A stretch of 56,483 nucleotides of DNA from an uncultured Candidatus Saccharibacteria bacterium (GTDB lineage Bacteria > Patescibacteriota > Saccharimonadia > Saccharimonadales > Saccharimonadaceae), in NCBI GenBank assembly GCA_947428935.1, contig CANENS010000001.1:93965-150447 (forward strand). Reading direction: 5' to 3'. The translations under genes and the position numbers were made by a program. The notes under the pieces were generated by a model. That model was not told the origin of the DNA, searched no databases, and worked only from the letters and a program-made list of their open reading frames with translations. This document shows positions 1-56,483 of this stretch, one piece after another (the stretch's first letter is position 1; each line of letters opens with the position of its first letter).

Positions 1-844
1 TCAACAGAATGATTACGCCGAGTGGAATTAAGTGTTTGATTTTTTTGACTTGTCGATCTTTCCCTGCGGCGATGCGACGATCTTTGAGTTTTTCGGTTGC
101 AAGATAAGTCTGCGCAGCTTTGGCATAATAGTCGTTATAGTATTTTTGATAGTATTCTTGCCAAGCGGCGTGGTATTTTTTCCATTCGCTAGTAACCGGC
201 TGAGTATTGTCTGCGCTGGCGGCTTTGGAAGGGCGTTGATCGCTCTGAGAGTCATATGCAGAACCGTTTTCTGGTATGGAGCGTTCAACGTTGGACGATT
301 GAGAGTCTGACGCATAATTAGAGCTCTGTAGTTCTTCCGTATTTCCTGTCGAATCGGGTTGCTGCTTTGCGTTTTGATGGGCATAGCTATCATTATATTG
401 CGAAGAATAGAACTCTTGATTAGAATAAGGTTGGTTTTCGACGCTTCGCGCCGGATCTTGTACGTTTGTGTTCACTGAATTAAAATTTGAGGCACTGTCA
501 TAATCGGTAAAGGCATTTTCTGGCTGCGCTGGTCCGGGTGCTATATTGTTTGTGTCTGAGGACGAGGAATAAAGTGGTTGACGCGTGGTTGACGCGGCGT
601 TTTGCGAAGTTTGGAGATCGTTGGTGCTTGTTTGCCAATTTGCTGGCGGGTTGGAATAGCTCGTTGTTTGAGTGTTAGACACTGGCATGATTTGTTCATA
701 CGGTCGTTTTTTATCTGAATGTGATTTTCTTTTTAGGTTTTTGACAGCTGAAGAATAAACCGCGAGTACTTTTTTACGGGCGAGGTCGGCGGCAGATTGG
801 TGTTTGGGATTAGCAGGACTGTTTTGGCTGTTGCTTGTATCCAT
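1..844 (-). CDS. Partial hypothetical protein, C-terminus cut by the window edge
   Basis: An open frame runs from an ATG at 844 down to base 1 without a stop, so about 281 residues of the N-terminal part are visible and the C-terminus is missing. The first 50 residues are basic (RKK, KRK clusters); residues 50-215 are Ser/Asn/Gln/Thr-rich low complexity with no hydrophobic stretch; near residue 220 comes a Tyr- and Trp-rich segment (KKYHAAWQEYYQKYY) and then a basic region leading into hydrophobic residues at the cut (LIPLGVIIL), which looks like the start of a membrane segment. I infer a cytoplasmic disordered tail followed by a membrane-anchored C-terminal domain, perhaps a surface enzyme, but the domain itself is not visible. 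A TATAAT-like box lies 8 bases before the ATG, so the mRNA is probably nearly leaderless. Confidence 0.6.
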   Translation of the reverse strand, partial: MDTSNSQNSPANPKHQSAADLARKKVLAVYSSAVKNLKRKSHSDKKRPYEQIMPVSNTQTTSYSNPPANWQTSTNDLQTSQNAASTTRQPLYSSSSDTNNIAPGPAQPENAFTDYDSASNFNSVNTNVQDPARSVENQPYSNQEFYSSQYNDSYAHQNAKQQPDSTGNTEELQSSNYASDSQSSNVERSIPENGSAYDSQSDQRPSKAASADNTQPVTSEWKKYHAAWQEYYQKYYNDYYAKAAQTYLATEKLKDRRIAAGKDRQVKKIKHLIPLGVIILL

Positions 845-981
845 ATTCTTATATTATATCATGATGGTTTTGTATATTTAAGAAAAATAGCAAGTTTGGC
901 GAAAAGTGTGATATAATGTAAATACGATTCGGTGTGAGCCGGGCGGTTTGTTTAGGGGTGGGTGATTTTATAAAATAATAT

Positions 982-1068
982 GGGCGAGTGGCGGAATTGG
1001 TAGACGCGCTAGACTCAAAATCTGGTTCTCGCAAGGGAGTGAGGGTTCGATTCCCTCCTCGCCCACCA
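982..1068 (+). tRNA. tRNA-Leu (anticodon CAA)
   Basis: The acceptor arms GGGCGAG and CTCGCCC pair over 7 bp and are followed by A and an encoded CCA. The anticodon stem CTAGA/TCTGG encloses loop CTCAAAA, giving anticodon CAA. The T-arm GAGGGTTCGATTCCCTC and a long variable arm (CTCGCAAGGGAG region) are typical of a class II tRNA-Leu. A TATAAT box lies about 65 bases upstream (913-918). Confidence 0.95.
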
Positions 1069-1074
1069 ACAATA

Positions 1075-1097
1075 ATTCCCCAAAGGGGGAGATTTTT
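1075..1097 (+). terminator. Rho-independent terminator after tRNA-Leu
   Basis: A TTCCCC-AAA-GGGGGA stem is followed by GATTTTT. It sits just after the tRNA. A weaker outer pairing (CACCAACAA at 1064-1072 with TTGTTGGTG at 1096-1104) would extend the stem back into the tRNA 3' end. Confidence 0.75.
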
Positions 1098-1105
1098 GTT
1101 GGTGG

Positions 1106-1472
1106 TTAGGTAATTGAACCAAGGTCGGGTTCGAGACGTGGGATGGCTCTAGAGCAAAAAGAAAATTTAATTTTTTGAACGTTACGACCACGGGAAGAAA
1201 TTGCGTAGCAATTTCTGAATTCCCTCTTCGCTTACCCTATAAGAATCTGACCATATTCTTATAGGGTAAGCGATTGGTCGTTAAGTAACAACTTCAAAGA
1301 TGGAATCGTTTTTGTTTTGCAAACAGGCGATTTTTAATATTGCGTGAAATAGAAATAATCGCTTTTTATTGATGTTAAGAAGTTGTTGAGGCGTTATATA
1401 GCCGGCCCCAGGCCATTTATGAAAGGAGCCAGCATGATACCGAATTAGGCTATATTCGAACTAGGTATTTAA
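1106..1472. other. Gene-free stretch with a 19-bp inverted repeat
   Basis: I see no credible gene here. The only clear structure is the long perfect inverted repeat at 1228-1273, listed separately. Confidence 0.5.
1228..1273. repeat. Perfect 19-bp inverted repeat, 8-base loop
   Basis: Bases 1228-1246 (TCGCTTACCCTATAAGAAT) are the exact reverse complement of 1255-1273, with loop CTGACCAT. No T-run follows on either strand, so it is not a normal intrinsic terminator. It could be a structured RNA, a protein-binding site or the remnant of an element inserted next to tRNA-Leu. Confidence 0.7.
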
Positions 1473-2141
1473 TTAATAATCTTCATAATAATTGATTATT
1501 TTGTCCATGGTTCCATCATCTTTTATTCTGTTCCATTCTTTTTGATAAAATGATTTGGTGTAGTCTTTATCAAGATAATCAGTTTCAAACTGATCTCTTT
1601 GTTTAATGAGTAGAGGGTTGTTTGTCCAAAGATTAATTTTGCCTACAGTCTTTCCGCGTTGCAGTATATATTGATAACATCGCTCAAAATGCTGATCAAA
1701 TGTAGTTAATTCCGGATAGCATTTTATCGAAGTCGCTAGTTGTCTTTTTGCAATAATTTTAATATCAAAATCTCTGTCAGAATCAGACAATATTTTTCCA
1801 TATATATTTCTAGGTTCTTCTTTTCTGGACCCCCTATGATCTTCGACTGCTTCTTTCATAATTTTAATCTGGCCTGGATTGAAATATTTTTTTAATTCGG
1901 TGTCCTCGTTTAGAATTTTGCCAGATTCATATTCATGATTTTCTCGATCTAGATTTAACCCAATATCGTGATAACAAGCTACTACGTAGGCTATATTTTC
2001 ATCAGGTTTATAATAATTAGCTAAGTACAATGTATTTTTGATGACATTATTAATGTGGAGCATGCCGTGAGTGTAATATTTTTCATACTTAGGAAAGATA
2101 TTTTCTTCAATATATTCCTGCAGATTTAGATTAATTGTCAT
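1473..2141 (-). CDS. HD-domain protein (paralogue of the gene at 3285-4013)
   Basis: About 222 residues. It carries HD-superfamily metal-dependent phosphohydrolase signatures: a first His in YYTHGMLHINNV, the HD pair in CYHDIGL and a later DHRGS followed by YGKILSDSDR. The substrate is unknown; HD proteins usually cut phosphate esters of nucleotides or act on signalling nucleotides. The order of motifs and the EPR-x-IYGKI-x-SDR segment are shared with the second HD protein in this window, so the two are paralogues. A longer frame starts with TTG at 2174, but a TATAAT box lies inside that extension, so the ATG at 2141 is the likelier start. No signal peptide; predicted cytoplasmic. Confidence 0.7.
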   Translation of the reverse strand: MTINLNLQEYIEENIFPKYEKYYTHGMLHINNVIKNTLYLANYYKPDENIAYVVACYHDIGLNLDRENHEYESGKILNEDTELKKYFNPGQIKIMKEAVEDHRGSRKEEPRNIYGKILSDSDRDFDIKIIAKRQLATSIKCYPELTTFDQHFERCYQYILQRGKTVGKINLWTNNPLLIKQRDQFETDYLDKDYTKSFYQKEWNRIKDDGTMDKIINYYEDY

Positions 2142-2246
2142 CTTTATACTTTTAAATATTATATCATGGTCCAATCAAAGATAGTGTGCTTTATTATTTT
2201 AGTATCTACGGTTATAATAGTCCTATAATTCTGGTTAAAAATAAAA

Positions 2247-2762
2247 ATGGAGAAAATGAAAATGATAAAGGAAGATCAAAAGACGGCTACGTGCAAAAAT
2301 GATCAAGACGAAAATAATAAAAAGTTGCTAAGCTTGTTGGTGGAGGAGCCGATTAGCGTCGATGTAGGGCAGGAGGAGCGCGATAATATCGGTTTAGGCG
2401 ATAAAATCGCCGACAAAATTACCATGCTGATCGGATCTTGGCTTTTTATTTTAATTTCAATAGCCTTTTTAATTACGTGGGTGGTTTTAAATTTATGCGT
2501 ATTTGAGAATTTGGACCCGTATCCTTTCATTTTGTTGAACTTAGTGCTTTCTTGTATTGCTGCCTTGCAAGCGCCAATCATTATGATGAGTCAGAATCGT
2601 CAGACCAAAAGAGATAGTTTGAGAAGTAAAAACGATTATCGTACCGATTTAAAAAGTGAGTTAATTTTGGAAGAGCTGTATGACAAAATGGAGAAAATGG
2701 AAGAAAATCAAAAGGAGATTTTAGAAGAGTTAGAAGCTATAAATGAAAAATATGGTGCATAG
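2247..2762 (+). CDS. DUF1003 family membrane protein
   Basis: 171 residues. The middle and C-terminal parts fit DUF1003: GDKIADKITMLIGSW leads into two membrane segments (about residues 60-85 and 92-114) with the family motif NLDPYPFILLNLVLS and APIIMMSQNRQ, then RNDYRTDLKSE-like residues and a charged helical C-terminus (about 140-168) that may form a coiled coil. Function is not established for the family. Several in-frame ATGs lie near the start; GGAG at 2250 would fit translation from the ATG at 2262 better than the one at 2247. A TATAAT box lies about 30 bases upstream. It is transcribed opposite to its neighbours. Confidence 0.85.
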   Translation: MEKMKMIKEDQKTATCKNDQDENNKKLLSLLVEEPISVDVGQEERDNIGLGDKIADKITMLIGSWLFILISIAFLITWVVLNLCVFENLDPYPFILLNLVLSCIAALQAPIIMMSQNRQTKRDSLRSKNDYRTDLKSELILEELYDKMEKMEENQKEILEELEAINEKYGA

Positions 2763-2795
2763 TTATTTATTACAAAGCGAATGACTATGCTAAAA

Positions 2796-3014
2796 TTATT
2801 TAGAGTTTGGAACTTTATGGAAAATAACTTTTTCGTTTTTTAGTGAAATTTTATCGACTTCGTATCCGTACAATTTTGCTTCTTTTTTGTAGGTTAAAAA
2901 CGAATGATCGATTTTGAAGTCAAGAACTTTTTGTATTTCGGAAAATGAAAGCTCGCAGGTATCTTGATTATTTTTTTGGAGATACTTCCATAAAGGCGTG
3001 TATTTATTGCTCAT
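2796..3014 (-). CDS. Small DUF7662-like protein
   Basis: 72 residues from the ATG at 3014 (MSNKYTPLWKYL). The pattern KYTPLWKYLQ, then an LSFSEIQKVL helix and a C-terminal strand-rich part (GYEVDKISLKNEKVIFHKV) resembles the small DUF7662 fold found in many uncharacterised bacterial proteins. A longer frame to 3071 exists but its first 19 residues look unlike the family. Family assignment is from memory of the motif and should be treated as moderate. Confidence 0.6.
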   Translation of the reverse strand: MSNKYTPLWKYLQKNNQDTCELSFSEIQKVLDFKIDHSFLTYKKEAKLYGYEVDKISLKNEKVIFHKVPNSK

Positions 3015-3284
3015 CGTGTCTGCATTATAACATGAATTATAAGATAATTGTAAGGAATTATTTATTGCCATCGTCGTAGGAACAATATAATTACTAATTA
3101 ATTTTTTAAAAATTCTTCGATATATTTTTCGATTAACTATTTAGTAAAAATTAATTTATTTGTATTTAATTATCCATAAAATATCGAGTTGTAGAATAAA
3201 TTTATGTTTGCTTTTTGATATTATTAATTTTTAAATATTTTCTCATAGTTCAATTTAGGTATAAAAATGCGCAAAAATAGAGCT

Positions 3285-4013
3285 TTAGGGCTGTAAATTA
3301 TTTTCTTTAATTGTTTTATAAAGATTGGCGTTTTCTAATTGATTTACTTTTATAAAAACTTTTTGAAACAGGCCTAAACTTGAAACAACTTGCTTTATAT
3401 CCGACAAAAAACTTTCGAATTCTGGATCTGGAAAGTAATTTTTAGGTATTGCGTAACCATCTGGGCCATACTTGGATTTTATATGTTTATAAGCGTCGTT
3501 GATGATTTCTTGTAGATTATTTTTAGCATAATGAAAAGCGCGATAGTGATAAGTTGCCTGCATAGCATTGCGTATCGTGGTAGTGCGATCGGCAGAGCAA
3601 ATGATTTTGCCATAGATTGTGCGCGGCTCGGAGTCAGCGCTTGAACGGTGATCAAAGACTGCTTCGGCCATAGTCTCGATCTGTTCCGGATTGAAATATT
3701 CTCGTAAATGCCGATCGGTTAGTAATGCTTGGCTACCGAGTTTTTCATGTTCCTTTGCATTTACATGGTGTTTAATGTCATGGTAGGCGGCGATGGTATA
3801 TACCATCGCATAATTTAGATTATGCGAAAAATCATGCGCAAAGCTCAGGCTGCGATGAGTGACGTATTCAGCGTGACCGCGATCATGCGCATGTTCATTC
3901 TGATCGTATTCTGGGAGAATATTTTGATTAATATATTTAATTAACTTAGGATCTATCTTTTCTTTTATAATCTTTTTCGCTACTAATTTTTGTTGTGGGT
4001 GTGTGTTAACCAC
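3285..4013 (-). CDS. HD-domain protein (paralogue of the gene at 1473-2141)
   Basis: 242 residues with a GTG start at 4013; an in-frame TGA lies a short way upstream. HD-type metal-binding residues are visible: HAHDRGHAEYV, YHDIKHHV, FDHRSSAD and YGKIICSADR. The block EYFNPEQIETMAEAVFDHRSS aligns closely with KYFNPGQIKIMKEAVEDHRGS of the other HD protein. The C-terminal third (from about residue 165) is helical and unique to this copy. Cytoplasmic; a role in nucleotide or phosphate metabolism is a family-level inference. An AAGGTG sequence lies 14 bases before the GTG, rather far for a ribosome site, so the exact start is uncertain. Confidence 0.7.
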   Translation of the reverse strand: MVNTHPQQKLVAKKIIKEKIDPKLIKYINQNILPEYDQNEHAHDRGHAEYVTHRSLSFAHDFSHNLNYAMVYTIAAYHDIKHHVNAKEHEKLGSQALLTDRHLREYFNPEQIETMAEAVFDHRSSADSEPRTIYGKIICSADRTTTIRNAMQATYHYRAFHYAKNNLQEIINDAYKHIKSKYGPDGYAIPKNYFPDPEFESFLSDIKQVVSSLGLFQKVFIKVNQLENANLYKTIKENNLQP

Positions 4014-4159
4014 ACGCTCGATGAAATCACCTTGATACGTAATATTTCAATCTTCCTTTTCCTTTAATTTTAAAATATAAAAACCGTGGTGTATTCCTGT
4101 ATTATCAGTGACGCCAAGGCATAGCTGGATGGCAATAATGTATAGAAAATATATTGTGA

Positions 4160-5173
4160 TTACTTGTCCCACTCGAATCCTTCGCCGAAATGTCCGTAAC
4201 GTGCGGTGGCCTCGTAAATCGGGCGGCGGAGATTTAAGAAGTTAATAATTTCCTGTGGTGTTAGATCGTAGCTTGAAATTTGCTCAATGTCTTGATCGAT
4301 AACTACTGTTTGTTCCAATGGTTCAGGACGGCCAATAGCGTAAGCCAGACGTACAAAAACTTCCTTAGCGTGACGTTTTTTGAGATAATCGACGGCGATT
4401 TTGCGTGCCATATAGGCAGCGGAGCGGTCGACTTTGGATGGGTCTTTGCCTGAAAAAGCGCCGCCGCCAATTGGAATGCGAGGCCCGTAATTATCGACGA
4501 TTAATTTGCGGCCAGTTAACCCAGTGTCAGCCTCGAAGCCGCCAAGATTCCAATTGCCAGCGGGGTTGAGATGCAAGGTGATTTTGTGACCAGGTTCGTT
4601 TTCTAAGCTGTATTCGCCAATGAATTTTTCAACTATCTTTCGGAGTTCTTCGCGCGTGGTATTTTGGAAACTAGCAACAATGGAGTCGATATAAAACTTG
4701 CTAGTTTTGCTGTAAGGATTTAGTAGTTTGATAGTGACTTGAGTTTTGCCATCGTAGGGGTGCTGAGCGTAGATAGCTTGATTTAGACGGCGAGCGAGTA
4801 CAACTTCGCGCGGTAGCATTTCTGGTGTTTCATCGCAGGCGTAGCCAATCATAATTCCTTGATCACCTGCACCGCCAGTGTCGACGCCTTGCGCAATTTC
4901 GGGACTTTGCTTGACGATATTGACTGTAACGTCAATATTTTTTTCGACGATATTTTTGGTAATTTGAGGAATATCAATTTCTTGTGCGGTAGACGTAATT
5001 TCGCCAGTAATAAAGATTTGCCCGTGGCCTCCGCAGACTTCTACGGCGACGCGCGCATTCGGATCTTGGGCGAGGTGGGCGTCGAGAATGGCGTCCGAAA
5101 TTTGGTCGCAGAGTTTATCTGGGTGTTTTGGTGATACGCTTTCGGCGGTGCGGTATGTAGTGTAATTTTCCAT
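4160..5173 (-). CDS. metK: S-adenosylmethionine synthase
   Basis: 337 residues. It makes S-adenosylmethionine from ATP and methionine in the cytoplasm. Catalytic and ATP-binding motifs are present: HPDK (His17), GAGDQG (about 101-106), and the glycine-rich GGGAFSGKDPSKVDRSAAY (about 236-254). It is about 45 residues shorter than the usual bacterial enzyme, as expected for a reduced genome. The -10 box TATACT ends 6 bases before the ATG and a -35 TTGTCA lies 17 bases further up, so transcription should begin at the start codon itself. It is transcribed alone, right after the terminator of the upstream gene. Confidence 0.97.
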   Translation of the reverse strand: MENYTTYRTAESVSPKHPDKLCDQISDAILDAHLAQDPNARVAVEVCGGHGQIFITGEITSTAQEIDIPQITKNIVEKNIDVTVNIVKQSPEIAQGVDTGGAGDQGIMIGYACDETPEMLPREVVLARRLNQAIYAQHPYDGKTQVTIKLLNPYSKTSKFYIDSIVASFQNTTREELRKIVEKFIGEYSLENEPGHKITLHLNPAGNWNLGGFEADTGLTGRKLIVDNYGPRIPIGGGAFSGKDPSKVDRSAAYMARKIAVDYLKKRHAKEVFVRLAYAIGRPEPLEQTVVIDQDIEQISSYDLTPQEIINFLNLRRPIYEATARYGHFGEGFEWDK

Positions 5174-5179
5174 AATTTT

Positions 5180-5208
5180 AGTATAACGCGAAAAATAACT
5201 TTTGACAA
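5180..5208 (-). promoter_or_regulatory. metK promoter, leaderless, -35 fused to upstream terminator
   Basis: On the minus strand TTGTCA (5203-5208), a 17-bp spacer and TATACT (5180-5185). The expected start site falls on the A of the metK ATG at 5173. The T-run of the preceding terminator provides part of the -35 box. Confidence 0.8.
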
Positions 5209-5232
5209 AAACTCGCAGCTGAAACTGCGAGT
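5205..5232 (-). terminator. Terminator of the 5252-5737 gene
   Basis: On the minus strand ACTCGCAG and CTGCGAGT form a stem of at least 8 bp around a short loop, followed by TTTTTGTC. It ends transcription of the small membrane protein gene and abuts the metK promoter. Confidence 0.85.
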
Positions 5233-5251
5233 GAAGTATTCTGAAATTGAA

Positions 5252-5737
5252 TTATTTTTTGCTAGATTTTTTAGTGGAAGTTGTTGGCATGATGACTAAT
5301 TTGAAAATTATGAAGGTTGCTAGAGCGCCAGCTAGGAATGAGCCTAAGTTAATGCCAAAGAGTGTCCATCCAGCACGTTCATGACAAATATCCCAAGGAA
5401 AATCCTCGTTGGTCGTGCAGAGCACATGCGTATAGTTATGAAACGAATATGATAGCCAGGCTAAGATAGATAGCGTGGTAAAAGCGATGAAGCTAACCAG
5501 GAGAATTTTATTAAACTTTTTAACTACGAAAGTGTAGATTGCGGTAGCCAGGCCAAGCAATGGTAAGACGAAATTCACAATATTGAATAAAATGTGCCAA
5601 AATGAAGCATAGCTGTCGCTAAATGATCCCGGTCGGTCATGAAAAATGTAATCGGCAATTTTCGGCCAGGTCGTAATCGCGACGGCGAGCGAAAAAACTA
5701 TAATTAAAGTTAAAATTACACAATGCGCAGGACGCAA
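5252..5737 (-). CDS. Small four-helix membrane protein of unknown function
   Basis: 161 residues if read from a TTG at 5737. Hydrophobic segments at about 8-28, 46-68, 76-96 and 127-150 suggest four membrane helices; the tail is Lys/Ser-rich. Two cysteines in the loop between helices 3 and 4 (CTTNEDFPWDICHE) may form a disulfide. No family is recognised. The start is suspicious: an ATG at 5766 with a good AAAGGA site 6 bases before it would add the basic leader MPNLKNKKIF, but it is out of frame by one base at an A7T6 homopolymer (5738-5750). One extra base there would join the two parts. Confidence 0.6.
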   Translation of the reverse strand: MRPAHCVILTLIIVFSLAVAITTWPKIADYIFHDRPGSFSDSYASFWHILFNIVNFVLPLLGLATAIYTFVVKKFNKILLVSFIAFTTLSILAWLSYSFHNYTHVLCTTNEDFPWDICHERAGWTLFGINLGSFLAGALATFIIFKLVIMPTTSTKKSSKK

Positions 5738-5795
5738 AAAATTTTTTTGTTTTTTAAATTAGGCATTTTTGTCCTTTCTATTTTTTTGGTATTCC

Positions 5796-5815
5796 TCCCG
5801 ACTGTGTCGGGAGGT
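5796..5815. other. Strong hairpin between two small genes
   Basis: CCTCCCGAC and GTCGGGAGG pair around TGT. Neither strand has a T-run after the stem, so it is not a standard terminator. On the minus strand it lies between the secreted-protein gene and the ribosome site of the 5252 gene, where it could act as an RNA-stability element. Confidence 0.5.
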
Positions 5816-5869
5816 GTTGATTGGTGTATCAAGTGTTTTTTGATTAGTTACTCAAATCAGTAGAGATCA

Positions 5870-6274
5870 TTAGTAGGAAACATTGCAGACTGATGGTATA
5901 CCAGCGTTTACGCTGCTTTGGCGGATGCATACTTTGTAGACGTCCGTGCCACACCAAAACGTCCTACCCCCACCAGAAGTGATTGCCGAGTTCTCTTGCC
6001 AAACCACTTGGCCGTTTCGACCATACATAATGACATCGTTGTTTTGACCACGGGTATTGTAGCAGTCGATAGTAACATTGCGATTGAGCCCTACGCCATT
6101 GCTTGTGCTGACTGAAGCGACTCTGGTCCAAGAATTGGCATAGCTCACTTGCTTTGCGACGCGTGCATTGTCGATGTTGCTTTTGCCGGCGAAGGCTGTT
6201 TGCGTAATGCTTAAAAGAAGCGTTAGTCCCAAAATGATAGATAAAATCTTCGGTAAACCTTTTTTGATCTTCAT
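5870..6274 (-). CDS. Small secreted cysteine-containing protein
   Basis: 134 residues with a classic signal peptide: basic MKIKKGLPK, hydrophobic core ILSIILGLTLLL and an AFA cleavage site before residue 30. The mature part is about 105 residues, strand-rich (WTRVASVSTS, VTIDCYNTRG, VVWQENS) with four cysteines, probably two disulfides. I do not recognise the family. A good ribosome site AAAGGAG stands 8 bases before the ATG. Likely exported or attached to the outer surface. Confidence 0.75.
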   Translation of the reverse strand: MKIKKGLPKILSIILGLTLLLSITQTAFAGKSNIDNARVAKQVSYANSWTRVASVSTSNGVGLNRNVTIDCYNTRGQNNDVIMYGRNGQVVWQENSAITSGGGRTFWCGTDVYKVCIRQSSVNAGIPSVCNVSY

Positions 6275-6399
6275 TTTTTAATACTCCTTTAAGGTGCTTG
6301 ATACGTCAATGAGTTTATTATTTCTCATTATTATCTTATGTAAATATTTCTTTACTGATTTGGCAATATATGTATAATGATATATAATAAAAGATAACT

Positions 6400-7608
6400 A
6401 TGAAGATTGCGATTTTTTCGGATTTATATGCTTTTCCGGCTACAGGTGGAGTCCCGTCTTCGATTCGGGCACAGAAGAACGCTTTGGAAAAAATGGGCCA
6501 TGAAGTAGTAGTTTTTTCTCCTGGAATTAAGGCTAAAAATCAAGAAAAGAACGTAATAATTATTCCAACACATAAATTTATAAAAATTAATCAAATTAAT
6601 TTAGCGAAACGCCCCGGAAAAATCGAAAAATATATTTTGAAAAAATATTCACAGTTTTATGACTTTAATCTCGTACATGTGCATTACGAAGCGAGTTGCA
6701 GCATTGCTGGCGTGCATTTGGCGCGACGTTTTGGATTACCGCTCGTACAGACTATGCACGGTCGCGAGGATCAGGCGATTGCAATTAACGTTCTCTTCGG
6801 TTTGAAAAAAATAGTGGCGTCGATATTGGTTTTTTTACATAGCAGATATATGCCGGGGATTATCAAAATTAAGAAAGATGACGTTGACGCTCCGACAGAT
6901 GCACGGGCGAAAATGTGGGGGTTGATGGTGAATCAAGCTGAGCAGGCTGATTTAGTTTTAACGCCGTCAAAGCATTTTGCGAAAAAATTGCAGCGCTATG
7001 GTGTGACAAAAAAAATAGTAAAAATTTCGAATGGCGTAAATGAAGAAATTGTGCAAAATGATTTTGAGGTGCGAATTTGGAAGGAAGGCGAACCACTGCA
7101 CATGATTTGGAACTCACGAGTTTCACGCGAAAAAAGAATGTTGCCGTTTCTGGAGGGTTTGCGAAGTTTGAAACGAGATTATGTTCTGGATGTTTATGGG
7201 GATGGAAATGAATTAAAAAAAGCGCAAAAATTTGTAAAGAAAAATAATTTAAATGTACATTTTTATGGTTATCGTTCGCGAAGCGAGATTTTAACACAAA
7301 TGCAAAAAGCGCATTTGGCGATTATGGCTTCATATGATTTTGATACGCAGGGTATGACTTTGCTGGAAGCGCAGGCGACGGGCCTGCCGGTGTTTTTCTG
7401 CGATCCAGCTATGCAAGAAGTAGTTCCGAATGGATCGTATATTATGTCGGCAGGCCCGTCGCCTGAAAAAATGGTCCGGGCGCTAGAACATATTTCGCCA
7501 GCGCAAATTAAAATAATGAGTAAGACCATGTTGCGCTGTCGAAAGGATGTTCTAGCGCCCGGACCGATTAAAAAAATGGAACAATTATATCGCCAGCTAA
7601 TCACATAA
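6400..7608 (+). CDS. GT4-family glycosyltransferase
   Basis: 402 residues with the two Rossmann halves of a GT-B enzyme. The N-terminal domain begins KIAIFSDLYAFPATGGVPSSI, with the acceptor-side glycine loop; the C-terminal donor domain has SRVSREKRMLPFLEGL, HFYGYRSRSEILTQM and the nucleotide-sugar E-x7-E motif in DTQGMTLLEAQATGLPV (about residues 313-330). It probably adds a hexose to a membrane lipid or surface glycan using a nucleotide sugar. It resembles the second GT4 gene at 11821 in design. A TATAAT box lies about 11 bases before the ATG, so the leader is very short. It stands alone between divergent and convergent neighbours. Confidence 0.85.
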   Translation: MKIAIFSDLYAFPATGGVPSSIRAQKNALEKMGHEVVVFSPGIKAKNQEKNVIIIPTHKFIKINQINLAKRPGKIEKYILKKYSQFYDFNLVHVHYEASCSIAGVHLARRFGLPLVQTMHGREDQAIAINVLFGLKKIVASILVFLHSRYMPGIIKIKKDDVDAPTDARAKMWGLMVNQAEQADLVLTPSKHFAKKLQRYGVTKKIVKISNGVNEEIVQNDFEVRIWKEGEPLHMIWNSRVSREKRMLPFLEGLRSLKRDYVLDVYGDGNELKKAQKFVKKNNLNVHFYGYRSRSEILTQMQKAHLAIMASYDFDTQGMTLLEAQATGLPVFFCDPAMQEVVPNGSYIMSAGPSPEKMVRALEHISPAQIKIMSKTMLRCRKDVLAPGPIKKMEQLYRQLIT

Positions 7609-8008
7609 TTGTAATTTTGTTTTATTCAAAAATGAACAACTTAGCCTAATATGGATTTAGAGTCGATATTTATCCTTTTTTCTTTTGGAAAATATTTTTA
7701 TGAGAAATTAGGTATGCATGATTTTTTAGAAGATGAAATTCAAATTAATATTTAATACCTATTAGGTACATAATTTAATTCCCTGGTTTAGATTAGATCT
7801 GTAATTATAAAATGAGTTTTTAAGGCAATTGATTTTAAAAAGTCAACTTCACACAAAGTGGATAATTTTTTGAATTTTTAAAGAAAAATAACCATTTTTC
7901 TTTTAGTTGTTACTAACGGTTGATATATTTTGGTTTCTGTATTAGAATGAGGCGGGGTAAAATGCTCTTTAAAAGTAGTTTGATGATGAATGAAAAAAGG
8001 AGGGGAAA
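7609..8008. other. AT-rich intergenic stretch with promoter for the next gene
   Basis: No gene seen. A small inverted repeat TACCTA-T-TAGGTA lies at 7756-7768. A promoter, TTGATA (7920-7925), 17 bp, TAGAAT (7943-7948), precedes the racemase-like gene and leaves about 55 bases of leader with an AGGAGG site. Confidence 0.6.
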
Positions 8009-8848
8009 ATGAAAGTTGCAGTTGTCGGATTTTGGGGAGATGTACAAAGGTATGCTAGCCAGTTATTAATGTTTGATGGTTGCGTGGATGATCCAACTAG
8101 TATGCGCACGTGCTCGATCGTATGGCCGATTGAGCGAAATAGCGAACTGGAAAAACAAATTATTTATAATGCTTCACATAGCCGTTGGCATCAAGTTGCA
8201 GTTGATTTGAACGAAATGATTGAACGGATGCAAGATTTGCAACCGGCTGTCACCCATGTGGCGTTAGCTTCTTGCTGGTTACAAAGTGCATTGCCGGATT
8301 TAAAGCATCTCTTAAAGTTGCCAGTCATAGCGATGGCTGATAGCGTGCGGCAGTTTCTCATGTTGCGTTTTAACTGTATGGATGTGCGAAGGATTGGTGT
8401 TGTTGGTTTTTTGGCTTCGAATCGTATCCTCGGCTTGGATTCTGATGAATCTTTTACGAACCAGTTGGCTCGTCATTTTCCGTTGGCGATTGGTGGTAAG
8501 GATTGGTTCGAACTGACTTCTTTGCTAGGAAAAGACTTGTCGCCAAAAAGAATACGAACACGTAATTTGAGAAAACTTCGTAGTTTTGCCAAGGAGCAAA
8601 AAATTTCGACTCTTATTCTAGCTGATATTGGGGCAGAGCGCTATTTTCTGGGATTATCGAAAAAGGAATACCGTGCTTTATCTTACCGAGTTGAGCGTCG
8701 GCGAGAACTTTATCAAAAGTTGGAACATAATTCGCTTTGGCCGCATCGTAGTAATAGCTCGGAAAGAGTTGTTTTAGTATCGGCGGAGCAAGTCCATATT
8801 GATGCGATTCGGCAGTTATGCTTAGACTGTATTGAAGAATCAGATTAA
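8009..8848 (+). CDS. Aspartate/glutamate racemase-fold protein, probably catalytically altered
   Basis: 279 residues. The layout suggests the Asp/Glu racemase superfamily: an N-terminal strand MKVAVVGFWG, a first active-site-like loop LASCWLQSALPDL (about 86-98) with one cysteine, then PVIAMADSVRQFL and the mid-protein strand RIGVVGFLASNRI. The second half should have a GCTE-type loop with the partner cysteine, but the matching place reads LILADIGAERYFL and has none. True racemases use two cysteines, so this copy may do other chemistry or be regulatory. A very strong AGGAGG site precedes the ATG. No partner gene is adjacent. The family call is moderate. Confidence 0.5.
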   Translation: MKVAVVGFWGDVQRYASQLLMFDGCVDDPTSMRTCSIVWPIERNSELEKQIIYNASHSRWHQVAVDLNEMIERMQDLQPAVTHVALASCWLQSALPDLKHLLKLPVIAMADSVRQFLMLRFNCMDVRRIGVVGFLASNRILGLDSDESFTNQLARHFPLAIGGKDWFELTSLLGKDLSPKRIRTRNLRKLRSFAKEQKISTLILADIGAERYFLGLSKKEYRALSYRVERRRELYQKLEHNSLWPHRSNSSERVVLVSAEQVHIDAIRQLCLDCIEESD

Positions 8849-8859
8849 GTGTTCAATCT

Positions 8860-8906
8860 ATTGTCCGAATCTAATTTCCCGAGGTTTTGTTTCGGGGATG
8901 TGGACT
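8860..8906 (+). repeat. Repeat element copy 1 (hairpin with GGGGATGTGGA tail)
   Basis: ATTGTCC, a 9-base AT-rich stretch, then a CCCGA/TCGGG hairpin and the tail GGGGATGTGGA. A second copy with the same parts lies at 48161-48210. Both follow the end of a plus-strand gene or operon. Confidence 0.6.
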
Positions 8907-8931
8907 ATCTTTTCAGTTTATCATTAAGGCT

Positions 8932-8951
8932 AGCCCCCAGTTTTGGGGGCT
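8932..8951. other. Hairpin between convergent genes
   Basis: AGCCCCCA and TGGGGGCT form an 8-bp stem with a 4-base loop. It separates convergent genes but lacks a T-run on both strands, so at best it is a weak bidirectional terminator. Confidence 0.45.
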
Positions 8952-8961
8952 GAGTGCATGG

Positions 8962-9771
8962 TTACTTCTTATATAAAATAGCTGTAGTACTTGCTTCAAG
9001 CGAGTGCTCGGGGTTATAAAAATTCATAGCAAAGATATTGGCTGCCAATTGTCCAGACCAAAGCGTGATAGGCGAATAAGACGTGTCGGCTAGGTGTGTG
9101 CTAGTGACTTTTCCTTGCGTTGCAACAATAATCGACCCCTCATGGAACGTAATAATAGTAGTAGGATAAGTAAGTGAAAATTTATGTAGGGTTTCAATAA
9201 TTGGAATTAGCGGCTGCGATAAGAGAATCATTTTTGGATAATAAATTGTGCGGCAAATTTTTTGTAATTGTAAAACTGAAGCCATGATGAAAGTTCTCGG
9301 GCGTATGAGAATATTAGCGATTTCTGGAGTTAATAAGTCTACGGCGTCTCGCGTAATGAAGAGTATTTTTGACTCTGAACTGCGCGTTATAGCTTCATTA
9401 ATTGCGATTGCAGTGACGGCGTTTTTGGATAAATCACCGATCAAAAGGGTGGCTTCTTCAAAAGCGGAATTTAGCGTAGGGGACTTATCGAAAGAGCCAC
9501 TGCTAGTGGAAGGGCAAAAATTGAGAGACGATATTGGCGGTAATTTGTTCCGCACATCGTCTGGTAAAAAAGTTTTGATACTTTCGAAAGGAAAATTATG
9601 TCCTAAAAATTCGCTGATTTGGATAACGGTGGTAAGATTTTGACTATTGCCACCCACGATTGAGATGTGGCCGGTTTTGCGCTCTGGAATATTCCAGCTG
9701 AGGTCGGAAAAAAGCGGTTGATTTTGCTTTTGCCAATAAGACAAATTATCGTTGACTGGTGCAAAAGCCAT
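8962..9771 (-). CDS. Ribokinase-fold protein, resembles NAD(P)H-hydrate dehydratase, degenerate
   Basis: 269 residues from the ATG at 9771, one base after the xth stop and with GGAG 10 bases upstream; a longer frame starts at 9795 inside xth. The order of features recalls the carbohydrate-kinase-like ADP/ATP-dependent NAD(P)HX dehydratase: KTGHISIVGGNSQN near the N-terminus, an LLIGDLSKNAV strand-turn, LTPEIANIL in the middle, and ITLWSGQLAANIF near the C-terminus. The usual catalytic Asp/Gly-rich loop near the end is not clear, and overall similarity is weak. If right, it repairs damaged NAD(P)H in the cytoplasm. It is in an operon with xth. Confidence 0.35.
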   Translation of the reverse strand: MAFAPVNDNLSYWQKQNQPLFSDLSWNIPERKTGHISIVGGNSQNLTTVIQISEFLGHNFPFESIKTFLPDDVRNKLPPISSLNFCPSTSSGSFDKSPTLNSAFEEATLLIGDLSKNAVTAIAINEAITRSSESKILFITRDAVDLLTPEIANILIRPRTFIMASVLQLQKICRTIYYPKMILLSQPLIPIIETLHKFSLTYPTTIITFHEGSIIVATQGKVTSTHLADTSYSPITLWSGQLAANIFAMNFYNPEHSLEASTTAILYKK

Positions 9772-9772
9772 G

Positions 9773-10588
9773 TCAATTTTGCTCCGAATTATCAAAATCT
9801 AATTCGATTGAAATTGGGCAATGATCTGAACCGAGAAACTCTTCATAGATTTCAGCCTTTTTGATATGAGGATAGAGGTCTTTTGATACGAAGAAATAAT
9901 CGATTCGCCAACCAATATTCCGTTCGCGCGCTTTGGCATAGTGTGACCACCAAGTATAACGTTGTTGGTCTGGATGTTGGGCTCGAAACGTATCGATGAA
10001 TCCGGCTGCAAGCAAGTTGCTAATTCCCTGACGTTCTTCTCTTGTGAAGCCGGCAGCATTGTGATTTTGCTTCGGTCGAGCTAAGTCGATTTCGGTATGG
10101 GCAGCGTTGAAATCACCGCAAACAATGATCGGTTTTTGTTTTTCTAACTCTTTGAGATACTGCAGTAAAATTGGATCCCAGTACTTTGCTCGTAGATTCA
10201 AGCGGGAAAGATCTGGTTTTGTATTTGGTGTATAGACGTTGACTAGAAAAAATTTTTTGAATTCGGCGGCCTGTACGCGACCTTCCTGGTTTGGATCGCC
10301 GTATTGATCTTTGAGTGAATCGCAGCTGATTTCGAGATTTGTGGCAAAGCCGTTTTGGATCGACTGGGGGGTGATTTTGGAAAAAATCGCGGTGCCCGAA
10401 TAGCCTGGACGCTCGGCACTATTCCAAAATTCTTCGTATTCCGGAAAATCTGGTTTGACTTGATCCGGCTTAGCCTTAATTTCTTGCAGGCATAAAATAT
10501 CAGGTTCAGTTTTTTTGATCAATTCGCGTAAAGCTCCCTTTTTGATGACGGCGCGCAGGCCATTAATATTCCAGGAATAAATTTTCAT
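9773..10588 (-). CDS. xth: Exodeoxyribonuclease III (AP endonuclease)
   Basis: 271 residues from the ATG at 10588 (MKIYSWNINGLRAV). It cuts DNA at abasic sites and removes 3' blocks in base-excision repair. The Mg-binding and catalytic residues of the family are present: NINGLRA, CLQEIKA (Glu), NVYTPN, GDFNAAHTEIDLARP, and the terminal GSDHCPISIEL (Asp-His). A longer frame to 10633 lacks homology and includes the promoter. The -10 TATAAT (10595-10600) is exactly 6 bases before the ATG, so the mRNA should be leaderless. The ribokinase-fold gene follows at once. Confidence 0.96.
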   Translation of the reverse strand: MKIYSWNINGLRAVIKKGALRELIKKTEPDILCLQEIKAKPDQVKPDFPEYEEFWNSAERPGYSGTAIFSKITPQSIQNGFATNLEISCDSLKDQYGDPNQEGRVQAAEFKKFFLVNVYTPNTKPDLSRLNLRAKYWDPILLQYLKELEKQKPIIVCGDFNAAHTEIDLARPKQNHNAAGFTREERQGISNLLAAGFIDTFRAQHPDQQRYTWWSHYAKARERNIGWRIDYFFVSKDLYPHIKKAEIYEEFLGSDHCPISIELDFDNSEQN

Positions 10589-10594
10589 ATTTCT

Positions 10595-10600
10595 ATTATA
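10595..10600 (-). promoter_or_regulatory. -10 box of leaderless xth transcript
   Basis: TATAAT on the minus strand, then AGAAAT and the ATG. The predicted start site is the A of the start codon. Confidence 0.7.
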
Positions 10601-10643
10601 GTATGTCTGACGAAATAGTGGGCGAAATTGCAACGCGCATGCT

Positions 10644-10669
10644 AAAAACCTCCGGCGAGTAACCGGAGG
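10644..10669 (-). terminator. Terminator of orphan gene 10679-11047
   Basis: On the minus strand CCTCCGG-TTACTCG-CCGGAGG is followed by TTTTTAG. It closes the orphan unit before the xth promoter. Confidence 0.9.
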
Positions 10670-10678
10670 CGGGTGAAC

Positions 10679-11047
10679 TTAGTTCATATTGTATACTTCG
10701 CGGATTATGCTGCACGCTTGACGATAGTCCATTTCTAGCGTACCGAAGGGTGTGTTTAGCAGATAATCCTCGGCATCTATCGTTCGATACTGCACGCAGA
10801 AGTTGACTAAAGTACATTCGGAACTTCCAAATTCCAGCATCAGTAGCAACAGAAATGGATCGTCGAGCTCGCTAGCTACCAGGTCCATAGCTTGTTGCAG
10901 CATTCGCAATTGTTTGTGATTTGGTATCTGCTCAGCCCCTACGATTTCGCAATAGCTGTACTTGGTTGCCTTGATGCGACCTATCCGAGCCGGAGATTTG
11001 CAAAATTCTTCTACATCCATTTTTTGAAAGTTCTTAATATTTTTCAT
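10679..11047 (-). CDS. Lineage-specific protein of unknown function
   Basis: 122 residues from the ATG at 11047 (MKNIKNFQKMDVEEF), set by an excellent AAAGGAGGGA site; the frame opens further upstream but that part covers the leader and promoter. The protein is mostly helical and acidic, with the segment QLRMLQQAMDLVASELDDPFLLLLMLEFGSS (about 55-85) and five cysteines. No signal peptide or membrane helix. No family recognised. It forms its own transcription unit between smpB and xth and shares promoter, leader hairpin and ribosome site with the lipoprotein gene at 40103-41059. Confidence 0.65.
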   Translation of the reverse strand: MKNIKNFQKMDVEEFCKSPARIGRIKATKYSYCEIVGAEQIPNHKQLRMLQQAMDLVASELDDPFLLLLMLEFGSSECTLVNFCVQYRTIDAEDYLLNTPFGTLEMDYRQACSIIREVYNMN

Positions 11048-11084
11048 CCTTTCCCTCCTTTGATGAAAAAAACAATAATTATTC

Positions 11085-11115
11085 GCACCATCTCTTAACA
11101 AATCTAATAAGGTGC
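11085..11115 (-). promoter_or_regulatory. Conserved leader hairpin of orphan gene 10679
   Basis: In the 5' leader, GCACCTT and GGTGC pair around an AT-rich loop. The same hairpin with similar flanks occurs in the leader of the lipoprotein gene (41099-41137), although the encoded proteins are unrelated. Confidence 0.6.
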
Positions 11116-11146
11116 AAGTTTGAGCCTCAAAAGACCCTATACTTCT

Positions 11147-11175
11147 ATTATAGCACACATGATCAAAAAAGTCAA
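11147..11175 (-). promoter_or_regulatory. GTGTGC-type promoter of orphan gene 10679
   Basis: Minus strand: TTGACT (11170-11175), 17-bp spacer ending in GTGTGC, TATAAT (11147-11152). It matches the promoters at 13754, 41171 and 44298 almost base for base. About 70 bases further upstream lies TTGTCAAGGCTTTTGT, also found upstream of the 43514 gene. Confidence 0.8.
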
Positions 11176-11316
11176 AGTTTTGTATAAATATTTTGTTCAA
11201 TTTTATGTATTTTTGTTGAAAATGTTGCTGATTTTACGACAAAAGCCTTGACAAAGGTAGCCTCAAAAAACTCGCATTTTAACCAATTCTCGTGAAGAGT
11301 GTCTTTGTTCCAAATA

Positions 11317-11733
11317 TTAAAAACTTTTTTCGCGGTCGAGGTCGCGTTTTTTGATGGCTTCGCGTTTATCGTATTTTTTCTTACTTTTGCCGGTGGCGAT
11401 GACTAGTTTAATATAACGTCCTCCGGCTAGTAGCCGCACTGGTACGATTTGCATACCGTCCTGTTTGGCGCGAGCGAGAGCAAGAAGTTGTTTTTTGGTG
11501 GCGAGTAATTTAATATTGCGTTCGGTATCAGCACCCAGCGTCAGGTTATTAAGCCAAGCTTCGTTATTTCGTAGAGTAACGAAGCTACCTTTAAGTTGAA
11601 CATGATGGTCTCGAATCAAGCGCACTTCGGGACCAGTTAAGACCATACCGCAGTTGATTTCTTCCTCGAGCTGATAGTCATAGGATGCACGACGGTTGAC
11701 GGCAATGTGGGAGGGCGTTTTCTTTTTCTTCAT
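11317..11733 (-). CDS. smpB: SsrA-binding protein
   Basis: 138 residues from the ATG at 11733 (MKKKKTPSHIAVNRRA). It binds tmRNA and helps free stalled ribosomes. The family landmarks are clear: NRRASYDYQLEEEINCGMVL, LTGPEVRLIRDHHVQLKGSFV, EAWLNNL, and the basic C-terminal tail YDKREAIKKRDLDREKSF. A longer frame to 11886 crosses the divergent promoter and is not used. A TATAAT box lies 7 bases before the ATG, so the mRNA is leaderless or nearly so. It is divergent from the GT4 gene at 11821. Confidence 0.97.
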   Translation of the reverse strand: MKKKKTPSHIAVNRRASYDYQLEEEINCGMVLTGPEVRLIRDHHVQLKGSFVTLRNNEAWLNNLTLGADTERNIKLLATKKQLLALARAKQDGMQIVPVRLLAGGRYIKLVIATGKSKKKYDKREAIKKRDLDREKSF

Positions 11734-11740
11734 TAAATTT

Positions 11741-11814
11741 ATTATAACAGATTTGCTTGTTATGTACCATTTTTCGCTCAAAAACAGCCAAAAGTGGCGA
11801 TTTTGTGTTATAAT
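11741..11814. promoter_or_regulatory. Divergent leaderless promoters of smpB and the GT4 gene
   Basis: Minus-strand TATAAT at 11741-11746 lies 7 bases from the smpB ATG; plus-strand TATAAT at 11809-11814 lies 6 bases from the GT4 ATG at 11821. The two -10 boxes are about 60 bp apart, so RNA polymerase binding at one could affect the other. Confidence 0.65.
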
Positions 11815-11820
11815 ATAGAT

Positions 11821-13116
11821 ATGCGTATTGCAATAACTTCCGATTTGTATTACCCGATGACGAATGGAGTAGCGGTTTTTGCACATAATTTGGCGAAGGG
11901 GCTAGCTAAACAGGGGCATGAAGTATTGGTAATCTGCCCGAGTTTTAATGGCCGTAAGCATCGAGTGCGTCGAGATGGGGTGACCACGGTGTATTTGCGG
12001 TCGATTCGTTTTCCTTTTTATCCTGATCAGATTAATAAAGTGCCAGAAGGTAGAGAATTTTTAGGTTTACCGCTGCCGCGGCTAGCGTATCGCTATGGGC
12101 TTTGGATTACGGTGGATCCTTATCCGGAAGTAAAAAAAGCTTTACAGAAGTTTCGGCCGGATGTAATCCATAATCAAACTGCGGAGATGGTAGCAATTGC
12201 AGTGCGGCGTTATGCTAAAAAAAATAATGTGCCGTTGGTTAGCACTGGACATGCATATCCTGATAATTTGACTAGCCAATTGAAATTCTTGAGGCCGCTG
12301 AAGAAGCCGCTGGACAAAGTTTTGCGAGCTTATATGGCAAGTTTTTTGAAACATTCGGAGTACGCGACTATGCCGACTGAAATGGCGATTGAGGATTTGG
12401 TACCAAAGAATCGTAAACGCTTTAACGTGCCGGTTGAGCCGCTTTCGAACGGGGTTGACTTGGCGAAATTTGGCCCGGGGCAGGCGCCGATGCGGATTTA
12501 TCGTAAATATCATCTGCCGAAGGATCGCCCGATTGTACTCTATGTTGGGCGGGTCGATCCGGAGAAAAGTTTGGGGCAGGTGGTGACGGCCTTTTCGGCG
12601 GTTTTAGAAGAAGTGCCGGAGGCGTTGCTGGTGATCGTAGGCGACGGCACTGATCGACGGCATTTGATTGACTTGGCGCGGGCTTTGGGGATTAGTGAAT
12701 CGGTAAAATTCCCCGGTCGGATTATGCCGCCAGATATTATGGAGATTTATCGCACCGCAACCTTGTTTGTGACGGCGAGCGAGACTGAGACTCAAGGAAT
12801 TGTTTTGATCGAGGCGGCGGCGACTGGCCTACCCTTAGTGGCGGTGGACGCAGGGGCCGTGCGTGAACTCTGTCAAAATCGGCGCAATGGAATTTTGTGC
12901 CGGCCACAGGATCTTTTGGGCATGACTGAGGCGATGGTGCAGCTTTTGCAAAACTCTAAGTTGCGCAAGCAATATGGCGTACAAAGCCTCGAAATTGCAA
13001 AGCTACATGATCTGAACCGGACCTTGCGCCGTTTTACGGAGATTTATGGTGAGGCTATCAAGATGAAAGAAGAGCAGCTTCTGGCCGATAGTGGCGAAAA
13101 TGAAAAAAGAAATTAA
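11821..13116 (+). CDS. GT4-family glycosyltransferase, glycolipid-synthase type
   Basis: 431 residues from the ATG at 11821 (MRIAITSDLYYPMTNGVAVFAHNLAKGL). GT-B fold: N-terminal acceptor domain with the TNGV loop, HNQTAEMVAI and STGHAYPDN; C-terminal donor domain with LSNGVDLAKFGPG, VLYVGRVDPEKSL, IVGDGTDRRHL, FPGRIMPPDIMEIYR and the E-x7-E motif in TETQGIVLIEAAATGLPLV. This pattern is that of monoglucosyl-diacylglycerol and phosphatidylinositol mannosyl transferases, so a membrane glycolipid product is likely. The start was chosen over 11794 because a TATAAT box sits 6 bases before it. Confidence 0.88.
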   Translation: MRIAITSDLYYPMTNGVAVFAHNLAKGLAKQGHEVLVICPSFNGRKHRVRRDGVTTVYLRSIRFPFYPDQINKVPEGREFLGLPLPRLAYRYGLWITVDPYPEVKKALQKFRPDVIHNQTAEMVAIAVRRYAKKNNVPLVSTGHAYPDNLTSQLKFLRPLKKPLDKVLRAYMASFLKHSEYATMPTEMAIEDLVPKNRKRFNVPVEPLSNGVDLAKFGPGQAPMRIYRKYHLPKDRPIVLYVGRVDPEKSLGQVVTAFSAVLEEVPEALLVIVGDGTDRRHLIDLARALGISESVKFPGRIMPPDIMEIYRTATLFVTASETETQGIVLIEAAATGLPLVAVDAGAVRELCQNRRNGILCRPQDLLGMTEAMVQLLQNSKLRKQYGVQSLEIAKLHDLNRTLRRFTEIYGEAIKMKEEQLLADSGENEKRN

Positions 13117-13137
13117 AAACCGCCTCCGTAGAGGCGG
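13115..13137 (-). terminator. Terminator of orphan gene 13155-13679
   Basis: Minus strand: CCGCCTC-TACG-GAGGCGG then TTTTTAATT. It overlaps the very end of the convergent GT4 gene. Confidence 0.9.
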
Positions 13138-13154
13138 TGGAGGAGCGAGCGGAG

Positions 13155-13679
13155 TTACGACCAGTTGTAATAACTAGCACAGACGTCCGCCCGCCGAATG
13201 GCGACATGCAGGTTGGTCTCTCCGTAGATTTGCCAGAAAAACCGTATGTGCAGTGTTAAAAACAGTATCATAAACGCTATTCCTAGCAGCCGGCTTCCCA
13301 GGATTCCGTATAGCCAGAATTTCCAGACTAGAGCTCCTAACCAGAAGCAGATTCCGCAGATCAGACCCCACACTGCACCGCCGATCGCAGTTCTGTACTG
13401 ACCGTATTCATTGCGGAGCGCTTCTCGTAGCCCGCCATCTTCGAAGAGCGCTGAACAAAAGTCTTCGATATAGCTGCTACGATAGCGAAAGCTTTTCCAA
13501 ATGATACGGAAAAATATTGCAATCATCCCCAGCATTCCCCGGATTTGGGCTTCAGTAAAAAACCATGGCTTTTTGTTTGGTTTTTTCTGCTTATCCTTTT
13601 TTTCCTCCTCTTCCGCTGAGTTGCTCGCTCCTGAGCTGTTGAGCTTTTTGTTGACAAAGCTCGCAACGAGTTGCCACAT
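13155..13679 (-). CDS. Lineage-specific two-helix membrane protein
   Basis: 174 residues. The N-terminal 40 residues are charged and low complexity (EEEEKKDKQKKPNKKP). Two or three hydrophobic segments follow: about 48-62 (MLGMIAIFFRIIW), 100-125 (GGAVWGLICGICFWLGALVWKFW) and 130-150 (LLGIAFMILFLTLHI). The end is tryptophan/tyrosine-rich. No family is recognised. The ATG at 13679 is preceded by AAAGGGGGA. It is a stand-alone unit with the shared GTGTGC promoter and its own terminator. Confidence 0.65.
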   Translation of the reverse strand: MWQLVASFVNKKLNSSGASNSAEEEEKKDKQKKPNKKPWFFTEAQIRGMLGMIAIFFRIIWKSFRYRSSYIEDFCSALFEDGGLREALRNEYGQYRTAIGGAVWGLICGICFWLGALVWKFWLYGILGSRLLGIAFMILFLTLHIRFFWQIYGETNLHVAIRRADVCASYYNWS

Positions 13680-13753
13680 TTATATATTCCCCCTTTCTGT
13701 TCTTGGCTCAGACATGTCTACTCTTAACGTGCATGCCCAAGCCCCATGGTTCC

Positions 13754-13782
13754 ATTATAGCACACATTGTTGAAAAAGTCAA
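13754..13782 (-). promoter_or_regulatory. GTGTGC-type promoter of orphan gene 13155
   Basis: Minus strand: TTGACT (13777-13782), 17-bp spacer ending GTGTGC, TATAAT (13754-13759). The transcript has a leader of about 65 bases containing CCATGGGGC. Confidence 0.8.
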
Positions 13783-13843
13783 TATTTTTGCGTCAAAAAA
13801 GAATTTTATCACGTTTTTTTTGAGATAATTAATCATTCTTCCT

Positions 13844-14608
13844 TTAGAAAATGATATTTTTTAGAAATTGGAGGATTAGTTTGGTGGTTTCGAGTGGTTT
13901 TTCATAGTTGTGAAGGTGGCCGGTTTCTGGTAAGAATTCTAGCTGCGCATTGAGCCGACGTGCTAAATCTTCGGTTTGTTTTTTTGGTATGAGACGATCT
14001 TTGGTTCCGGCGATAATAAGGGTATTTTTCGCTATCGTAAAATCGCGCAAGCTGTATCGGGCGGAAAAAGCTGCAGCTTGATAGACTGCAGCTTTTGGTG
14101 CCTTTGTGGCGCTACTGCAGGCCTTAGTTTGTCGCATGGTATTGCGGAAGAGGGCGCGATCTTTGTGTGGAACGTAGAGGAAGCTGGTGGTGACATAGTC
14201 GACGATTGGGTTCGGAAGGTAGGCGGATAGCGGCGTCATAAGCTGGAGAGGTTTGGCTGGTGGTAAAGCGATTGGCGACATTAAAATTAGTTTGTCGTGT
14301 ATGGCTTCCGGGTAGAAACTGGCGGTAGCAGCGGCGATGGTTGACCCCATGGAATGGCCGATCAAAATTGGTTGTTGAATGTTTTGATCTTCAATATAAT
14401 CGCGAATATATTCTGCGTATTGTTCTGGAGTGTATTGCGGAAGCGTGTTGGCGCCACCGAAAGGCGGGATTGCTGGCACATATACCGAAAAATTAGCCGC
14501 TCGCAACAAATCGGCGATTTTGGCTAGTCCAACCGGTGCGCCACGGAAGCCATGAATCAGAATTATTTCGGGACGACTATGTTCCGCTTCGGTATCAAGT
14601 TCAGTCAT
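13844..14608 (-). CDS. Alpha/beta-hydrolase (esterase/lipase-like)
   Basis: 254 residues. The fold shows the oxyanion loop LIHGFRGAP (about 17-25), the nucleophile elbow GHSMGS with catalytic Ser, the acid in IIAGTKDRLIP and the terminal His in TGHLHNYE. It is probably a cytoplasmic carboxylesterase or monoacylglycerol lipase; the substrate cannot be told from sequence. An AAAGGGG site precedes the ATG. It follows the glutaredoxin gene by 27 bases and is likely co-transcribed with it. Confidence 0.85.
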   Translation of the reverse strand: MTELDTEAEHSRPEIILIHGFRGAPVGLAKIADLLRAANFSVYVPAIPPFGGANTLPQYTPEQYAEYIRDYIEDQNIQQPILIGHSMGSTIAAATASFYPEAIHDKLILMSPIALPPAKPLQLMTPLSAYLPNPIVDYVTTSFLYVPHKDRALFRNTMRQTKACSSATKAPKAAVYQAAAFSARYSLRDFTIAKNTLIIAGTKDRLIPKKQTEDLARRLNAQLEFLPETGHLHNYEKPLETTKLILQFLKNIIF

Positions 14609-14635
14609 GTTTTGTGACCCCTTTGGTATAGCTAA

Positions 14636-14872
14636 TCATGCAGCCTTCGATTCGCCATTGCCAAGAGAATTTTGCTGATCTTTAAGTGCCCGCTTGATGG
14701 CTGGGCGGTCAAAACCGACAATGCGTTCCCCATTTATCTCCGTGATTGGTACTGCTTGGATATCAGGCATATTGGAAGCGTCGATTTCCTCGTATTTGAT
14801 ATTTTGCTGGTCGAGCCAATCCATCAGCGCGTGACAGTATGGACAGGTTTTAGTGGTGTAAACTTTAATCAT
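14636..14872 (-). CDS. Glutaredoxin / NrdH-like redoxin
   Basis: 78 residues. The thioredoxin fold shows the dithiol CPYC at residues 10-13, the cis-Pro loop AVPITEING and the C-terminal GFDRPAIKRAL helix. It passes electrons to a reductase target such as ribonucleotide reductase. The extension after residue 68 is short and polar. TAAAAT (14879-14884) lies exactly 6 bases before the ATG, giving a leaderless mRNA. First gene of an operon with the hydrolase. Confidence 0.9.
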   Translation of the reverse strand: MIKVYTTKTCPYCHALMDWLDQQNIKYEEIDASNMPDIQAVPITEINGERIVGFDRPAIKRALKDQQNSLGNGESKAA

Positions 14873-14878
14873 AGCTTT

Positions 14879-14884
14879 ATTTTA
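14879..14884 (-). promoter_or_regulatory. -10 box of leaderless glutaredoxin transcript
   Basis: TAAAAT on the minus strand, 6 bases (AAAGCT) before the ATG. Confidence 0.6.
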
Positions 14885-14919
14885 GCACAGTTGTCTTTAA
14901 AATAGCCAAAATCTACTAA

Positions 14920-16122
14920 TTATTTCTTTGAGCTAAGTTTTTTGGCGGCGTCGAGTTGAGGATCGCGGCTATGATTGGCGTCGTCGTAGGTTAACTCGAC
15001 TTCAATATCCGGAGAAATTCCCTCGTGGTCGATTGAATTGCCCTTTGGTGTATACCAGCGCGCGGTGGTAACTTTAAGAATAGTATCTTTCGAGAGGTCT
15101 CGGAGGGTCTGAACTACGCCTTTACCGAAAGTTTTTTCGCCTAAAATAGTGGCCTTGCCGTAATCTTTGAGAGCACCAGCGGCAATTTCAGAAGCGGAGG
15201 CAGTGCCACTATTGACTAGGACGACGGTTGGAATATTAGCTAAGACTGCTTGATTGCGATTGGCGTAAGTTACTTCATCTTCGGCGCTGTGTTTGGATTT
15301 CTGGATCAAGACGGGCTCCCCGTTGATCCAGAGCGAGAGCAGATCCTTGGCTGCAGAAACGTAGCCGCCGCCATTGCTACGCAGGTCTAAAATTACCTTT
15401 TTGATATCGTGCTCGGCTAAGCGTTCTTTGATTAACTTTTGCACCATAGCGCCAGTGTCGTCGTCAAAACGTGTGACTGTAATAATAGCTGTGTCTCCGT
15501 CGTAATCGACATAGGCTGAGACATTGTTGATTTTTTCGCGTTTGAGGGTAAAGTCCTTTTCTTCGCTATCACGAACTACCGTGAGTTTTACATTGGTCCC
15601 TACCGCACCGCGCAGTTTAGTTGCGATTTCATCGGTCGTTTTGTCGTAGACTTCTTCATCGTCAACTTTATAAATAATGTCTCCGGCTTTGACTCCGGCT
15701 TTGATTGCGGGGTTATCGGGTAAGGTCCGGATAATGCGCACATACCCATCGCGTAGCCCCATTTCGATACCAATACCAGCACCCACATCCCCGTGAAGCG
15801 CGGCTTGATATTCCTTGGCTTCGTCGGCGCTCATATAGATCGTATATTCATCTCCAACTGCATCGACTAGTCCACGTTTGGCGCCTTCTATGATTGCGTT
15901 CTTATCGACTTCGCCGTCATATTCGGCAACCAGGGCCGAGTAAACTTCGTCCAGAGCTGACCAGTCGTTGGCTGAGGTCGAGCGAAACCCGAGATACGGT
16001 AAGATAGTGGTTGAGAGTGATTTCCAATTCAGCCCCACCACCAGACCTACTATGAGCGTAATAGCTCCTCCAACAATCGCGCCGCCAAGACTGACGCGTT
16101 TTTCTTCCCACTGTTTCGTCAT
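14920..16122 (-). CDS. S41 family C-terminal processing protease (CtpA-like)
   Basis: 400 residues. One N-terminal membrane anchor (about 13-38), a linker with the DEVYSALVAEYDGEVDKNAIIEGAKRGLV helix, a PDZ domain (about 105-190, GIGIEMGLRDGYVRI...IKAGVKAGDIIYKV) and the S41 protease domain with LDLRSNGGGYV, the nucleophile region NSGTASASEI and the catalytic lysine in GEKTFGKGVVQ. It should cut C-termini of exported proteins outside the membrane. Its position after the CHAP hydrolase suggests that hydrolase or its partners as substrates. TACAAT is exactly 6 bases before the ATG, so it also has its own leaderless promoter. Confidence 0.93.
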   Translation of the reverse strand: MTKQWEEKRVSLGGAIVGGAITLIVGLVVGLNWKSLSTTILPYLGFRSTSANDWSALDEVYSALVAEYDGEVDKNAIIEGAKRGLVDAVGDEYTIYMSADEAKEYQAALHGDVGAGIGIEMGLRDGYVRIIRTLPDNPAIKAGVKAGDIIYKVDDEEVYDKTTDEIATKLRGAVGTNVKLTVVRDSEEKDFTLKREKINNVSAYVDYDGDTAIITVTRFDDDTGAMVQKLIKERLAEHDIKKVILDLRSNGGGYVSAAKDLLSLWINGEPVLIQKSKHSAEDEVTYANRNQAVLANIPTVVLVNSGTASASEIAAGALKDYGKATILGEKTFGKGVVQTLRDLSKDTILKVTTARWYTPKGNSIDHEGISPDIEVELTYDDANHSRDPQLDAAKKLSSKK

Positions 16123-16128
16123 ACATCT

Positions 16129-16134
16129 ATTGTA
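16129..16134 (-). promoter_or_regulatory. -10 box of leaderless ctpA-like transcript
   Basis: TACAAT on the minus strand, then AGATGT and the ATG at 16122. Confidence 0.6.
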
Positions 16135-16183
16135 TCACGTTTTTGGCCAGATTGGCTGATTTTTTTGTGGCAGCTTACGGTTT

Positions 16184-17335
16184 TTAGTTGAAATGGATGT
16201 AATGGTAGCTTGAGGCATTGACGTTATTGCGGGCGCCGAAATCTCCCCATTGTCGGCTGGCTGAGCTTGAAGGATTATTGTATTCTGTGAGGTTGATAGT
16301 GCCGTTCGAGTTGACGCTTTCGACCCAAACGACGTGGCCGTAGGCACCCGAAGTGCTGTAGCCGACCGTATGCGGCTCTGGGGTGCTATTGACAGTATAG
16401 CCGCGAGCAAGTGCGCTACGCCCCCAGTTACGGGCATCGCCCCAGGACGAAATCGTAATCCCCCAGCGCTCCTTAACTTTCCACCCAGCGTAGCTGGTGC
16501 ATTGACAGACGTATCCGCCGACTACGATATATTTAATATTGTCGGCCGGGCAGTTAGCAGCCCAAGGATAGGTATTATTTCCATTCCCCCTAGTTCCTCC
16601 GCTGTTATAACGTGCAATTTCAGCGGCGACTTCTTTTTGCATAGTTTCTCGGGCCGCTTCGGCGTCACGGGTGAAAGCTGCGGCATTGTCTCGATATTTA
16701 GAAATCAGGTCTTTTTGCTGATTACGCTTGTTGGTGATTTCGTTACGATTGAATTCGGCGTTCTCGATTAAGGCTTCGACGGTTAGTTTTTGCTGTTCGA
16801 GGTCGGCTTTGAGCACGCGAATAGCTTCGGCCGAAGCGGCGATTTGGGTCTTGGCAGTGTCTTGGCGAGATTGTTTTTCGGCAAAATCACCTAACGAATT
16901 ACTACTAGCGAGTAGTATGATAGTATCGGGCTCGGTCTCGAAATGGATGTTGACCAACAGTTTTGCTAGAGCGGCTTGTTGAAGGTTTAGTTTTTGCTCA
17001 TTTTCAGTGATTTTGCTGCCTAGGTCGGCAGCGGTAGCTTGATTGGCGGTAATTTCGGCTTCTAGTGAGCTAATTTCGGCTTCTAGGCGCTTGACTTCTC
17101 CTTCAAGCGTATCGGCGTTGGCGGAGGCTTCGGCCGCTTTGGCGGACGCGGCGTCAGCAGCATCGGCTGCTTCACGACAGGCCTGACTAACGCAGTTGGC
17201 TGGATAGGCTTTGGCGGTTTGGTTAGGCTGGATTGGATTTACCGCGATCAGGCTTAGCGTCACGATTGCAAGCATAGAGATGCGTAGATAAGCTACGATT
17301 TTCGGACGTTTAGAGCTAACTGTATTTTTAACCAT
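16184..17335 (-). CDS. Secreted coiled-coil CHAP peptidoglycan hydrolase (PcsB/CwlO-like architecture)
   Basis: 383 residues. Signal peptide at about 12-42; then a long Ala/Glu-rich coiled coil (about 50-245) and a C-terminal CHAP domain (about 265-383) with the catalytic cysteine in CQCTSYAGW, His in AYGHVVWVESV and NLTEYNNP. This is the arrangement of PcsB of streptococci, whose coiled coil is held by FtsX and whose CHAP domain cuts peptidoglycan at division. Here ftsE and ftsX lie directly upstream (40 bases), which supports the same role. It has its own promoter, TTTACA-17-TATATA, with no leader. Confidence 0.92.
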   Translation of the reverse strand: MVKNTVSSKRPKIVAYLRISMLAIVTLSLIAVNPIQPNQTAKAYPANCVSQACREAADAADAASAKAAEASANADTLEGEVKRLEAEISSLEAEITANQATAADLGSKITENEQKLNLQQAALAKLLVNIHFETEPDTIILLASSNSLGDFAEKQSRQDTAKTQIAASAEAIRVLKADLEQQKLTVEALIENAEFNRNEITNKRNQQKDLISKYRDNAAAFTRDAEAARETMQKEVAAEIARYNSGGTRGNGNNTYPWAANCPADNIKYIVVGGYVCQCTSYAGWKVKERWGITISSWGDARNWGRSALARGYTVNSTPEPHTVGYSTSGAYGHVVWVESVNSNGTINLTEYNNPSSSASRQWGDFGARNNVNASSYHYIHFN

Positions 17336-17341
17336 AATTAA

Positions 17342-17370
17342 TATATAACATGGTTGTCTTGAGATGTAAA
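17342..17370 (-). promoter_or_regulatory. Leaderless promoter of the CHAP hydrolase gene
   Basis: Minus strand: TTTACA (17365-17370), 17 bp, TATATA (17342-17347), then 6 bases to the ATG. It lies just after the ftsX stop... the gene can be transcribed apart from ftsEX. Confidence 0.65.
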
Positions 17371-17374
17371 GAAG

Positions 17375-18415
17375 TTAGTGCAGATATTTTTGCATAGCTA
17401 GGCGCGCAGAGATACTGCCGATCGCGATGCCGGCTCCGATTACGATTGCGTAGACCAAAACTAGCATGTTAGAGTTTAGAATCATAGAAACTGCCGAAAC
17501 ATCAATGCCGTATTCTTCGAGATGCGGCGCGATGAAGTCGAAAGCGAAATAGGCGATTGTGCTCGCTAAAATTCCGGAAATAATACCGCTAATTTCAGCC
17601 TCGATCAAGAATGGCCCTCGGATAAAACTGCCGTCTGCGCCGACCAATTTCATCATATAGATTTCTTCGCGTCGCGAAAAAATAGCCATGCGAATAGTAT
17701 TAAAAATAACCAAAATAGAAATTGCGAGGAAGATAGCACCAAGGATAAGGCCGCCATTTTTCGCAATGGTAGCCCAGGAATTAATGGTCTCGATTTCGGC
17801 CTGGTTGACGTTGTAAGTCGGCTCTTTTTCCAGATCGAGATGAGCTTGAAAAACTTCGTTAGTCTCCACGATTTGGCGGATACTATCTAGATTGTTGGGG
17901 TCGTTAACTTTAATGCGCATAGTTGATTGCATAGTATTAATCATAAGGTCCTGCATGGCTGGATCCTCAAGGGTCAACAGCAGGTCAGTGTTGTCGCCAT
18001 TCTCGCTGAGGAAATTTTGGTATTCGGTGAAAGAATCGGCCAACTCAATCGTTTTTATATTGGGGTCTTGCCGCATGGCGGTTGCCATTTCTTCCAAAAC
18101 TTCTTGCGAGGTTCCGGGTGCAAAAAAGATTGTGATATCGATTTTTTGACGCATTGCGTCAGCTGTGGCGCTTAAAATTAGGCTGGCAAAAACCGTCACC
18201 ATGAGAATGACGAGTGTGACTGTCATAACAAGCGTGGCAGCGATCGAAAGCCAGATGTTGCGGCGGAAACTAGCCGCACCATAACGCATGATGCGGCCCG
18301 CGTTGCGGATACGACTGGTGCTGCTATTGTGGACTAAGGTTTTGAGATTTGATTTGGTTTCTGCTCGCCTGGCTTTTTTGCCAGTTTTTTCGTCCTGGTG
18401 TTGCTCTGTGTTCAT
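17375..18415 (-). CDS. ftsX: Cell-division protein FtsX
   Basis: 346 residues, a permease-like partner of FtsE. The first 50 residues are basic and cytoplasmic; a first membrane helix follows at about 54-85 (NIWLSIAATLVMTVTLVILMVTVFASLIL), then a large outer loop (about 85-205, with EVLEEMATAMRQDPNIKTIE and the Met/Gln-rich lobe) and three more helices at about 215-240, 268-292 and 310-338. ATP cycling by FtsE moves the outer loop, which switches on a peptidoglycan hydrolase. It starts 9 bases after ftsE stops, so the two are translated together. Confidence 0.93.
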   Translation of the reverse strand: MNTEQHQDEKTGKKARRAETKSNLKTLVHNSSTSRIRNAGRIMRYGAASFRRNIWLSIAATLVMTVTLVILMVTVFASLILSATADAMRQKIDITIFFAPGTSQEVLEEMATAMRQDPNIKTIELADSFTEYQNFLSENGDNTDLLLTLEDPAMQDLMINTMQSTMRIKVNDPNNLDSIRQIVETNEVFQAHLDLEKEPTYNVNQAEIETINSWATIAKNGGLILGAIFLAISILVIFNTIRMAIFSRREEIYMMKLVGADGSFIRGPFLIEAEISGIISGILASTIAYFAFDFIAPHLEEYGIDVSAVSMILNSNMLVLVYAIVIGAGIAIGSISARLAMQKYLH

Positions 18416-18424
18416 AGTTTTTCT

Positions 18425-19714
18425 CTATATCACTCTCTTTCCGACCTTTTTACGCGTGAGATGGGGTTGGGAAGTTTGCCTGGTTAGGCTGCTCGGTGCA
18501 GGGCGTAGTTGTACAGTTTGGCCGAGGGTGAGATTGCTTAATTTAGGGGCTGTTCGCAGGGGTTGGCTGGCGGTGTACCATTGATTGGCCGAATCTCGCG
18601 GTGGTTGAGCAGGAGTGGCCGTGCGTGATAAGCTGGTGCTTAGTGGTGAAAGAGGAGCTTTTTCCGGTATCTCGTGCCGTGTTGAAGGTAGATCTTTTAG
18701 TACGTTGGTTTTGAGGCGATGAGAAGGTGCGAGCTTAGTGTTAGCTAGTTCAACTTTTGTTTTCGCCACATTTGTCGTAGCAGGCTTTTGGACGAGAGCA
18801 GCGCCAGGAGCACGAATCGCGCGGATCTTCGGCACCGTGCGGGGGCGTTCGGGGGCGGTAGCGTGCAGTGGTCGATGTTCGACTGGCGGTAATTTTTCAC
18901 GCAGTTTGGCAAGGCGTCCGGCTCGGGGGCTTAAGGCTGGTCTACTGACTTCGTTATGTTTTGGCTTGCTTTCGTCAGCTTCTTGACTACGAATATGTTG
19001 CCGAGAAGATTCTTCTTTTGGCGCCGCTTCCAGGCGATAAATGCCATGGTTTTTCTGATCATTGACGATTTTGCCGGCTTGCAGGGTAATAACGCGCTTA
19101 CTAAGATTATTGACAATCGTCTCGTCATGCGTCGTAACAAGGACGGTAGTACCGAAATCATTGATTTTCTGCAGTAGTTCGATGATTTCCTGTCGAGTGA
19201 GCTTATCTAAATTACCGGTTGGCTCGTCGGCAATCAGAATTTTAGGTTGGCGCGCAACCGAGCGAGCAATACTGACGCGCTGCTGCTCTCCTCCGGACAA
19301 GTGAGCCGGAAATTTGTGTGCTTTATCGCCTAGTCCAACTAGATCAAGAACTCGCGGTACGGTTTCGATGATTTCGGAATTGCTCATACCGGCGATTTCT
19401 AGAGCGAAGGCTACGTTCTCAAAAACGGTGCGGGTAGGCAGCAGTTTGTAATCCTGAAAAACTACTCCTAGACGGCGGCGATAGTGCGGAATGTGGCGTT
19501 TCTTCACGAAAGCTAAATCGATCCCGCCGATCACGATTCGTCCAGAATCGGGGCGTTCTTCTTTGGTGATCATTTTAATTAAGGTTGACTTCCCGGCACC
19601 GGATTTACCGACTAAGAAGACGAATTCGTGCGGCTCGATATGTAGCGACACTTCATTTAGCGCCGGTTCCTCGTCGCCTGGATATAATTTAGTCACACTA
19701 TCGAGTAGAATCAT
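18425..19714 (-). CDS. ftsE: Cell-division ATPase FtsE with a long basic C-terminal tail
   Basis: 429 residues; normal FtsE has about 225. The ABC ATPase core is complete: Walker A GKSGAGKST, Q-loop VVFQDYKLLP, signature LSGGEQQR, Walker B ILIADEPTGNLD and switch His in TTHDE. From about residue 230 to the end a Pro/Ser/Thr/Lys-rich, apparently disordered tail of about 200 residues is added, with no known domain. It may tether other division proteins. The promoter is TTGTTT-17-TATGAT ending 8 bases before the ATG. First gene of the ftsE-ftsX-CHAP-ctpA group. Confidence 0.94.
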   Translation of the reverse strand: MILLDSVTKLYPGDEEPALNEVSLHIEPHEFVFLVGKSGAGKSTLIKMITKEERPDSGRIVIGGIDLAFVKKRHIPHYRRRLGVVFQDYKLLPTRTVFENVAFALEIAGMSNSEIIETVPRVLDLVGLGDKAHKFPAHLSGGEQQRVSIARSVARQPKILIADEPTGNLDKLTRQEIIELLQKINDFGTTVLVTTHDETIVNNLSKRVITLQAGKIVNDQKNHGIYRLEAAPKEESSRQHIRSQEADESKPKHNEVSRPALSPRAGRLAKLREKLPPVEHRPLHATAPERPRTVPKIRAIRAPGAALVQKPATTNVAKTKVELANTKLAPSHRLKTNVLKDLPSTRHEIPEKAPLSPLSTSLSRTATPAQPPRDSANQWYTASQPLRTAPKLSNLTLGQTVQLRPAPSSLTRQTSQPHLTRKKVGKRVI

Positions 19715-19722
19715 ATGATTTC

Positions 19723-19751
19723 ATCATAACATAAGCTCAAAATATAAACAA
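19723..19751 (-). promoter_or_regulatory. ftsE promoter
   Basis: Minus strand: TTGTTT (19746-19751), 17 bp, TATGAT (19723-19728). Start site predicted 1-2 bases before the ATG. Confidence 0.65.
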
Positions 19752-19800
19752 GCGCTTTTGAGGGGAGTTTGTTGTGTAATCATTGTTTTGCCTTAATAGC

Positions 19801-19816
19801 TACTATAATTATAGTA
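19801..19816. repeat. Perfect 16-bp palindrome
   Basis: TACTATAATTATAGTA is its own reverse complement. It lies in the 220-bp gap between the secreted-protein gene and ftsE and could be a dimeric regulator site. Confidence 0.5.
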
Positions 19817-19937
19817 TCGAATCACACCTGCAGAGTCCGGATTATGCAACAAAGCTTTTTGAGGGGCTGTTGGCAAAATAGCAAAAATATGAAAAAGCAT
19901 GGTATTCAGCGACACCCTGCAGCATTTTACTTATTAC

Positions 19938-20564
19938 TTATTGAACAGTAAATAACCCTAGTTCCTCAAGGTGCCGACGGCAACCTTCGCATGGTCCTAT
20001 AGGCTCATCGGATTCTTCCAACGGCCTTGGTGGCTCTGACTTCTTTAGCTCTGGTTCTTCTGGCGGCTCTGGCTCAAGTATTTTATCATATTCAAATATC
20101 ACTACGACGGTACTTTTGCCTTTCGGCAGTTGAAGATCCGTTTCTCCGTCTATGGCCAAAACAGCCTGCTCCTGAGTCAAACTCCTACCATTGATGGCAA
20201 TGCACATACCGTTGTTGAGCTGGCATCCGTTTGTATTCTTGAGCATTTTGACTTTATGCACAGATCGCGCAGAGTACCCCTTTTCCTTAACGGTCAGGCT
20301 CAAGCTTTGGCTTGATCCCTTCAAAATATATCCGGGTACTTTCAGCCGCATAGTAGCCCGCCTAGTCGTCTTTACGGAGATTTTTAGACGAAGTTGGTGC
20401 CCGCTGATCACTGGTATGTTGCTATATTGCTTACCGGTTGTCAGATCGGTTACACGCGCTATGACTTTTACGCTACTAGTAGCGGCCTCGGCCATAGTGC
20501 TACACCCGAATACGAGCGTTAGTACTGTCAATAAAGTAACAATTTTTTTAGCATTTTTTCTCAT
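19938..20564 (-). CDS. Lineage-specific exported protein, probable lipoprotein
   Basis: 208 residues from the ATG at 20564 (MRKNAKKIVTLLTVLTLVFGCSTM), set by an AAAGGGGG site; a longer frame to 20591 has no support. The hydrophobic segment ends in LVFGC, a possible lipobox, though cleavage at AEA further on would also fit. The mature part (about 30-160) is strand-rich, like an Ig-like or adhesin domain, with one cysteine pair (CQLNNGMC). Then comes a Pro/Glu-rich stalk (EPEPPEEPELKKSEPPRP) and a final CEGC. The C-terminal CxxC outside the membrane is unusual. The upstream region resembles those of the other orphan units (AAATTGGACAAAATT, GTACAAAG). Confidence 0.65.
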   Translation of the reverse strand: MRKNAKKIVTLLTVLTLVFGCSTMAEAATSSVKVIARVTDLTTGKQYSNIPVISGHQLRLKISVKTTRRATMRLKVPGYILKGSSQSLSLTVKEKGYSARSVHKVKMLKNTNGCQLNNGMCIAINGRSLTQEQAVLAIDGETDLQLPKGKSTVVVIFEYDKILEPEPPEEPELKKSEPPRPLEESDEPIGPCEGCRRHLEELGLFTVQ

Positions 20565-20757
20565 GCTAATCCCCCTTTCTAAAAAGGACAAAACAGGTGT
20601 AGTAGTTTCCTTTTATATTGTACTATATTTTTCCTAAAAAAGCGACACTTTGTACGCGAATTTTGTCCAATTTCTCTCATTCCCTACAGTATTTTTACTC
20701 GAGGAGAATAATTGTATAATAAACTCGCTGTTTGGTGAGAGTTGATGATCTTTGCGC

Positions 20758-21834
20758 CTAAGTGTCAAGATAGGCATCGATAAAATCTTCGATTTTGCCG
20801 TCCAGAACTGCTTCTGGATCTTTGTTCTCGTGCTTAGTGCGGGTGTCCTTGACTAGTTTATAGGGATGCAAGATATAATTGCGAATTTGCTGTCCCCATT
20901 TAGCTGATTCGCCGGCGCGTAATTTATCAATACTTTCGGCGTGCTGCTCCTGTTGCATTTGGATCAATTTTCCGCGTAGAATTTCCATAGCTTTAGCTTT
21001 GTTTTGAAGCTGTGAACGCTCATTTTGGATCGCGACAACAGTGTTGGTGGGCAGGTGAGTGATGCGGACGGCTGAATTAGTAGTGTTGACGGATTGTCCA
21101 CCATGCCCGCCAGAATGGTAAACGTCGATACGTAGGTCTTTTTCGTTGATTTGCAAATCAGAATCATTATCGATTAATGGCAAAATTTCCACCAACGCAA
21201 AGGAGGTCTGTCGTAGATTATCGGCATTAAACGGCGAAAGGCGCACTAGGCGATGTACGCCATGTTCGCTTTTGAGCATTCCGTAGACATTATGGCCTTG
21301 GATTTCGTAAACGGCCGTTTTGATGCCGGCTTCTTCTCCGCTGATGCGTTCGAGGCAGGTAGCTTTCCAACCTTGATTTTCGGCGAAACGCAGATACATC
21401 CGTTCGAGCATACCGGCCCAATCCATGGCTTCGGTGCCGCCGACGCCAGAGGTGATGCGTAAGATCGCGTTTTCTGAGTCGTATTTGCCGGTAAAACGGA
21501 GGGATTTTTTGAGCTTTGTGAGCTGATCGGTTAAGAGTGTAATTTGTTGTTCAAGTTCTTGGTTAAGATCTGCGTCATCAAGCATAATCAGTTCGTCTAG
21601 ATCTTCGAGTTGGGTCTTGAGTAAGCGCCAGGGCGCCACAGTCTCGCTAAGGCGAGCCAATTTGAGATTTTGATTTTTAGCATGCTCGGGGTTGAGCCAG
21701 ATCTCGGGTTCAGCGATTTCGCGTTCTAGCTTGGTTAATTCCTCAATCTTGGTATCGAGTTGGAGCTTTTGCCAGGCTTGGTCGAGCTCGGCGCGTAAAT
21801 TTTGTAATTGCTTGAGAAAAACGCTTTTGGCCAT
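20758..21834 (-). CDS. prfB: Peptide chain release factor 2
   Basis: 358 residues. It ends translation at UGA and UAA. The stop-codon recognition loop reads RLVRLSPFNADNLRQTS and the catalytic GGQ lies in YHSGGHGGQSVNTTNSAVR. Unlike many bacterial RF2 genes there is no in-frame UGA with a frameshift site near codon 25, so the usual self-regulation is absent. It starts two bases after the murD stop, indicating one operon. Its presence agrees with UGA being a real stop here, unlike in the SR1/Gracilibacteria group. Confidence 0.97.
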   Translation of the reverse strand: MAKSVFLKQLQNLRAELDQAWQKLQLDTKIEELTKLEREIAEPEIWLNPEHAKNQNLKLARLSETVAPWRLLKTQLEDLDELIMLDDADLNQELEQQITLLTDQLTKLKKSLRFTGKYDSENAILRITSGVGGTEAMDWAGMLERMYLRFAENQGWKATCLERISGEEAGIKTAVYEIQGHNVYGMLKSEHGVHRLVRLSPFNADNLRQTSFALVEILPLIDNDSDLQINEKDLRIDVYHSGGHGGQSVNTTNSAVRITHLPTNTVVAIQNERSQLQNKAKAMEILRGKLIQMQQEQHAESIDKLRAGESAKWGQQIRNYILHPYKLVKDTRTKHENKDPEAVLDGKIEDFIDAYLDT

Positions 21835-21835
21835 C

Positions 21836-23116
21836 CTAGTTTAACTGATTGATTAAATCTTGAAATCTCGTGCCGCGGTCATAGACATTTTCAAACATAT
21901 CAAAACTAGCAGCAGCTGGTGACATGAGCACGGAGACGGTGTGACCGGAGTCTTTGGCCAATTCTTCAGCGATATTTTGAGCTTTTTTGACGGCTGTGGC
22001 TAGATCGGCTACTAGTTCTTTCGGTTTTTTGACGATTTTTTTATTCAGTTCGGCTCCGCTTTCTCCGATTAGAATTATGTGCTCAATATTTTTTTGATTG
22101 TCGAGCAGCTCGGCTAATTTCGGTAGTTCTTTGCCTTGAGTCTTGTCGCGACCGCCAACGATGATTACGATTGGTTCGTCTTCTCGAAAAGCCTCTAGTG
22201 CTACCGTAGTCGAAGCGAGAGTGGTGGCGAAATTGTCGTCATAATATTCGACGTTATTAAGTTGACGCAGATATTGAAGACGGTGCGGCAAGCCCTTGAA
22301 GTTGTGCAATATATTTTTAATAATATCAATATTATTTTTTAATAGCTGATTGAGTTGCTCTTTGCGGGCGGCTGCTACGGTTAAAAGTGCCGCTTCAGCG
22401 TTTTCGCGATTATGCTCCCCGCGGATCGCGAGCGCATCAAGGGCTGATTTTAGCATAGGATTTTGATCCACGATCGGATAGGCGATTTTCTTACCCATAG
22501 ATTGTATAGCGATTGATTTCGAAACTGAATTGCTTTGACAGTATATACAGCTATCTTCCGCTTTCTGATATTTTGTGATGTTGGCCTTGGCATCGGTATA
22601 ATCATCAAAGCTATGATGAATGTTGAGGTGGTCGGGTTCAACCTTGAGCACGACGGCGATTTGAGGTGATTGCTGTAGATCCCAGAGCTGGAAGCTGCTC
22701 ATTTCATAAACCACGATGTCTTTGGGCTCAATTCTCTCTAGTTTGTCGAGCGCCGGAGTGCCGATGTTCCCGACTAGCCAAGTTTTTTGTCCCAAGGCGG
22801 TCAAAAGTTCGGTGATTAGCATGCAAGTGGTCCCCTTCCCTTTTGTGCCAGTCACGCCAATGATCGGGCATGGACAATGCTGAAAAAAATATTGAGTAAC
22901 GCTACTCCAGTTTGGTGCCGGTAATTGGTGTGGGAGCTCTGCTAGCCACGGTTGTACTGATGGACTGCGTAAAACTAGATCATATTCGTTATAATTACGC
23001 TTTTCTAGTTCTGGACGTTCGAAATGGTCGAGAATTTCTACTTTAGCATTTTGTTTTTCAAAAAAACGCTTAGCACTTTGCCCTTCTTTACCATAGCCTA
23101 AAAGTAAAACTTTCAT
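21836..23116 (-). CDS. murD: UDP-N-acetylmuramoyl-L-alanine:D-glutamate ligase
   Basis: 426 residues. It adds D-glutamate to the peptidoglycan precursor in the cytoplasm. N-terminal nucleotide-binding domain (KVLLLGYGKEGQSAKRF), ATP-binding P-loop GVTGTKGKGTTCML (about 94-107), central His motif VEPDHLNIHHSFDDY, and C-terminal domain with LPHRLQYL, YYDDNFATT and IIVGGRDKTQG. A GAGG site precedes the ATG and a TATAAT box lies about 25 bases upstream. First gene of murD-prfB. Confidence 0.95.
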   Translation of the reverse strand: MKVLLLGYGKEGQSAKRFFEKQNAKVEILDHFERPELEKRNYNEYDLVLRSPSVQPWLAELPHQLPAPNWSSVTQYFFQHCPCPIIGVTGTKGKGTTCMLITELLTALGQKTWLVGNIGTPALDKLERIEPKDIVVYEMSSFQLWDLQQSPQIAVVLKVEPDHLNIHHSFDDYTDAKANITKYQKAEDSCIYCQSNSVSKSIAIQSMGKKIAYPIVDQNPMLKSALDALAIRGEHNRENAEAALLTVAAARKEQLNQLLKNNIDIIKNILHNFKGLPHRLQYLRQLNNVEYYDDNFATTLASTTVALEAFREDEPIVIIVGGRDKTQGKELPKLAELLDNQKNIEHIILIGESGAELNKKIVKKPKELVADLATAVKKAQNIAEELAKDSGHTVSVLMSPAAASFDMFENVYDRGTRFQDLINQLN

Positions 23117-23275
23117 TTTTCCTCACTATCTTAGATTCCATTATAGCATGTTTTCCCTGAAAGTTGGGGAAATGGTCTGTTTTTATGGCTAGAGCTTTGT
23201 ATCTACTTCTTTGTTCTGGGTTTTCTCTTAGGAAAATCTAGAAAAGCTGTTGCTACTAACATAATTTCATAAAAA

Positions 23276-23509
23276 ATGCAACGAAGGATGTTGACTACAG
23301 TCACTTCTGCGGTTCGCAGCGGGCGCATCAGTATTGATATCGGGAAATTAAGAAGCTCTGGCTTCTACGGTTTCGAATGGTCATTACGCGCTTACTCTGA
23401 GGCTCGTGCCGCATTCGGCCTCTACTTTAATGTATCTGGTGTTAACTCGTCCGACGGCAACAACCGTTGGTATGGCCACCCCCTCCGCTGCCTAGCTAGA
23501 CAGCAATAA
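23276..23509 (+). pseudogene. Promoterless C-terminal cassette A of a FISUMP/DUF1566-like domain
   Basis: 77 residues if started at the first ATG. From VRSG (about residue 14) on, it matches the C-terminal repeat of FISUMP-like surface proteins: RSG, then an LRSSGFYGFEWSLRAYS segment, LYFNVSGV, and NNRWYGHPLRC near the end. The rest of the domain and any signal peptide are missing, and no ribosome site is seen. An upstream block (TTTTCT, GGAAAATCTAGAAAA, 23220-23249) and a downstream block (TAGACAG.AATAATGTA) are shared with cassette C. I read it as a silent gene fragment, not a working gene. Confidence 0.6.
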
Positions 23510-23589
23510 TGTACGTAAAAAAAGCATAGACTATTTGTTTGAAAATTCGATAGAAAAGGTAACGGAAGTATCTGAGACGTTTATACTTA

Positions 23590-23781
23590 TTATTGATAGC
23601 AGCGGAGGGGGAAGGCGTACCAGCGATAGTAGTTGCTGGACGGGTCGACGCCAGACGCATTGAAGGCGAGGTAGAATGCATAACGAGGATCAGAAGAATT
23701 GGCCCGCGTAGACCATCCGTAACCGTAGATGCCAGAGCTCCTCAAACGACCGTTATTGATATCGGCGTACCCGCTGCGAAC
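23590..23781 (-). pseudogene. Promoterless C-terminal cassette B of a FISUMP/DUF1566-like domain
   Basis: 64 intact codons from GTTCGCAGCGGG to a TAA stop. The translation has VRSGYADINNG, LRSSGIYGYGWSTR, FYLAFNASGVDPSS and YRWYAFPLRC and ends two residues later. In-frame stop TAA lies just upstream and there is no start codon, so it cannot be made alone. It faces cassette A tail to tail, 80 bases apart, forming imperfect inverted repeats of about 180 bp. Confidence 0.6.
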
Positions 23782-24412
23782 AAAAACAATAGGATATATT
23801 TAATGTTGGCTTGTTAAATTTAATGAAATAATTTGACCAGAAAAGCTATTTCATTACGGTTATGTTTTTTAAAACTTTGCCTGAGCGTTTTAGAGGTATC
23901 TAGGAGAAGCCAAAGTTAAAAAACGATGTTTTGTACCAAAATAAGCGCAGAAGGGTCTTAGAGAGGCTCTAAATAACCTTTTATTTTGCCGTTAATGCTT
24001 GTTTTAGGGCCGAATAAGCCCATTTTAAAGTCCTTCCGCGGTATGACCAAGCCTTTTTGAAAAAGGCCTCCTAGAGGTTTTCTAAAGCCTCATTAAACTT
24101 GCTCTGTGGCTTGCCAGTATCGCTATGGAGCATATGGTTGTAAAAAGCTGGGTCATGTGGCGCCTTGTGATCAGAATGACCAGCTGGTGCCTTAGACGGC
24201 GTCAAAAGGGGTAAAAACGTCGATTTTTTGAGGAAAGAAGTGGCTTTGAGAGTGTTTTCCACGCTAACAGAGGCGACATCTTGTCAAAAAATGTTAAAAA
24301 GCCGTTTAATTGTGTCCGAAATTGACTAAAGAATAGGCAAGATCCCCTGTATGGCATTAGGGTTTTAAGGTTATAAAATTCGCTTAATTGAAGTTTTTAG
24401 AAAAATGCAAAA

Positions 24413-25675
24413 TTAGGGTTTTGGCTCTTCCTGGGCTAAAGTAATAGAGGACGCATCAAGATCGAGGGCATTGGCCAAGTCATTAATAATTGCCTTTTCG
24501 ATTGAGCTAACTGCGACAAAAGCCTTGAACGGACTACTGAGAAATTCGCGGGCGAGGGCAACCATGGTTTCTTTGTTGATGCGGCGGATGAAGGTAGGCA
24601 TGCGATCGTATTTTTCTAGAGTACCGTTCGTAAAATAGCCATCAGCGTAATAGTCAGAAATTTGGTTGACGGTTTGGGCTCCCATTTGGTAACGGCCGGT
24701 AGCGTAGGATTTAGCGGCTTCGATATCTTCCTCGTGGAGGTTGCCGTCGAGGATTTTTTTGAGCTCGCTAGAAATTAACTCAAAAAGTTTATGCGAATTC
24801 TCAAGATTAACTTCGCCGTCGAAATCCCAGGAGGCATTATGCCAGCCGTTGCTAAGATAACTATTCATGCTGTAAACCAGGCCGTTTTTGCGCGCTTGAC
24901 CGAGGATACGACTATTCATGGTGCCGTTTAGAATGTGGTTAAGACAGTTCATAGCGTAAACTTCGGGCGGTTGCAATTTACGATCGATCACCCAAGTAAA
25001 GGCGAAAGTGATATTGGTTGCATCTTTGCGTCGGATTAGCACTGGCGGCGAAGCTTGGAGCTTGTCTTCGGGAATTTCAAAGCGTTTGCCGGGCTTCAGA
25101 TCCCAGGCGTTGAGCATTTTGATGATTTCGCGTTTACGGTGGCGTAGATTACCAGAAATAATGAAGCGTAAATTATGAGCAGTATGTGTGCGGCGATAAT
25201 GTTCGCGGATATCTTTGAGTTCGATATTGCTAATGGTGCGCAGCCGCTCTTGGATATCGGGAACATTTTCACCTACTAGCTGCTGCAATCTCGGCCAAAG
25301 CAGGCGATTGTAATCGTTGAGGTAGCTGGTCAGCTCGGCGCGCACATTCCCTTTTTCGCTTTTGAGCTCAGCTTCGTTGAAACGGGGTTGTGCGATGGCG
25401 ACTTGCTGTAGCTCAAGGATGCGCTGCCATTCAAAATCGGCGCATTCACTTTCGTAACAAACCGAAAAATCGGAAGTCCAAGCGTTGTGATAAGCACCAT
25501 TTTTGGTGAAATCGGCTTCAAATTCTTGCTCGTTGGGAAATCTAGCATTGGCGCCGAAGGCAAGATGCTCGACGATATGGGCAATTTCATAAACCTCAGG
25601 CTTTTTAGCGTAACGCATACCGGCGCGAAATTGAAATTTCGCATTCATAACACTAGCGTTCGGAACGTCGATCAA
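24413..25675 (-). CDS. M16-family zinc peptidase-like protein
   Basis: 420 residues from the TTG at 25675, but the true protein probably starts earlier. The metal motif HIVEH (HxxEH; about residues 33-37) and the downstream Glu in LKSEKGNVRAEL fit an active M16 (pitrilysin/processing-peptidase) fold; the second, inactive half follows with AMNCLNHILNGTMNSRI. It may degrade peptides in the cytoplasm. Upstream of the TTG the frame stays open with KHSAEELVLASGAKGLLIDVPNA, typical of M16 N-termini, back to an ATA at 25726 that overlaps the secA stop and has AAAGGA 8 bases before it. Coupled to secA. Confidence 0.82.
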   Translation of the reverse strand: MIDVPNASVMNAKFQFRAGMRYAKKPEVYEIAHIVEHLAFGANARFPNEQEFEADFTKNGAYHNAWTSDFSVCYESECADFEWQRILELQQVAIAQPRFNEAELKSEKGNVRAELTSYLNDYNRLLWPRLQQLVGENVPDIQERLRTISNIELKDIREHYRRTHTAHNLRFIISGNLRHRKREIIKMLNAWDLKPGKRFEIPEDKLQASPPVLIRRKDATNITFAFTWVIDRKLQPPEVYAMNCLNHILNGTMNSRILGQARKNGLVYSMNSYLSNGWHNASWDFDGEVNLENSHKLFELISSELKKILDGNLHEEDIEAAKSYATGRYQMGAQTVNQISDYYADGYFTNGTLEKYDRMPTFIRRINKETMVALAREFLSSPFKAFVAVSSIEKAIINDLANALDLDASSITLAQEEPKP

Positions 25676-25722
25676 GAGTCCTTTGGCGCCAGAAGCTAAG
25701 ACGAGTTCTTCGGCGGAGTGTT

Positions 25723-28461
25723 TTATCGCTGTTTTCCTTTCTTGCGGTTTTGACGTTCTTTTTTCTTGTTTTTGCGGGCTTGGTTTCTTTTGTGATTAAA
25801 ACTGGGGCTACTGTTATGGCTCGGGGTGCCCGTATCTTTACGAAATTCTTTGTCAAGGTTTTTCTCGCCGGCAGAGACTTCGTTAACACCTTTTTCGGTG
25901 GCGCTTTCAGCCATTTTGGTGAGTTCGGTATCATATTCTTCGCCATCGGTTACACCTTCGCTTGCGGCTTCTTGGCGAGTGAGGCTGAGGAGAATCTTGA
26001 GCACTTCCTCTCGTAGGCTACGCTCCAGACCATCGAAGAGCTTTTGCGATTCGCCGCGATATTCAACCAAGGGGTCCCTTTGTCCAATGCTGCGCCAATG
26101 GATCCCTTCGCGGAGATGCTGCATATTTTCGAGATGTTGCATCCAGAGTGTATCAAGTACCCGCAGGTAAACCTCGCGCTCCACTTTGCGCATAACTTCT
26201 TCACCGAATTCTAATTCTTGCTCGTGATACGCTTCTTCAACGGCGGCAAGTGCGACTCGAACACGTTCTTTTTCTTTACGTATTTTACCAATACTTTCGA
26301 CTAGCTCTAGATCTAGATTAAAAACGTGACGAAAGTTTTCGACGAAGTTTTTGTTGATGCGGGAGCTATCGCGTACTAAATCTTCGACCGCATTACGCAT
26401 GAGGCGTTTAATTTCGCGATGAATGCTTTCGCCGTCGAGGATCTTGCGGCGCATGCCGTAGACCACTTTGCGATGACGGTTGATCACGTTGTCGTACTGG
26501 ACGACGTTTTTACGTGAATCGAAGTTGAACCCTTCAACGCGCTTTTGAGCGGATTCTAGAGTCTTAGAAATGCGTTTGTTTTGGATCGGCATGTCTTCAT
26601 CCACGCCAAGACGTGTCATTAGCATTGCGATGCGATCGCCTTGGAAGATGCGCATGAGGTCGTCTTCGCAGCTTACGAAAAACTGGGTGACGCCCGGGTC
26701 GCCTTGACGCCCGCCGCGTCCGCGTAGCTGATTGTCGACCCGTCTTGAATCGTGCCGCTCGCTACCGATCACTACCAATCCGCCGAGTTCTTTGACACCT
26801 TCTCCGAGTTTAATGTCGGTGCCTCGCCCGGCTAGATTGGTCGCGAGGGTAACGGCGCCTTTTTGGCCAGCTTTTTCGATAATCGCGGCTTCGCGTTCAT
26901 TATTCTTAGCGTTGAGAATTTCGTATTTGATACCAACTTGGTCGAGATACCTGGCGATTAGTTCGTTTTTGACGATTGAGGCTGATCCGACTAGTACTGG
27001 CTGGCCGTGATCATGGTATTTTTTAATTTCTGTGGCAATGGCTTTTAATTTGCCAGCTTCAGTACGATAAATTAAGTCATCTTTGTCAACACGCTGAATC
27101 GGACGATTAGGCGGAATTTGGATTACGTCGAGCGAGTAAATTTGCTGAAATTCTTCGGCTTCAGTAAAGGCGGTACCAGTCATACCAGAGAGTTTCTTGT
27201 ATAATCGGAAGAAATTTTGGAAGGAAATTGTAGCCAGAGTCATTGATTCTTGCTTGACTGCGACACCTTCTTTAGCCTCAATCGCTTGGTGGAGGCCTTC
27301 GTTGTAGCGACGTCCTTGCATAAGGCGGCCGGTATGTTCGTCGACAATCACGACGTCGCCGCTGTTTGTAACTACATAATCCTTATCGCGCTTAAAAATC
27401 ACTTGGGCACGCAGAGCTTGTTCGAGGTGATAAACCAAACGCGTATGCTTCGTTGAATATAAGTTTTTAACGCCTAGCAAAACCTGAACTTTTTCGACGC
27501 CCTGGTTGGTGAGCGTGACGGAGCGTCTTTTTTCGTCCAGAACATAGTCCTCAGCCACTAGCTGGGCGGCTACTTTGGCGAATTGATAGTAGGCGTCCGG
27601 GTTGTCTCCGGCTGGTGCCGAAATAATTAACGGAGTACGCGCCTCGTCGATTAAAATTGAATCAACTTCGTCGACGATGGCATAATTGAGCGGCCTTTGA
27701 CGCAAGAACTGTGGCTCGCTAACCATATTATCGCGCAGGTAGTCAAAACCAAATTCGTTATTAGTACCATAGGTGACGTCTGCTTGGTATGCTTCCTTGC
27801 GGGTGGCGGGTTTGAGATGCAAAAAACGCTCGTCTTCGTGTTCTTCATTTTCGTATTCTGGATCATAGACGAACGAAGCTTGGTTAATAATGACTCCGAC
27901 GCTCAGGCCAAGGAAATGATAAACCGGCGCATTCCAACCTGCATCGCGTTGAGCAAGATAGTCGTTGACCGTTACGACGTGGACGCCGCGGCCGGTTAAA
28001 GCATTGAGATAGGCTGGCAGCATTGCGACCAGAGTTTTGCCTTCACCGGTTTTCATTTCGGCTACATTGCCTTCGTGGAGGACCATGCCGCCGATCAGTT
28101 GAACATCAAAAGGCCGCATTCCTAAAATGCGCTTCGAAGCTTCTCTAGCTACTGCGAAAGCATCGGCCAGAATTGCATTAAGCATTTTTTCACTACCGTC
28201 TTTTTCGAGCTTTTTGCGGAAGATTTCGGTTTGCGCGCGCAATTCGTCATCGCTCATAGCTTCGTATTTTGGCTCTAGGGCGCCAATTTCGACGGTTTTT
28301 TTGTACATTCGTCGCAGAATTTTCTTTTGCGCATCACCAAATACTCCTTGCAGAAGTCTGGTCAGCAAAGTCTTATCGGCTAGCTTGTCGGTTGGTTTTT
28401 TGGTTTTCTTGGCTGTTTTGGTCTTAGCAGCGGGCCGCTCCGGGGAACCTTTTTTTGTCAT
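25723..28461 (-). CDS. secA: Preprotein translocase ATPase SecA
   Basis: 912 residues. It drives export through SecYEG at the inner face of the membrane. Motifs: MKTGEGKTLVAMLPAYLNAL (Walker A), VDEVDSILIDEARTPLIIS (DEAD box), LATNLAGRGTDIKLG and GGRQGDPG. A 30-residue basic N-terminal extension precedes the core. The C-terminal tail (about 840-912) is charged and low complexity and has no cysteines, so the zinc/SecB-binding motif is missing, as expected where SecB is absent. A promoter TTATTA-16-TATAAT lies about 45 bases upstream, with a GGAG site. Confidence 0.97.
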   Translation of the reverse strand: MTKKGSPERPAAKTKTAKKTKKPTDKLADKTLLTRLLQGVFGDAQKKILRRMYKKTVEIGALEPKYEAMSDDELRAQTEIFRKKLEKDGSEKMLNAILADAFAVAREASKRILGMRPFDVQLIGGMVLHEGNVAEMKTGEGKTLVAMLPAYLNALTGRGVHVVTVNDYLAQRDAGWNAPVYHFLGLSVGVIINQASFVYDPEYENEEHEDERFLHLKPATRKEAYQADVTYGTNNEFGFDYLRDNMVSEPQFLRQRPLNYAIVDEVDSILIDEARTPLIISAPAGDNPDAYYQFAKVAAQLVAEDYVLDEKRRSVTLTNQGVEKVQVLLGVKNLYSTKHTRLVYHLEQALRAQVIFKRDKDYVVTNSGDVVIVDEHTGRLMQGRRYNEGLHQAIEAKEGVAVKQESMTLATISFQNFFRLYKKLSGMTGTAFTEAEEFQQIYSLDVIQIPPNRPIQRVDKDDLIYRTEAGKLKAIATEIKKYHDHGQPVLVGSASIVKNELIARYLDQVGIKYEILNAKNNEREAAIIEKAGQKGAVTLATNLAGRGTDIKLGEGVKELGGLVVIGSERHDSRRVDNQLRGRGGRQGDPGVTQFFVSCEDDLMRIFQGDRIAMLMTRLGVDEDMPIQNKRISKTLESAQKRVEGFNFDSRKNVVQYDNVINRHRKVVYGMRRKILDGESIHREIKRLMRNAVEDLVRDSSRINKNFVENFRHVFNLDLELVESIGKIRKEKERVRVALAAVEEAYHEQELEFGEEVMRKVEREVYLRVLDTLWMQHLENMQHLREGIHWRSIGQRDPLVEYRGESQKLFDGLERSLREEVLKILLSLTRQEAASEGVTDGEEYDTELTKMAESATEKGVNEVSAGEKNLDKEFRKDTGTPSHNSSPSFNHKRNQARKNKKKERQNRKKGKQR

Positions 28462-28503
28462 CAGTCGATCTCCACATATTATCTTCCCCTGTATTATAGC
28501 ATG

Positions 28504-28869
28504 TTATCCCCTTTTAATAAAGAGGTTTTTTAGACTCTTGTCGCGCTTGAGATGGGGGGTATTTTCGAGTTTGAAACGGCGAATTTGACCTTTAAGTTTA
28601 GCTTCAATCAGATCAATTCCGGCGAAAACATTAGCACATTCGTCTTTGGCAGTGATTACTTTGCCTCCAATAATCTCCATAGCAACGGAGATCTCATATT
28701 TGTTGCTATGTGCACGATCTACTTCGGTGACGACGATTTTAGTGACCACGTCTTTTTTGTTGGCGCGTGGTAGAAAACGATCAAGTTTGCCGATGCGTTT
28801 AATGGCGTACTTACGAAAGCTGTCGGAGATTTTGTAGTTGTTTCCTGTAACTTCAATTTTTTCTATCAT
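28504..28869 (-). CDS. hpf: Ribosome hibernation promoting factor, short form
   Basis: 121 residues. It binds the 30S subunit and stores ribosomes in an inactive state. It has the beta-alpha-beta-beta-beta-alpha fold with ITGNNYKISDSFRKYAIKRIGKLDRFLP and the conserved AKDECANVFAGIDLIEAKLKGQIRRFK helix. The long C-terminal dimerisation domain of long HPF is absent. GGGAGG stands before the ATG. It lies 10 bases after ybaB and just before secA, probably one transcription unit with the genes upstream. Confidence 0.93.
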   Translation of the reverse strand: MIEKIEVTGNNYKISDSFRKYAIKRIGKLDRFLPRANKKDVVTKIVVTEVDRAHSNKYEISVAMEIIGGKVITAKDECANVFAGIDLIEAKLKGQIRRFKLENTPHLKRDKSLKNLFIKRG

Positions 28870-28879
28870 AGATGCCTCC

Positions 28880-29176
28880 CTATAAGCCTAGATTGCCTAA
28901 GCTGCCCATTAGTGGTTTCATTTTATCTGTAGCGATTTCTTGAGCTTTGGCATAGCCATCGCGCATGCAATCTTCGATCCAATGTTCTAGCTCAGAAATA
29001 TCGTCTAGATCAACTTTAGCTGGATCAATTTTGACGCTTTTGATTTTTAGTTCTCCGGTGATTTGTACCGTTACTGCACCATCGCCGGCCTCTACTTCGA
29101 CGATCTCATTTTTCAATGATTTTTGTGCCTTACGTAGTTGGTTTAGCATTTTCATCTGGTCCATGGTTGCGCCCAT
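28880..29176 (-). CDS. ybaB: YbaB/EbfC nucleoid-associated protein
   Basis: 98 residues with the family pattern: N-terminal helix DQMKMLNQLRKAQKSLKNEI, strands VEAGDGAVTVQITGELKIKSVKIDP, and a C-terminal LEHWIEDCMRDGYAKAQEIATDKM helix. It binds DNA as a dimer. It is often next to dnaX or recR; here dnaX is about 3 kb away on the same strand. AGGAG lies 10 bases before the ATG. Confidence 0.93.
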   Translation of the reverse strand: MGATMDQMKMLNQLRKAQKSLKNEIVEVEAGDGAVTVQITGELKIKSVKIDPAKVDLDDISELEHWIEDCMRDGYAKAQEIATDKMKPLMGSLGNLGL

Positions 29177-29193
29177 AATAAATCTACTCCTGG

Positions 29194-30690
29194 TTAGTTG
29201 GTTTCGGCGCTTTCGAGTGGGGTTTGCTCTTCTAGAGACACTTCTTGTTCGATAGCGCTATATATGTATATTCTATCAGAGTTGTCGGATTTTGGCGAGG
29301 TAATAATATTGCGAAGTTCTGCTTTATCCACAGGTGGGTGTTCGATCGTGGCGAAAGTAGTCGGTAAGTTTTTTCCCGGAAGTTGATTGGCTACTTCGTA
29401 AAGGCCTTGTTTTTGCAGAATTTCGAGAAATTGGTATTCAACTTCGTTATTGGTTACATAAATGGTGCTGTGAAGCTCGACATGTTGTTTGATTAAGGCG
29501 ATGTCGTTATTGAACTCGTTTGCTACCATAGGTACATAACGATAACCAAATAAGAAATGGGTGATGCCGCCAAAAATCATGATCCCAAGAAATATACCAA
29601 TCGGAAAGACCGCCGAAATACGGGCATAGGGGTTGTCTGGGAAAAGAGTATACCATTTGTCGAGGATATAACGTAAGCCGTGCGCGATGAGGATTGCTAG
29701 GGGTAGCAGAATGAGAATGGCAGCTTCTGAATTGACCCCAGACAGAAAGACTGTGAATATTATCAGGCAACTAGCGATTGAGTTGCGTGAGGCAAAAAAA
29801 CCTTTGGTGGTGGAAAAAAGCCCGATGATGGCTAATGCAACCGATGCTAGCCCAACAAAAGGCGATAAAAAGGGACTTTCTAGTGCGGTATTCCAGGTGA
29901 AGAATGGTAAGAAAGCTGTACTGAGATTGTCGAAAAAACCACTGAACGAAAAATCAGGAGCAAGCAGCATTTCGCTAATTAAGGCCGGGTTGATAAAAGC
30001 AGACATAACTAAAATAAAGAGGCCGATAACCACGATTAGAATAGTGGCGATCAGTGGTAATGTCGGCAAGGTTTTGATGGTAAAACGTAGGTGAGGGTGT
30101 AAAAAGGCGAAAAGCACTATGAAAATGGCTAAATATGGCATATAAGGCGTAAAAATTGCTGCTAAGAGTGCAAGGGCGAAAATGAAGGAATAGATTGGCT
30201 TGGGCTTGGTAACACCTTGGATTTTTGATCCTAACCAGAGCAACAGGGTGGGCCAAAAAACCAGCATAATTAGGGGGGTTCCAGAGCCGGCTAAATACAG
30301 AAAGGAAGCGGAAAGCACAGCTAGGATGGAAGCAAGCAAGGCGACGTTGGTTTTAAACCAGCGGTTTAGCAGGAGGATAAGCAATACTCCTAAGCAAACA
30401 CCTATGATAATGCTGGGTAGCTTTACAGAATAAATGTTCAAACCGAAAAGCATAATTGAGATTTTTTGCAATGTTCGATAAGGGAGATTGACGACATCTC
30501 CAGTAAAGATCGAGCTGAAATGTAGATTATAAGAGCGTGCGGCGGAGGCCATTTCGGATTCCGAGAGACCACTGGGAGATAACAGGGGTAAACCAAAAAG
30601 TAAAGCTACGTAGCCTAACCCAAGACACGCAAAACCGATCACGAAACGGTGTCGGTATAAGAAGAATTTCGAAATAGCTGATTTCTGCAC
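29194..30690 (-). CDS. GT39/PMT-like membrane glycosyltransferase
   Basis: 498 residues with about ten membrane helices. The first outer loop after helix 1 carries the acidic motif SPSGLSESEMASAARSYN and the VNLPYRTLQKISIMLFGLNIYSVKLPSII block, typical of GT-C enzymes of the GT39/ArnT group that move a sugar from a polyprenyl-phosphate carrier to an acceptor outside the membrane. The C-terminal 110 residues (YVTNNEVEYQFLEILQKQG onward) form an extracellular domain. Start codon is GTG; TATAAT lies exactly 6 bases before it, a leaderless GTG start. Product and acceptor unknown. Confidence 0.8.
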   Translation of the reverse strand: MQKSAISKFFLYRHRFVIGFACLGLGYVALLFGLPLLSPSGLSESEMASAARSYNLHFSSIFTGDVVNLPYRTLQKISIMLFGLNIYSVKLPSIIIGVCLGVLLILLLNRWFKTNVALLASILAVLSASFLYLAGSGTPLIMLVFWPTLLLWLGSKIQGVTKPKPIYSFIFALALLAAIFTPYMPYLAIFIVLFAFLHPHLRFTIKTLPTLPLIATILIVVIGLFILVMSAFINPALISEMLLAPDFSFSGFFDNLSTAFLPFFTWNTALESPFLSPFVGLASVALAIIGLFSTTKGFFASRNSIASCLIIFTVFLSGVNSEAAILILLPLAILIAHGLRYILDKWYTLFPDNPYARISAVFPIGIFLGIMIFGGITHFLFGYRYVPMVANEFNNDIALIKQHVELHSTIYVTNNEVEYQFLEILQKQGLYEVANQLPGKNLPTTFATIEHPPVDKAELRNIITSPKSDNSDRIYIYSAIEQEVSLEEQTPLESAETN

Positions 30691-30696
30691 AAGTCT

Positions 30697-30702
30697 ATTA
30701 TA
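30697..30702 (-). promoter_or_regulatory. -10 box of leaderless GTG-start transcript
   Basis: TATAAT on the minus strand, then AGACTT and the GTG start codon of the GT39-like gene. Confidence 0.6.
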
Positions 30703-30756
30703 TCAAATTATATAGGTTGAAGGGCAAGTTTTTAGTATTTTTCTAAATACATATAC

Positions 30757-30782
30757 TATTACTGTCTATGCTTGAGTAGCGG
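30757..30782 (-). repeat. Stump of the FISUMP cassette downstream block
   Basis: 26 bases, 24 of them identical to 34641-34666 at the tail of cassette C (core TACTGTCTATGCT). It ends against the dnaB stop codon. No cassette body is attached. Confidence 0.65.
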
Positions 30783-30783
30783 G

Positions 30784-32160
30784 CTAACCCTCTTCGGTAT
30801 GTTCTTTGTCCAGGGTCATAAAGCGCAGTAATTCTGGATGGAAGTAGAGCTCGATTTTGCCGACTGGTCCGTGACGATGTTTGGCTAGAATGAGCTCGGT
30901 AATATTGGTCGGCACGAAATCGTCATTATTTTGCTTATAATAGTCGGGGCGGTGCAAAAACATCACCAAGTCGGCGTCTTGCTCAATTGAGCCTGACTCG
31001 CGGAGGTCGGAGAGGACTGGACGAGGGTCATCGCGTCCAGTTACGCCGCGCGAAAGCTGAGCTAGGGCGACGACCGGAATCTCTAGTTCGCGAGCCAGAG
31101 TCTTGAGACCGCGCGAAATTTCGGTTACTTCTTGCACGCGGTTGCCAGCGTAGCGATCTGAACCTTGAAGCAGCTGCAAATAGTCGACAATAATCATACC
31201 GACGTTATGATCGTGGGCGGCGCGACGGGCTTTGTTGCGCAGCTCTAGTACCGTCATAGAACTGGTGTCATCGATAAAAAGTGGTACTTCATTCATCTCA
31301 CTCAGGGCATCGCCAATGCGAGCGAAATCCTCTTCTGAAACATTGCCGGTGCGGATATTCCAGTTGTTAACTCCCGAAATATCCGAGATCATACGGTCGA
31401 CAATTTCATTATTGGCCATCTCCATGGAGAAAAAGAGCACGCCATTTTTGCCGCTGTTGCGTGTGGCAACATTATAGGCTAAGTTCTGCGCGAAGGTGGT
31501 TTTACCCATAGCTGGGCGGGCGCCGATGATGATAAGGTCACCCTTTTGAAAACCAGCGGTTTTGTTATCGAGATCGCGAAAGCCGGTTTTGAGGCCGCGC
31601 AACGCGCCTTTATTTTTGTGCAATTCTTCGATGCGATCGTAGGCGTCCACTAGTAAGTCCTCTAGGGCGACATATTCGGTTTTAATCGTTTGATCCGAAA
31701 CCTCAAAAAGGCTTTTTTCGGCCGCTCCAATCAAGTCTTCGATCCGACTGCTCGCGTCGTAAGCCGCCGAAGCGATGTCGGTACCGGCCTGGATTAGGCG
31801 CCGGCGCAAAGAAGCTTGCGCAACTAGATTAGCATAAGCTTCGGCGTGGGTAGCGGTAGGCACGAAGTTGGTCAAATCGGTGAGATAAGGTGAGCCACCG
31901 ATGTCTTTGAGGATTTTGCGGTCACGTAGTTCAGAAGTGATCGTAAGCAGATCGATTGGATGATGCCGCTCGTAAAGGCTGGTCATTCCCTGGTAAATAT
32001 TGGCGTGACGGGGGTCGTAAAAATCGGTATATTTAACAATCTCGAGAATGTCCGGGAAAGATTTATCGGAGATTAGCAATGCTCCTAGCAGGGATTTTTC
32101 CGCTTCGATGTCTTGCGGTGGAATTTTGGGGTTAGGTGGGTTTGGTTCGGTTTCATGCAT
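30784..32160 (-). CDS. dnaB: Replicative DNA helicase
   Basis: 458 residues. The hexameric helicase at the fork. N-terminal domain (PPQDIEAEKSLLGALLIS), linker, and the RecA-like domain with Walker A GARPAMGKTTFAQNLA (about 211-226), FFSMEMANNEIVDRM, Walker B MIIVDYLQLLQG and the HRPDYY/ELILAKHRHGPVG end. Length and motifs are normal; no intein. The gene is followed by the cassette stump. Confidence 0.97.
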   Translation of the reverse strand: MHETEPNPPNPKIPPQDIEAEKSLLGALLISDKSFPDILEIVKYTDFYDPRHANIYQGMTSLYERHHPIDLLTITSELRDRKILKDIGGSPYLTDLTNFVPTATHAEAYANLVAQASLRRRLIQAGTDIASAAYDASSRIEDLIGAAEKSLFEVSDQTIKTEYVALEDLLVDAYDRIEELHKNKGALRGLKTGFRDLDNKTAGFQKGDLIIIGARPAMGKTTFAQNLAYNVATRNSGKNGVLFFSMEMANNEIVDRMISDISGVNNWNIRTGNVSEEDFARIGDALSEMNEVPLFIDDTSSMTVLELRNKARRAAHDHNVGMIIVDYLQLLQGSDRYAGNRVQEVTEISRGLKTLARELEIPVVALAQLSRGVTGRDDPRPVLSDLRESGSIEQDADLVMFLHRPDYYKQNNDDFVPTNITELILAKHRHGPVGKIELYFHPELLRFMTLDKEHTEEG

Positions 32161-32215
32161 AGAAATATTGAAAAAATTATGGCTTTTAACTTTTTATTAT
32201 GGAGGTTGGTTGTTC

Positions 32216-32236
32216 AAAAAGCCAAAACAGGCTTTT
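32216..32236 (-). terminator. Terminator of dnaX
   Basis: Minus strand AAAAGCC-TGTTTT-GGCTTTTT, between the dnaX stop and dnaB. Confidence 0.7.
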
Positions 32237-32287
32237 GCCCAGAATAATATCTTTTCAATATATTAGACTAAAAATCAAATATATGTT

Positions 32288-33763
32288 CTAAAAAGGTGAC
32301 TCCTCGTTAACCTCCTGCACATCACCCATTATAGCAGAGATTTGCGAAATTGTACTGTCTTCGGTCAGGTTTGCGTTCGGTTTTTCGCCATATTTGTGCA
32401 TCACCAGTCTAATTCCAGACAGATTGTCCAGAATAGCTTCGGTATTGCGGGGTTTTTCGAAAAAACTTTGGGTGAATTTTTGTTTCGGGTAGAGATGCAG
32501 GGTGTCGCCGACTAGATCATGGTCGGTTTTTTGAAGTTGGTTATGAACACTGCTATTTTGTTTTTGGATTTGCCGCAAAAAGGTGCTCCAGTCGAAATTT
32601 GCTAAAGTAGTTTTTCCGAGCGTATTGGTGAGCGGAGTCGAATCTTGGGTTTTTGACGGGGCGGAGGGGGCAGCTATAGTGACTTTTGGTGAGGGGGCTA
32701 GGGTGGGTTTTTCGGTGTCGTCTGAAGCTAGATTTACTGAAACAGGTTTTGGCTTTGGTGTGGGGCTGACGTTGGCAGAAGCAGCAGGATTAGGTACCAA
32801 GGTTTGATTACTGAGATTAGACATAAGCGCAAGCAATAGCTTTGCTTCGGGAAACGGAGGTTGGACTTCCGGTAATTTCGCCAGTAGCGGAATATAGGCT
32901 GGGTGGGGCTGCTCTAAAATAGTATTAATCAATTCTCCGGCAATTACTTCTGGCTTGGTGCCATTATTAAGGAGATTGCGCAAGGTGATATGTAGCTTAT
33001 CTAGATCTTGCTCTTGATAAGATTTTAATAGATTTGTAATAATTTGAACTTGTGGCAGGCCGAGCATATTGGAAAGATACTCGGCTGTAATACGTTTATC
33101 GGAAAGCGTAGCAACTTGGTCTAGAATTGAGAGAGAATCGCGGAAAGAACCTTCGCCGCGTCGGACAATTAGCTCTAACGCATCGTCATCGATTGCGATC
33201 CCCTCTTGTTCGGTAATAGTCTGGAGGTGGTCTAGCATAGTGACGGGGTCGGCTAGTTGGAAGTTAAAAACTTGCGCACGTGAAGCAATTGTGACGGGGA
33301 TCTTGTGCGCATCAGTGGTGGCCAGGATAAAAACTACGTGCTCTGGCGGTTCTTCTAAAATTTTGAGTAGTGCATTGGAGGCTGACTTGGTTAGCATGTG
33401 GGCCTCGTCGATGATATAGACCTTATATTGTCCTTCAGAGGGGGCAATGATGGCTTTCTCACGAAGTTCACGGATATTATCGACGCCGGTGTTGGAAGCT
33501 GCGTCGATTTCGATAATGTCCAGGTAATCGTCTTCGATTTGGTACGGAAAGTCATTAATGGCGTGGGCAAAAATTCGCGCTACCGAAGTCTTGCCGGTGC
33601 CTCTTGGCCCTACGAAAAGATACGCATGCCCAATACGGTTGCGTGCGATGGCGCCGGAGAGTGCTTCGGTGACGGCTTTCTGTCCAACTACTTTGTTTAG
33701 CTCGGTAGGACGGTACTTGCGATAGAGAGCTTGCAGATGGGGAGCGGGCTTTTGTTTCGACAT
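32288..33763 (-). CDS. dnaX: DNA polymerase III subunit gamma/tau
   Basis: 491 residues. The clamp-loader ATPase has Walker A FVGPRGTGKTSVARIF, Walker B YIIDEAHMLT, sensor 1 ILATTDAHKIP and SFRDSLSILDQ. The zinc-binding cysteines normally found between Walker A and B are missing (INDFPYQIEDDYLDIIEIDAASN instead). After about residue 330 there is a Pro/Ser/Thr-rich linker and a C-terminal domain (LANFDWSTFLRQIQKQN). It loads the sliding clamp at the fork. It lies 33 bases after the 33797 gene. Confidence 0.95.
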   Translation of the reverse strand: MSKQKPAPHLQALYRKYRPTELNKVVGQKAVTEALSGAIARNRIGHAYLFVGPRGTGKTSVARIFAHAINDFPYQIEDDYLDIIEIDAASNTGVDNIRELREKAIIAPSEGQYKVYIIDEAHMLTKSASNALLKILEEPPEHVVFILATTDAHKIPVTIASRAQVFNFQLADPVTMLDHLQTITEQEGIAIDDDALELIVRRGEGSFRDSLSILDQVATLSDKRITAEYLSNMLGLPQVQIITNLLKSYQEQDLDKLHITLRNLLNNGTKPEVIAGELINTILEQPHPAYIPLLAKLPEVQPPFPEAKLLLALMSNLSNQTLVPNPAASANVSPTPKPKPVSVNLASDDTEKPTLAPSPKVTIAAPSAPSKTQDSTPLTNTLGKTTLANFDWSTFLRQIQKQNSSVHNQLQKTDHDLVGDTLHLYPKQKFTQSFFEKPRNTEAILDNLSGIRLVMHKYGEKPNANLTEDSTISQISAIMGDVQEVNEESPF

Positions 33764-33796
33764 GCTTCTGTTTGAGTAAATTAGTAATTAAGAAGT

Positions 33797-34315
33797 TTAT
33801 AATGCCGCCTCGACCGCTGCCCAAGCAGCATTATCGTTATTAGCTGGCACAATTGCCGAGACTTGACTGCCCTCGTGTAGATGGAAATAAGTTACGGAAG
33901 CGTAAAGAACCTCGTATTCTCGCCCATTAACTTCGATGTAATATTTATCATCATGGCGGACCAATGTGCCAATTACGGTGCGACGATCAACCGGCCCAAT
34001 TTGCTTATACAGAAACTTCCCTTCCGGCGTGATGGTTAGCTTTAAAATATCGCCTTCGATCAGCTTTGATTTAGAAGCATAATTTGCTGGCACTGGATAA
34101 TTCTTGCCATCGGGGCCGATCATAATTTGACCGTCAAAAACTCCTTCGATAATCTTTCCTTCCGGTCCAGAAACGACCGTATCTCGCGGCGCAGTAATCG
34201 CTTCGCCATCACCGAGCACCGAAATCAAGAGCTCTTTGGCAGCGGCAAGGTTAGTCTCAGCTTCCTGGATCAAACCACGCAATCTTTTAATTTGTTTTTC
34301 TGGTAACTCAGACAT
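33797..34315 (-). CDS. Conserved protein of unknown function
   Basis: 172 residues from the ATG at 34315 (a GTG one codon earlier is the alternative). A short N-terminal helical hairpin (EKQIKRLRGLIQEAETNLAAAKELLISVL) is followed by strand-rich sequence with repeated Gly-rich turns (GPEGKIIEGVFDGQIMIGPDGKNYPVPANYASKSKLIEGD), probably a beta-barrel, then VIGTLVRHDDKYYIEV. No signal peptide. No named family recognised; its place before dnaX suggests a cytoplasmic role, perhaps nucleic-acid binding, but that is only context. TATA-like boxes lie 30-40 bases upstream. Confidence 0.6.
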   Translation of the reverse strand: MSELPEKQIKRLRGLIQEAETNLAAAKELLISVLGDGEAITAPRDTVVSGPEGKIIEGVFDGQIMIGPDGKNYPVPANYASKSKLIEGDILKLTITPEGKFLYKQIGPVDRRTVIGTLVRHDDKYYIEVNGREYEVLYASVTYFHLHEGSQVSAIVPANNDNAAWAAVEAAL

Positions 34316-34318
34316 CAC

Positions 34319-35061
34319 CTCGCATCCAGTCTGTTTAACGTTTTATACTAGTATAATATTATCTCTTATTACTACAAAAGTCAACCTGTTTATTTGGGGA
34401 GTTTTCCACTGCTTTGACAGGGGTGGTTAGAAAAGTGTTGTAAAAAAAACATAGAAATTCACTTGATTTTTTACGATAACCATTTATTTCTAAAGATTCG
34501 TTAAGCTTTAGGGTAGGCAGATGTTATTATTTTTGTTTATATAATTTGTTTTAATTAATCCAGAATTATTCATGTGGGGACCTAAGGCTCAGGTATTTGG
34601 GGCTTACTGATGGAATTTTATTTATGGTTTTATTATACATTATTACTGTCTATGCTCGAGCAGCGGAGGGGGAGACCGATCCAGCGATTGTCGCTGCTGG
34701 ATGAAAAGACGTCAGATGCATTGAAATATAGGTTGTATGCATAACGAACACCGGAAGAATTACTCCGTGACGACCATTCGTAACCGTAGATGCTAGAGCC
34801 TCTTAAACAACCGATACTGATGGCGGTAACCCCACTGCGAAAACTGGAGGAGTCGAGAAAAAAGGAAACTTAATTTCTTTTTTGAGTCGACGCTCAGTTT
34901 TCTAGATTTTCTTTCAGAAAAAATATAGAACAGAGGAGGGTGACCGTAGAGCGAAAAGAAGACAAGCTTTCTTTTTCGAATTAACGATGGCTTTTCTGTC
35001 CTGCTAAAACAAAGCTAGAACCAAAAACAAGCTTTAGAATTCAAAATATTCTTCATAGCCG
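34319..35061. other. Gene-poor region with FISUMP cassette C
   Basis: No complete gene. It holds cassette C (34633-34842) and, above it, a block with GAAAATCTAGAAAA (about 34903-34925) that also precedes cassette A. The remaining sequence is AT-rich. Confidence 0.5.
34633..34842 (-). pseudogene. Promoterless C-terminal cassette C of a FISUMP/DUF1566-like domain
   Basis: 69 residues then TAA: FRSG, LRGSSIYGYEWSSRSNSS, LYFNASDV, NRWIGLPLRC. An in-frame stop lies about 10 codons before FRSG and no start codon occurs between, so it is a fragment. Its tail block (34641-34666) recurs at 30757 and, less perfectly, after cassette A. The reading frame of the core is intact, which suggests selection or recent origin. 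Confidence 0.6.
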
Positions 35062-35090
35062 AAACTGGGCGCCCATAAGGGTGCCCAGTT
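35062..35090 (-). terminator. Probable terminator of rplJ-rplL
   Basis: Minus strand ACTGGGC and GCCCAGT pair, with an inner CCC/GGG, followed by TTTC. The T-run is short. Confidence 0.6.
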
Positions 35091-35115
35091 AGTTAACAAT
35101 TTACTAGTAAAATAA

Positions 35116-35496
35116 TTAGGCGAGTTCGACGGTTGCGCCAGCTTCTTCGAGCGTTTTCTTGATCGATTCGGCTTCGTCTTTGGCGACTTTTTCCTTGACG
35201 GTAGCAGGGGCGCCATCGACGATTCCCTTGGCTTCGCCGAGGCCTAGCCCGGTAATCTCTTTGACTGCTTTGATAACCGCAATTTTTTGTGCGCCTGCGT
35301 CTTTAAGTACGACATCAAATTCGGATTTGCCTTCGTCTGCAGCAGCAGCACCATCGGCCGGAGCAGCGGCGACTGCTACAGCAGCAGCGGCTGGCTCGAT
35401 GCCATATTCGTCTTTGAGTAGGTTTTTTAGTTCGTTGACCTCAAGGATAGTCATATTGACTAATTCTTCGGCCAATTTTTTAATATCTGTAGCCAT
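35116..35496 (-). CDS. rplL: Ribosomal protein L7/L12
   Basis: 126 residues. The stalk protein that recruits translation factors. N-terminal dimerisation helix ([30 protein letters not shown]), an Ala-rich hinge ([21 protein letters not shown]) and the globular C-terminal domain ([27 protein letters not shown]). AAAGGA precedes the ATG. Last gene of the rplJ-rplL pair. Confidence 0.98.
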
Positions 35497-35597
35497 TGTG
35501 AATCCTTTCTAGTTTTTCAATAAGAGCCGTATAGACTCTGATGAATGTTATTCCCCCATTCCTAGTTAAACTAAGAAGTTACTGATTTGGAGATTGA

Positions 35598-36119
35598 TTA
35601 AGCCGCTTTTGCTTCTAATCCCGAGAGAACGTCGGAAATTCCGCCACTGATACCAGAGATAGTATCGTTGACTGGTGAAAGCAGCTGTGCGACCACTTGC
35701 GCAATAAGCTCGTCTTTCGATGGCATTTTGGCCAGTGTAGCGATTTCGGCTTGGTCGAGTGCGCTACCGGTATCGTTAAAACCACCTGCCAACTGTAAAG
35801 CTGGATGAGTTTTGGCGAATTGATCCAGGATCTTGGCTGGTGCAACTTCATCTGTATCTGAGATAGCGTAAATGAGCTGACCAACTAGTCCGGTTGTATC
35901 GGTGTCTTGGTAGACCGCAACTTCGTTCATCGCGACGCGCACCAAACGGTTCTTAACCACCTTAATTTTGACTCCTGCTTCCCTGGCCAACTTACGCAAT
36001 TCTTGTAGTTCTGAGACGGTAAGTCCCTGATAACGTGCGTAAGCGGTTAGTTTAGCATTCGACAAAAGTTCTTTTAAATCAGCAACCAAAGTGTCTTTCT
36101 TTGCTTTAGAAATTGCCAT
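35598..36119 (-). CDS. rplJ: Ribosomal protein L10
   Basis: 173 residues. It anchors L7/L12 to the ribosome. N-terminal RNA-binding part (AISKAKKDTLVADLKELLSNAKLTAYARYQGLTVSELQELR) and a C-terminal helix for L7/L12 (DTISGISGGISDVLSGLEAKAA). AAGGAG stands before the ATG. A structured leader at 36300-36420 is the expected site for feedback control by the L10-L7/L12 complex. Confidence 0.97.
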   Translation of the reverse strand: MAISKAKKDTLVADLKELLSNAKLTAYARYQGLTVSELQELRKLAREAGVKIKVVKNRLVRVAMNEVAVYQDTDTTGLVGQLIYAISDTDEVAPAKILDQFAKTHPALQLAGGFNDTGSALDQAEIATLAKMPSKDELIAQVVAQLLSPVNDTISGISGGISDVLSGLEAKAA

Positions 36120-36299
36120 AAAAGCTCCTTGGTTTACATCTAAAATCGTTATACCAATCAGAATTTATTGGTACTTTTGTGAATCACCTACAATTATGCA
36201 TATTATCATCTTTTTGCTTTGTTAGCAAGTAAATGATATAGTAAAACATAATTCATAAATACTAGCAAATTGTTAAAACGGCGTCACCAAAACTCGAAA

Positions 36300-36420
36300 G
36301 TAACAAACTCCTCGGTAGCATGATTAAGAAGGCCATTGATTTATCTAATTCCTTATATCCTTGCTAAACATATAAATCAGATGTCATCAATGATCGCTCC
36401 CGCTACGGTCTTCGGTAACT
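36300..36420 (-). ncRNA. Probable L10 leader (autoregulatory rplJ leader RNA)
   Basis: On the minus strand the transcript would begin near 36420 with TTACCGAAGACCGTAGCGGGAG and end with CTACCGAGGAG (36308-36318), the two sequence blocks I associate with the L10 leader family. TGATTTAT and ATAAATCA in between form a stem. Judged by eye only. Confidence 0.6.
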
Positions 36421-36426
36421 ATGACT

Positions 36427-36454
36427 ATTGTAGCAAACTTTGGTAAAAATGCAA
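36427..36454 (-). promoter_or_regulatory. Promoter of rplJ-rplL
   Basis: Minus strand TTGCAT (36449-36454), 16 bp, TACAAT (36427-36432). It places the start site at the beginning of the L10 leader. Confidence 0.65.
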
Positions 36455-36722
36455 GTTTTTAGAAGAGCCTTGTTGCACAGTTCGTTTTCGGGGAATATGT
36501 TGTAAAAGTCACAACGTCTCTTAAATTCACCATAGGCGAGATTATGAATTGCATGGCAGAACCTCTTAGAAAAACGTCCTTGCATAAAAATATTATGAAC
36601 TGGACAATAAAACTCTTCAGAAGTGCTTAGATGTTAACACGATTTGTAATACAAAATTTATAAAATAAGCTGTAAGCCATAATTATTTCTATGGTAGATA
36701 TTATTATCGGGTCTAAAATCGT
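36455..36722. other. Intergenic stretch, nothing firm
   Basis: No convincing gene. A minus-strand frame of 60 codons (36403-36585) overlaps the rplJ promoter and has no ribosome site. Confidence 0.4.
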
Positions 36723-37622
36723 CTATGATCGTGGTTCGGAATGGATTAATTTTGCGTGAAGGACGATTTTCTCATGGTCGTTTGCGCAAGTGGATAGAGT
36801 AATAATACGATCGTTAGTATCTATTTTGATGCGAAAGTCAAATACACTGCGCTTTTGGAGCATATCTAGAAAATTACCGAATTCGCCTTCGCTCTGGAAG
36901 TCAGTTTGAATATAATCATTGGTATTGGGTATTTGATAAACACTGAAAGTTCGCCATAAACTATTGGCCTCTGGGGTTGAGATTTTTAGAATTTGATTTT
37001 CTTGCTGTTTCGCCCAATCGGCATAAAGCACCTTATAGAGGCTGCCAAACATGGAACGATCTTGGCGTCCGTGTGCATAAATAATAGTATTTTGAGGATA
37101 TGAGATGGTCCCAGATGATTCTTTTACGCCAAAATTCTGGTTACGGTAATCCATGAAGACCCAACCGCCACTATTCGTCGCGTTGCTGAGTGAATGATTG
37201 AGATAGTAATCGTTATCGCTGTGTTGCGTGGTCGGATAGTTGATATTGGTGCCGTCAACCGTAATCCAGGCGTTAATCTCGGGATTCAGTTTTTTTAGCT
37301 CGTTGAAATCTGCTTCTAGGAGATTAACGCCGGCGAAATCCCAATAAGGATCGAACTCCTTATTGGGATTGTTTTGATCACTCAGGTTTGGTTTGACCGA
37401 ACTGAGATTGGCTGTAGTTTGCGCAAGCTCGGTTTCTTCCTCGATACGTTGATTATCGAGCCACCAAAAGGTAATCTGGATGAGACAAAATACCGCTACG
37501 ATGGTTGCCAGAATAGCCATGATTAGTAAGAACTTCTTGAGGCCTTTTCTTTCGGGTTTAGCGGCTTTGCTGGCTGTGCGTTGAGCTTGTTGTTTCGGTT
37601 TCCTGTTACTTTTTGATGGCAT
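36723..37622 (-). CDS. Class B sortase
   Basis: 299 residues. Basic N-terminus, one membrane helix (about 30-55), then the sortase domain with NAWITVDGTNINYPTTQHSDNDYYLNHS, GWVFMDYRN, the catalytic His184 in IIYAHGR and Cys279 in LSTCANDHEK. It should cut a C-terminal sorting signal and join surface proteins to the cell wall. The third catalytic residue, normally Arg just before IVVHAKL, is replaced by Lys285 (EKIVLHAKL). The gene follows its probable substrate by 22 bases. Confidence 0.9.
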   Translation of the reverse strand: MPSKSNRKPKQQAQRTASKAAKPERKGLKKFLLIMAILATIVAVFCLIQITFWWLDNQRIEEETELAQTTANLSSVKPNLSDQNNPNKEFDPYWDFAGVNLLEADFNELKKLNPEINAWITVDGTNINYPTTQHSDNDYYLNHSLSNATNSGGWVFMDYRNQNFGVKESSGTISYPQNTIIYAHGRQDRSMFGSLYKVLYADWAKQQENQILKISTPEANSLWRTFSVYQIPNTNDYIQTDFQSEGEFGNFLDMLQKRSVFDFRIKIDTNDRIITLSTCANDHEKIVLHAKLIHSEPRS

Positions 37623-37644
37623 TTTTCGGATGAATCACCGGATT

Positions 37645-38745
37645 TTATTTGCGAGAAAATTTGCGATAGGCGAAGATGCTACCGGTGAGGACGCTTCCGC
37701 TAATGGCTAAAATGATACCATAAAGCGCGATCGGGTCGAGAGTTTCTGGGTTGGCCGGTAGCTTCGCCGCGGGCTTAGCTTCTTCTGTTGCGGAGATTGT
37801 GGGAGTGGGCTCGTTGTTGGCGCCGTAAATCACATATTCAGAAAGGTGCGAAGTAGTGAAAGTAACTTTACCATCTTGATAAACGGCGTCGAAAGTCTCG
37901 GCAATGCGGCCATTTTCCAGATAGGCTACTTTATACTTCTTATATTCTTGATTGACTGGGATAGTGATTTGGAGTTGGTTGCCGGAGATAGGCTGATATT
38001 GCCCGTAACGATAAGCTGAAATGTCGTTTGCTGTAATGTAATCATATCCGTCTAGTTTAACGCTGCTGCGATCGATTTCGGTAACTTGGAGTTTGTACTC
38101 TGAGTCAATTGGGGTACCACATTTTATAGTGATATCGCGAGCGCTGAGTTCGGTTTGGGTAGTAGCATCTGGCGTAGCGTAACCATTATTGATACGCTCG
38201 ACGGCGTCATAAGTTGATCCCCCGCTAGCTAGGATATTTTTGATTTCATCCTGGCGAGCTTTATCGACTCCACCGGCAGAATAAGTTTTACCAACGATTA
38301 CTACTGGTGTCTTATAATTCCCGTTTTCTGGTGCAGCTCCGTAATGCTCAGCGAGCTGGTTCAACAAGCCAAATCCCGTTGGTAGGGGAAAACTTTTAAC
38401 CACGAACTGGTCCGCATAATTCGGCAATAAATCACTAGCGATAAATTTGTAGAAGTTTTTGCAGTTGCTACACGAATCTAGAAAAAACGTGTAGATAATG
38501 GTTTTTTCGGCAGTATCGCTTTCGTCGTATTTGCTATCTGTAAAATCGTAGTCAATATTCCCGGCGATATTCCCGGTCCAGATTGGTCCGTTTTCGTCAC
38601 CATTAAGCATTACGTTCAGCGGTTCGGACACGTAGCTATCGAGATTGATAGATGCTGCCGCTACGCTTCGGCTAGGAAGAAAGCTAAGAACGGAAGCGAA
38701 AACTAGGGTTGCTAAGCCAATTACTGTTGCTCTGATTTTTTTCAT
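37645..38745 (-). CDS. Cell-wall-anchored thioredoxin-like surface protein
   Basis: 366 residues. Signal peptide (about 1-30, cut near AAA), a thioredoxin-like domain with a CSNC dithiol at residues 92-95, followed by KTPVVIVGKTYSAGG with the cis-Pro position, then two strand-rich domains (about 205-315) and a sorting signal LPANPETLD (about 329-337), a hydrophobic helix and a basic RKFSRK end. The NPxT core is like class B sortase signals, and the sortase gene follows directly, so the two form a pair. An outer-surface dithiol domain suggests disulfide exchange on exported or neighbouring-cell proteins. Promoter TTGTCG-17-TACAAT. Confidence 0.82.
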   Translation of the reverse strand: MKKIRATVIGLATLVFASVLSFLPSRSVAAASINLDSYVSEPLNVMLNGDENGPIWTGNIAGNIDYDFTDSKYDESDTAEKTIIYTFFLDSCSNCKNFYKFIASDLLPNYADQFVVKSFPLPTGFGLLNQLAEHYGAAPENGNYKTPVVIVGKTYSAGGVDKARQDEIKNILASGGSTYDAVERINNGYATPDATTQTELSARDITIKCGTPIDSEYKLQVTEIDRSSVKLDGYDYITANDISAYRYGQYQPISGNQLQITIPVNQEYKKYKVAYLENGRIAETFDAVYQDGKVTFTTSHLSEYVIYGANNEPTPTISATEEAKPAAKLPANPETLDPIALYGIILAISGSVLTGSIFAYRKFSRK

Positions 38746-38849
38746 GAAAACACCTTTCTATTACTGAACTTGTGGTCATTGTAACAAAACTTTGGTGTAT
38801 CGACAAGGTTGATTTTTTGCTACTATTTTGAAAATTCGGACGTTTCACC

Positions 38850-38880
38850 AAAAACAGTCCTCTTTCTAGGAGAGGACTGT
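38850..38880 (-). terminator. Terminator of rplA
   Basis: Minus strand: ACAGTCCTCT and AGAGGACTGT pair over 10 bp around 7 bases, followed by TTTTTGG. Confidence 0.9.
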
Positions 38881-38898
38881 AAGGGTTCTATGATTTTT

Positions 38899-39849
38899 TT
38901 AATTATAAATATTTTCTACCAAAACGGACGGACCCATTGAGGAGGTCAAATAAATCGACTTTACGTAGCTCCCCTTGAGCGAAGCGGGTTTTTGCGCCTT
39001 CAACGAGTCAAAGAAAGTTTCAGCGTTTTGCAGCAAATCTTCGATCGAAAACGAAGTTTTTCCGAGCCCGATGTGTACGATGGCTTGCTTGTCGACGCGA
39101 TACTCGACTTTACCGGCTTTGGCTTCTTTGACGGCTCGTTCAATATCGGTGGTTACGGTGCCGGCTTTGGGGTTCGGCATCAAGCCTTTTGGACCCAAGA
39201 GACGTGCAAATTTGCCAAGTTTGGGCATATATTGCGGTGTAGCAATTAAGACATCAAATTCGATTTCGCCTTTTTCGAGTCGCTTTAAGAATTCTTCATC
39301 CTCAGCAATATCGGCGCCAGCTGTAGCGGCTTTTTTAGCCTCGTCCAACGGCGCAAAAACTGCTACGCGCACAGTCTTACCATTACCGTGGGGCAAAACT
39401 ACGGTTGAGCGGATATTTTGATCAGCTTGGCGTGGATCAACTCCGAGGCGGACGTGCGCCTCAACGGTAGCATCAAACTTAGCTGGGTTGGTTTTTTGTA
39501 CTAATTCCAGAGCTTCGCGTAGTTCGTAGGTTTTGTTTTTCTCGATTTGTTTGGCGGCTTCTTGGTATTTCTTGCCTCGGCGCTCAATCTTTGGCCGTGT
39601 AATCGGGGTGGCACCGCGCGGTTTTTCGCCAGCAGCCTCAGCTGCTTTGGTTTCGGCTTTGCGCGCTTGGCGTTCCTCTTCAGCTTTTACCTCCTCGAGG
39701 TGTTTTTTGGATTTTTTGCCCGATTTAGCGTAAGTTTCGGTCGTTTCGGCCGCCTTTGGGGCTTCTGCGTTTTCGGTAGCTTCCGCTGTCTTCGTATCGC
39801 TAACTTCCGTATCTTTAAGATTTTCTGGTTTATTTTTTTCTTCTGCCAT
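38899..39849 (-). CDS. rplA: Ribosomal protein L1 with an acidic/basic N-terminal extension
   Basis: 316 residues; normal L1 has about 230. The core starts near residue 88 (RGKKYQEAAKQIEKNKTYELREALELV) and contains FDATVEAHVRLGVDPRQADQNIRSTVVLPHG and LLGPKGLMPNPKAGTVT, as in all bacterial L1. The added 85 residues are Lys/Glu/Ala-rich and probably disordered. AAAGGAAA precedes the ATG. It has its own promoter (TTGCCA-17-TACAAT) and leader with a GAGAGT-ACTGA-ACTCTC hairpin near 39871-39887, because the lipoprotein unit separates it from rplK. Confidence 0.95.
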   Translation of the reverse strand: MAEEKNKPENLKDTEVSDTKTAEATENAEAPKAAETTETYAKSGKKSKKHLEEVKAEEERQARKAETKAAEAAGEKPRGATPITRPKIERRGKKYQEAAKQIEKNKTYELREALELVQKTNPAKFDATVEAHVRLGVDPRQADQNIRSTVVLPHGNGKTVRVAVFAPLDEAKKAATAGADIAEDEEFLKRLEKGEIEFDVLIATPQYMPKLGKFARLLGPKGLMPNPKAGTVTTDIERAVKEAKAGKVEYRVDKQAIVHIGLGKTSFSIEDLLQNAETFFDSLKAQKPASLKGSYVKSIYLTSSMGPSVLVENIYN

Positions 39850-40043
39850 AGTTTCCTTTCCGTGGTCATAGCGAGAGTTCAGTACTCTCTCCCAACTTTA
39901 ATATAAAAATATTGTTCTTATTGTAGCAAAAAGTTCTCTGTTTGGCAAGGGGCACTTATCCTGCAACAACATATTGAACACCCTATCAGATAAAATTATC
40001 TATAAGGAGATCATATATGCGAGTGGAAATAAAAAGTGACAAG

Positions 40044-40068
40044 AAAAACCGCCTCATTGCTGAGGCGG
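40044..40068 (-). terminator. Terminator of the lipoprotein gene
   Basis: Minus strand: CCGCCTC-AGCAAT-GAGGCGG followed by TTTTTC. Confidence 0.9.
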
Positions 40069-40102
40069 CACAATCTAGGTTATACACCATGTCCCGTAAG
40101 TA

Positions 40103-41059
40103 TTATCTAGAAATTGGTGGCGGGGTTTCGTTGTAGGTGTTTGGCGTTGGTCTGGTCGGATCCACTATAATTCTATGGATGCTTTTCATTTCTTCCGCCC
40201 ACCAGTCGTAGTTTTCGAACTGAATAATTTGATTGCCCGAATCAAGACTCGACCGCAGCAAGAGTACATATTTTCCACGGAATTTTCTCTGCAGGTTGCT
40301 GCAATTTTGGCGCCAGGTTCCGTGTTTCTTTATTTCCTGATTTATTTGTTGCGTTAGTTCTGCGCAATCAGGATGCTTTTCGAGCCAAGCTTTAGCCTTC
40401 CTTTTGTGCATTAAGGTTCCGGTTTGGTCGAACCAGCGTCCGATTGCGTCTTGACTAATCGGGACAGCTTCTGGTTTGAGCTCAAGCACTTCATTGTAGA
40501 GCTCATAGGCACCCTCGGCTTCCGGCGTAACCATCTCCAGTATGCTCTGATCGGCTTTCCAGGCTTCAATTAAATTATCGAACCGTCTGTTGAAAAGATA
40601 AGCTTCTGCCAGCGGTCCTGCTCCATAGACGTACTGATATTGTAGCCCTGATACAATGGTTGAACGTTGCTCGGTGTTGAAGATGCTCAAATTGTCGTTG
40701 TATTGGACCGTTGCCAGAGCATATTCTGGTAGATCGCTAAAAACCTTTTCAACGTCCGCATTCTCGATCAATCTGCCTTCCTCGTCGATCCATTGACCGT
40801 AAGAATCGAGCAAAATCGGCACTTGTGGATAACCTTTAACGATAGTCTGTTCGTCCACCGTCACCAGGCCTTTCTCCTCGGTCTTCGGCAATCTTTTGCC
40901 TTCAACTGGCGGCGCCAATTCCTCAGCCGAAATTGTTTTGGCCTGAGCGTTTGAGCTCGTGATCGATTTTGGCTGATCCGTTTGCTTCTCTCGCCCGCAA
41001 GCCACTAAGCCAATTGACAAAATTGCGATAAATACCATAAAAAACAACATTTTTTTCAT
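40103..41059 (-). CDS. Lineage-specific lipoprotein inserted between rplK and rplA
   Basis: 318 residues from the ATG at 41059 (MKKMLFFMVFIAILSIGLVACG), set by GGAGGGA; the frame extends to 41089 without support. The signal ends in the lipobox LVAC, so it is a lipid-anchored outer-face protein. Mature part: a Ser/Lys linker, then helical sequence with two related pieces, DSYGQWIDEEGRLIENADVEKVFSDLPEYA and DAIGRWFDQTGTLMHKRKAKAWLEKHPDCA, which look like an internal repeat. No family recognised. It is a complete transcription unit with the GTGTGC promoter, a conserved leader hairpin and terminator, breaking the ribosomal operon. Confidence 0.75.
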   Translation of the reverse strand: MKKMLFFMVFIAILSIGLVACGREKQTDQPKSITSSNAQAKTISAEELAPPVEGKRLPKTEEKGLVTVDEQTIVKGYPQVPILLDSYGQWIDEEGRLIENADVEKVFSDLPEYALATVQYNDNLSIFNTEQRSTIVSGLQYQYVYGAGPLAEAYLFNRRFDNLIEAWKADQSILEMVTPEAEGAYELYNEVLELKPEAVPISQDAIGRWFDQTGTLMHKRKAKAWLEKHPDCAELTQQINQEIKKHGTWRQNCSNLQRKFRGKYVLLLRSSLDSGNQIIQFENYDWWAEEMKSIHRIIVDPTRPTPNTYNETPPPISR

Positions 41060-41098
41060 CCTTTTTCCCTCCATTGTGACGAAAATCAACAGTTACTC

Positions 41099-41137
41099 GC
41101 ACCTTCTTCTAAAAACCTAAATTGTTTAGTAAGGTGC
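41099..41137 (-). promoter_or_regulatory. Conserved leader hairpin of the lipoprotein gene
   Basis: GCACCTT and AAGGTGC pair around an AT-rich loop, as in the leader of gene 10679-11047. The bases on both sides, including the run into the GGAGGGAAA ribosome site, are also similar. Confidence 0.6.
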
Positions 41138-41170
41138 AATTTTGCGGCCTAGAAGAGGCCCCATGTCTCT

Positions 41171-41199
41171 ATTGTAGCACACTTCGCTCGAAAAGTCAA
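41171..41199 (-). promoter_or_regulatory. GTGTGC-type promoter of the lipoprotein gene
   Basis: Minus strand: TTGACT (41194-41199), 17-bp spacer ending GTGTGC, TACAAT (41171-41176). Confidence 0.8.
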
Positions 41200-41250
41200 T
41201 AGTTTTCCGCTAATTTTGCCCTAGAAAGCCAGTCTTATCTCATTTTTATC

Positions 41251-41280
41251 AAAAAATCTCCATCCGAGGATGGAGATTTT
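41251..41280 (-). terminator. Terminator of secE-nusG-rplK
   Basis: Minus strand: AATCTCCATCC pairs with GGATGGAGATT and is followed by TTTTTTG. It ends the operon before the lipoprotein unit. Confidence 0.88.
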
Positions 41281-41296
41281 ACGGTTTTTTGCGTTT

Positions 41297-41725
41297 TTAA
41301 CCTTCGACTTCGACACCCATGGAGCGAGCAGTACCTGCAATCACCTTGACTGCGCCGTCTAGATCGATCGCGTTGAGCTGATCCATTTTGATTTTGGCAA
41401 TTTCTTCCAGATCAGCGCGCGAAATTTTACCGACTTTTTCGGTATTTGGCTTGCCGCTACCCTTGGCGATTTTGATTTTCTCGCGAATTAGATCGTCGAC
41501 CGGTCGGCCAAGGCAAACCCAATCGAAAGTCCGGTCATCATAAACCTTGATGTGGACGATTACGTCTTTGCCCTGATATTCCTTGGTGGCTTCGTTGAAG
41601 GGATTGATAAAATCCATCATGTTCAGCCCCCATTGGCCAAGAGTCGAACCGACCGGAGGTCCAGCAGTAGCTTTTCCGCCGGGGATCCGGAGCTTGAGAT
41701 TGCCGCTAACTTGTTTTTCTGCCAT
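41297..41725 (-). CDS. rplK: Ribosomal protein L11
   Basis: 142 residues. It forms part of the GTPase centre with 23S rRNA. LKLRIPGGKATAGPPVGSTLGQWGLNMMDFINPFN and the C-terminal RNA-binding end IDLDGAVKVIAGTARSMGVEVEG are typical. GGAAGGA precedes the ATG. Third gene after secE and nusG. Confidence 0.98.
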   Translation of the reverse strand: MAEKQVSGNLKLRIPGGKATAGPPVGSTLGQWGLNMMDFINPFNEATKEYQGKDVIVHIKVYDDRTFDWVCLGRPVDDLIREKIKIAKGSGKPNTEKVGKISRADLEEIAKIKMDQLNAIDLDGAVKVIAGTARSMGVEVEG

Positions 41726-41831
41726 AGTATATTATCCTTCCGCTGGTTGAAGCTTCCAGCGACGATTTAGTTTAATAACCGTGCGTAACTGCTTCATTTT
41801 ATCTCAAAATACGCTAAATGTCAATGCCGGT

Positions 41832-42377
41832 TTAGAGCTTTTTGACCTGGAGCGCGTCGAGCTCAACCGGTGTTTCGCGGCCAAACATCGAGACCATAAC
41901 CTTGAGCTTGCCCTTACTGGTGTCAATTTCAGAAACAGTACCTTCGAAGCCTTTGAATGGTCCATCGATGATCGAGACGACCTCGCTGATTTCGTAGTTG
42001 ACCGAGTATTTGGGGTCTTCGACGCCCATGCGTTTTTTTATCTTGTTGATTTCGGCGGTAGAAACTGGGGTTGGTTGGGTTCCATCACCCACGAAACCAG
42101 TGACGCCCGGAGTGTTGCGCACGATGTACCAAGTTTCGTCCGAAAGGCACATTTCGACTAGGACGTAGCCTTGAAAAATTTTGCGATCAACTACTTTACG
42201 TTTGCCGTTTTTGATCTCGATGCGCTTTTCTTTCGGTACGATAGCGTCGAAAATTTTGCCCGCCAGCTCTGGACTATCGAGGCGCTGCTTGATACTGTCT
42301 GCCACTTTGTCTTCGTAACCGCTATAGGTACTAATTGTGTACCAAGCGCGAGTGTCATCATAACGATTAACTGCCAT
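41832..42377 (-). CDS. nusG: Transcription antitermination factor NusG
   Basis: 181 residues. NGN domain with WYTISTYSGYEDKVADSIKQRL and FQGYVLVEMCLSDETWYIVRNTPGVTGFVG, and a C-terminal KOW domain EVVSIIDGPFKGFEGTVSEID. It binds RNA polymerase and couples it to the ribosome. TAGGAGAGAG precedes the ATG; it lies 42 bases after secE. Confidence 0.97.
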   Translation of the reverse strand: MAVNRYDDTRAWYTISTYSGYEDKVADSIKQRLDSPELAGKIFDAIVPKEKRIEIKNGKRKVVDRKIFQGYVLVEMCLSDETWYIVRNTPGVTGFVGDGTQPTPVSTAEINKIKKRMGVEDPKYSVNYEISEVVSIIDGPFKGFEGTVSEIDTSKGKLKVMVSMFGRETPVELDALQVKKL

Positions 42378-42419
42378 TGTTCTCTCTCCTATGATAAATT
42401 ATTTTAAAATTATTGGTTT

Positions 42420-43274
42420 TTAACCGAGCAATAAGTTGAAGATGAAGGTAAAGAAGGCGTCTAGCGCCATGATTAGTGCGACGAAAATTACGCAATATAT
42501 TAGTACGGCTAGAGTCATTTGCCAGGCGGTTCGGCGGTTTGGCCAGCGGACTTGGCGGAGTTCTCGCCAGGAGTCGCGCAAGTAGCGCCCGATCGCCACG
42601 AAGGGGCGCGCCAGAATGAAAACTTCGCGCAGCGGCTTTTCTTCAGGATTTTTGCTGTCGGATTTTTTGGTCTTCTTATCGGCTTTACGCGCCTTTTTGT
42701 TAGGCGAAGCTAGCGGGCGGCGCTCTTCGACCGGTAATTCGGGGGGGGTGGTGCCCAGAGTGACGGTCTTGGGGCTATTCGATAGTTGTTCGCCTTGCTC
42801 AGACTCTGTAGCTGAAGTTGTTTTTTCTTCTTCCGGCTCGGCAAAATCGGTTTGAGCGGCTTCGAGCACCGCTTCTTTGATATCTTGATTGGACTTTTCC
42901 GGTTTTTTGACGGTTCTTTCGCTGGTCGTTTTTACATCTGGCTCGGCGGTATCTATCGCACTTTTTACAGTGATTTTGGTTTTAGTTTTGTTGTTATCCT
43001 TAGTGATGGTTTCGGTTTTAGGATTCTTTTCTGTATGCGAAATATCGTCTTTGTTTTTTTTTGTAGTTGATTGTTCGGCTTCTTGCGGCTGTGCGTCTTT
43101 TGGGCTATCTTTTTCCGTGTTCGAGGCATTCTTTTGATGGTCAATTTCTTTTGGAGTAATTTTGGTTTGGTCGTTGTTGGTTTTTGGTGCCTCTTGCTGA
43201 GGCTCAGCCTCCTTTGGCGATTGAGCAGAAATCTTGGTGATTTTCTTCTCGGCCTTGTGTGGTTTGTTCGACAT
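42420..43274 (-). CDS. secE: Preprotein translocase subunit SecE with a very long N-terminal extension
   Basis: 284 residues; normal SecE of this type has about 60-100. Only the last 75 are SecE: FILARPFVAIGRYLRDSWRELRQVRWPNRRTAWQMTLAVLIYC and a single membrane helix at about 250-280. The first 200 residues are Lys/Glu/Thr/Pro-rich, with many TKT, KKP and SPK runs, and look disordered. SecE and rplA in this operon both carry such added N-terminal tails. AAAGGAG precedes the ATG. First gene of the operon. Confidence 0.93.
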   Translation of the reverse strand: MSNKPHKAEKKITKISAQSPKEAEPQQEAPKTNNDQTKITPKEIDHQKNASNTEKDSPKDAQPQEAEQSTTKKNKDDISHTEKNPKTETITKDNNKTKTKITVKSAIDTAEPDVKTTSERTVKKPEKSNQDIKEAVLEAAQTDFAEPEEEKTTSATESEQGEQLSNSPKTVTLGTTPPELPVEERRPLASPNKKARKADKKTKKSDSKNPEEKPLREVFILARPFVAIGRYLRDSWRELRQVRWPNRRTAWQMTLAVLIYCVIFVALIMALDAFFTFIFNLLLG

Positions 43275-43328
43275 TTAACTCCTTTCCTATTGTTGGCACG
43301 ACTCTCCTTAGCGAAATACTCTACTATC

Positions 43329-43355
43329 AAAAAAAGTCTGATACCAGACTGTCAA
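43329..43355 (-). promoter_or_regulatory. Hairpin/operator within the secE promoter region
   Basis: Minus strand: TTGACA (43350-43355) overlaps a perfect AGTCTG-GTAT-CAGACT inverted repeat (43335-43350) and then seven Ts. A second -10-like TACAAT lies just upstream (43360-43365). The repeat may be an intrinsic terminator for a very short transcript from the upstream promoter, or a repressor site between -35 and -10 of the main promoter. Confidence 0.5.
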
Positions 43356-43480
43356 GAACATTGTAGCATATTCTTTTGACATTGAAAAGGCTTTTTATAC
43401 CAAAATCAGCTTTCAGTGATCCCGCACTGAGTGTTAGTTAATTATCTAATGATTGGGCTGAGATGAGAACACCCTATAAT

Positions 43481-43507
43481 AAAAACCTCCGCTTCGAAAA
43501 GCGGAGG
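43481..43507 (-). terminator. Terminator of orphan gene 43514-44194
   Basis: Minus strand: CCTCCGCTT-TTCG-AAGCGGAGG followed by TTTTTATTATAG. Confidence 0.9.
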
Positions 43508-43513
43508 TAGTCC

Positions 43514-44194
43514 TCATGAATCAGTGAGTGGAGAATGTGTTTGGATTAAGATTACGCTTTTTGGCTCCTTTGACTTTTTGCGACGGTCAATTTTCGGATA
43601 AAGCGCCACTTCGTGTTGGATGTTAAAAAATTCGGTGTCAGTTTTGAGCCGGAGAGTGAAATGACCTTTTTTAATCAGCCAGGATATCTCCGGATTATTA
43701 CCTGTGAAATCCATTATGGCCTCTTGCAGTGACGACCAAGTATGGCACGATGCAATATTGGCCATTTCGCTCTCATTCGTTTCGCCTTCTTGCCCTAAGT
43801 TGACGCTCTCTGGGTGTAGATGTAGCTCGCTTTTTAACCAATCTCGCATAGTTCGCCCCTTAACGGTGGTTTCGAAAACTGTTTTCATGGCCTGATCGAG
43901 ATTATTGTCTTTGCTACCAACTAAAAGCCGTATAGGAATTCTTTGCCGGTAAAAGACGATAGCCAAGCGTCTGGCTGGAGTCAGGATGCCGAAATCATTA
44001 GTAAAGACAGTTTCACAATTCCGGACAATTTTATAATGATCGTACGGAATGATCTTCCCTTTTATTAAGTCTTCGCAAAAGGCTCTTTGATAACAGGCAT
44101 AATCGCGCGCTCCTTGCGTAATGCGTAGGTCGATGCTACGAATTTTTGACAATTCTTTTCTAGCATCGTCCAACTTCATCTCATAAGGTTTCAT
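43514..44194 (-). CDS. Lineage-specific cytoplasmic protein of unknown function
   Basis: 226 residues from the ATG at 44194 (MKPYEMKLDDARKEL), set by AAAGGGGGA. No signal peptide or membrane helix. Helical N-terminal half with basic patches (RKELSKIRSIDLRITQGARDYACYQRAF), then IVFYRQRIPIRLLVG and mixed sequence to a Ser/Lys-rich end (DRRKKSKEPKSVILI). I do not recognise it. It forms its own transcription unit upstream of secE with the GTGTGC promoter, and stops with TGA. Confidence 0.65.
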   Translation of the reverse strand: MKPYEMKLDDARKELSKIRSIDLRITQGARDYACYQRAFCEDLIKGKIIPYDHYKIVRNCETVFTNDFGILTPARRLAIVFYRQRIPIRLLVGSKDNNLDQAMKTVFETTVKGRTMRDWLKSELHLHPESVNLGQEGETNESEMANIASCHTWSSLQEAIMDFTGNNPEISWLIKKGHFTLRLKTDTEFFNIQHEVALYPKIDRRKKSKEPKSVILIQTHSPLTDS

Positions 44195-44227
44195 TTTTGT
44201 TCCCCCTTTCATTTTCTCAAGGTACAT

Positions 44228-44538
44228 AGAATTTTGCTCCTAGCCGGAGCGTTTTAGTTAACTGAAGTTATTCATAAAATAAACAACCCTATCTTTCCAT
44301 TATAGCACACTTTACTTCAAAAATCAAGCTTTTGAACACTAAATTTGTGCAATTTTGAGTATTTTTGCGAAAAATGTTGTAAAAAATACAACAAAAGCCT
44401 TGACAAGCAAATGAAAAAGCGTCTGAACACAGTGCGAATTTGGCTAAAATAGGAATTTTTTAATATAATACTAGATAAGCAGAGGGTTTCTAAAAAACGG
44501 GACTTTTTGCGGTGTGTTAAAAATTTGGTAGAAAAGAG
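44228..44538. promoter_or_regulatory. Divergent regulatory region between orphan gene and PurA-like operon
   Basis: Contains the minus GTGTGC promoter (44298-44326), a TTGTCAAGGCTTTTGTTGTA block (44383-44402, minus strand) shared with the region upstream of gene 10679, an inverted repeat GTTGTA/TACAAC (44374-44390), and a plus-strand TATAAT at 44463-44468 for the operon that starts at 44539. Confidence 0.6.
44298..44326 (-). promoter_or_regulatory. GTGTGC-type promoter of orphan gene 43514
   Basis: Minus strand: TTGATT (44321-44326), 17-bp spacer ending GTGTGC, TATAAT (44298-44303), then ATAGGG in the leader as in gene 10679. Confidence 0.8.
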
Positions 44539-45351
44539 GTGAAGAAAATGGTGCTAAGGAGTCAGGCGCATGCGTACGACGTTCCGAAGGCCTTGGCAAA
44601 GGCGCCTTGGGCGAATTATCATCTTTGCCGCGATATGGCAACTGAGCGTTGGATGGTCCTGATGATCGCTAGTAGCTTGGAGCACAACGGTGTACTGGAT
44701 CGGGTGAAGTATGGTCTCGGGCGGATGAAGGGTTACGCTGATGCCTATATCAATCGAATCGGTTTGAAGCGTTATCATTTCTGCGTTTCGGATGCGCCGT
44801 CGCATGACCGTTTCGACATATCGACTTTGGAACGAGTGTTTGGCGAGCGTGTTTTGGATTACGTGCGCGAGAATATCCAAGCGCATGGTTCGACGCGGTC
44901 TTTTACGGTGGCGACAATCTATGATTTAGAGATTGCAGAGGTAGTTGCGGATTTGTCTGAACACGCTTTCTGTTTCTTTTTGCAGATTGAAAATGACGAC
45001 GATGTTACTGGATTTTGGAGCAGAATCTATGGGCGGGCGCGTGTGATTAAGATTCCGGATACGGAATGTTCGCCACAGGTACAGGCTGCGATCGTCGGTT
45101 TAACTGAAGGCGTGATTTCGATTGCACAGGTAAAAGATTGGCTAATTAGACATGGCATCAACGCGAGTTTAGCGCAAAATTTGTCGGATCAGCTTTCGCA
45201 GATTAACTTGGGCGCGCAAGCGATTTTGCGGGCGCAAATGCCGCATCCTTTGCCGAAGGCCGGTGATATTTATAAGACAAAGGCTGAGCTTTGGCCAATG
45301 TCGGCTGAGGAAATCTCGGAAGATAGCAAACCTAGCGTAGAGTGGCTGTAA
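44539..45351 (+). CDS. Unknown protein, first gene of the PurA-like operon
   Basis: 270 residues; AGAGGTG lies close before the start. No signal peptide or membrane helix. The N-terminal 175 residues mix helices and strands (RWMVLMIASSLEHNGVLDRVKYGLGRMKG, AFCFFLQIENDDDVTGFWSRIYGRA). The C-terminal part (about 180-235) is helical, with QVKDWLIRHGINASLAQNLSDQL, which looks like a small helical interaction domain. I recognise no family. It is followed 35 bases later by the PurA-like gene, with which it is surely co-transcribed. Confidence 0.6.
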   Translation: MKKMVLRSQAHAYDVPKALAKAPWANYHLCRDMATERWMVLMIASSLEHNGVLDRVKYGLGRMKGYADAYINRIGLKRYHFCVSDAPSHDRFDISTLERVFGERVLDYVRENIQAHGSTRSFTVATIYDLEIAEVVADLSEHAFCFFLQIENDDDVTGFWSRIYGRARVIKIPDTECSPQVQAAIVGLTEGVISIAQVKDWLIRHGINASLAQNLSDQLSQINLGAQAILRAQMPHPLPKAGDIYKTKAELWPMSAEEISEDSKPSVEWL

Positions 45352-45386
45352 ATTCGTAGTAAAACAAAAATAAAGGTGGTGAAAGT

Positions 45387-46760
45387 TTGTTTGGAAAGAT
45401 CTATGTTGTTACTGATTTGGGCTCAGGCGATGGTGGCAAAGGTGGTGTTGTGCATAAGATTGCTAATACTTTCCATGCGCAAGCGGTTTTGAAATTCGGT
45501 GGTGGTCAGGGTTCGCACGGCGTGGTGGCGGATACAGGCGAGAAATTTGCTTTTTCGCACTGGGGATGTGCCACGCTAGAAGGAATTCGGACGATCATGG
45601 CACCGACTTTTGTGGCAATTCCGCACGCGATTTTGAACGAAGGCGAAAGCCTGAAGAAAATGGGCTTGCGCGATCCGTATGCGCTACTAAAAGTCGATCC
45701 GAATGTACTCTGCGCTTTGCCGATTCATCGAGTGGCTTCGCAGCTGAATGAACTTTTACGTAAAGATCATCCGCGCGGAACGGTTGGTACGGGCGTGGGC
45801 GTAGCCTATCGCTGCTATCAATATTCGAAGCATTACCATGTCGCAACAATGAACAATATATTCATGTGCGATTTGCATGGCGATCAAAATGCATTAGTAG
45901 AAAAATTAGGCGCAGTTGCCGTGGAAACACGGATGTCTTTTGCGAAGGTGCAGCTAGAAACTGATTTTTTGCCGGAGGACCAGCCTTTGGCGGAGGAATT
46001 GTTGGATTTGCTGTACGATTCGGAATATTATATCGACTGGACGTTGGCGGAATATCAGAAATTGGTAAAAACCAGTATGGAACTCGTGGATTTTGGTGAA
46101 GCTTTGCGGCGTTGCGATGGTGTTGCGGTAGCGGAATGTTCGCACGGGGTTTTGACCGATGCGCAATTTGGCTTTGCGCCGCACACTAGTGCGTTGCGCA
46201 CGGTGCCAAAGTTGGTGCGCGAAACTTTGCGTGAGGCTGGATTTGACGGAAAATTTGTTAATCTTGGCGTGACGCGAGCTTATGCGATTCGGCACGGCGC
46301 CGGTCCTTTGCCGACGGAAGACGGCGAAATGCGTGAAACTTTGTTGCCGGATAGCCATAAACAGACTAACCGTTGGCAGGGTGAGGTGCGCGTGGGCGCG
46401 CTGGATTTCGTTTTGCTGAAAAAGGCGATTGATATTTGCGGTGGTCCGGAGAAATTCGACGGGCTCTGTGTGACTTGGCTGGACCAGATTATCGAAAACG
46501 GTGTTTGGCAGTTTTGTCATCAATACCTTAGTTATCCAAAAGTCCTAATTCTTAATTATTCTTTTCTTTCGGTTGATGCTGCAAGTGTGATGGGGGTGGA
46601 GATCGAGAGCGTGACGCCACAGATTTTACAGCAGCATTTATCGTATTGGACTGAACAAGAGACGATTGATTTTTGCTGCAGGTTGTTTGAGGCAGAATTA
46701 TCGGTGCCGGTGCGCATGGTTTCGCTCGGACCCGATGATCAGCATAAAATATTATTATAG
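45387..46760 (+). CDS. Divergent adenylosuccinate synthetase (PurA/PurZ-like)
   Basis: 457 residues with a TTG start and an AGGTGG site 7-9 bases before it. Homology to PurA runs the full length: GTP-site DLGSGDGGKGGVVHKIA (Asp15 kept, the usual E of GDEGKGK replaced by Gly), GGGQGSHGVV (His44 kept), GTVGTGVGVAYR, GVTRAYAIRHGAGPLPTEDG, RWQGEVRVGALDFVLLKKAI and FDGLCVTWLDQI. PurA joins IMP and aspartate using GTP; PurZ of phages acts on dGMP. The changes in the P-loop and in the aspartate-binding loop (NRWQGEVR instead of TGRRRR) suggest another substrate. No other purine-synthesis gene is nearby. Confidence 0.8.
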   Translation: MFGKIYVVTDLGSGDGGKGGVVHKIANTFHAQAVLKFGGGQGSHGVVADTGEKFAFSHWGCATLEGIRTIMAPTFVAIPHAILNEGESLKKMGLRDPYALLKVDPNVLCALPIHRVASQLNELLRKDHPRGTVGTGVGVAYRCYQYSKHYHVATMNNIFMCDLHGDQNALVEKLGAVAVETRMSFAKVQLETDFLPEDQPLAEELLDLLYDSEYYIDWTLAEYQKLVKTSMELVDFGEALRRCDGVAVAECSHGVLTDAQFGFAPHTSALRTVPKLVRETLREAGFDGKFVNLGVTRAYAIRHGAGPLPTEDGEMRETLLPDSHKQTNRWQGEVRVGALDFVLLKKAIDICGGPEKFDGLCVTWLDQIIENGVWQFCHQYLSYPKVLILNYSFLSVDAASVMGVEIESVTPQILQQHLSYWTEQETIDFCCRLFEAELSVPVRMVSLGPDDQHKILL

Positions 46761-46774
46761 GAGGGTATATTAAT

Positions 46775-47962
46775 ATGGCAGGAGAAGAAAAAGTTTTGGA
46801 AAAAATGGACGAAGCGACCACAGCGAAATCGCAAGAATCAGAATTGGAACAGAAGTTAAGTGAGTTCGGCGTGAGCCCGGAATTAACCGATACGATCATC
46901 GATCATTTGGGCGTTGAGACGGTTGAAGATTTGAGCATGCTGGAAGAAGCTGATTTGTTGGACGCGGGTATGAAAATTATCCAAGCACGGAAACTGTTAA
47001 AACAGTTCAAGGTCGAATCGGCGCCGGAGCCTGTTGCGATGTCGCAAGTGGCATCGGCAGTTAATATGTGCGGTTCACTTTTGCCGGAGATTCCGAGTGA
47101 GGAAAGCTGGCTAGCCGATTTGAAAACTGGCGGGATTCTGCGGATTGATCGCAATTCCTATATTTCGGCAATTCGGGCGGCTTTGGCTGAGCGAACCGGA
47201 ATTTTCGAAGTACCGAAAAAGCTGGTTGATGCTATGGAAGTTTTTGCTTTAGAAAATCAGCAGCCAGTGACGCCGGAGTTTTACGAGCTAAGTAAGCAGT
47301 TAACGCGGCGGAGTTATGGTGAAGTTTTTGCAGCTGTAGACGGGATTGACGGAACGTTCGTAACAGAAAAGCGCAAGAAAGAGCTCTTTTGCCGATTGAA
47401 TGAACATGTTTGGCCGGTTTTGCAGGATAGCTCGACGCAGTTCAAGACTTGGTACGAAACTTGGGTTAGCGCTTCCAGTAACCCGGCGAACTTGGCAATG
47501 GTCTTGCAGGGTTTGCGGGGAGGCACGGCGGCCTTACCGCCTGGCATGGGAGCTGCTCCAGATACAAGCATGTTGCGTGATTTGGGCGATGGGTTGCGCG
47601 AGTCGATCAACAAAGCTTTAGCCGGAGTTGGTACGAGCGTAGCGGCGGCTTTGGCTTATGACTATACGAAGATTCGTAAAGTCTTAGAAAAGCCTGATTT
47701 GCCGGCTAAAGTTGGCGCGACTAATCGCGAACAGCTTTTCAAGAAGTTGGGGCTAAGCATCGATTCAACCTTGGTGCGCACAGAAAATAATATTGTGCGT
47801 TATATCTTGGGATTGATCGAAGCTGATAATCAGCCAGCTGATCTTGAAGCGGCCTATTTTGGCGAGCTTTATATGTTAAGTACACAGATCAATTGGCGTG
47901 CGCTCGGATTAGCTACTGATGACACAAATCACGGTTTAAGTTCTTTTACATCGGATTTGTAA
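46775..47962 (+). CDS. SAM-domain-like protein of unknown function, third gene of the PurA-like operon
   Basis: 395 residues, ATG preceded by AGGAGG. Residues 25-75 (LSEFGVSPELTDTIIDHLGVETVEDLSMLEEADLLDAGMKIIQARKLLKQF) match a sterile-alpha-motif-like helical domain, a protein- or RNA-binding module. The rest (about 100-395) is helical with no recognised fold; a Gly/Pro-rich loop (GGTAALPPGMGAAP) sits near the middle. No membrane segment. It lies 14 bases after the PurA-like gene and ends the operon. Confidence 0.65.
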   Translation: MAGEEKVLEKMDEATTAKSQESELEQKLSEFGVSPELTDTIIDHLGVETVEDLSMLEEADLLDAGMKIIQARKLLKQFKVESAPEPVAMSQVASAVNMCGSLLPEIPSEESWLADLKTGGILRIDRNSYISAIRAALAERTGIFEVPKKLVDAMEVFALENQQPVTPEFYELSKQLTRRSYGEVFAAVDGIDGTFVTEKRKKELFCRLNEHVWPVLQDSSTQFKTWYETWVSASSNPANLAMVLQGLRGGTAALPPGMGAAPDTSMLRDLGDGLRESINKALAGVGTSVAAALAYDYTKIRKVLEKPDLPAKVGATNREQLFKKLGLSIDSTLVRTENNIVRYILGLIEADNQPADLEAAYFGELYMLSTQINWRALGLATDDTNHGLSSFTSDL

Positions 47963-47997
47963 TGAGCGAATACCATTTCTATCGATTTTTAATTTTG

Positions 47998-48013
47998 TAC
48001 CTTATATAAGGTA
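47998..48013. repeat. Perfect 16-bp palindrome before the terminator
   Basis: TACCTTATATAAGGTA, self-complementary, just upstream of the operon terminator. Confidence 0.6.
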
Positions 48014-48040
48014 AGCTGGGATATTATATCCCAGCTTTTT
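48013..48040 (+). terminator. Terminator of the PurA-like operon
   Basis: AGCTGGGATAT and ATATCCCAGCT form a stem followed by TTTTTAA. Confidence 0.92.
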
Positions 48041-48160
48041 AATACTTAGACGCATTTTGCAAAAGATGTTGAACCATGCGTAGTCTATTTTTTGAGATAC
48101 TGTTTTTTGCGCATCGAACCAAATTTTACCAATTAATTATACGAAAGCATTTTTTGAATC

Positions 48161-48210
48161 ATTGTCCAGGTTTTATTCCCCGGGGATTTTTTGCCTCGGG
48201 GATGTGGATT
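48161..48210 (+). repeat. Repeat element copy 2 (hairpin with GGGGATGTGGA tail)
   Basis: ATTGTCC, AT-rich spacer, CCCCGGGGA-TTTTTTG-CCTCGGGG hairpin and the tail GATGTGGATT. Same layout as 8860-8906. Confidence 0.6.
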
Positions 48211-48236
48211 TACGAAACAGTAATTTCAAACTCCAT

Positions 48237-48350
48237 AGTAAGATTCTAAAGTTTGACGGTAAACTTCGCGATGACTTCAGTAAGCTTTGCAAAACTCGGA
48301 GTAAACTTCTTGTTGGCTTGAGTAAACTTGATTATATGCTGAGTAAACAT
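48237..48350 (+). repeat. Array 1 of six AGTAAACTT boxes, exact 21-bp spacing
   Basis: Nine-base boxes start at 48237, 48258, 48279, 48300, 48321 and 48342: AGTAAGATT, GGTAAACTT, AGTAAGCTT, AGTAAACTT twice and AGTAAACAT. The 12 bases between them differ. Spacing is exactly 21 bp each time, two helical turns. Confidence 0.85.
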
Positions 48351-48405
48351 ATTTTCTAGTAATTTTTGCTGGTTTTTCCAGGGGTAAATTACAGAATCGT
48401 ATTTT

Positions 48406-48498
48406 AGTAAGATTTTCTAATACATGAGTATACTTCTTTAATACAAAAGTATACTTTATTAAAGTCGGAGTAAACATTTTGATTACGAAAGTATGCTT
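48406..48498 (+). repeat. Array 2 of five AGTAWACTT boxes, exact 21-bp spacing
   Basis: Boxes start at 48406, 48427, 48448, 48469 and 48490: AGTAAGATT, AGTATACTT twice, AGTAAACAT, AGTATGCTT. Between the arrays (48351-48405) weaker box-like sequences occur out of phase at 48358 and 48382. Confidence 0.85.
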
Positions 48499-48557
48499 TG
48501 CAAAAGTTGGATTTCTTTTTATCAAAATTTTCGGAAAATGTATGGCGTGTTTGAGTT

Positions 48558-49934
48558 CTAGCTTTCTAATTTGGGTATGAAAATATTGCGGGTAAAAAGT
48601 TTGGTGGCCAGAATGCGATAGCTAGTTTCGTAAAATGCACTGGCGCCATTAATGGTGGGATATTTTTTGTATTCGGGATTAGAATCGGGATAAAAGGCGG
48701 GGTAGCCTTTGTGCATGAGGCGATATTCGAGTAGGTCTTGTTCGAGGCGCTCGGTCGTGAAGCTGCGGACGTCGGGGTCTTTTTCGTGGAAATAATGCGG
48801 TAGTAGTTCCCGTTGCAGATTTTCGACATTTTTGGGGCTGCCAATCCAAAAAGTGTTGAGTAGGGTAGCAAAGCGCGGCAATTGTTTAGTGATTTGACTA
48901 AAAGGTATGGTGTGAATTTGGTCGTCAGTTAGTTTTTCTGATATTGCATTATTTGTAAAAAGAGCCGATTGTGCAATTTTGTATGTTGGTTTAGTCGGCG
49001 CCCAAAGGTCGATATCGGAGTCGGGCTGACCATAGCCTTTGACGCGTGAGCCGCCTAAGCAAATTACGCCGAAAGTGGCTTTAAGGTCAAGCTGGGCGGC
49101 GAGATTTTGCGTGTAAGCAATTTCGGATTGTAAAGTATTTTCGCGCGCAGAAAAGGGCTGCGCAAGGTCGCGAAGTGGTTGATTGGGGCGCGTGATTCCC
49201 TGCGTCTTTTTAGCTAGCCAGTTGGCGCGAGCTTCGGAAATGTACTTGGGCGGAGGCGGGGTTGGTTGTGGTGGCAACGCGGCTGCGAGCTGTTTTAGCG
49301 TATTCCTGTCTTCCTCATCCAATAAGTGCCAATCTTCGAGTAGTGCTTGAGTGTCGAGTAAACTATGAGTTAGAATTTCGTCGTCGACTTGTTTGACAAA
49401 ATCGATCACCTCACTGCTCTCGACCAAGCCTTGCTTTACGAGCCAAGGTGTGAGGTGCGCGGCTTTCACTACGCGTTCGGGATCGGAAGATCGTGCATCA
49501 GGTTCGAGTACGTCGCCATCGTTGAAATTAGCGCGCACGTCCTGGCAAAATAGTAAATCAGACCAAACTTCGAGATAATTTTCGCGGAAATTATCGGCGG
49601 CGATCGAAGTTTCGCCGGGGCTTGGGAAAGTCTCAAAAGGCAGAAAGAGTGCCAGTCGTTTTAGCTCGGGATTTTGTAATAATTCGCTAGTCGCGTTGTA
49701 GTATTTCGTTTTGGCTTCAGTGGATAAATCACCTTCTGCAAGCTGATCGAGCGCTTGCGTAATCGCGTTTGCGTCGGTGCGATGTTTTTCAATTTGCGGA
49801 ATTAATGCGGCGGCATCTTCAGGCCAGAGGCGTTCGACTTTCGCAGGATTTTGGAGAATTTCGTGGATTGGCGGCGCAACTTGTAAATCTGGATTACGTT
49901 CGCTTTCCGGTTTTTCATGTGCTCTTGGCTCCAT
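48558..49934 (-). CDS. Nucleotidyltransferase-fold protein with a helical N-terminal region
   Basis: 458 residues. The C-terminal half (from about residue 290) has the minimal nucleotidyltransferase signature GGSRVKGYGQPDSDIDLW, that is GGS followed by the Asp-x-Asp metal pair (about 300-317). The N-terminal 240 residues are acidic and helical, with a Pro-rich linker (LPPQPTPPPPKY). It may transfer a nucleotide to a protein, RNA or small molecule, but the target is unknown. TAAAAT lies exactly 6 bases before the ATG, so it is leaderless. Next to it begin tRNA-Gln and the mobile element. Confidence 0.7.
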   Translation of the reverse strand: MEPRAHEKPESERNPDLQVAPPIHEILQNPAKVERLWPEDAAALIPQIEKHRTDANAITQALDQLAEGDLSTEAKTKYYNATSELLQNPELKRLALFLPFETFPSPGETSIAADNFRENYLEVWSDLLFCQDVRANFNDGDVLEPDARSSDPERVVKAAHLTPWLVKQGLVESSEVIDFVKQVDDEILTHSLLDTQALLEDWHLLDEEDRNTLKQLAAALPPQPTPPPPKYISEARANWLAKKTQGITRPNQPLRDLAQPFSARENTLQSEIAYTQNLAAQLDLKATFGVICLGGSRVKGYGQPDSDIDLWAPTKPTYKIAQSALFTNNAISEKLTDDQIHTIPFSQITKQLPRFATLLNTFWIGSPKNVENLQRELLPHYFHEKDPDVRSFTTERLEQDLLEYRLMHKGYPAFYPDSNPEYKKYPTINGASAFYETSYRILATKLFTRNIFIPKLES

Positions 49935-49966
49935 AATGCTATTTTACCATATTATAGTGATAAAAT

Positions 49967-49996
49967 TTGTCAATTTTAGTGGAGCTGTGATATAAT
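49967..49996 (+). promoter_or_regulatory. Promoter of tRNA-Gln
   Basis: TTGTCA (49967-49972), 18 bp, TATAAT (49991-49996), about 45 bases before the mature tRNA. Confidence 0.7.
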
Positions 49997-50005
49997 GGTG
50001 GTGGT

Positions 50006-51652
50006 TCAGGATTTTGGAGAGATTTCTGAACGGATTTTGGCCCGTACTGGGGATTCGCCAAGTGGTAAGGCACCGGGTTCTGGTCCCGGCATTCGGGGGT
50101 TCGAATCCCTCATCCCCAGCCATAAGGAACGCTTTTCGCCAGAAAAAAGGTCAGAAAAGAGTTGCTTAAGGTGTAAATCCAGAGAAAATCCGTTAAATCG
50201 TAGGTTCGAAAGTAGTAGACCTACGATTTTTCGTTTCGTGTTCGTGTTGCCGCGGATAAACCGCTCCTTAATCCCATCAAGGACATCTAACAGATAGCCG
50301 ATGGTGATATAAAGGCTTTCGTCAGCTCTTTCTAACTTTCGCTCCTGCTCATCAATATCCTCTAATTCCTTACGATAGCGAGCATCATTTTCGTTATAAA
50401 TGTCCTGAGTAATACTGCCGTCAGCTAGTAGGTCATAGGCGTTCCGTTGTCGCCTTTTAATGATCATTTTCTGCTCTTCTAGCTCATTTCGTTGTTCTTC
50501 GTAGTGTTTAACCTTCATATCGCGTTTTTCGCTCAAATCTCTCCTCAAACCGCTTAATTGTTCGTTTGTGAGCGTAAAATCGTCGAGAAGGTTGTTTATG
50601 GTCTCATCAATAAAACTTTCGTCAATATTTTGCACGTGCTGATGGATCTTGCGCCCATTCGTGCAATGATAATACTTGTAGTGGTGGACATTACCATTCT
50701 TCTGACGTTTGATTTTGAAATCTGGCACTACATTACAGCCACACTCGGCACAGATGACATAACCCCGATACGGTGAAAGCATACTGTCTTTTGAACGTTT
50801 GTGTGTGCTACTGTTGCCGTCCAAAATTTCCGCACACTCTTCGAATGTTTTTTCATCAACTAGCGTTGGATAGATGTGCTGATAATATTTATTATTCTTT
50901 TTATCGTAGATTTTGCCGATGTAGAACGTTTGACGAAGGATTTCGTTGATCTGTTTCTTGACGAAACTTTTTCCAATTCCGCCGTAGCGCATGTTCATCT
51001 CTGCTGCCAAAGTCTCACAAGAATAAGTATCCGTAGCATATTCCTCAAAAATTTCTTTGACAACGCTAGCCTCTGGCTCTTTTATAACTACCGTTTTATG
51101 TCCCGCAGAGCCCGTATTTTTATACCCAAACGGAGCATTCCACGGCAGTTCGCCACGTTCAAGTTTGGTCTGTTTGGTCGTATTACCATATTCGCGTACA
51201 CCTTCAAGATAATTGCGAGCCACCATTACCTTTACATCCCATTGCAAGAGATCATTGCTGGAACTATTAGCGTCCAATACAAGGTTATCTACCGTAAAAT
51301 GTATGCGTTTGCTATACTTCAATCGTAGATCGTCGATTGCTACGGCATCGTGAAAATTGCGTGTAATACGATCTACACGCAAAGAAATAATATCAGTAAC
51401 CTCTGGATGCGACTGGGCATATTCTACCATTTTATTGAACTCTACCCGTGATTTGTATTGACCGCCAGTCTCACCAATAGCGAAAGTTTTTACAACTTTA
51501 AGATTGTGCTTTTCTGCATATTCTACCGCCGCTGGAACTTGAATTTCTTTTAATGATAGACCTTCTTTTTCTTGCCTAGCTGTCGATACACGTGCGAAAA
51601 TAATTGCCTTGCGCTCAACCTGCGTTTCCAAAACGTCCTTTGGTCGCCTCAT
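50006..51652 (-). CDS. Large serine recombinase (integrase), C-terminus reading antisense through tRNA-Gln
   Basis: 548 residues. N-terminal resolvase domain with catalytic Ser23 in FARVSTARQ and LRVDRITRN; recombinase domain with LPWNAPFGYKN and NEILRQTFYIGKI; zinc ribbon CAECGCNVV...YYHC; coiled coil (about 375-470). It should integrate and excise the element. The final 40 residues (GMRDSNPRMPGPEPGALPLGESP) are the antisense translation of tRNA-Gln and so come from the chromosome. The natural protein in the excised circle must end differently. GAGGAAA precedes the ATG, which overlaps the HTH gene stop. Confidence 0.92.
   Translation of the reverse strand: MRRPKDVLETQVERKAIIFARVSTARQEKEGLSLKEIQVPAAVEYAEKHNLKVVKTFAIGETGGQYKSRVEFNKMVEYAQSHPEVTDIISLRVDRITRNFHDAVAIDDLRLKYSKRIHFTVDNLVLDANSSSNDLLQWDVKVMVARNYLEGVREYGNTTKQTKLERGELPWNAPFGYKNTGSAGHKTVVIKEPEASVVKEIFEEYATDTYSCETLAAEMNMRYGGIGKSFVKKQINEILRQTFYIGKIYDKKNNKYYQHIYPTLVDEKTFEECAEILDGNSSTHKRSKDSMLSPYRGYVICAECGCNVVPDFKIKRQKNGNVHHYKYYHCTNGRKIHQHVQNIDESFIDETINNLLDDFTLTNEQLSGLRRDLSEKRDMKVKHYEEQRNELEEQKMIIKRRQRNAYDLLADGSITQDIYNENDARYRKELEDIDEQERKLERADESLYITIGYLLDVLDGIKERFIRGNTNTKRKIVGLLLSNLRFNGFSLDLHLKQLFSDLFSGEKRSLWLGMRDSNPRMPGPEPGALPLGESPVRAKIRSEISPKS
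50048..50122 (+). tRNA. tRNA-Gln (anticodon CUG), integration site of the mobile element
   Basis: TGGGGAT pairs with ATCCCCA, followed by G and CCA. Anticodon stem CCGGG/CCCGG holds loop TTCTGGT, anticodon CTG. T-arm GGGGGTTCGAATCCCTC. The recombinase gene 50006-51652 runs through it on the opposite strand, so the tRNA 3' end is the attachment site. Confidence 0.93.
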
Positions 51653-51822
51653 ATCTTGTTTTCCTCGATAAATTTGGCGACCTCAGACTTTTTGAAAAGT
51701 AATGCCTTGCCTACTTTATAGCCTGTGATTTTCTTCTGATTAACCCAACGATATAATGTTACTCTAGTAATCTTGAACATTTCACATAGATCATCAGATG
51801 TATAAAATTCAACATCTTCCAT
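51649..51822 (-). CDS. Small helix-turn-helix protein (excisionase/AlpA-like)
   Basis: 57 residues from the ATG at 51822 (MEDVEFYTSDDLCEMFKITRVTLYRWVNQKKI). The HTH and the following GYKVGKALLFKKSEVAKFIEEN wing are typical of MerR-like excisionases (HTH_17). It overlaps the recombinase start by four bases (ATGA), so the two are made together, and it probably sets the direction of recombination. Promoter TTGACT-17-TATAAT lies 7 bases before the ATG. Confidence 0.88.
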   Translation of the reverse strand: MEDVEFYTSDDLCEMFKITRVTLYRWVNQKKITGYKVGKALLFKKSEVAKFIEENKI

Positions 51823-51829
51823 ATATATC

Positions 51830-51858
51830 ATTATATATCAATGGCTATCATAAGTCAA
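51830..51858 (-). promoter_or_regulatory. Promoter of the HTH-recombinase pair
   Basis: Minus strand: TTGACT (51853-51858), 17 bp, TATAAT (51830-51835), then 7 bases to the ATG. Leaderless. Confidence 0.75.
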
Positions 51859-51922
51859 GACACAAACCATTCTAACCCCTTGGGTAAATCTCCGAAGAAG
51901 TAAAGATTTACGCATAAGCACT

Positions 51923-53461
51923 TTATTCAAAATATGGCGCAAAATATGATCGTATAACAGGTTCTACACTTCTGCCGTTCAGCCGAATAATTTCAAAAAT
52001 AATGCCAATGATTCTTCGTTTTTCATCAATTCTAGCGACATTAAAAAGATCTGCAATGTGATTCATTATTTCGCGTAAGTATCGAGGCGTCGTATAGAAA
52101 GTTTCGTCAATACATTCCAAACGCTCCTCTTCCTCGTTGATTTTCAACAGATCATCTTGGTATCGTCGATTACCTTCGTCGTATTCCTCTTTGCTAATAA
52201 TCTGGTCTGCCATCATATCGTAAGTATTTCGTTGGCGTTGTTTAATTAGCCCTCGTTGTTTTGCCAATTTAGCACGCTCATTCTTAAAAAAGTTGACTTG
52301 ACAAGCATGTTTCTCTGCGATTTTATCGCTAAGAGGCTGGAGGTGGTAGTTACGTAAAATTAGCTTTGAAAGACACTCTCTAACTTCGTTACTAATCTCC
52401 TCTTCGGTAATGTTGCATTGTGTTTGGTGTTTATTCTTCGCATTTGAACAATGGTAATAGTTGTAGTGATGGCGATTCCCGTTTTTCTGAATTTTGTCCT
52501 TAAAATCTGGTATTACATCACACCCACATTCATCACATTTTATAAAACCGCGATAAACTGCTGGTATACTACCATACGAACGATGGTGCGTTTCTCCGTG
52601 TTCTCTTAAAACCTCACCACATGCCAAAAAGGTTTCCGATGTAACTAAAGTGGGATGGATGTGCGGATAAAACACCTCCATTCCATTGTCTTCATCGCGT
52701 ATTTGCCCCATATAGAATGGCTCATTAAGAATAGTGTTAACCTTTCCGCAATCAAACTTTTCACCAATGCCACCGTAGCGTCTTTGCATTTCCACCGCTA
52801 GTGACCGACAAGAATATATCCCAGTAGCAAATTCCGCAAATATTTCCTGAACAATACTAGCTCTTGGCTCGACTGGAATAACGCGTTCTCTAGGAGAAAC
52901 ATGTTTTTGATTTTTATATCCATAAGGAGCTTTCCACGGTAATTCTCCGTTTTGTAGTTTAGTATTTTTTGAGTTTATTCCATCTTCTTTAACACCTTCT
53001 AAATAATGTCGAGCAAATAGAACCTTCGCATCCCATTGGAAGAGATCGTTACGATTGCTATTTTCGCATAAAATAAAGTTATCATCAACAAAATGAATAC
53101 GTTTATGATATTTGGAGCGCATATCCTCGACTACCACAGAATCGTAATAGTTTCGAGTAATTCTATCTACCCGGAACGCAATTATGTCAGTAACAAAATC
53201 GCTTTCTTTAACATATTCAATCATTTCATCAAACTTTTTGCGCTTTTTATATCTTCCACCAGTTTCACTAACTTTATATTCTCTTACGATCTCGAGATTG
53301 TGCTCCTTTGCATATTCTCGCATGCGCGGAAGTTGAATTTCGTTTAATGACAATCCCTCTCTTCCTTGTCGAGAGGTTGACACTCGTGCAAATATAACAG
53401 CTTTTCTCGGTTTATTTTCTTCCTGCTTCATGTTGTTATTCAGCTTTTGATAATTACTCAT
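51923..53461 (-). CDS. Second large serine recombinase, tandem paralogue
   Basis: 512 residues. Same architecture as the first: Ser28 in FARVSTSRQ, FRVDRITRNYYDS, LPWKAPYGYKN, zinc ribbon CDECGCDVIPDF...YYHC and coiled coil; it ends cleanly at PYFE. Long identical stretches show the two genes came from a duplication. Both keep the catalytic serine, Arg and zinc ligands, so both may be active. One may work on another site, or the two may act as a pair. AAAAAGGA precedes the ATG. It lies 16 bases after the replication gene. Confidence 0.9.
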   Translation of the reverse strand: MSNYQKLNNNMKQEENKPRKAVIFARVSTSRQGREGLSLNEIQLPRMREYAKEHNLEIVREYKVSETGGRYKKRKKFDEMIEYVKESDFVTDIIAFRVDRITRNYYDSVVVEDMRSKYHKRIHFVDDNFILCENSNRNDLFQWDAKVLFARHYLEGVKEDGINSKNTKLQNGELPWKAPYGYKNQKHVSPRERVIPVEPRASIVQEIFAEFATGIYSCRSLAVEMQRRYGGIGEKFDCGKVNTILNEPFYMGQIRDEDNGMEVFYPHIHPTLVTSETFLACGEVLREHGETHHRSYGSIPAVYRGFIKCDECGCDVIPDFKDKIQKNGNRHHYNYYHCSNAKNKHQTQCNITEEEISNEVRECLSKLILRNYHLQPLSDKIAEKHACQVNFFKNERAKLAKQRGLIKQRQRNTYDMMADQIISKEEYDEGNRRYQDDLLKINEEEERLECIDETFYTTPRYLREIMNHIADLFNVARIDEKRRIIGIIFEIIRLNGRSVEPVIRSYFAPYFE

Positions 53462-53477
53462 CGTTGGTCCTTTTTAG

Positions 53478-54605
53478 CTACTGTTTTATGTAATCTGCTA
53501 ATCTTACTAGACGAAACCCTTCGAGTTCTCGCATGATACGATCGGCGCTACTTTGCCTTTGGACACTAATATGCGCATTAGCAATGGTTTGTTTTAATCT
53601 AAACCATTGCCCAGATGTTGCGCCAATCATTTTTCTAATATCTAAAAGCCCGTCCTCGCCAAGCAGAGCCTTCACACCTATAATAATGAGGATGTTTTTT
53701 GGACTTAGACCTGGATTGTTTTGCTTTAATTCTGTCGCTAACTTTTCTACGTTAGACGTCGTGGCAAGTAATTTATTTTGTGCTTCCAGAAACGGAGAAA
53801 AAGCCCCCAATAATATAGTTCTAGCCGCCTCTAATGAAAATAGATCACAAAAACGTCCGTCGCCAAACTCTAAACCGTATTTATTAAAAGTGTTTCGTAT
53901 AATTGGATGTTCTAATAGTCGGTGTTCAATCCTCACTACCTCCAACGGCGATTTAATTTGATCTAAAATGCAAAACTGACACTGATTATCCTTCTCGAAA
54001 CGACCTTTTTTCCATTGCGTTGTTTTAAGTTCTTGTATCTTGTCGTAAACTATTAGTCCCGAAGTTGACGTTTGAAAATACAAACCTTCTCCACCGTTCA
54101 CATAATCTCGTTTATCATGTTGTTTGCGAACCGTAACATCACATTTTGCCAAATCTCTAATAATTTGAGACGCTGTCATATAATCCATAAATGGAATATT
54201 CTTCCCGTAGTGTATAGTTGACACGGTAGCGGATGCGAGTTTTTCTGGAAGAATGGTTATCCCCATTATCTCTAAACGCTCAGAAAGCATTTCGCAAACC
54301 GTGGTCAAACCATTATCCGATAGCTCATCAAAATTATTATTAAACAAGATCTTTGGGGCTGAAAATTCAACTCGCGCAAATATGGCGCAGCCCCCACTCC
54401 TTCTTGCCTTTATCACAGAAAATCTCGGAAAGTATAGTCCTAATTGCTTCAGCTCCGTTGGTAAGATATAATTCGTCTTCACGTATCGTCCGCTTTTTGC
54501 GTTTTTATTTAAGATCGGGCGCACTGATTGCGAAAAATTTGGATATACCGACGGAGCAATAGTGAAATCATCCCTACTAATATTGAGGATAACCGTGTCT
54601 ACCAT
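53478..54605 (-). CDS. Filamentous-phage/plasmid-type replication initiator (gpII/X-like)
   Basis: 375 residues. The order DTVILNISRDDFTI, LPRFSVIK, CAIFARVEFSAPKILFNNNFDELSDNGL, LERLEIMGI and LIVYDKIQELK, VVRIEHRLLEHPIIRNTF is that of gene II/X-type rolling-circle initiators found in inoviruses and small plasmids. It would nick the element's origin using a tyrosine and start single-strand replication. The metal His pair is not obvious, so the assignment is moderate. It starts inside the SpoVG gene (29-base overlap). Confidence 0.7.
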   Translation of the reverse strand: MVDTVILNISRDDFTIAPSVYPNFSQSVRPILNKNAKSGRYVKTNYILPTELKQLGLYFPRFSVIKARRSGGCAIFARVEFSAPKILFNNNFDELSDNGLTTVCEMLSERLEIMGITILPEKLASATVSTIHYGKNIPFMDYMTASQIIRDLAKCDVTVRKQHDKRDYVNGGEGLYFQTSTSGLIVYDKIQELKTTQWKKGRFEKDNQCQFCILDQIKSPLEVVRIEHRLLEHPIIRNTFNKYGLEFGDGRFCDLFSLEAARTILLGAFSPFLEAQNKLLATTSNVEKLATELKQNNPGLSPKNILIIIGVKALLGEDGLLDIRKMIGATSGQWFRLKQTIANAHISVQRQSSADRIMRELEGFRLVRLADYIKQ

Positions 54606-54873
54606 AACTACCTTTTACTACATTGTCATATTTTTCTAAAACAGCACGCGTGATTGCTTCGCCTGCGATTTTACTAATTGGATGAAATATATCGATTTTT
54701 CTGTTGCCGATCTTTCTCGTCGGGAAACATAGGCGATGTGATCCATCTGGACATGTCATAATTCCGACCGCGCTACAATACAAGTAGTCATCTAGGACAA
54801 AACTAGCAAATGCCACTAATCCACCACGGGGGCGTATCGGTTCAATTTCGATTTCGCTAATTTTCGGTTTCAT
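54577..54873 (-). CDS. SpoVG-family protein
   Basis: 98 residues from the ATG at 54873 (MKPKISEIEIEPIRPRGG). The whole length fits SpoVG: EIEIEPIRPRGGLVAFASFVLDDYLYCSAVGIMTCPDGSHRLCFPTRKIGNRKIDIFHPI, then a C-terminal helix. SpoVG binds DNA or RNA and occurs often on mobile elements. It overlaps both neighbours and is part of the element operon. Confidence 0.88.
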   Translation of the reverse strand: MKPKISEIEIEPIRPRGGLVAFASFVLDDYLYCSAVGIMTCPDGSHRLCFPTRKIGNRKIDIFHPISKIAGEAITRAVLEKYDNVVKGSYGRHGYPQY

Positions 54874-54997
54874 GGCGCAACCTCTCCACATCAATAATGT
54901 TTTCTCTACGATCAATTTGAGTCAAAACTTCAGCCAATAGCACGAGCGGATCTCGTTCGACTTGTTTCTGCTGCGGGGCTTTATTTTTGCTCTTCAT
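54857..54997 (-). CDS. Small helical protein of the mobile element
   Basis: 46 residues from the ATG at 54997 (MKSKNKAPQQKQVERDPL). Basic N-terminus, then one amphipathic helix (LVLLAEVLTQIDRRENIIDVERLRHE). It ends inside the first codons of spoVG, so it is translationally coupled. Function unknown. Confidence 0.55.
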   Translation of the reverse strand: MKSKNKAPQQKQVERDPLVLLAEVLTQIDRRENIIDVERLRHETEN

Positions 54998-55069
54998 GCG
55001 CCTAATTATTGCGCAGACACAACAAAAATGAGCATTGGTGAAGTCTATTTAAGTCTAATTGAAGTGAAT

Positions 55070-55903
55070 TTAAGTTTTTCGATATAAGTGTCGCAATTCG
55101 TTGGCAATTTTAACATCATCAATGTCTGCGCGTTTTAAGTCTCCGTAGGATATTTGTGGCTTCACTATCAGATTACCCTTCGAGGTTCTGAACATCAGTT
55201 TTCGTAATTCTCGCGGAATTTTTAACATTCCTATATTACTTTGGAGGGCGCTAGTGCGTATTTTTGTTCGGTCTATTTTTACCGTGTGCATATCATTTTT
55301 GTCGTTCAGAGCCTCCCGTAGCACATTTTCAAAGTCACTAACATAGCGAAAGCTGTGAATTTTGTAGTCATTAAGGTATAAGCCTTCATCTTCATCAAAA
55401 GTCAATTCAAAAGCAACATCATCATCCCCCTTAATTTCCCAGCCTTTTGACCCTAATTTGCCGGACAAGTCATCTACCGCCGCCTTTTTCTTACAAAAGT
55501 TGTCATACAACGCCAGTAATTCAGAAACATCACCGACATAGACATATTGTTCATCAAACTGCTTTGAAAAGCGTTCCGTCTCTGCTACCACATCGTCAAA
55601 ACGATTTCTAAATCTTGGTGAAACTTTCGAGAGCCAAGAGCTCAGCCTGTCGGTCCAGTCCCAAAAAGCCATTTGAAAATCGCTGTAATCAGCTGCAAGA
55701 TCATCATCGCTTTCGAACAATCTAATGTTTTTGAAACGACCATTCTTATCGCGAACTTTTTCTTCGCAATCCCATGGGTGCAATCCTACACTACCAGTTA
55801 CAAGCCAAACAATTTGAGGTTGCCACTCATTAGTCATTTCTTTGGCTTCAAGCCATGGCCTAGTTAATTCGTTTTCTATCTTTTCGGTTCGACTTTCGAT
55901 CAT
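55070..55903 (-). CDS. Unknown protein of the mobile element
   Basis: 277 residues. Acidic and Trp-rich N-terminal half (NEWQPQIVWLVTGSVGLHPWDCEEKVRD), central helical part with KKKAAVDDLSGKLGSKG, then strand-rich TFDEDEGLYLNDYKIHSFRYV and a basic end. No signal peptide or membrane helix. No family recognised. GAGGAA precedes the ATG. Confidence 0.6.
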   Translation of the reverse strand: MIESRTEKIENELTRPWLEAKEMTNEWQPQIVWLVTGSVGLHPWDCEEKVRDKNGRFKNIRLFESDDDLAADYSDFQMAFWDWTDRLSSWLSKVSPRFRNRFDDVVAETERFSKQFDEQYVYVGDVSELLALYDNFCKKKAAVDDLSGKLGSKGWEIKGDDDVAFELTFDEDEGLYLNDYKIHSFRYVSDFENVLREALNDKNDMHTVKIDRTKIRTSALQSNIGMLKIPRELRKLMFRTSKGNLIVKPQISYGDLKRADIDDVKIANELRHLYRKT

Positions 55904-55947
55904 TTCCTCTACATTCTCGTTTATTTCACTACATCTTCAACTACCGC

Positions 55948-56367
55948 TTATTTCTTTTCGCGGTCTCTAATTACATCCGCGGGCGGATATTTTTTATACC
56001 ACGGCAGATTTGGGTCGTCCACGGGCACTTCTGGCGGATTTTTGCTTTCACGCTCCTCTTTAATCACCTCATAAAACCACGCCGTAAAAACCAGCATAAC
56101 TACCACGACACCACCCCAAAACACTACCTGCACAAGCCAGTTTTCCCAAGTTGAAAACAGCGCAAACGGTGCAAAAATCAAAAGCCACACAAAAGTTACC
56201 AAAAATACTGTTCCGCCGCTAAGTCGCGTGTCGTCTAAATTCGTATCGGAATTTTGCGACTGAGAAATAATATTATCCTCCTCATGTTTCAGGCTGGGAT
56301 ATAAATTTTTATCATTCCAATAGTCATATTCTGGATTGCCCGGTTTATAATCGTTGATGTTAGCCAT
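55948..56367 (-). CDS. Small membrane protein of the mobile element
   Basis: 139 residues from the ATG at 56367 (MANINDYKPGNPEYDYWND). A soluble Asn/Asp-rich N-terminus, then two membrane helices (about 48-68 and 77-101) and a charged tail (ERESKNPPEVPVDDPNLPWYKKYPP). A GTG at 56388 is an alternative start. It may be an inner-membrane factor of the element. An AAAAGG site precedes it. Confidence 0.65.
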   Translation of the reverse strand: MANINDYKPGNPEYDYWNDKNLYPSLKHEEDNIISQSQNSDTNLDDTRLSGGTVFLVTFVWLLIFAPFALFSTWENWLVQVVFWGGVVVVMLVFTAWFYEVIKEERESKNPPEVPVDDPNLPWYKKYPPADVIRDREKK

Positions 56368-56418
56368 AGCTCTATAAATCCTTTTCACTATTATACTTTA
56401 TGTTTTTTTGTTTGCAGA

Positions 56419-56483
56419 TAAATTTTGTAATTTTGTAATTTTGTAATTTTGTAATTTTGTAATTTTGTAATTTTGTAATTTTG
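56419..56483. repeat. 8-bp tandem repeat (TAATTTTG) reaching the window edge
   Basis: At least seven near-perfect copies of TAATTTTG. The end is outside the window. It lies upstream of the 55948 gene, inside the mobile element. Confidence 0.9.

Follow-up and report, generated by a model that had tools for sequence, protein, structure and literature searches.

Iterons and parC/sopC-like centromere arrays consist of direct repeats whose spacing is a multiple of the DNA helical turn. Other repeats are dispersed over the chromosome, such as the Rickettsia palindromic elements (RPEs), which occur in a small-genome, host-dependent bacterium both in frame within housekeeping genes and in intergenic DNA (PMC10969869). 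The window analysed here is the whole stretch of 56,483 nucleotides, C1:93965-150447 of an uncultured Candidatus Saccharibacteria genome (G000; 1.10 Mb in 27 contigs, nearly all of which was read). For one protein encoded in the window, the sole relative with a name came from a Candidatus Saccharibacteria genome. It contains an element whose organization, two arrays flanking a core, recalls R1 parC, and whose two neighbouring genes are not thought to be part of it:

46775..47962, + strand: left neighbour gene, SAM-like domain, ending 275 bp before the array
48237..48350, + strand: array 1, six 9-bp AGTAWACTT-type boxes at 21-bp steps (starts 48237, 48258, 48279, 48300, 48321, 48342)
48351..48405, + strand: conserved core, the 55 bp between the arrays (ATTTTCTAG..TTTTTCCAGGGGTAAATTAC..TATTTT)
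48406..48498, + strand: array 2, a further five 9-bp boxes in steps of 21 bp (starts 48406, 48427, 48448, 48469, 48490)
48558..49934, - strand: right neighbour gene, convergent, with a weak match to nucleotidyltransferases, ending 60 bp after the array

The eleven boxes at exact 21-bp steps, in groups of six and five, described in an earlier note on this locus were reproduced at the same coordinates; the core was absent from that note. From array 1 to array 2 the start-to-start offset is 64 bp (3x21+1). The box is near-palindromic, and a single array can be read as chains on either strand. Tandem Repeats Finder detects just about two units of the array because the spacers differ. The contrast between a constant box and a variable spacer was borne out over 91 distinct 21-bp units, among which positions 1-9 alone were strongly conserved and spacer positions 14, 15 and 18 carried a weak A-A..C signal.

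The element inserts in frame in a protein gene as RPEs do, with one clear case in the LigA of a relative and weaker ones in CysS and PheT. RPEs are palindromes of about 150 bp, whereas the present element is a box array lacking a long inverted repeat (the only inverted pair found in it is one of 14 bp inside array 2), and all copies found in G000 itself were intergenic, none being genic. Likewise, it resembles MITEs and REP/ERIC/BOX repeats in being short, non-coding, intergenic, present in many copies and variably present between related species, but neither terminal inverted repeats nor target duplications were found and it is the boxes, not whole copies, that are conserved. The element thus behaves like RPEs and MITEs yet is not classed with either, since their defining inverted repeats are missing. 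Iterons and centromere arrays differ from it in another way: it has many chromosomal copies, no adjoining rep or par gene and a species-specific box, and it is absent from relatives. Of the traits of structured RNAs, neither covarying pairs nor an Rfam match was found for the element.

Dispersed copies and empty sites in a near relative

A search of G000 revealed the array-core-array organization at about 17 places, some of them degenerate, on contigs C1 (three), C2, C4, C5 (two), C6 (two), C7, C8, C9 (two, partial), C10, C14, C22 and C24. Chains of at least three boxes at a 21-bp step numbered 42, several being one array counted again from the opposite strand; block-shuffled controls gave 0.2 such chains per genome. 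The spacing of box pairs across the genome was almost exclusively 21, 42 or 63-65 bp. No copy overlaps a convincing gene, in a genome of which about 20% lies outside long ORFs; opposite the C14 copy, the other strand has an overlapping ORF of 153 aa, which is without support and was judged spurious. Among the 15 copies with both neighbours known, seven lie between convergent genes, seven between tandem and one between divergent genes, for a length-based expectation of 21%, 57% and 22%, respectively, so that convergent pairs are modestly in excess (P=0.02). No neighbouring gene or neighbour function is common to the copies, and arrays occur in both orientations inside 120 kb of one contig. Another repeat of about 113 bp (97% identical) adjoins two array copies (C14:2200-2470 and C2:81092-81204).

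These data bear on the earlier comparison of the locus with iterons, centromere-like sites or cooperative operators. The phasing of the boxes on one helix face and their conservation at the DNA level hold, but a function as a single iteron, origin or centromere-like locus does not: copies are dispersed, their neighbours are unrelated and include no common initiator gene as expected for a plasmid iteron or replication origin, no 21-bp array was found in the near relative, and no GC-skew switch, which would have marked an origin or terminus, was found at the array. Intrinsic curvature was also rejected, A-tract phasing being only mildly above background.

The closest genome found, as judged by ClpP (94%), was G067. 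No 21-bp array was recovered from its 18 largest contigs (846 kb) with a box-independent detector, which in G000 recovers just the better-kept arrays. Gene order between the two genomes is kept around several copies, and two sites are short in G067: about 75 bp against 914 bp between ruvB and rubrerythrin (the C14 copy and other DNA), and about 70 bp against about 500 bp at uppS (the C6 copy together with a surface-protein cassette), G000 holding at both sites further inserted DNA besides the array copy. From the sequences compared, gain in G000 would be a simpler reading than loss in G067.

Boxes were 79% identical among seven diverged copies, and the 55-bp cores were 72% identical pairwise in an ungapped comparison of four diverged copies. 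Spacers were no more alike at the same index than at different indices, either in array 1 (37% against 36%) or in array 2 (46% against 45%); boxes and core have therefore been held while spacers drifted. As spacers are unlike between copies, most copies are either old or made by a route that does not copy spacers. Three copies, on C4, C7 and C8, have about 250-300 bp in common at 97-99% identity within unrelated flanks, and represent recent copying. Their ends differ, and neither TIR nor TSD was seen in them, so that these three copies give no sign of classical transposition.

Throughout G000 there are also some 96 silent surface-protein cassettes, which correspond to a Fib_succ_major-like (FISUMP-like) C-terminal domain. 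The set comprises 98 3'-ends and 96 paired free-standing cassettes, and is represented in the window at 23313-23495. Cassettes are mostly 180-189 bp, with lengths in multiples of three, and 95 of the 96 are open (RSG...FPLRCLARQ*); their borders are sharp (TTCGCAGCGGG...CTGCCTAGCTAG). The end of an expressed copy, a 560-aa Fib_succ_major-like gene (C2:77918-79600), is 100% identical to the silent cassette C4:11268-11447, the identity stopping near the cassette borders. The arrangement looks like a silent-cassette system of antigenic variation, and is probably not a DGR because no RVT_1 was found. An obligatory link between arrays and cassettes was rejected, G067 having a single cassette of the exact G000 type and, with a looser search, about 54 of a variant type, but no arrays.

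Arrays in the genus and inside genes

Arrays with a 21-bp step recur in relatives of the genus, with a box that differs by species (AGTATGATT/AGTATGTTT, ACTATGTTT, ACTATGWTT and ATTATGTTT); the unit of 21 bp seen in G155, AGTATGTTT-ATA-AAACATACT, forms a perfect 9-3-9 palindrome. A 3-box pattern matched in 40 of 174 same-genus genomes, several of these matches being coding or near chance level, with a reversed-pattern control near zero in most. Such retention, with none in G067, is not that of a parS- or parC-like site, expected to be kept across related species. When 393 genomes of the order were searched with a stricter 4-box pattern, 7 matched, each belonging to this genus, and arrays were found in none of about 300 genomes of other genera. 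As far as these searches extend, the element appears confined to one genus of Saccharibacteria, which are minute parasitic bacteria. Carriage by viruses was rejected, since the sole 3-box match among viral sequences was coding and none of 48 contigs with a 2-box pattern reached three boxes in a scan.

The core motif adjoins arrays of several species and occurs in both orientations relative to the boxes. The motif TTTNNCAGRGGTRAAA, taken from the core, is enriched in the genus, some matches being coding; it was rejected as a stand-alone marker, because among 30 inspected matches many lay in long ORFs and few had boxes nearby. In G012, G079 and G102 (L275, L163), the start codon of clpP is directly preceded by a TTTTAACAGRGG core together with one or two boxes, which were not seen at that place in the other relatives read on that strand. 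Five relatives (L162, L165, L167, L180, L184) share another dispersed element, which includes TTTAACAGGGGTRAAA within ...TTAGGGTATTAACAGACAT...CTACTAAAAAATCGGC.

Some arrays in relatives lie within genes. In G015, the LigA sequence EYDFSSP-EYDGESS-EYDSGLA-EYDFSEV corresponds to a 22-residue in-frame insert that is absent from the LigA of G000 and G067 and from DNA ligases of solved structures. CysS (KHTPDSK-NHTPALE-NHT) and PheT of the same genome, and a glycosyltransferase, are 4-8 residues longer at the arrays, an extra length that falls in variable regions, which leaves LigA as the only clear insert. Sortase-like genes of three species (L152, L157, L158) contain three AGTATGATT-type boxes spaced by 21 bp (SMI heptads) with no obvious extra length, either by chance or because an array overwrote existing sequence. 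The frame in which the box is read varies with gene and genome (EYD, SMI, NHT, YS); different genes reading it in different frames, what recurs is the DNA box and not a peptide.

Proposed mechanism and competing explanations

We consider it rather likely that the element in the window is a copy of a dispersed repeat, neither coding nor autonomous, that carries phased putative protein sites and spreads in trans. The boxes would be sites for a sequence-specific protein, bound cooperatively along one helix face, and the box specificity of this putative protein would differ by species. Spread would depend on an enzyme supplied in trans, this route being the weakest step of the model. Copies would settle mostly in gene-free DNA and at times in frame inside the genes of relatives, which the 21-bp period, equal to seven codons, would favour. 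More tentatively, the element may be selfish DNA defined by phased sites for one co-evolving protein, whose binding specificity in each species would set the box. Boxes and core, though not spacers, would then be maintained either by selection or by the way the element spreads, and the seven-codon period would let arrays enter essential genes.

Helical phasing, conserved boxes and core, and some 17 dispersed copies lying mostly downstream of genes are also what could be expected of chromosome-organizing sites, at which a partition, condensin-loading or nucleoid protein is loaded. This explanation is unlikely: G067 manages without a 21-bp array and most relatives have few, the two array orientations occur together within 120 kb, and some placements in relatives are coding.

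Even less probable is a role as transcription insulator, terminator or operator, often between convergent genes. The convergent excess in G000 and the box and core preceding clpP in three relatives argue for it. Against it, no terminator-like hairpin was found, promoter-like sites were fewer than in shuffles, the alignment showed no covarying RNA structure and neighbours lack a common function. The fold of the single copy was slightly better than those of shuffled sequences (z about -2). An RNA function was rejected: no Rfam match exceeded the threshold, and the alignment fold reached just -2.4 kcal/mol and included a single pair that had changes on both sides.

It is very improbable that the arrays serve a resident plasmid or an integrated element as iterons, which the placing of direct repeats two turns apart and the nearness (1.5 kb) of an integrated element that encodes two serine recombinases would suggest; the number of copies, their unrelated neighbours, the want of a common replication gene and a 21-bp unit that is not conserved as a whole all speak against it. 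Next to a tRNA gene (50048-50119), the region concerned (window positions 50006-54605) holds two large serine recombinase genes, an HTH_17 gene and a 375-aa ORF without assignment. This region is probably an integrated mobile element; GC skew changes sign within it.

The least credible explanation, already disfavoured, is a heptad-repeat protein, decayed or live (SKLxxxx / KFTxxxx), for although 21 is a multiple of three, frames stay open for 65-82 codons and two arrays with core in G080 overlie the beginnings of a pair of paralogous surface-protein ORFs, the box is kept as nucleotides (its Ser codon is AGT or AGC, never TCN), differs between genes in its reading frame (at least three frames), and is separated by spacers with stops in G000, in line with the earlier view that such heptads are not conserved as protein.

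The element was matched to no family checked here, and a brief, thin literature search on Saccharibacteria repeats returned no description of it. If the proposed model is true, these would be selfish repeats tied to a specific DNA-binding protein, and the genus would offer a natural test of how the specificities of protein and site change together between species. Saccharibacteria genomes are very small, yet this lineage carries a seemingly spreading, helix-phased repeat able to lengthen essential enzymes in frame.
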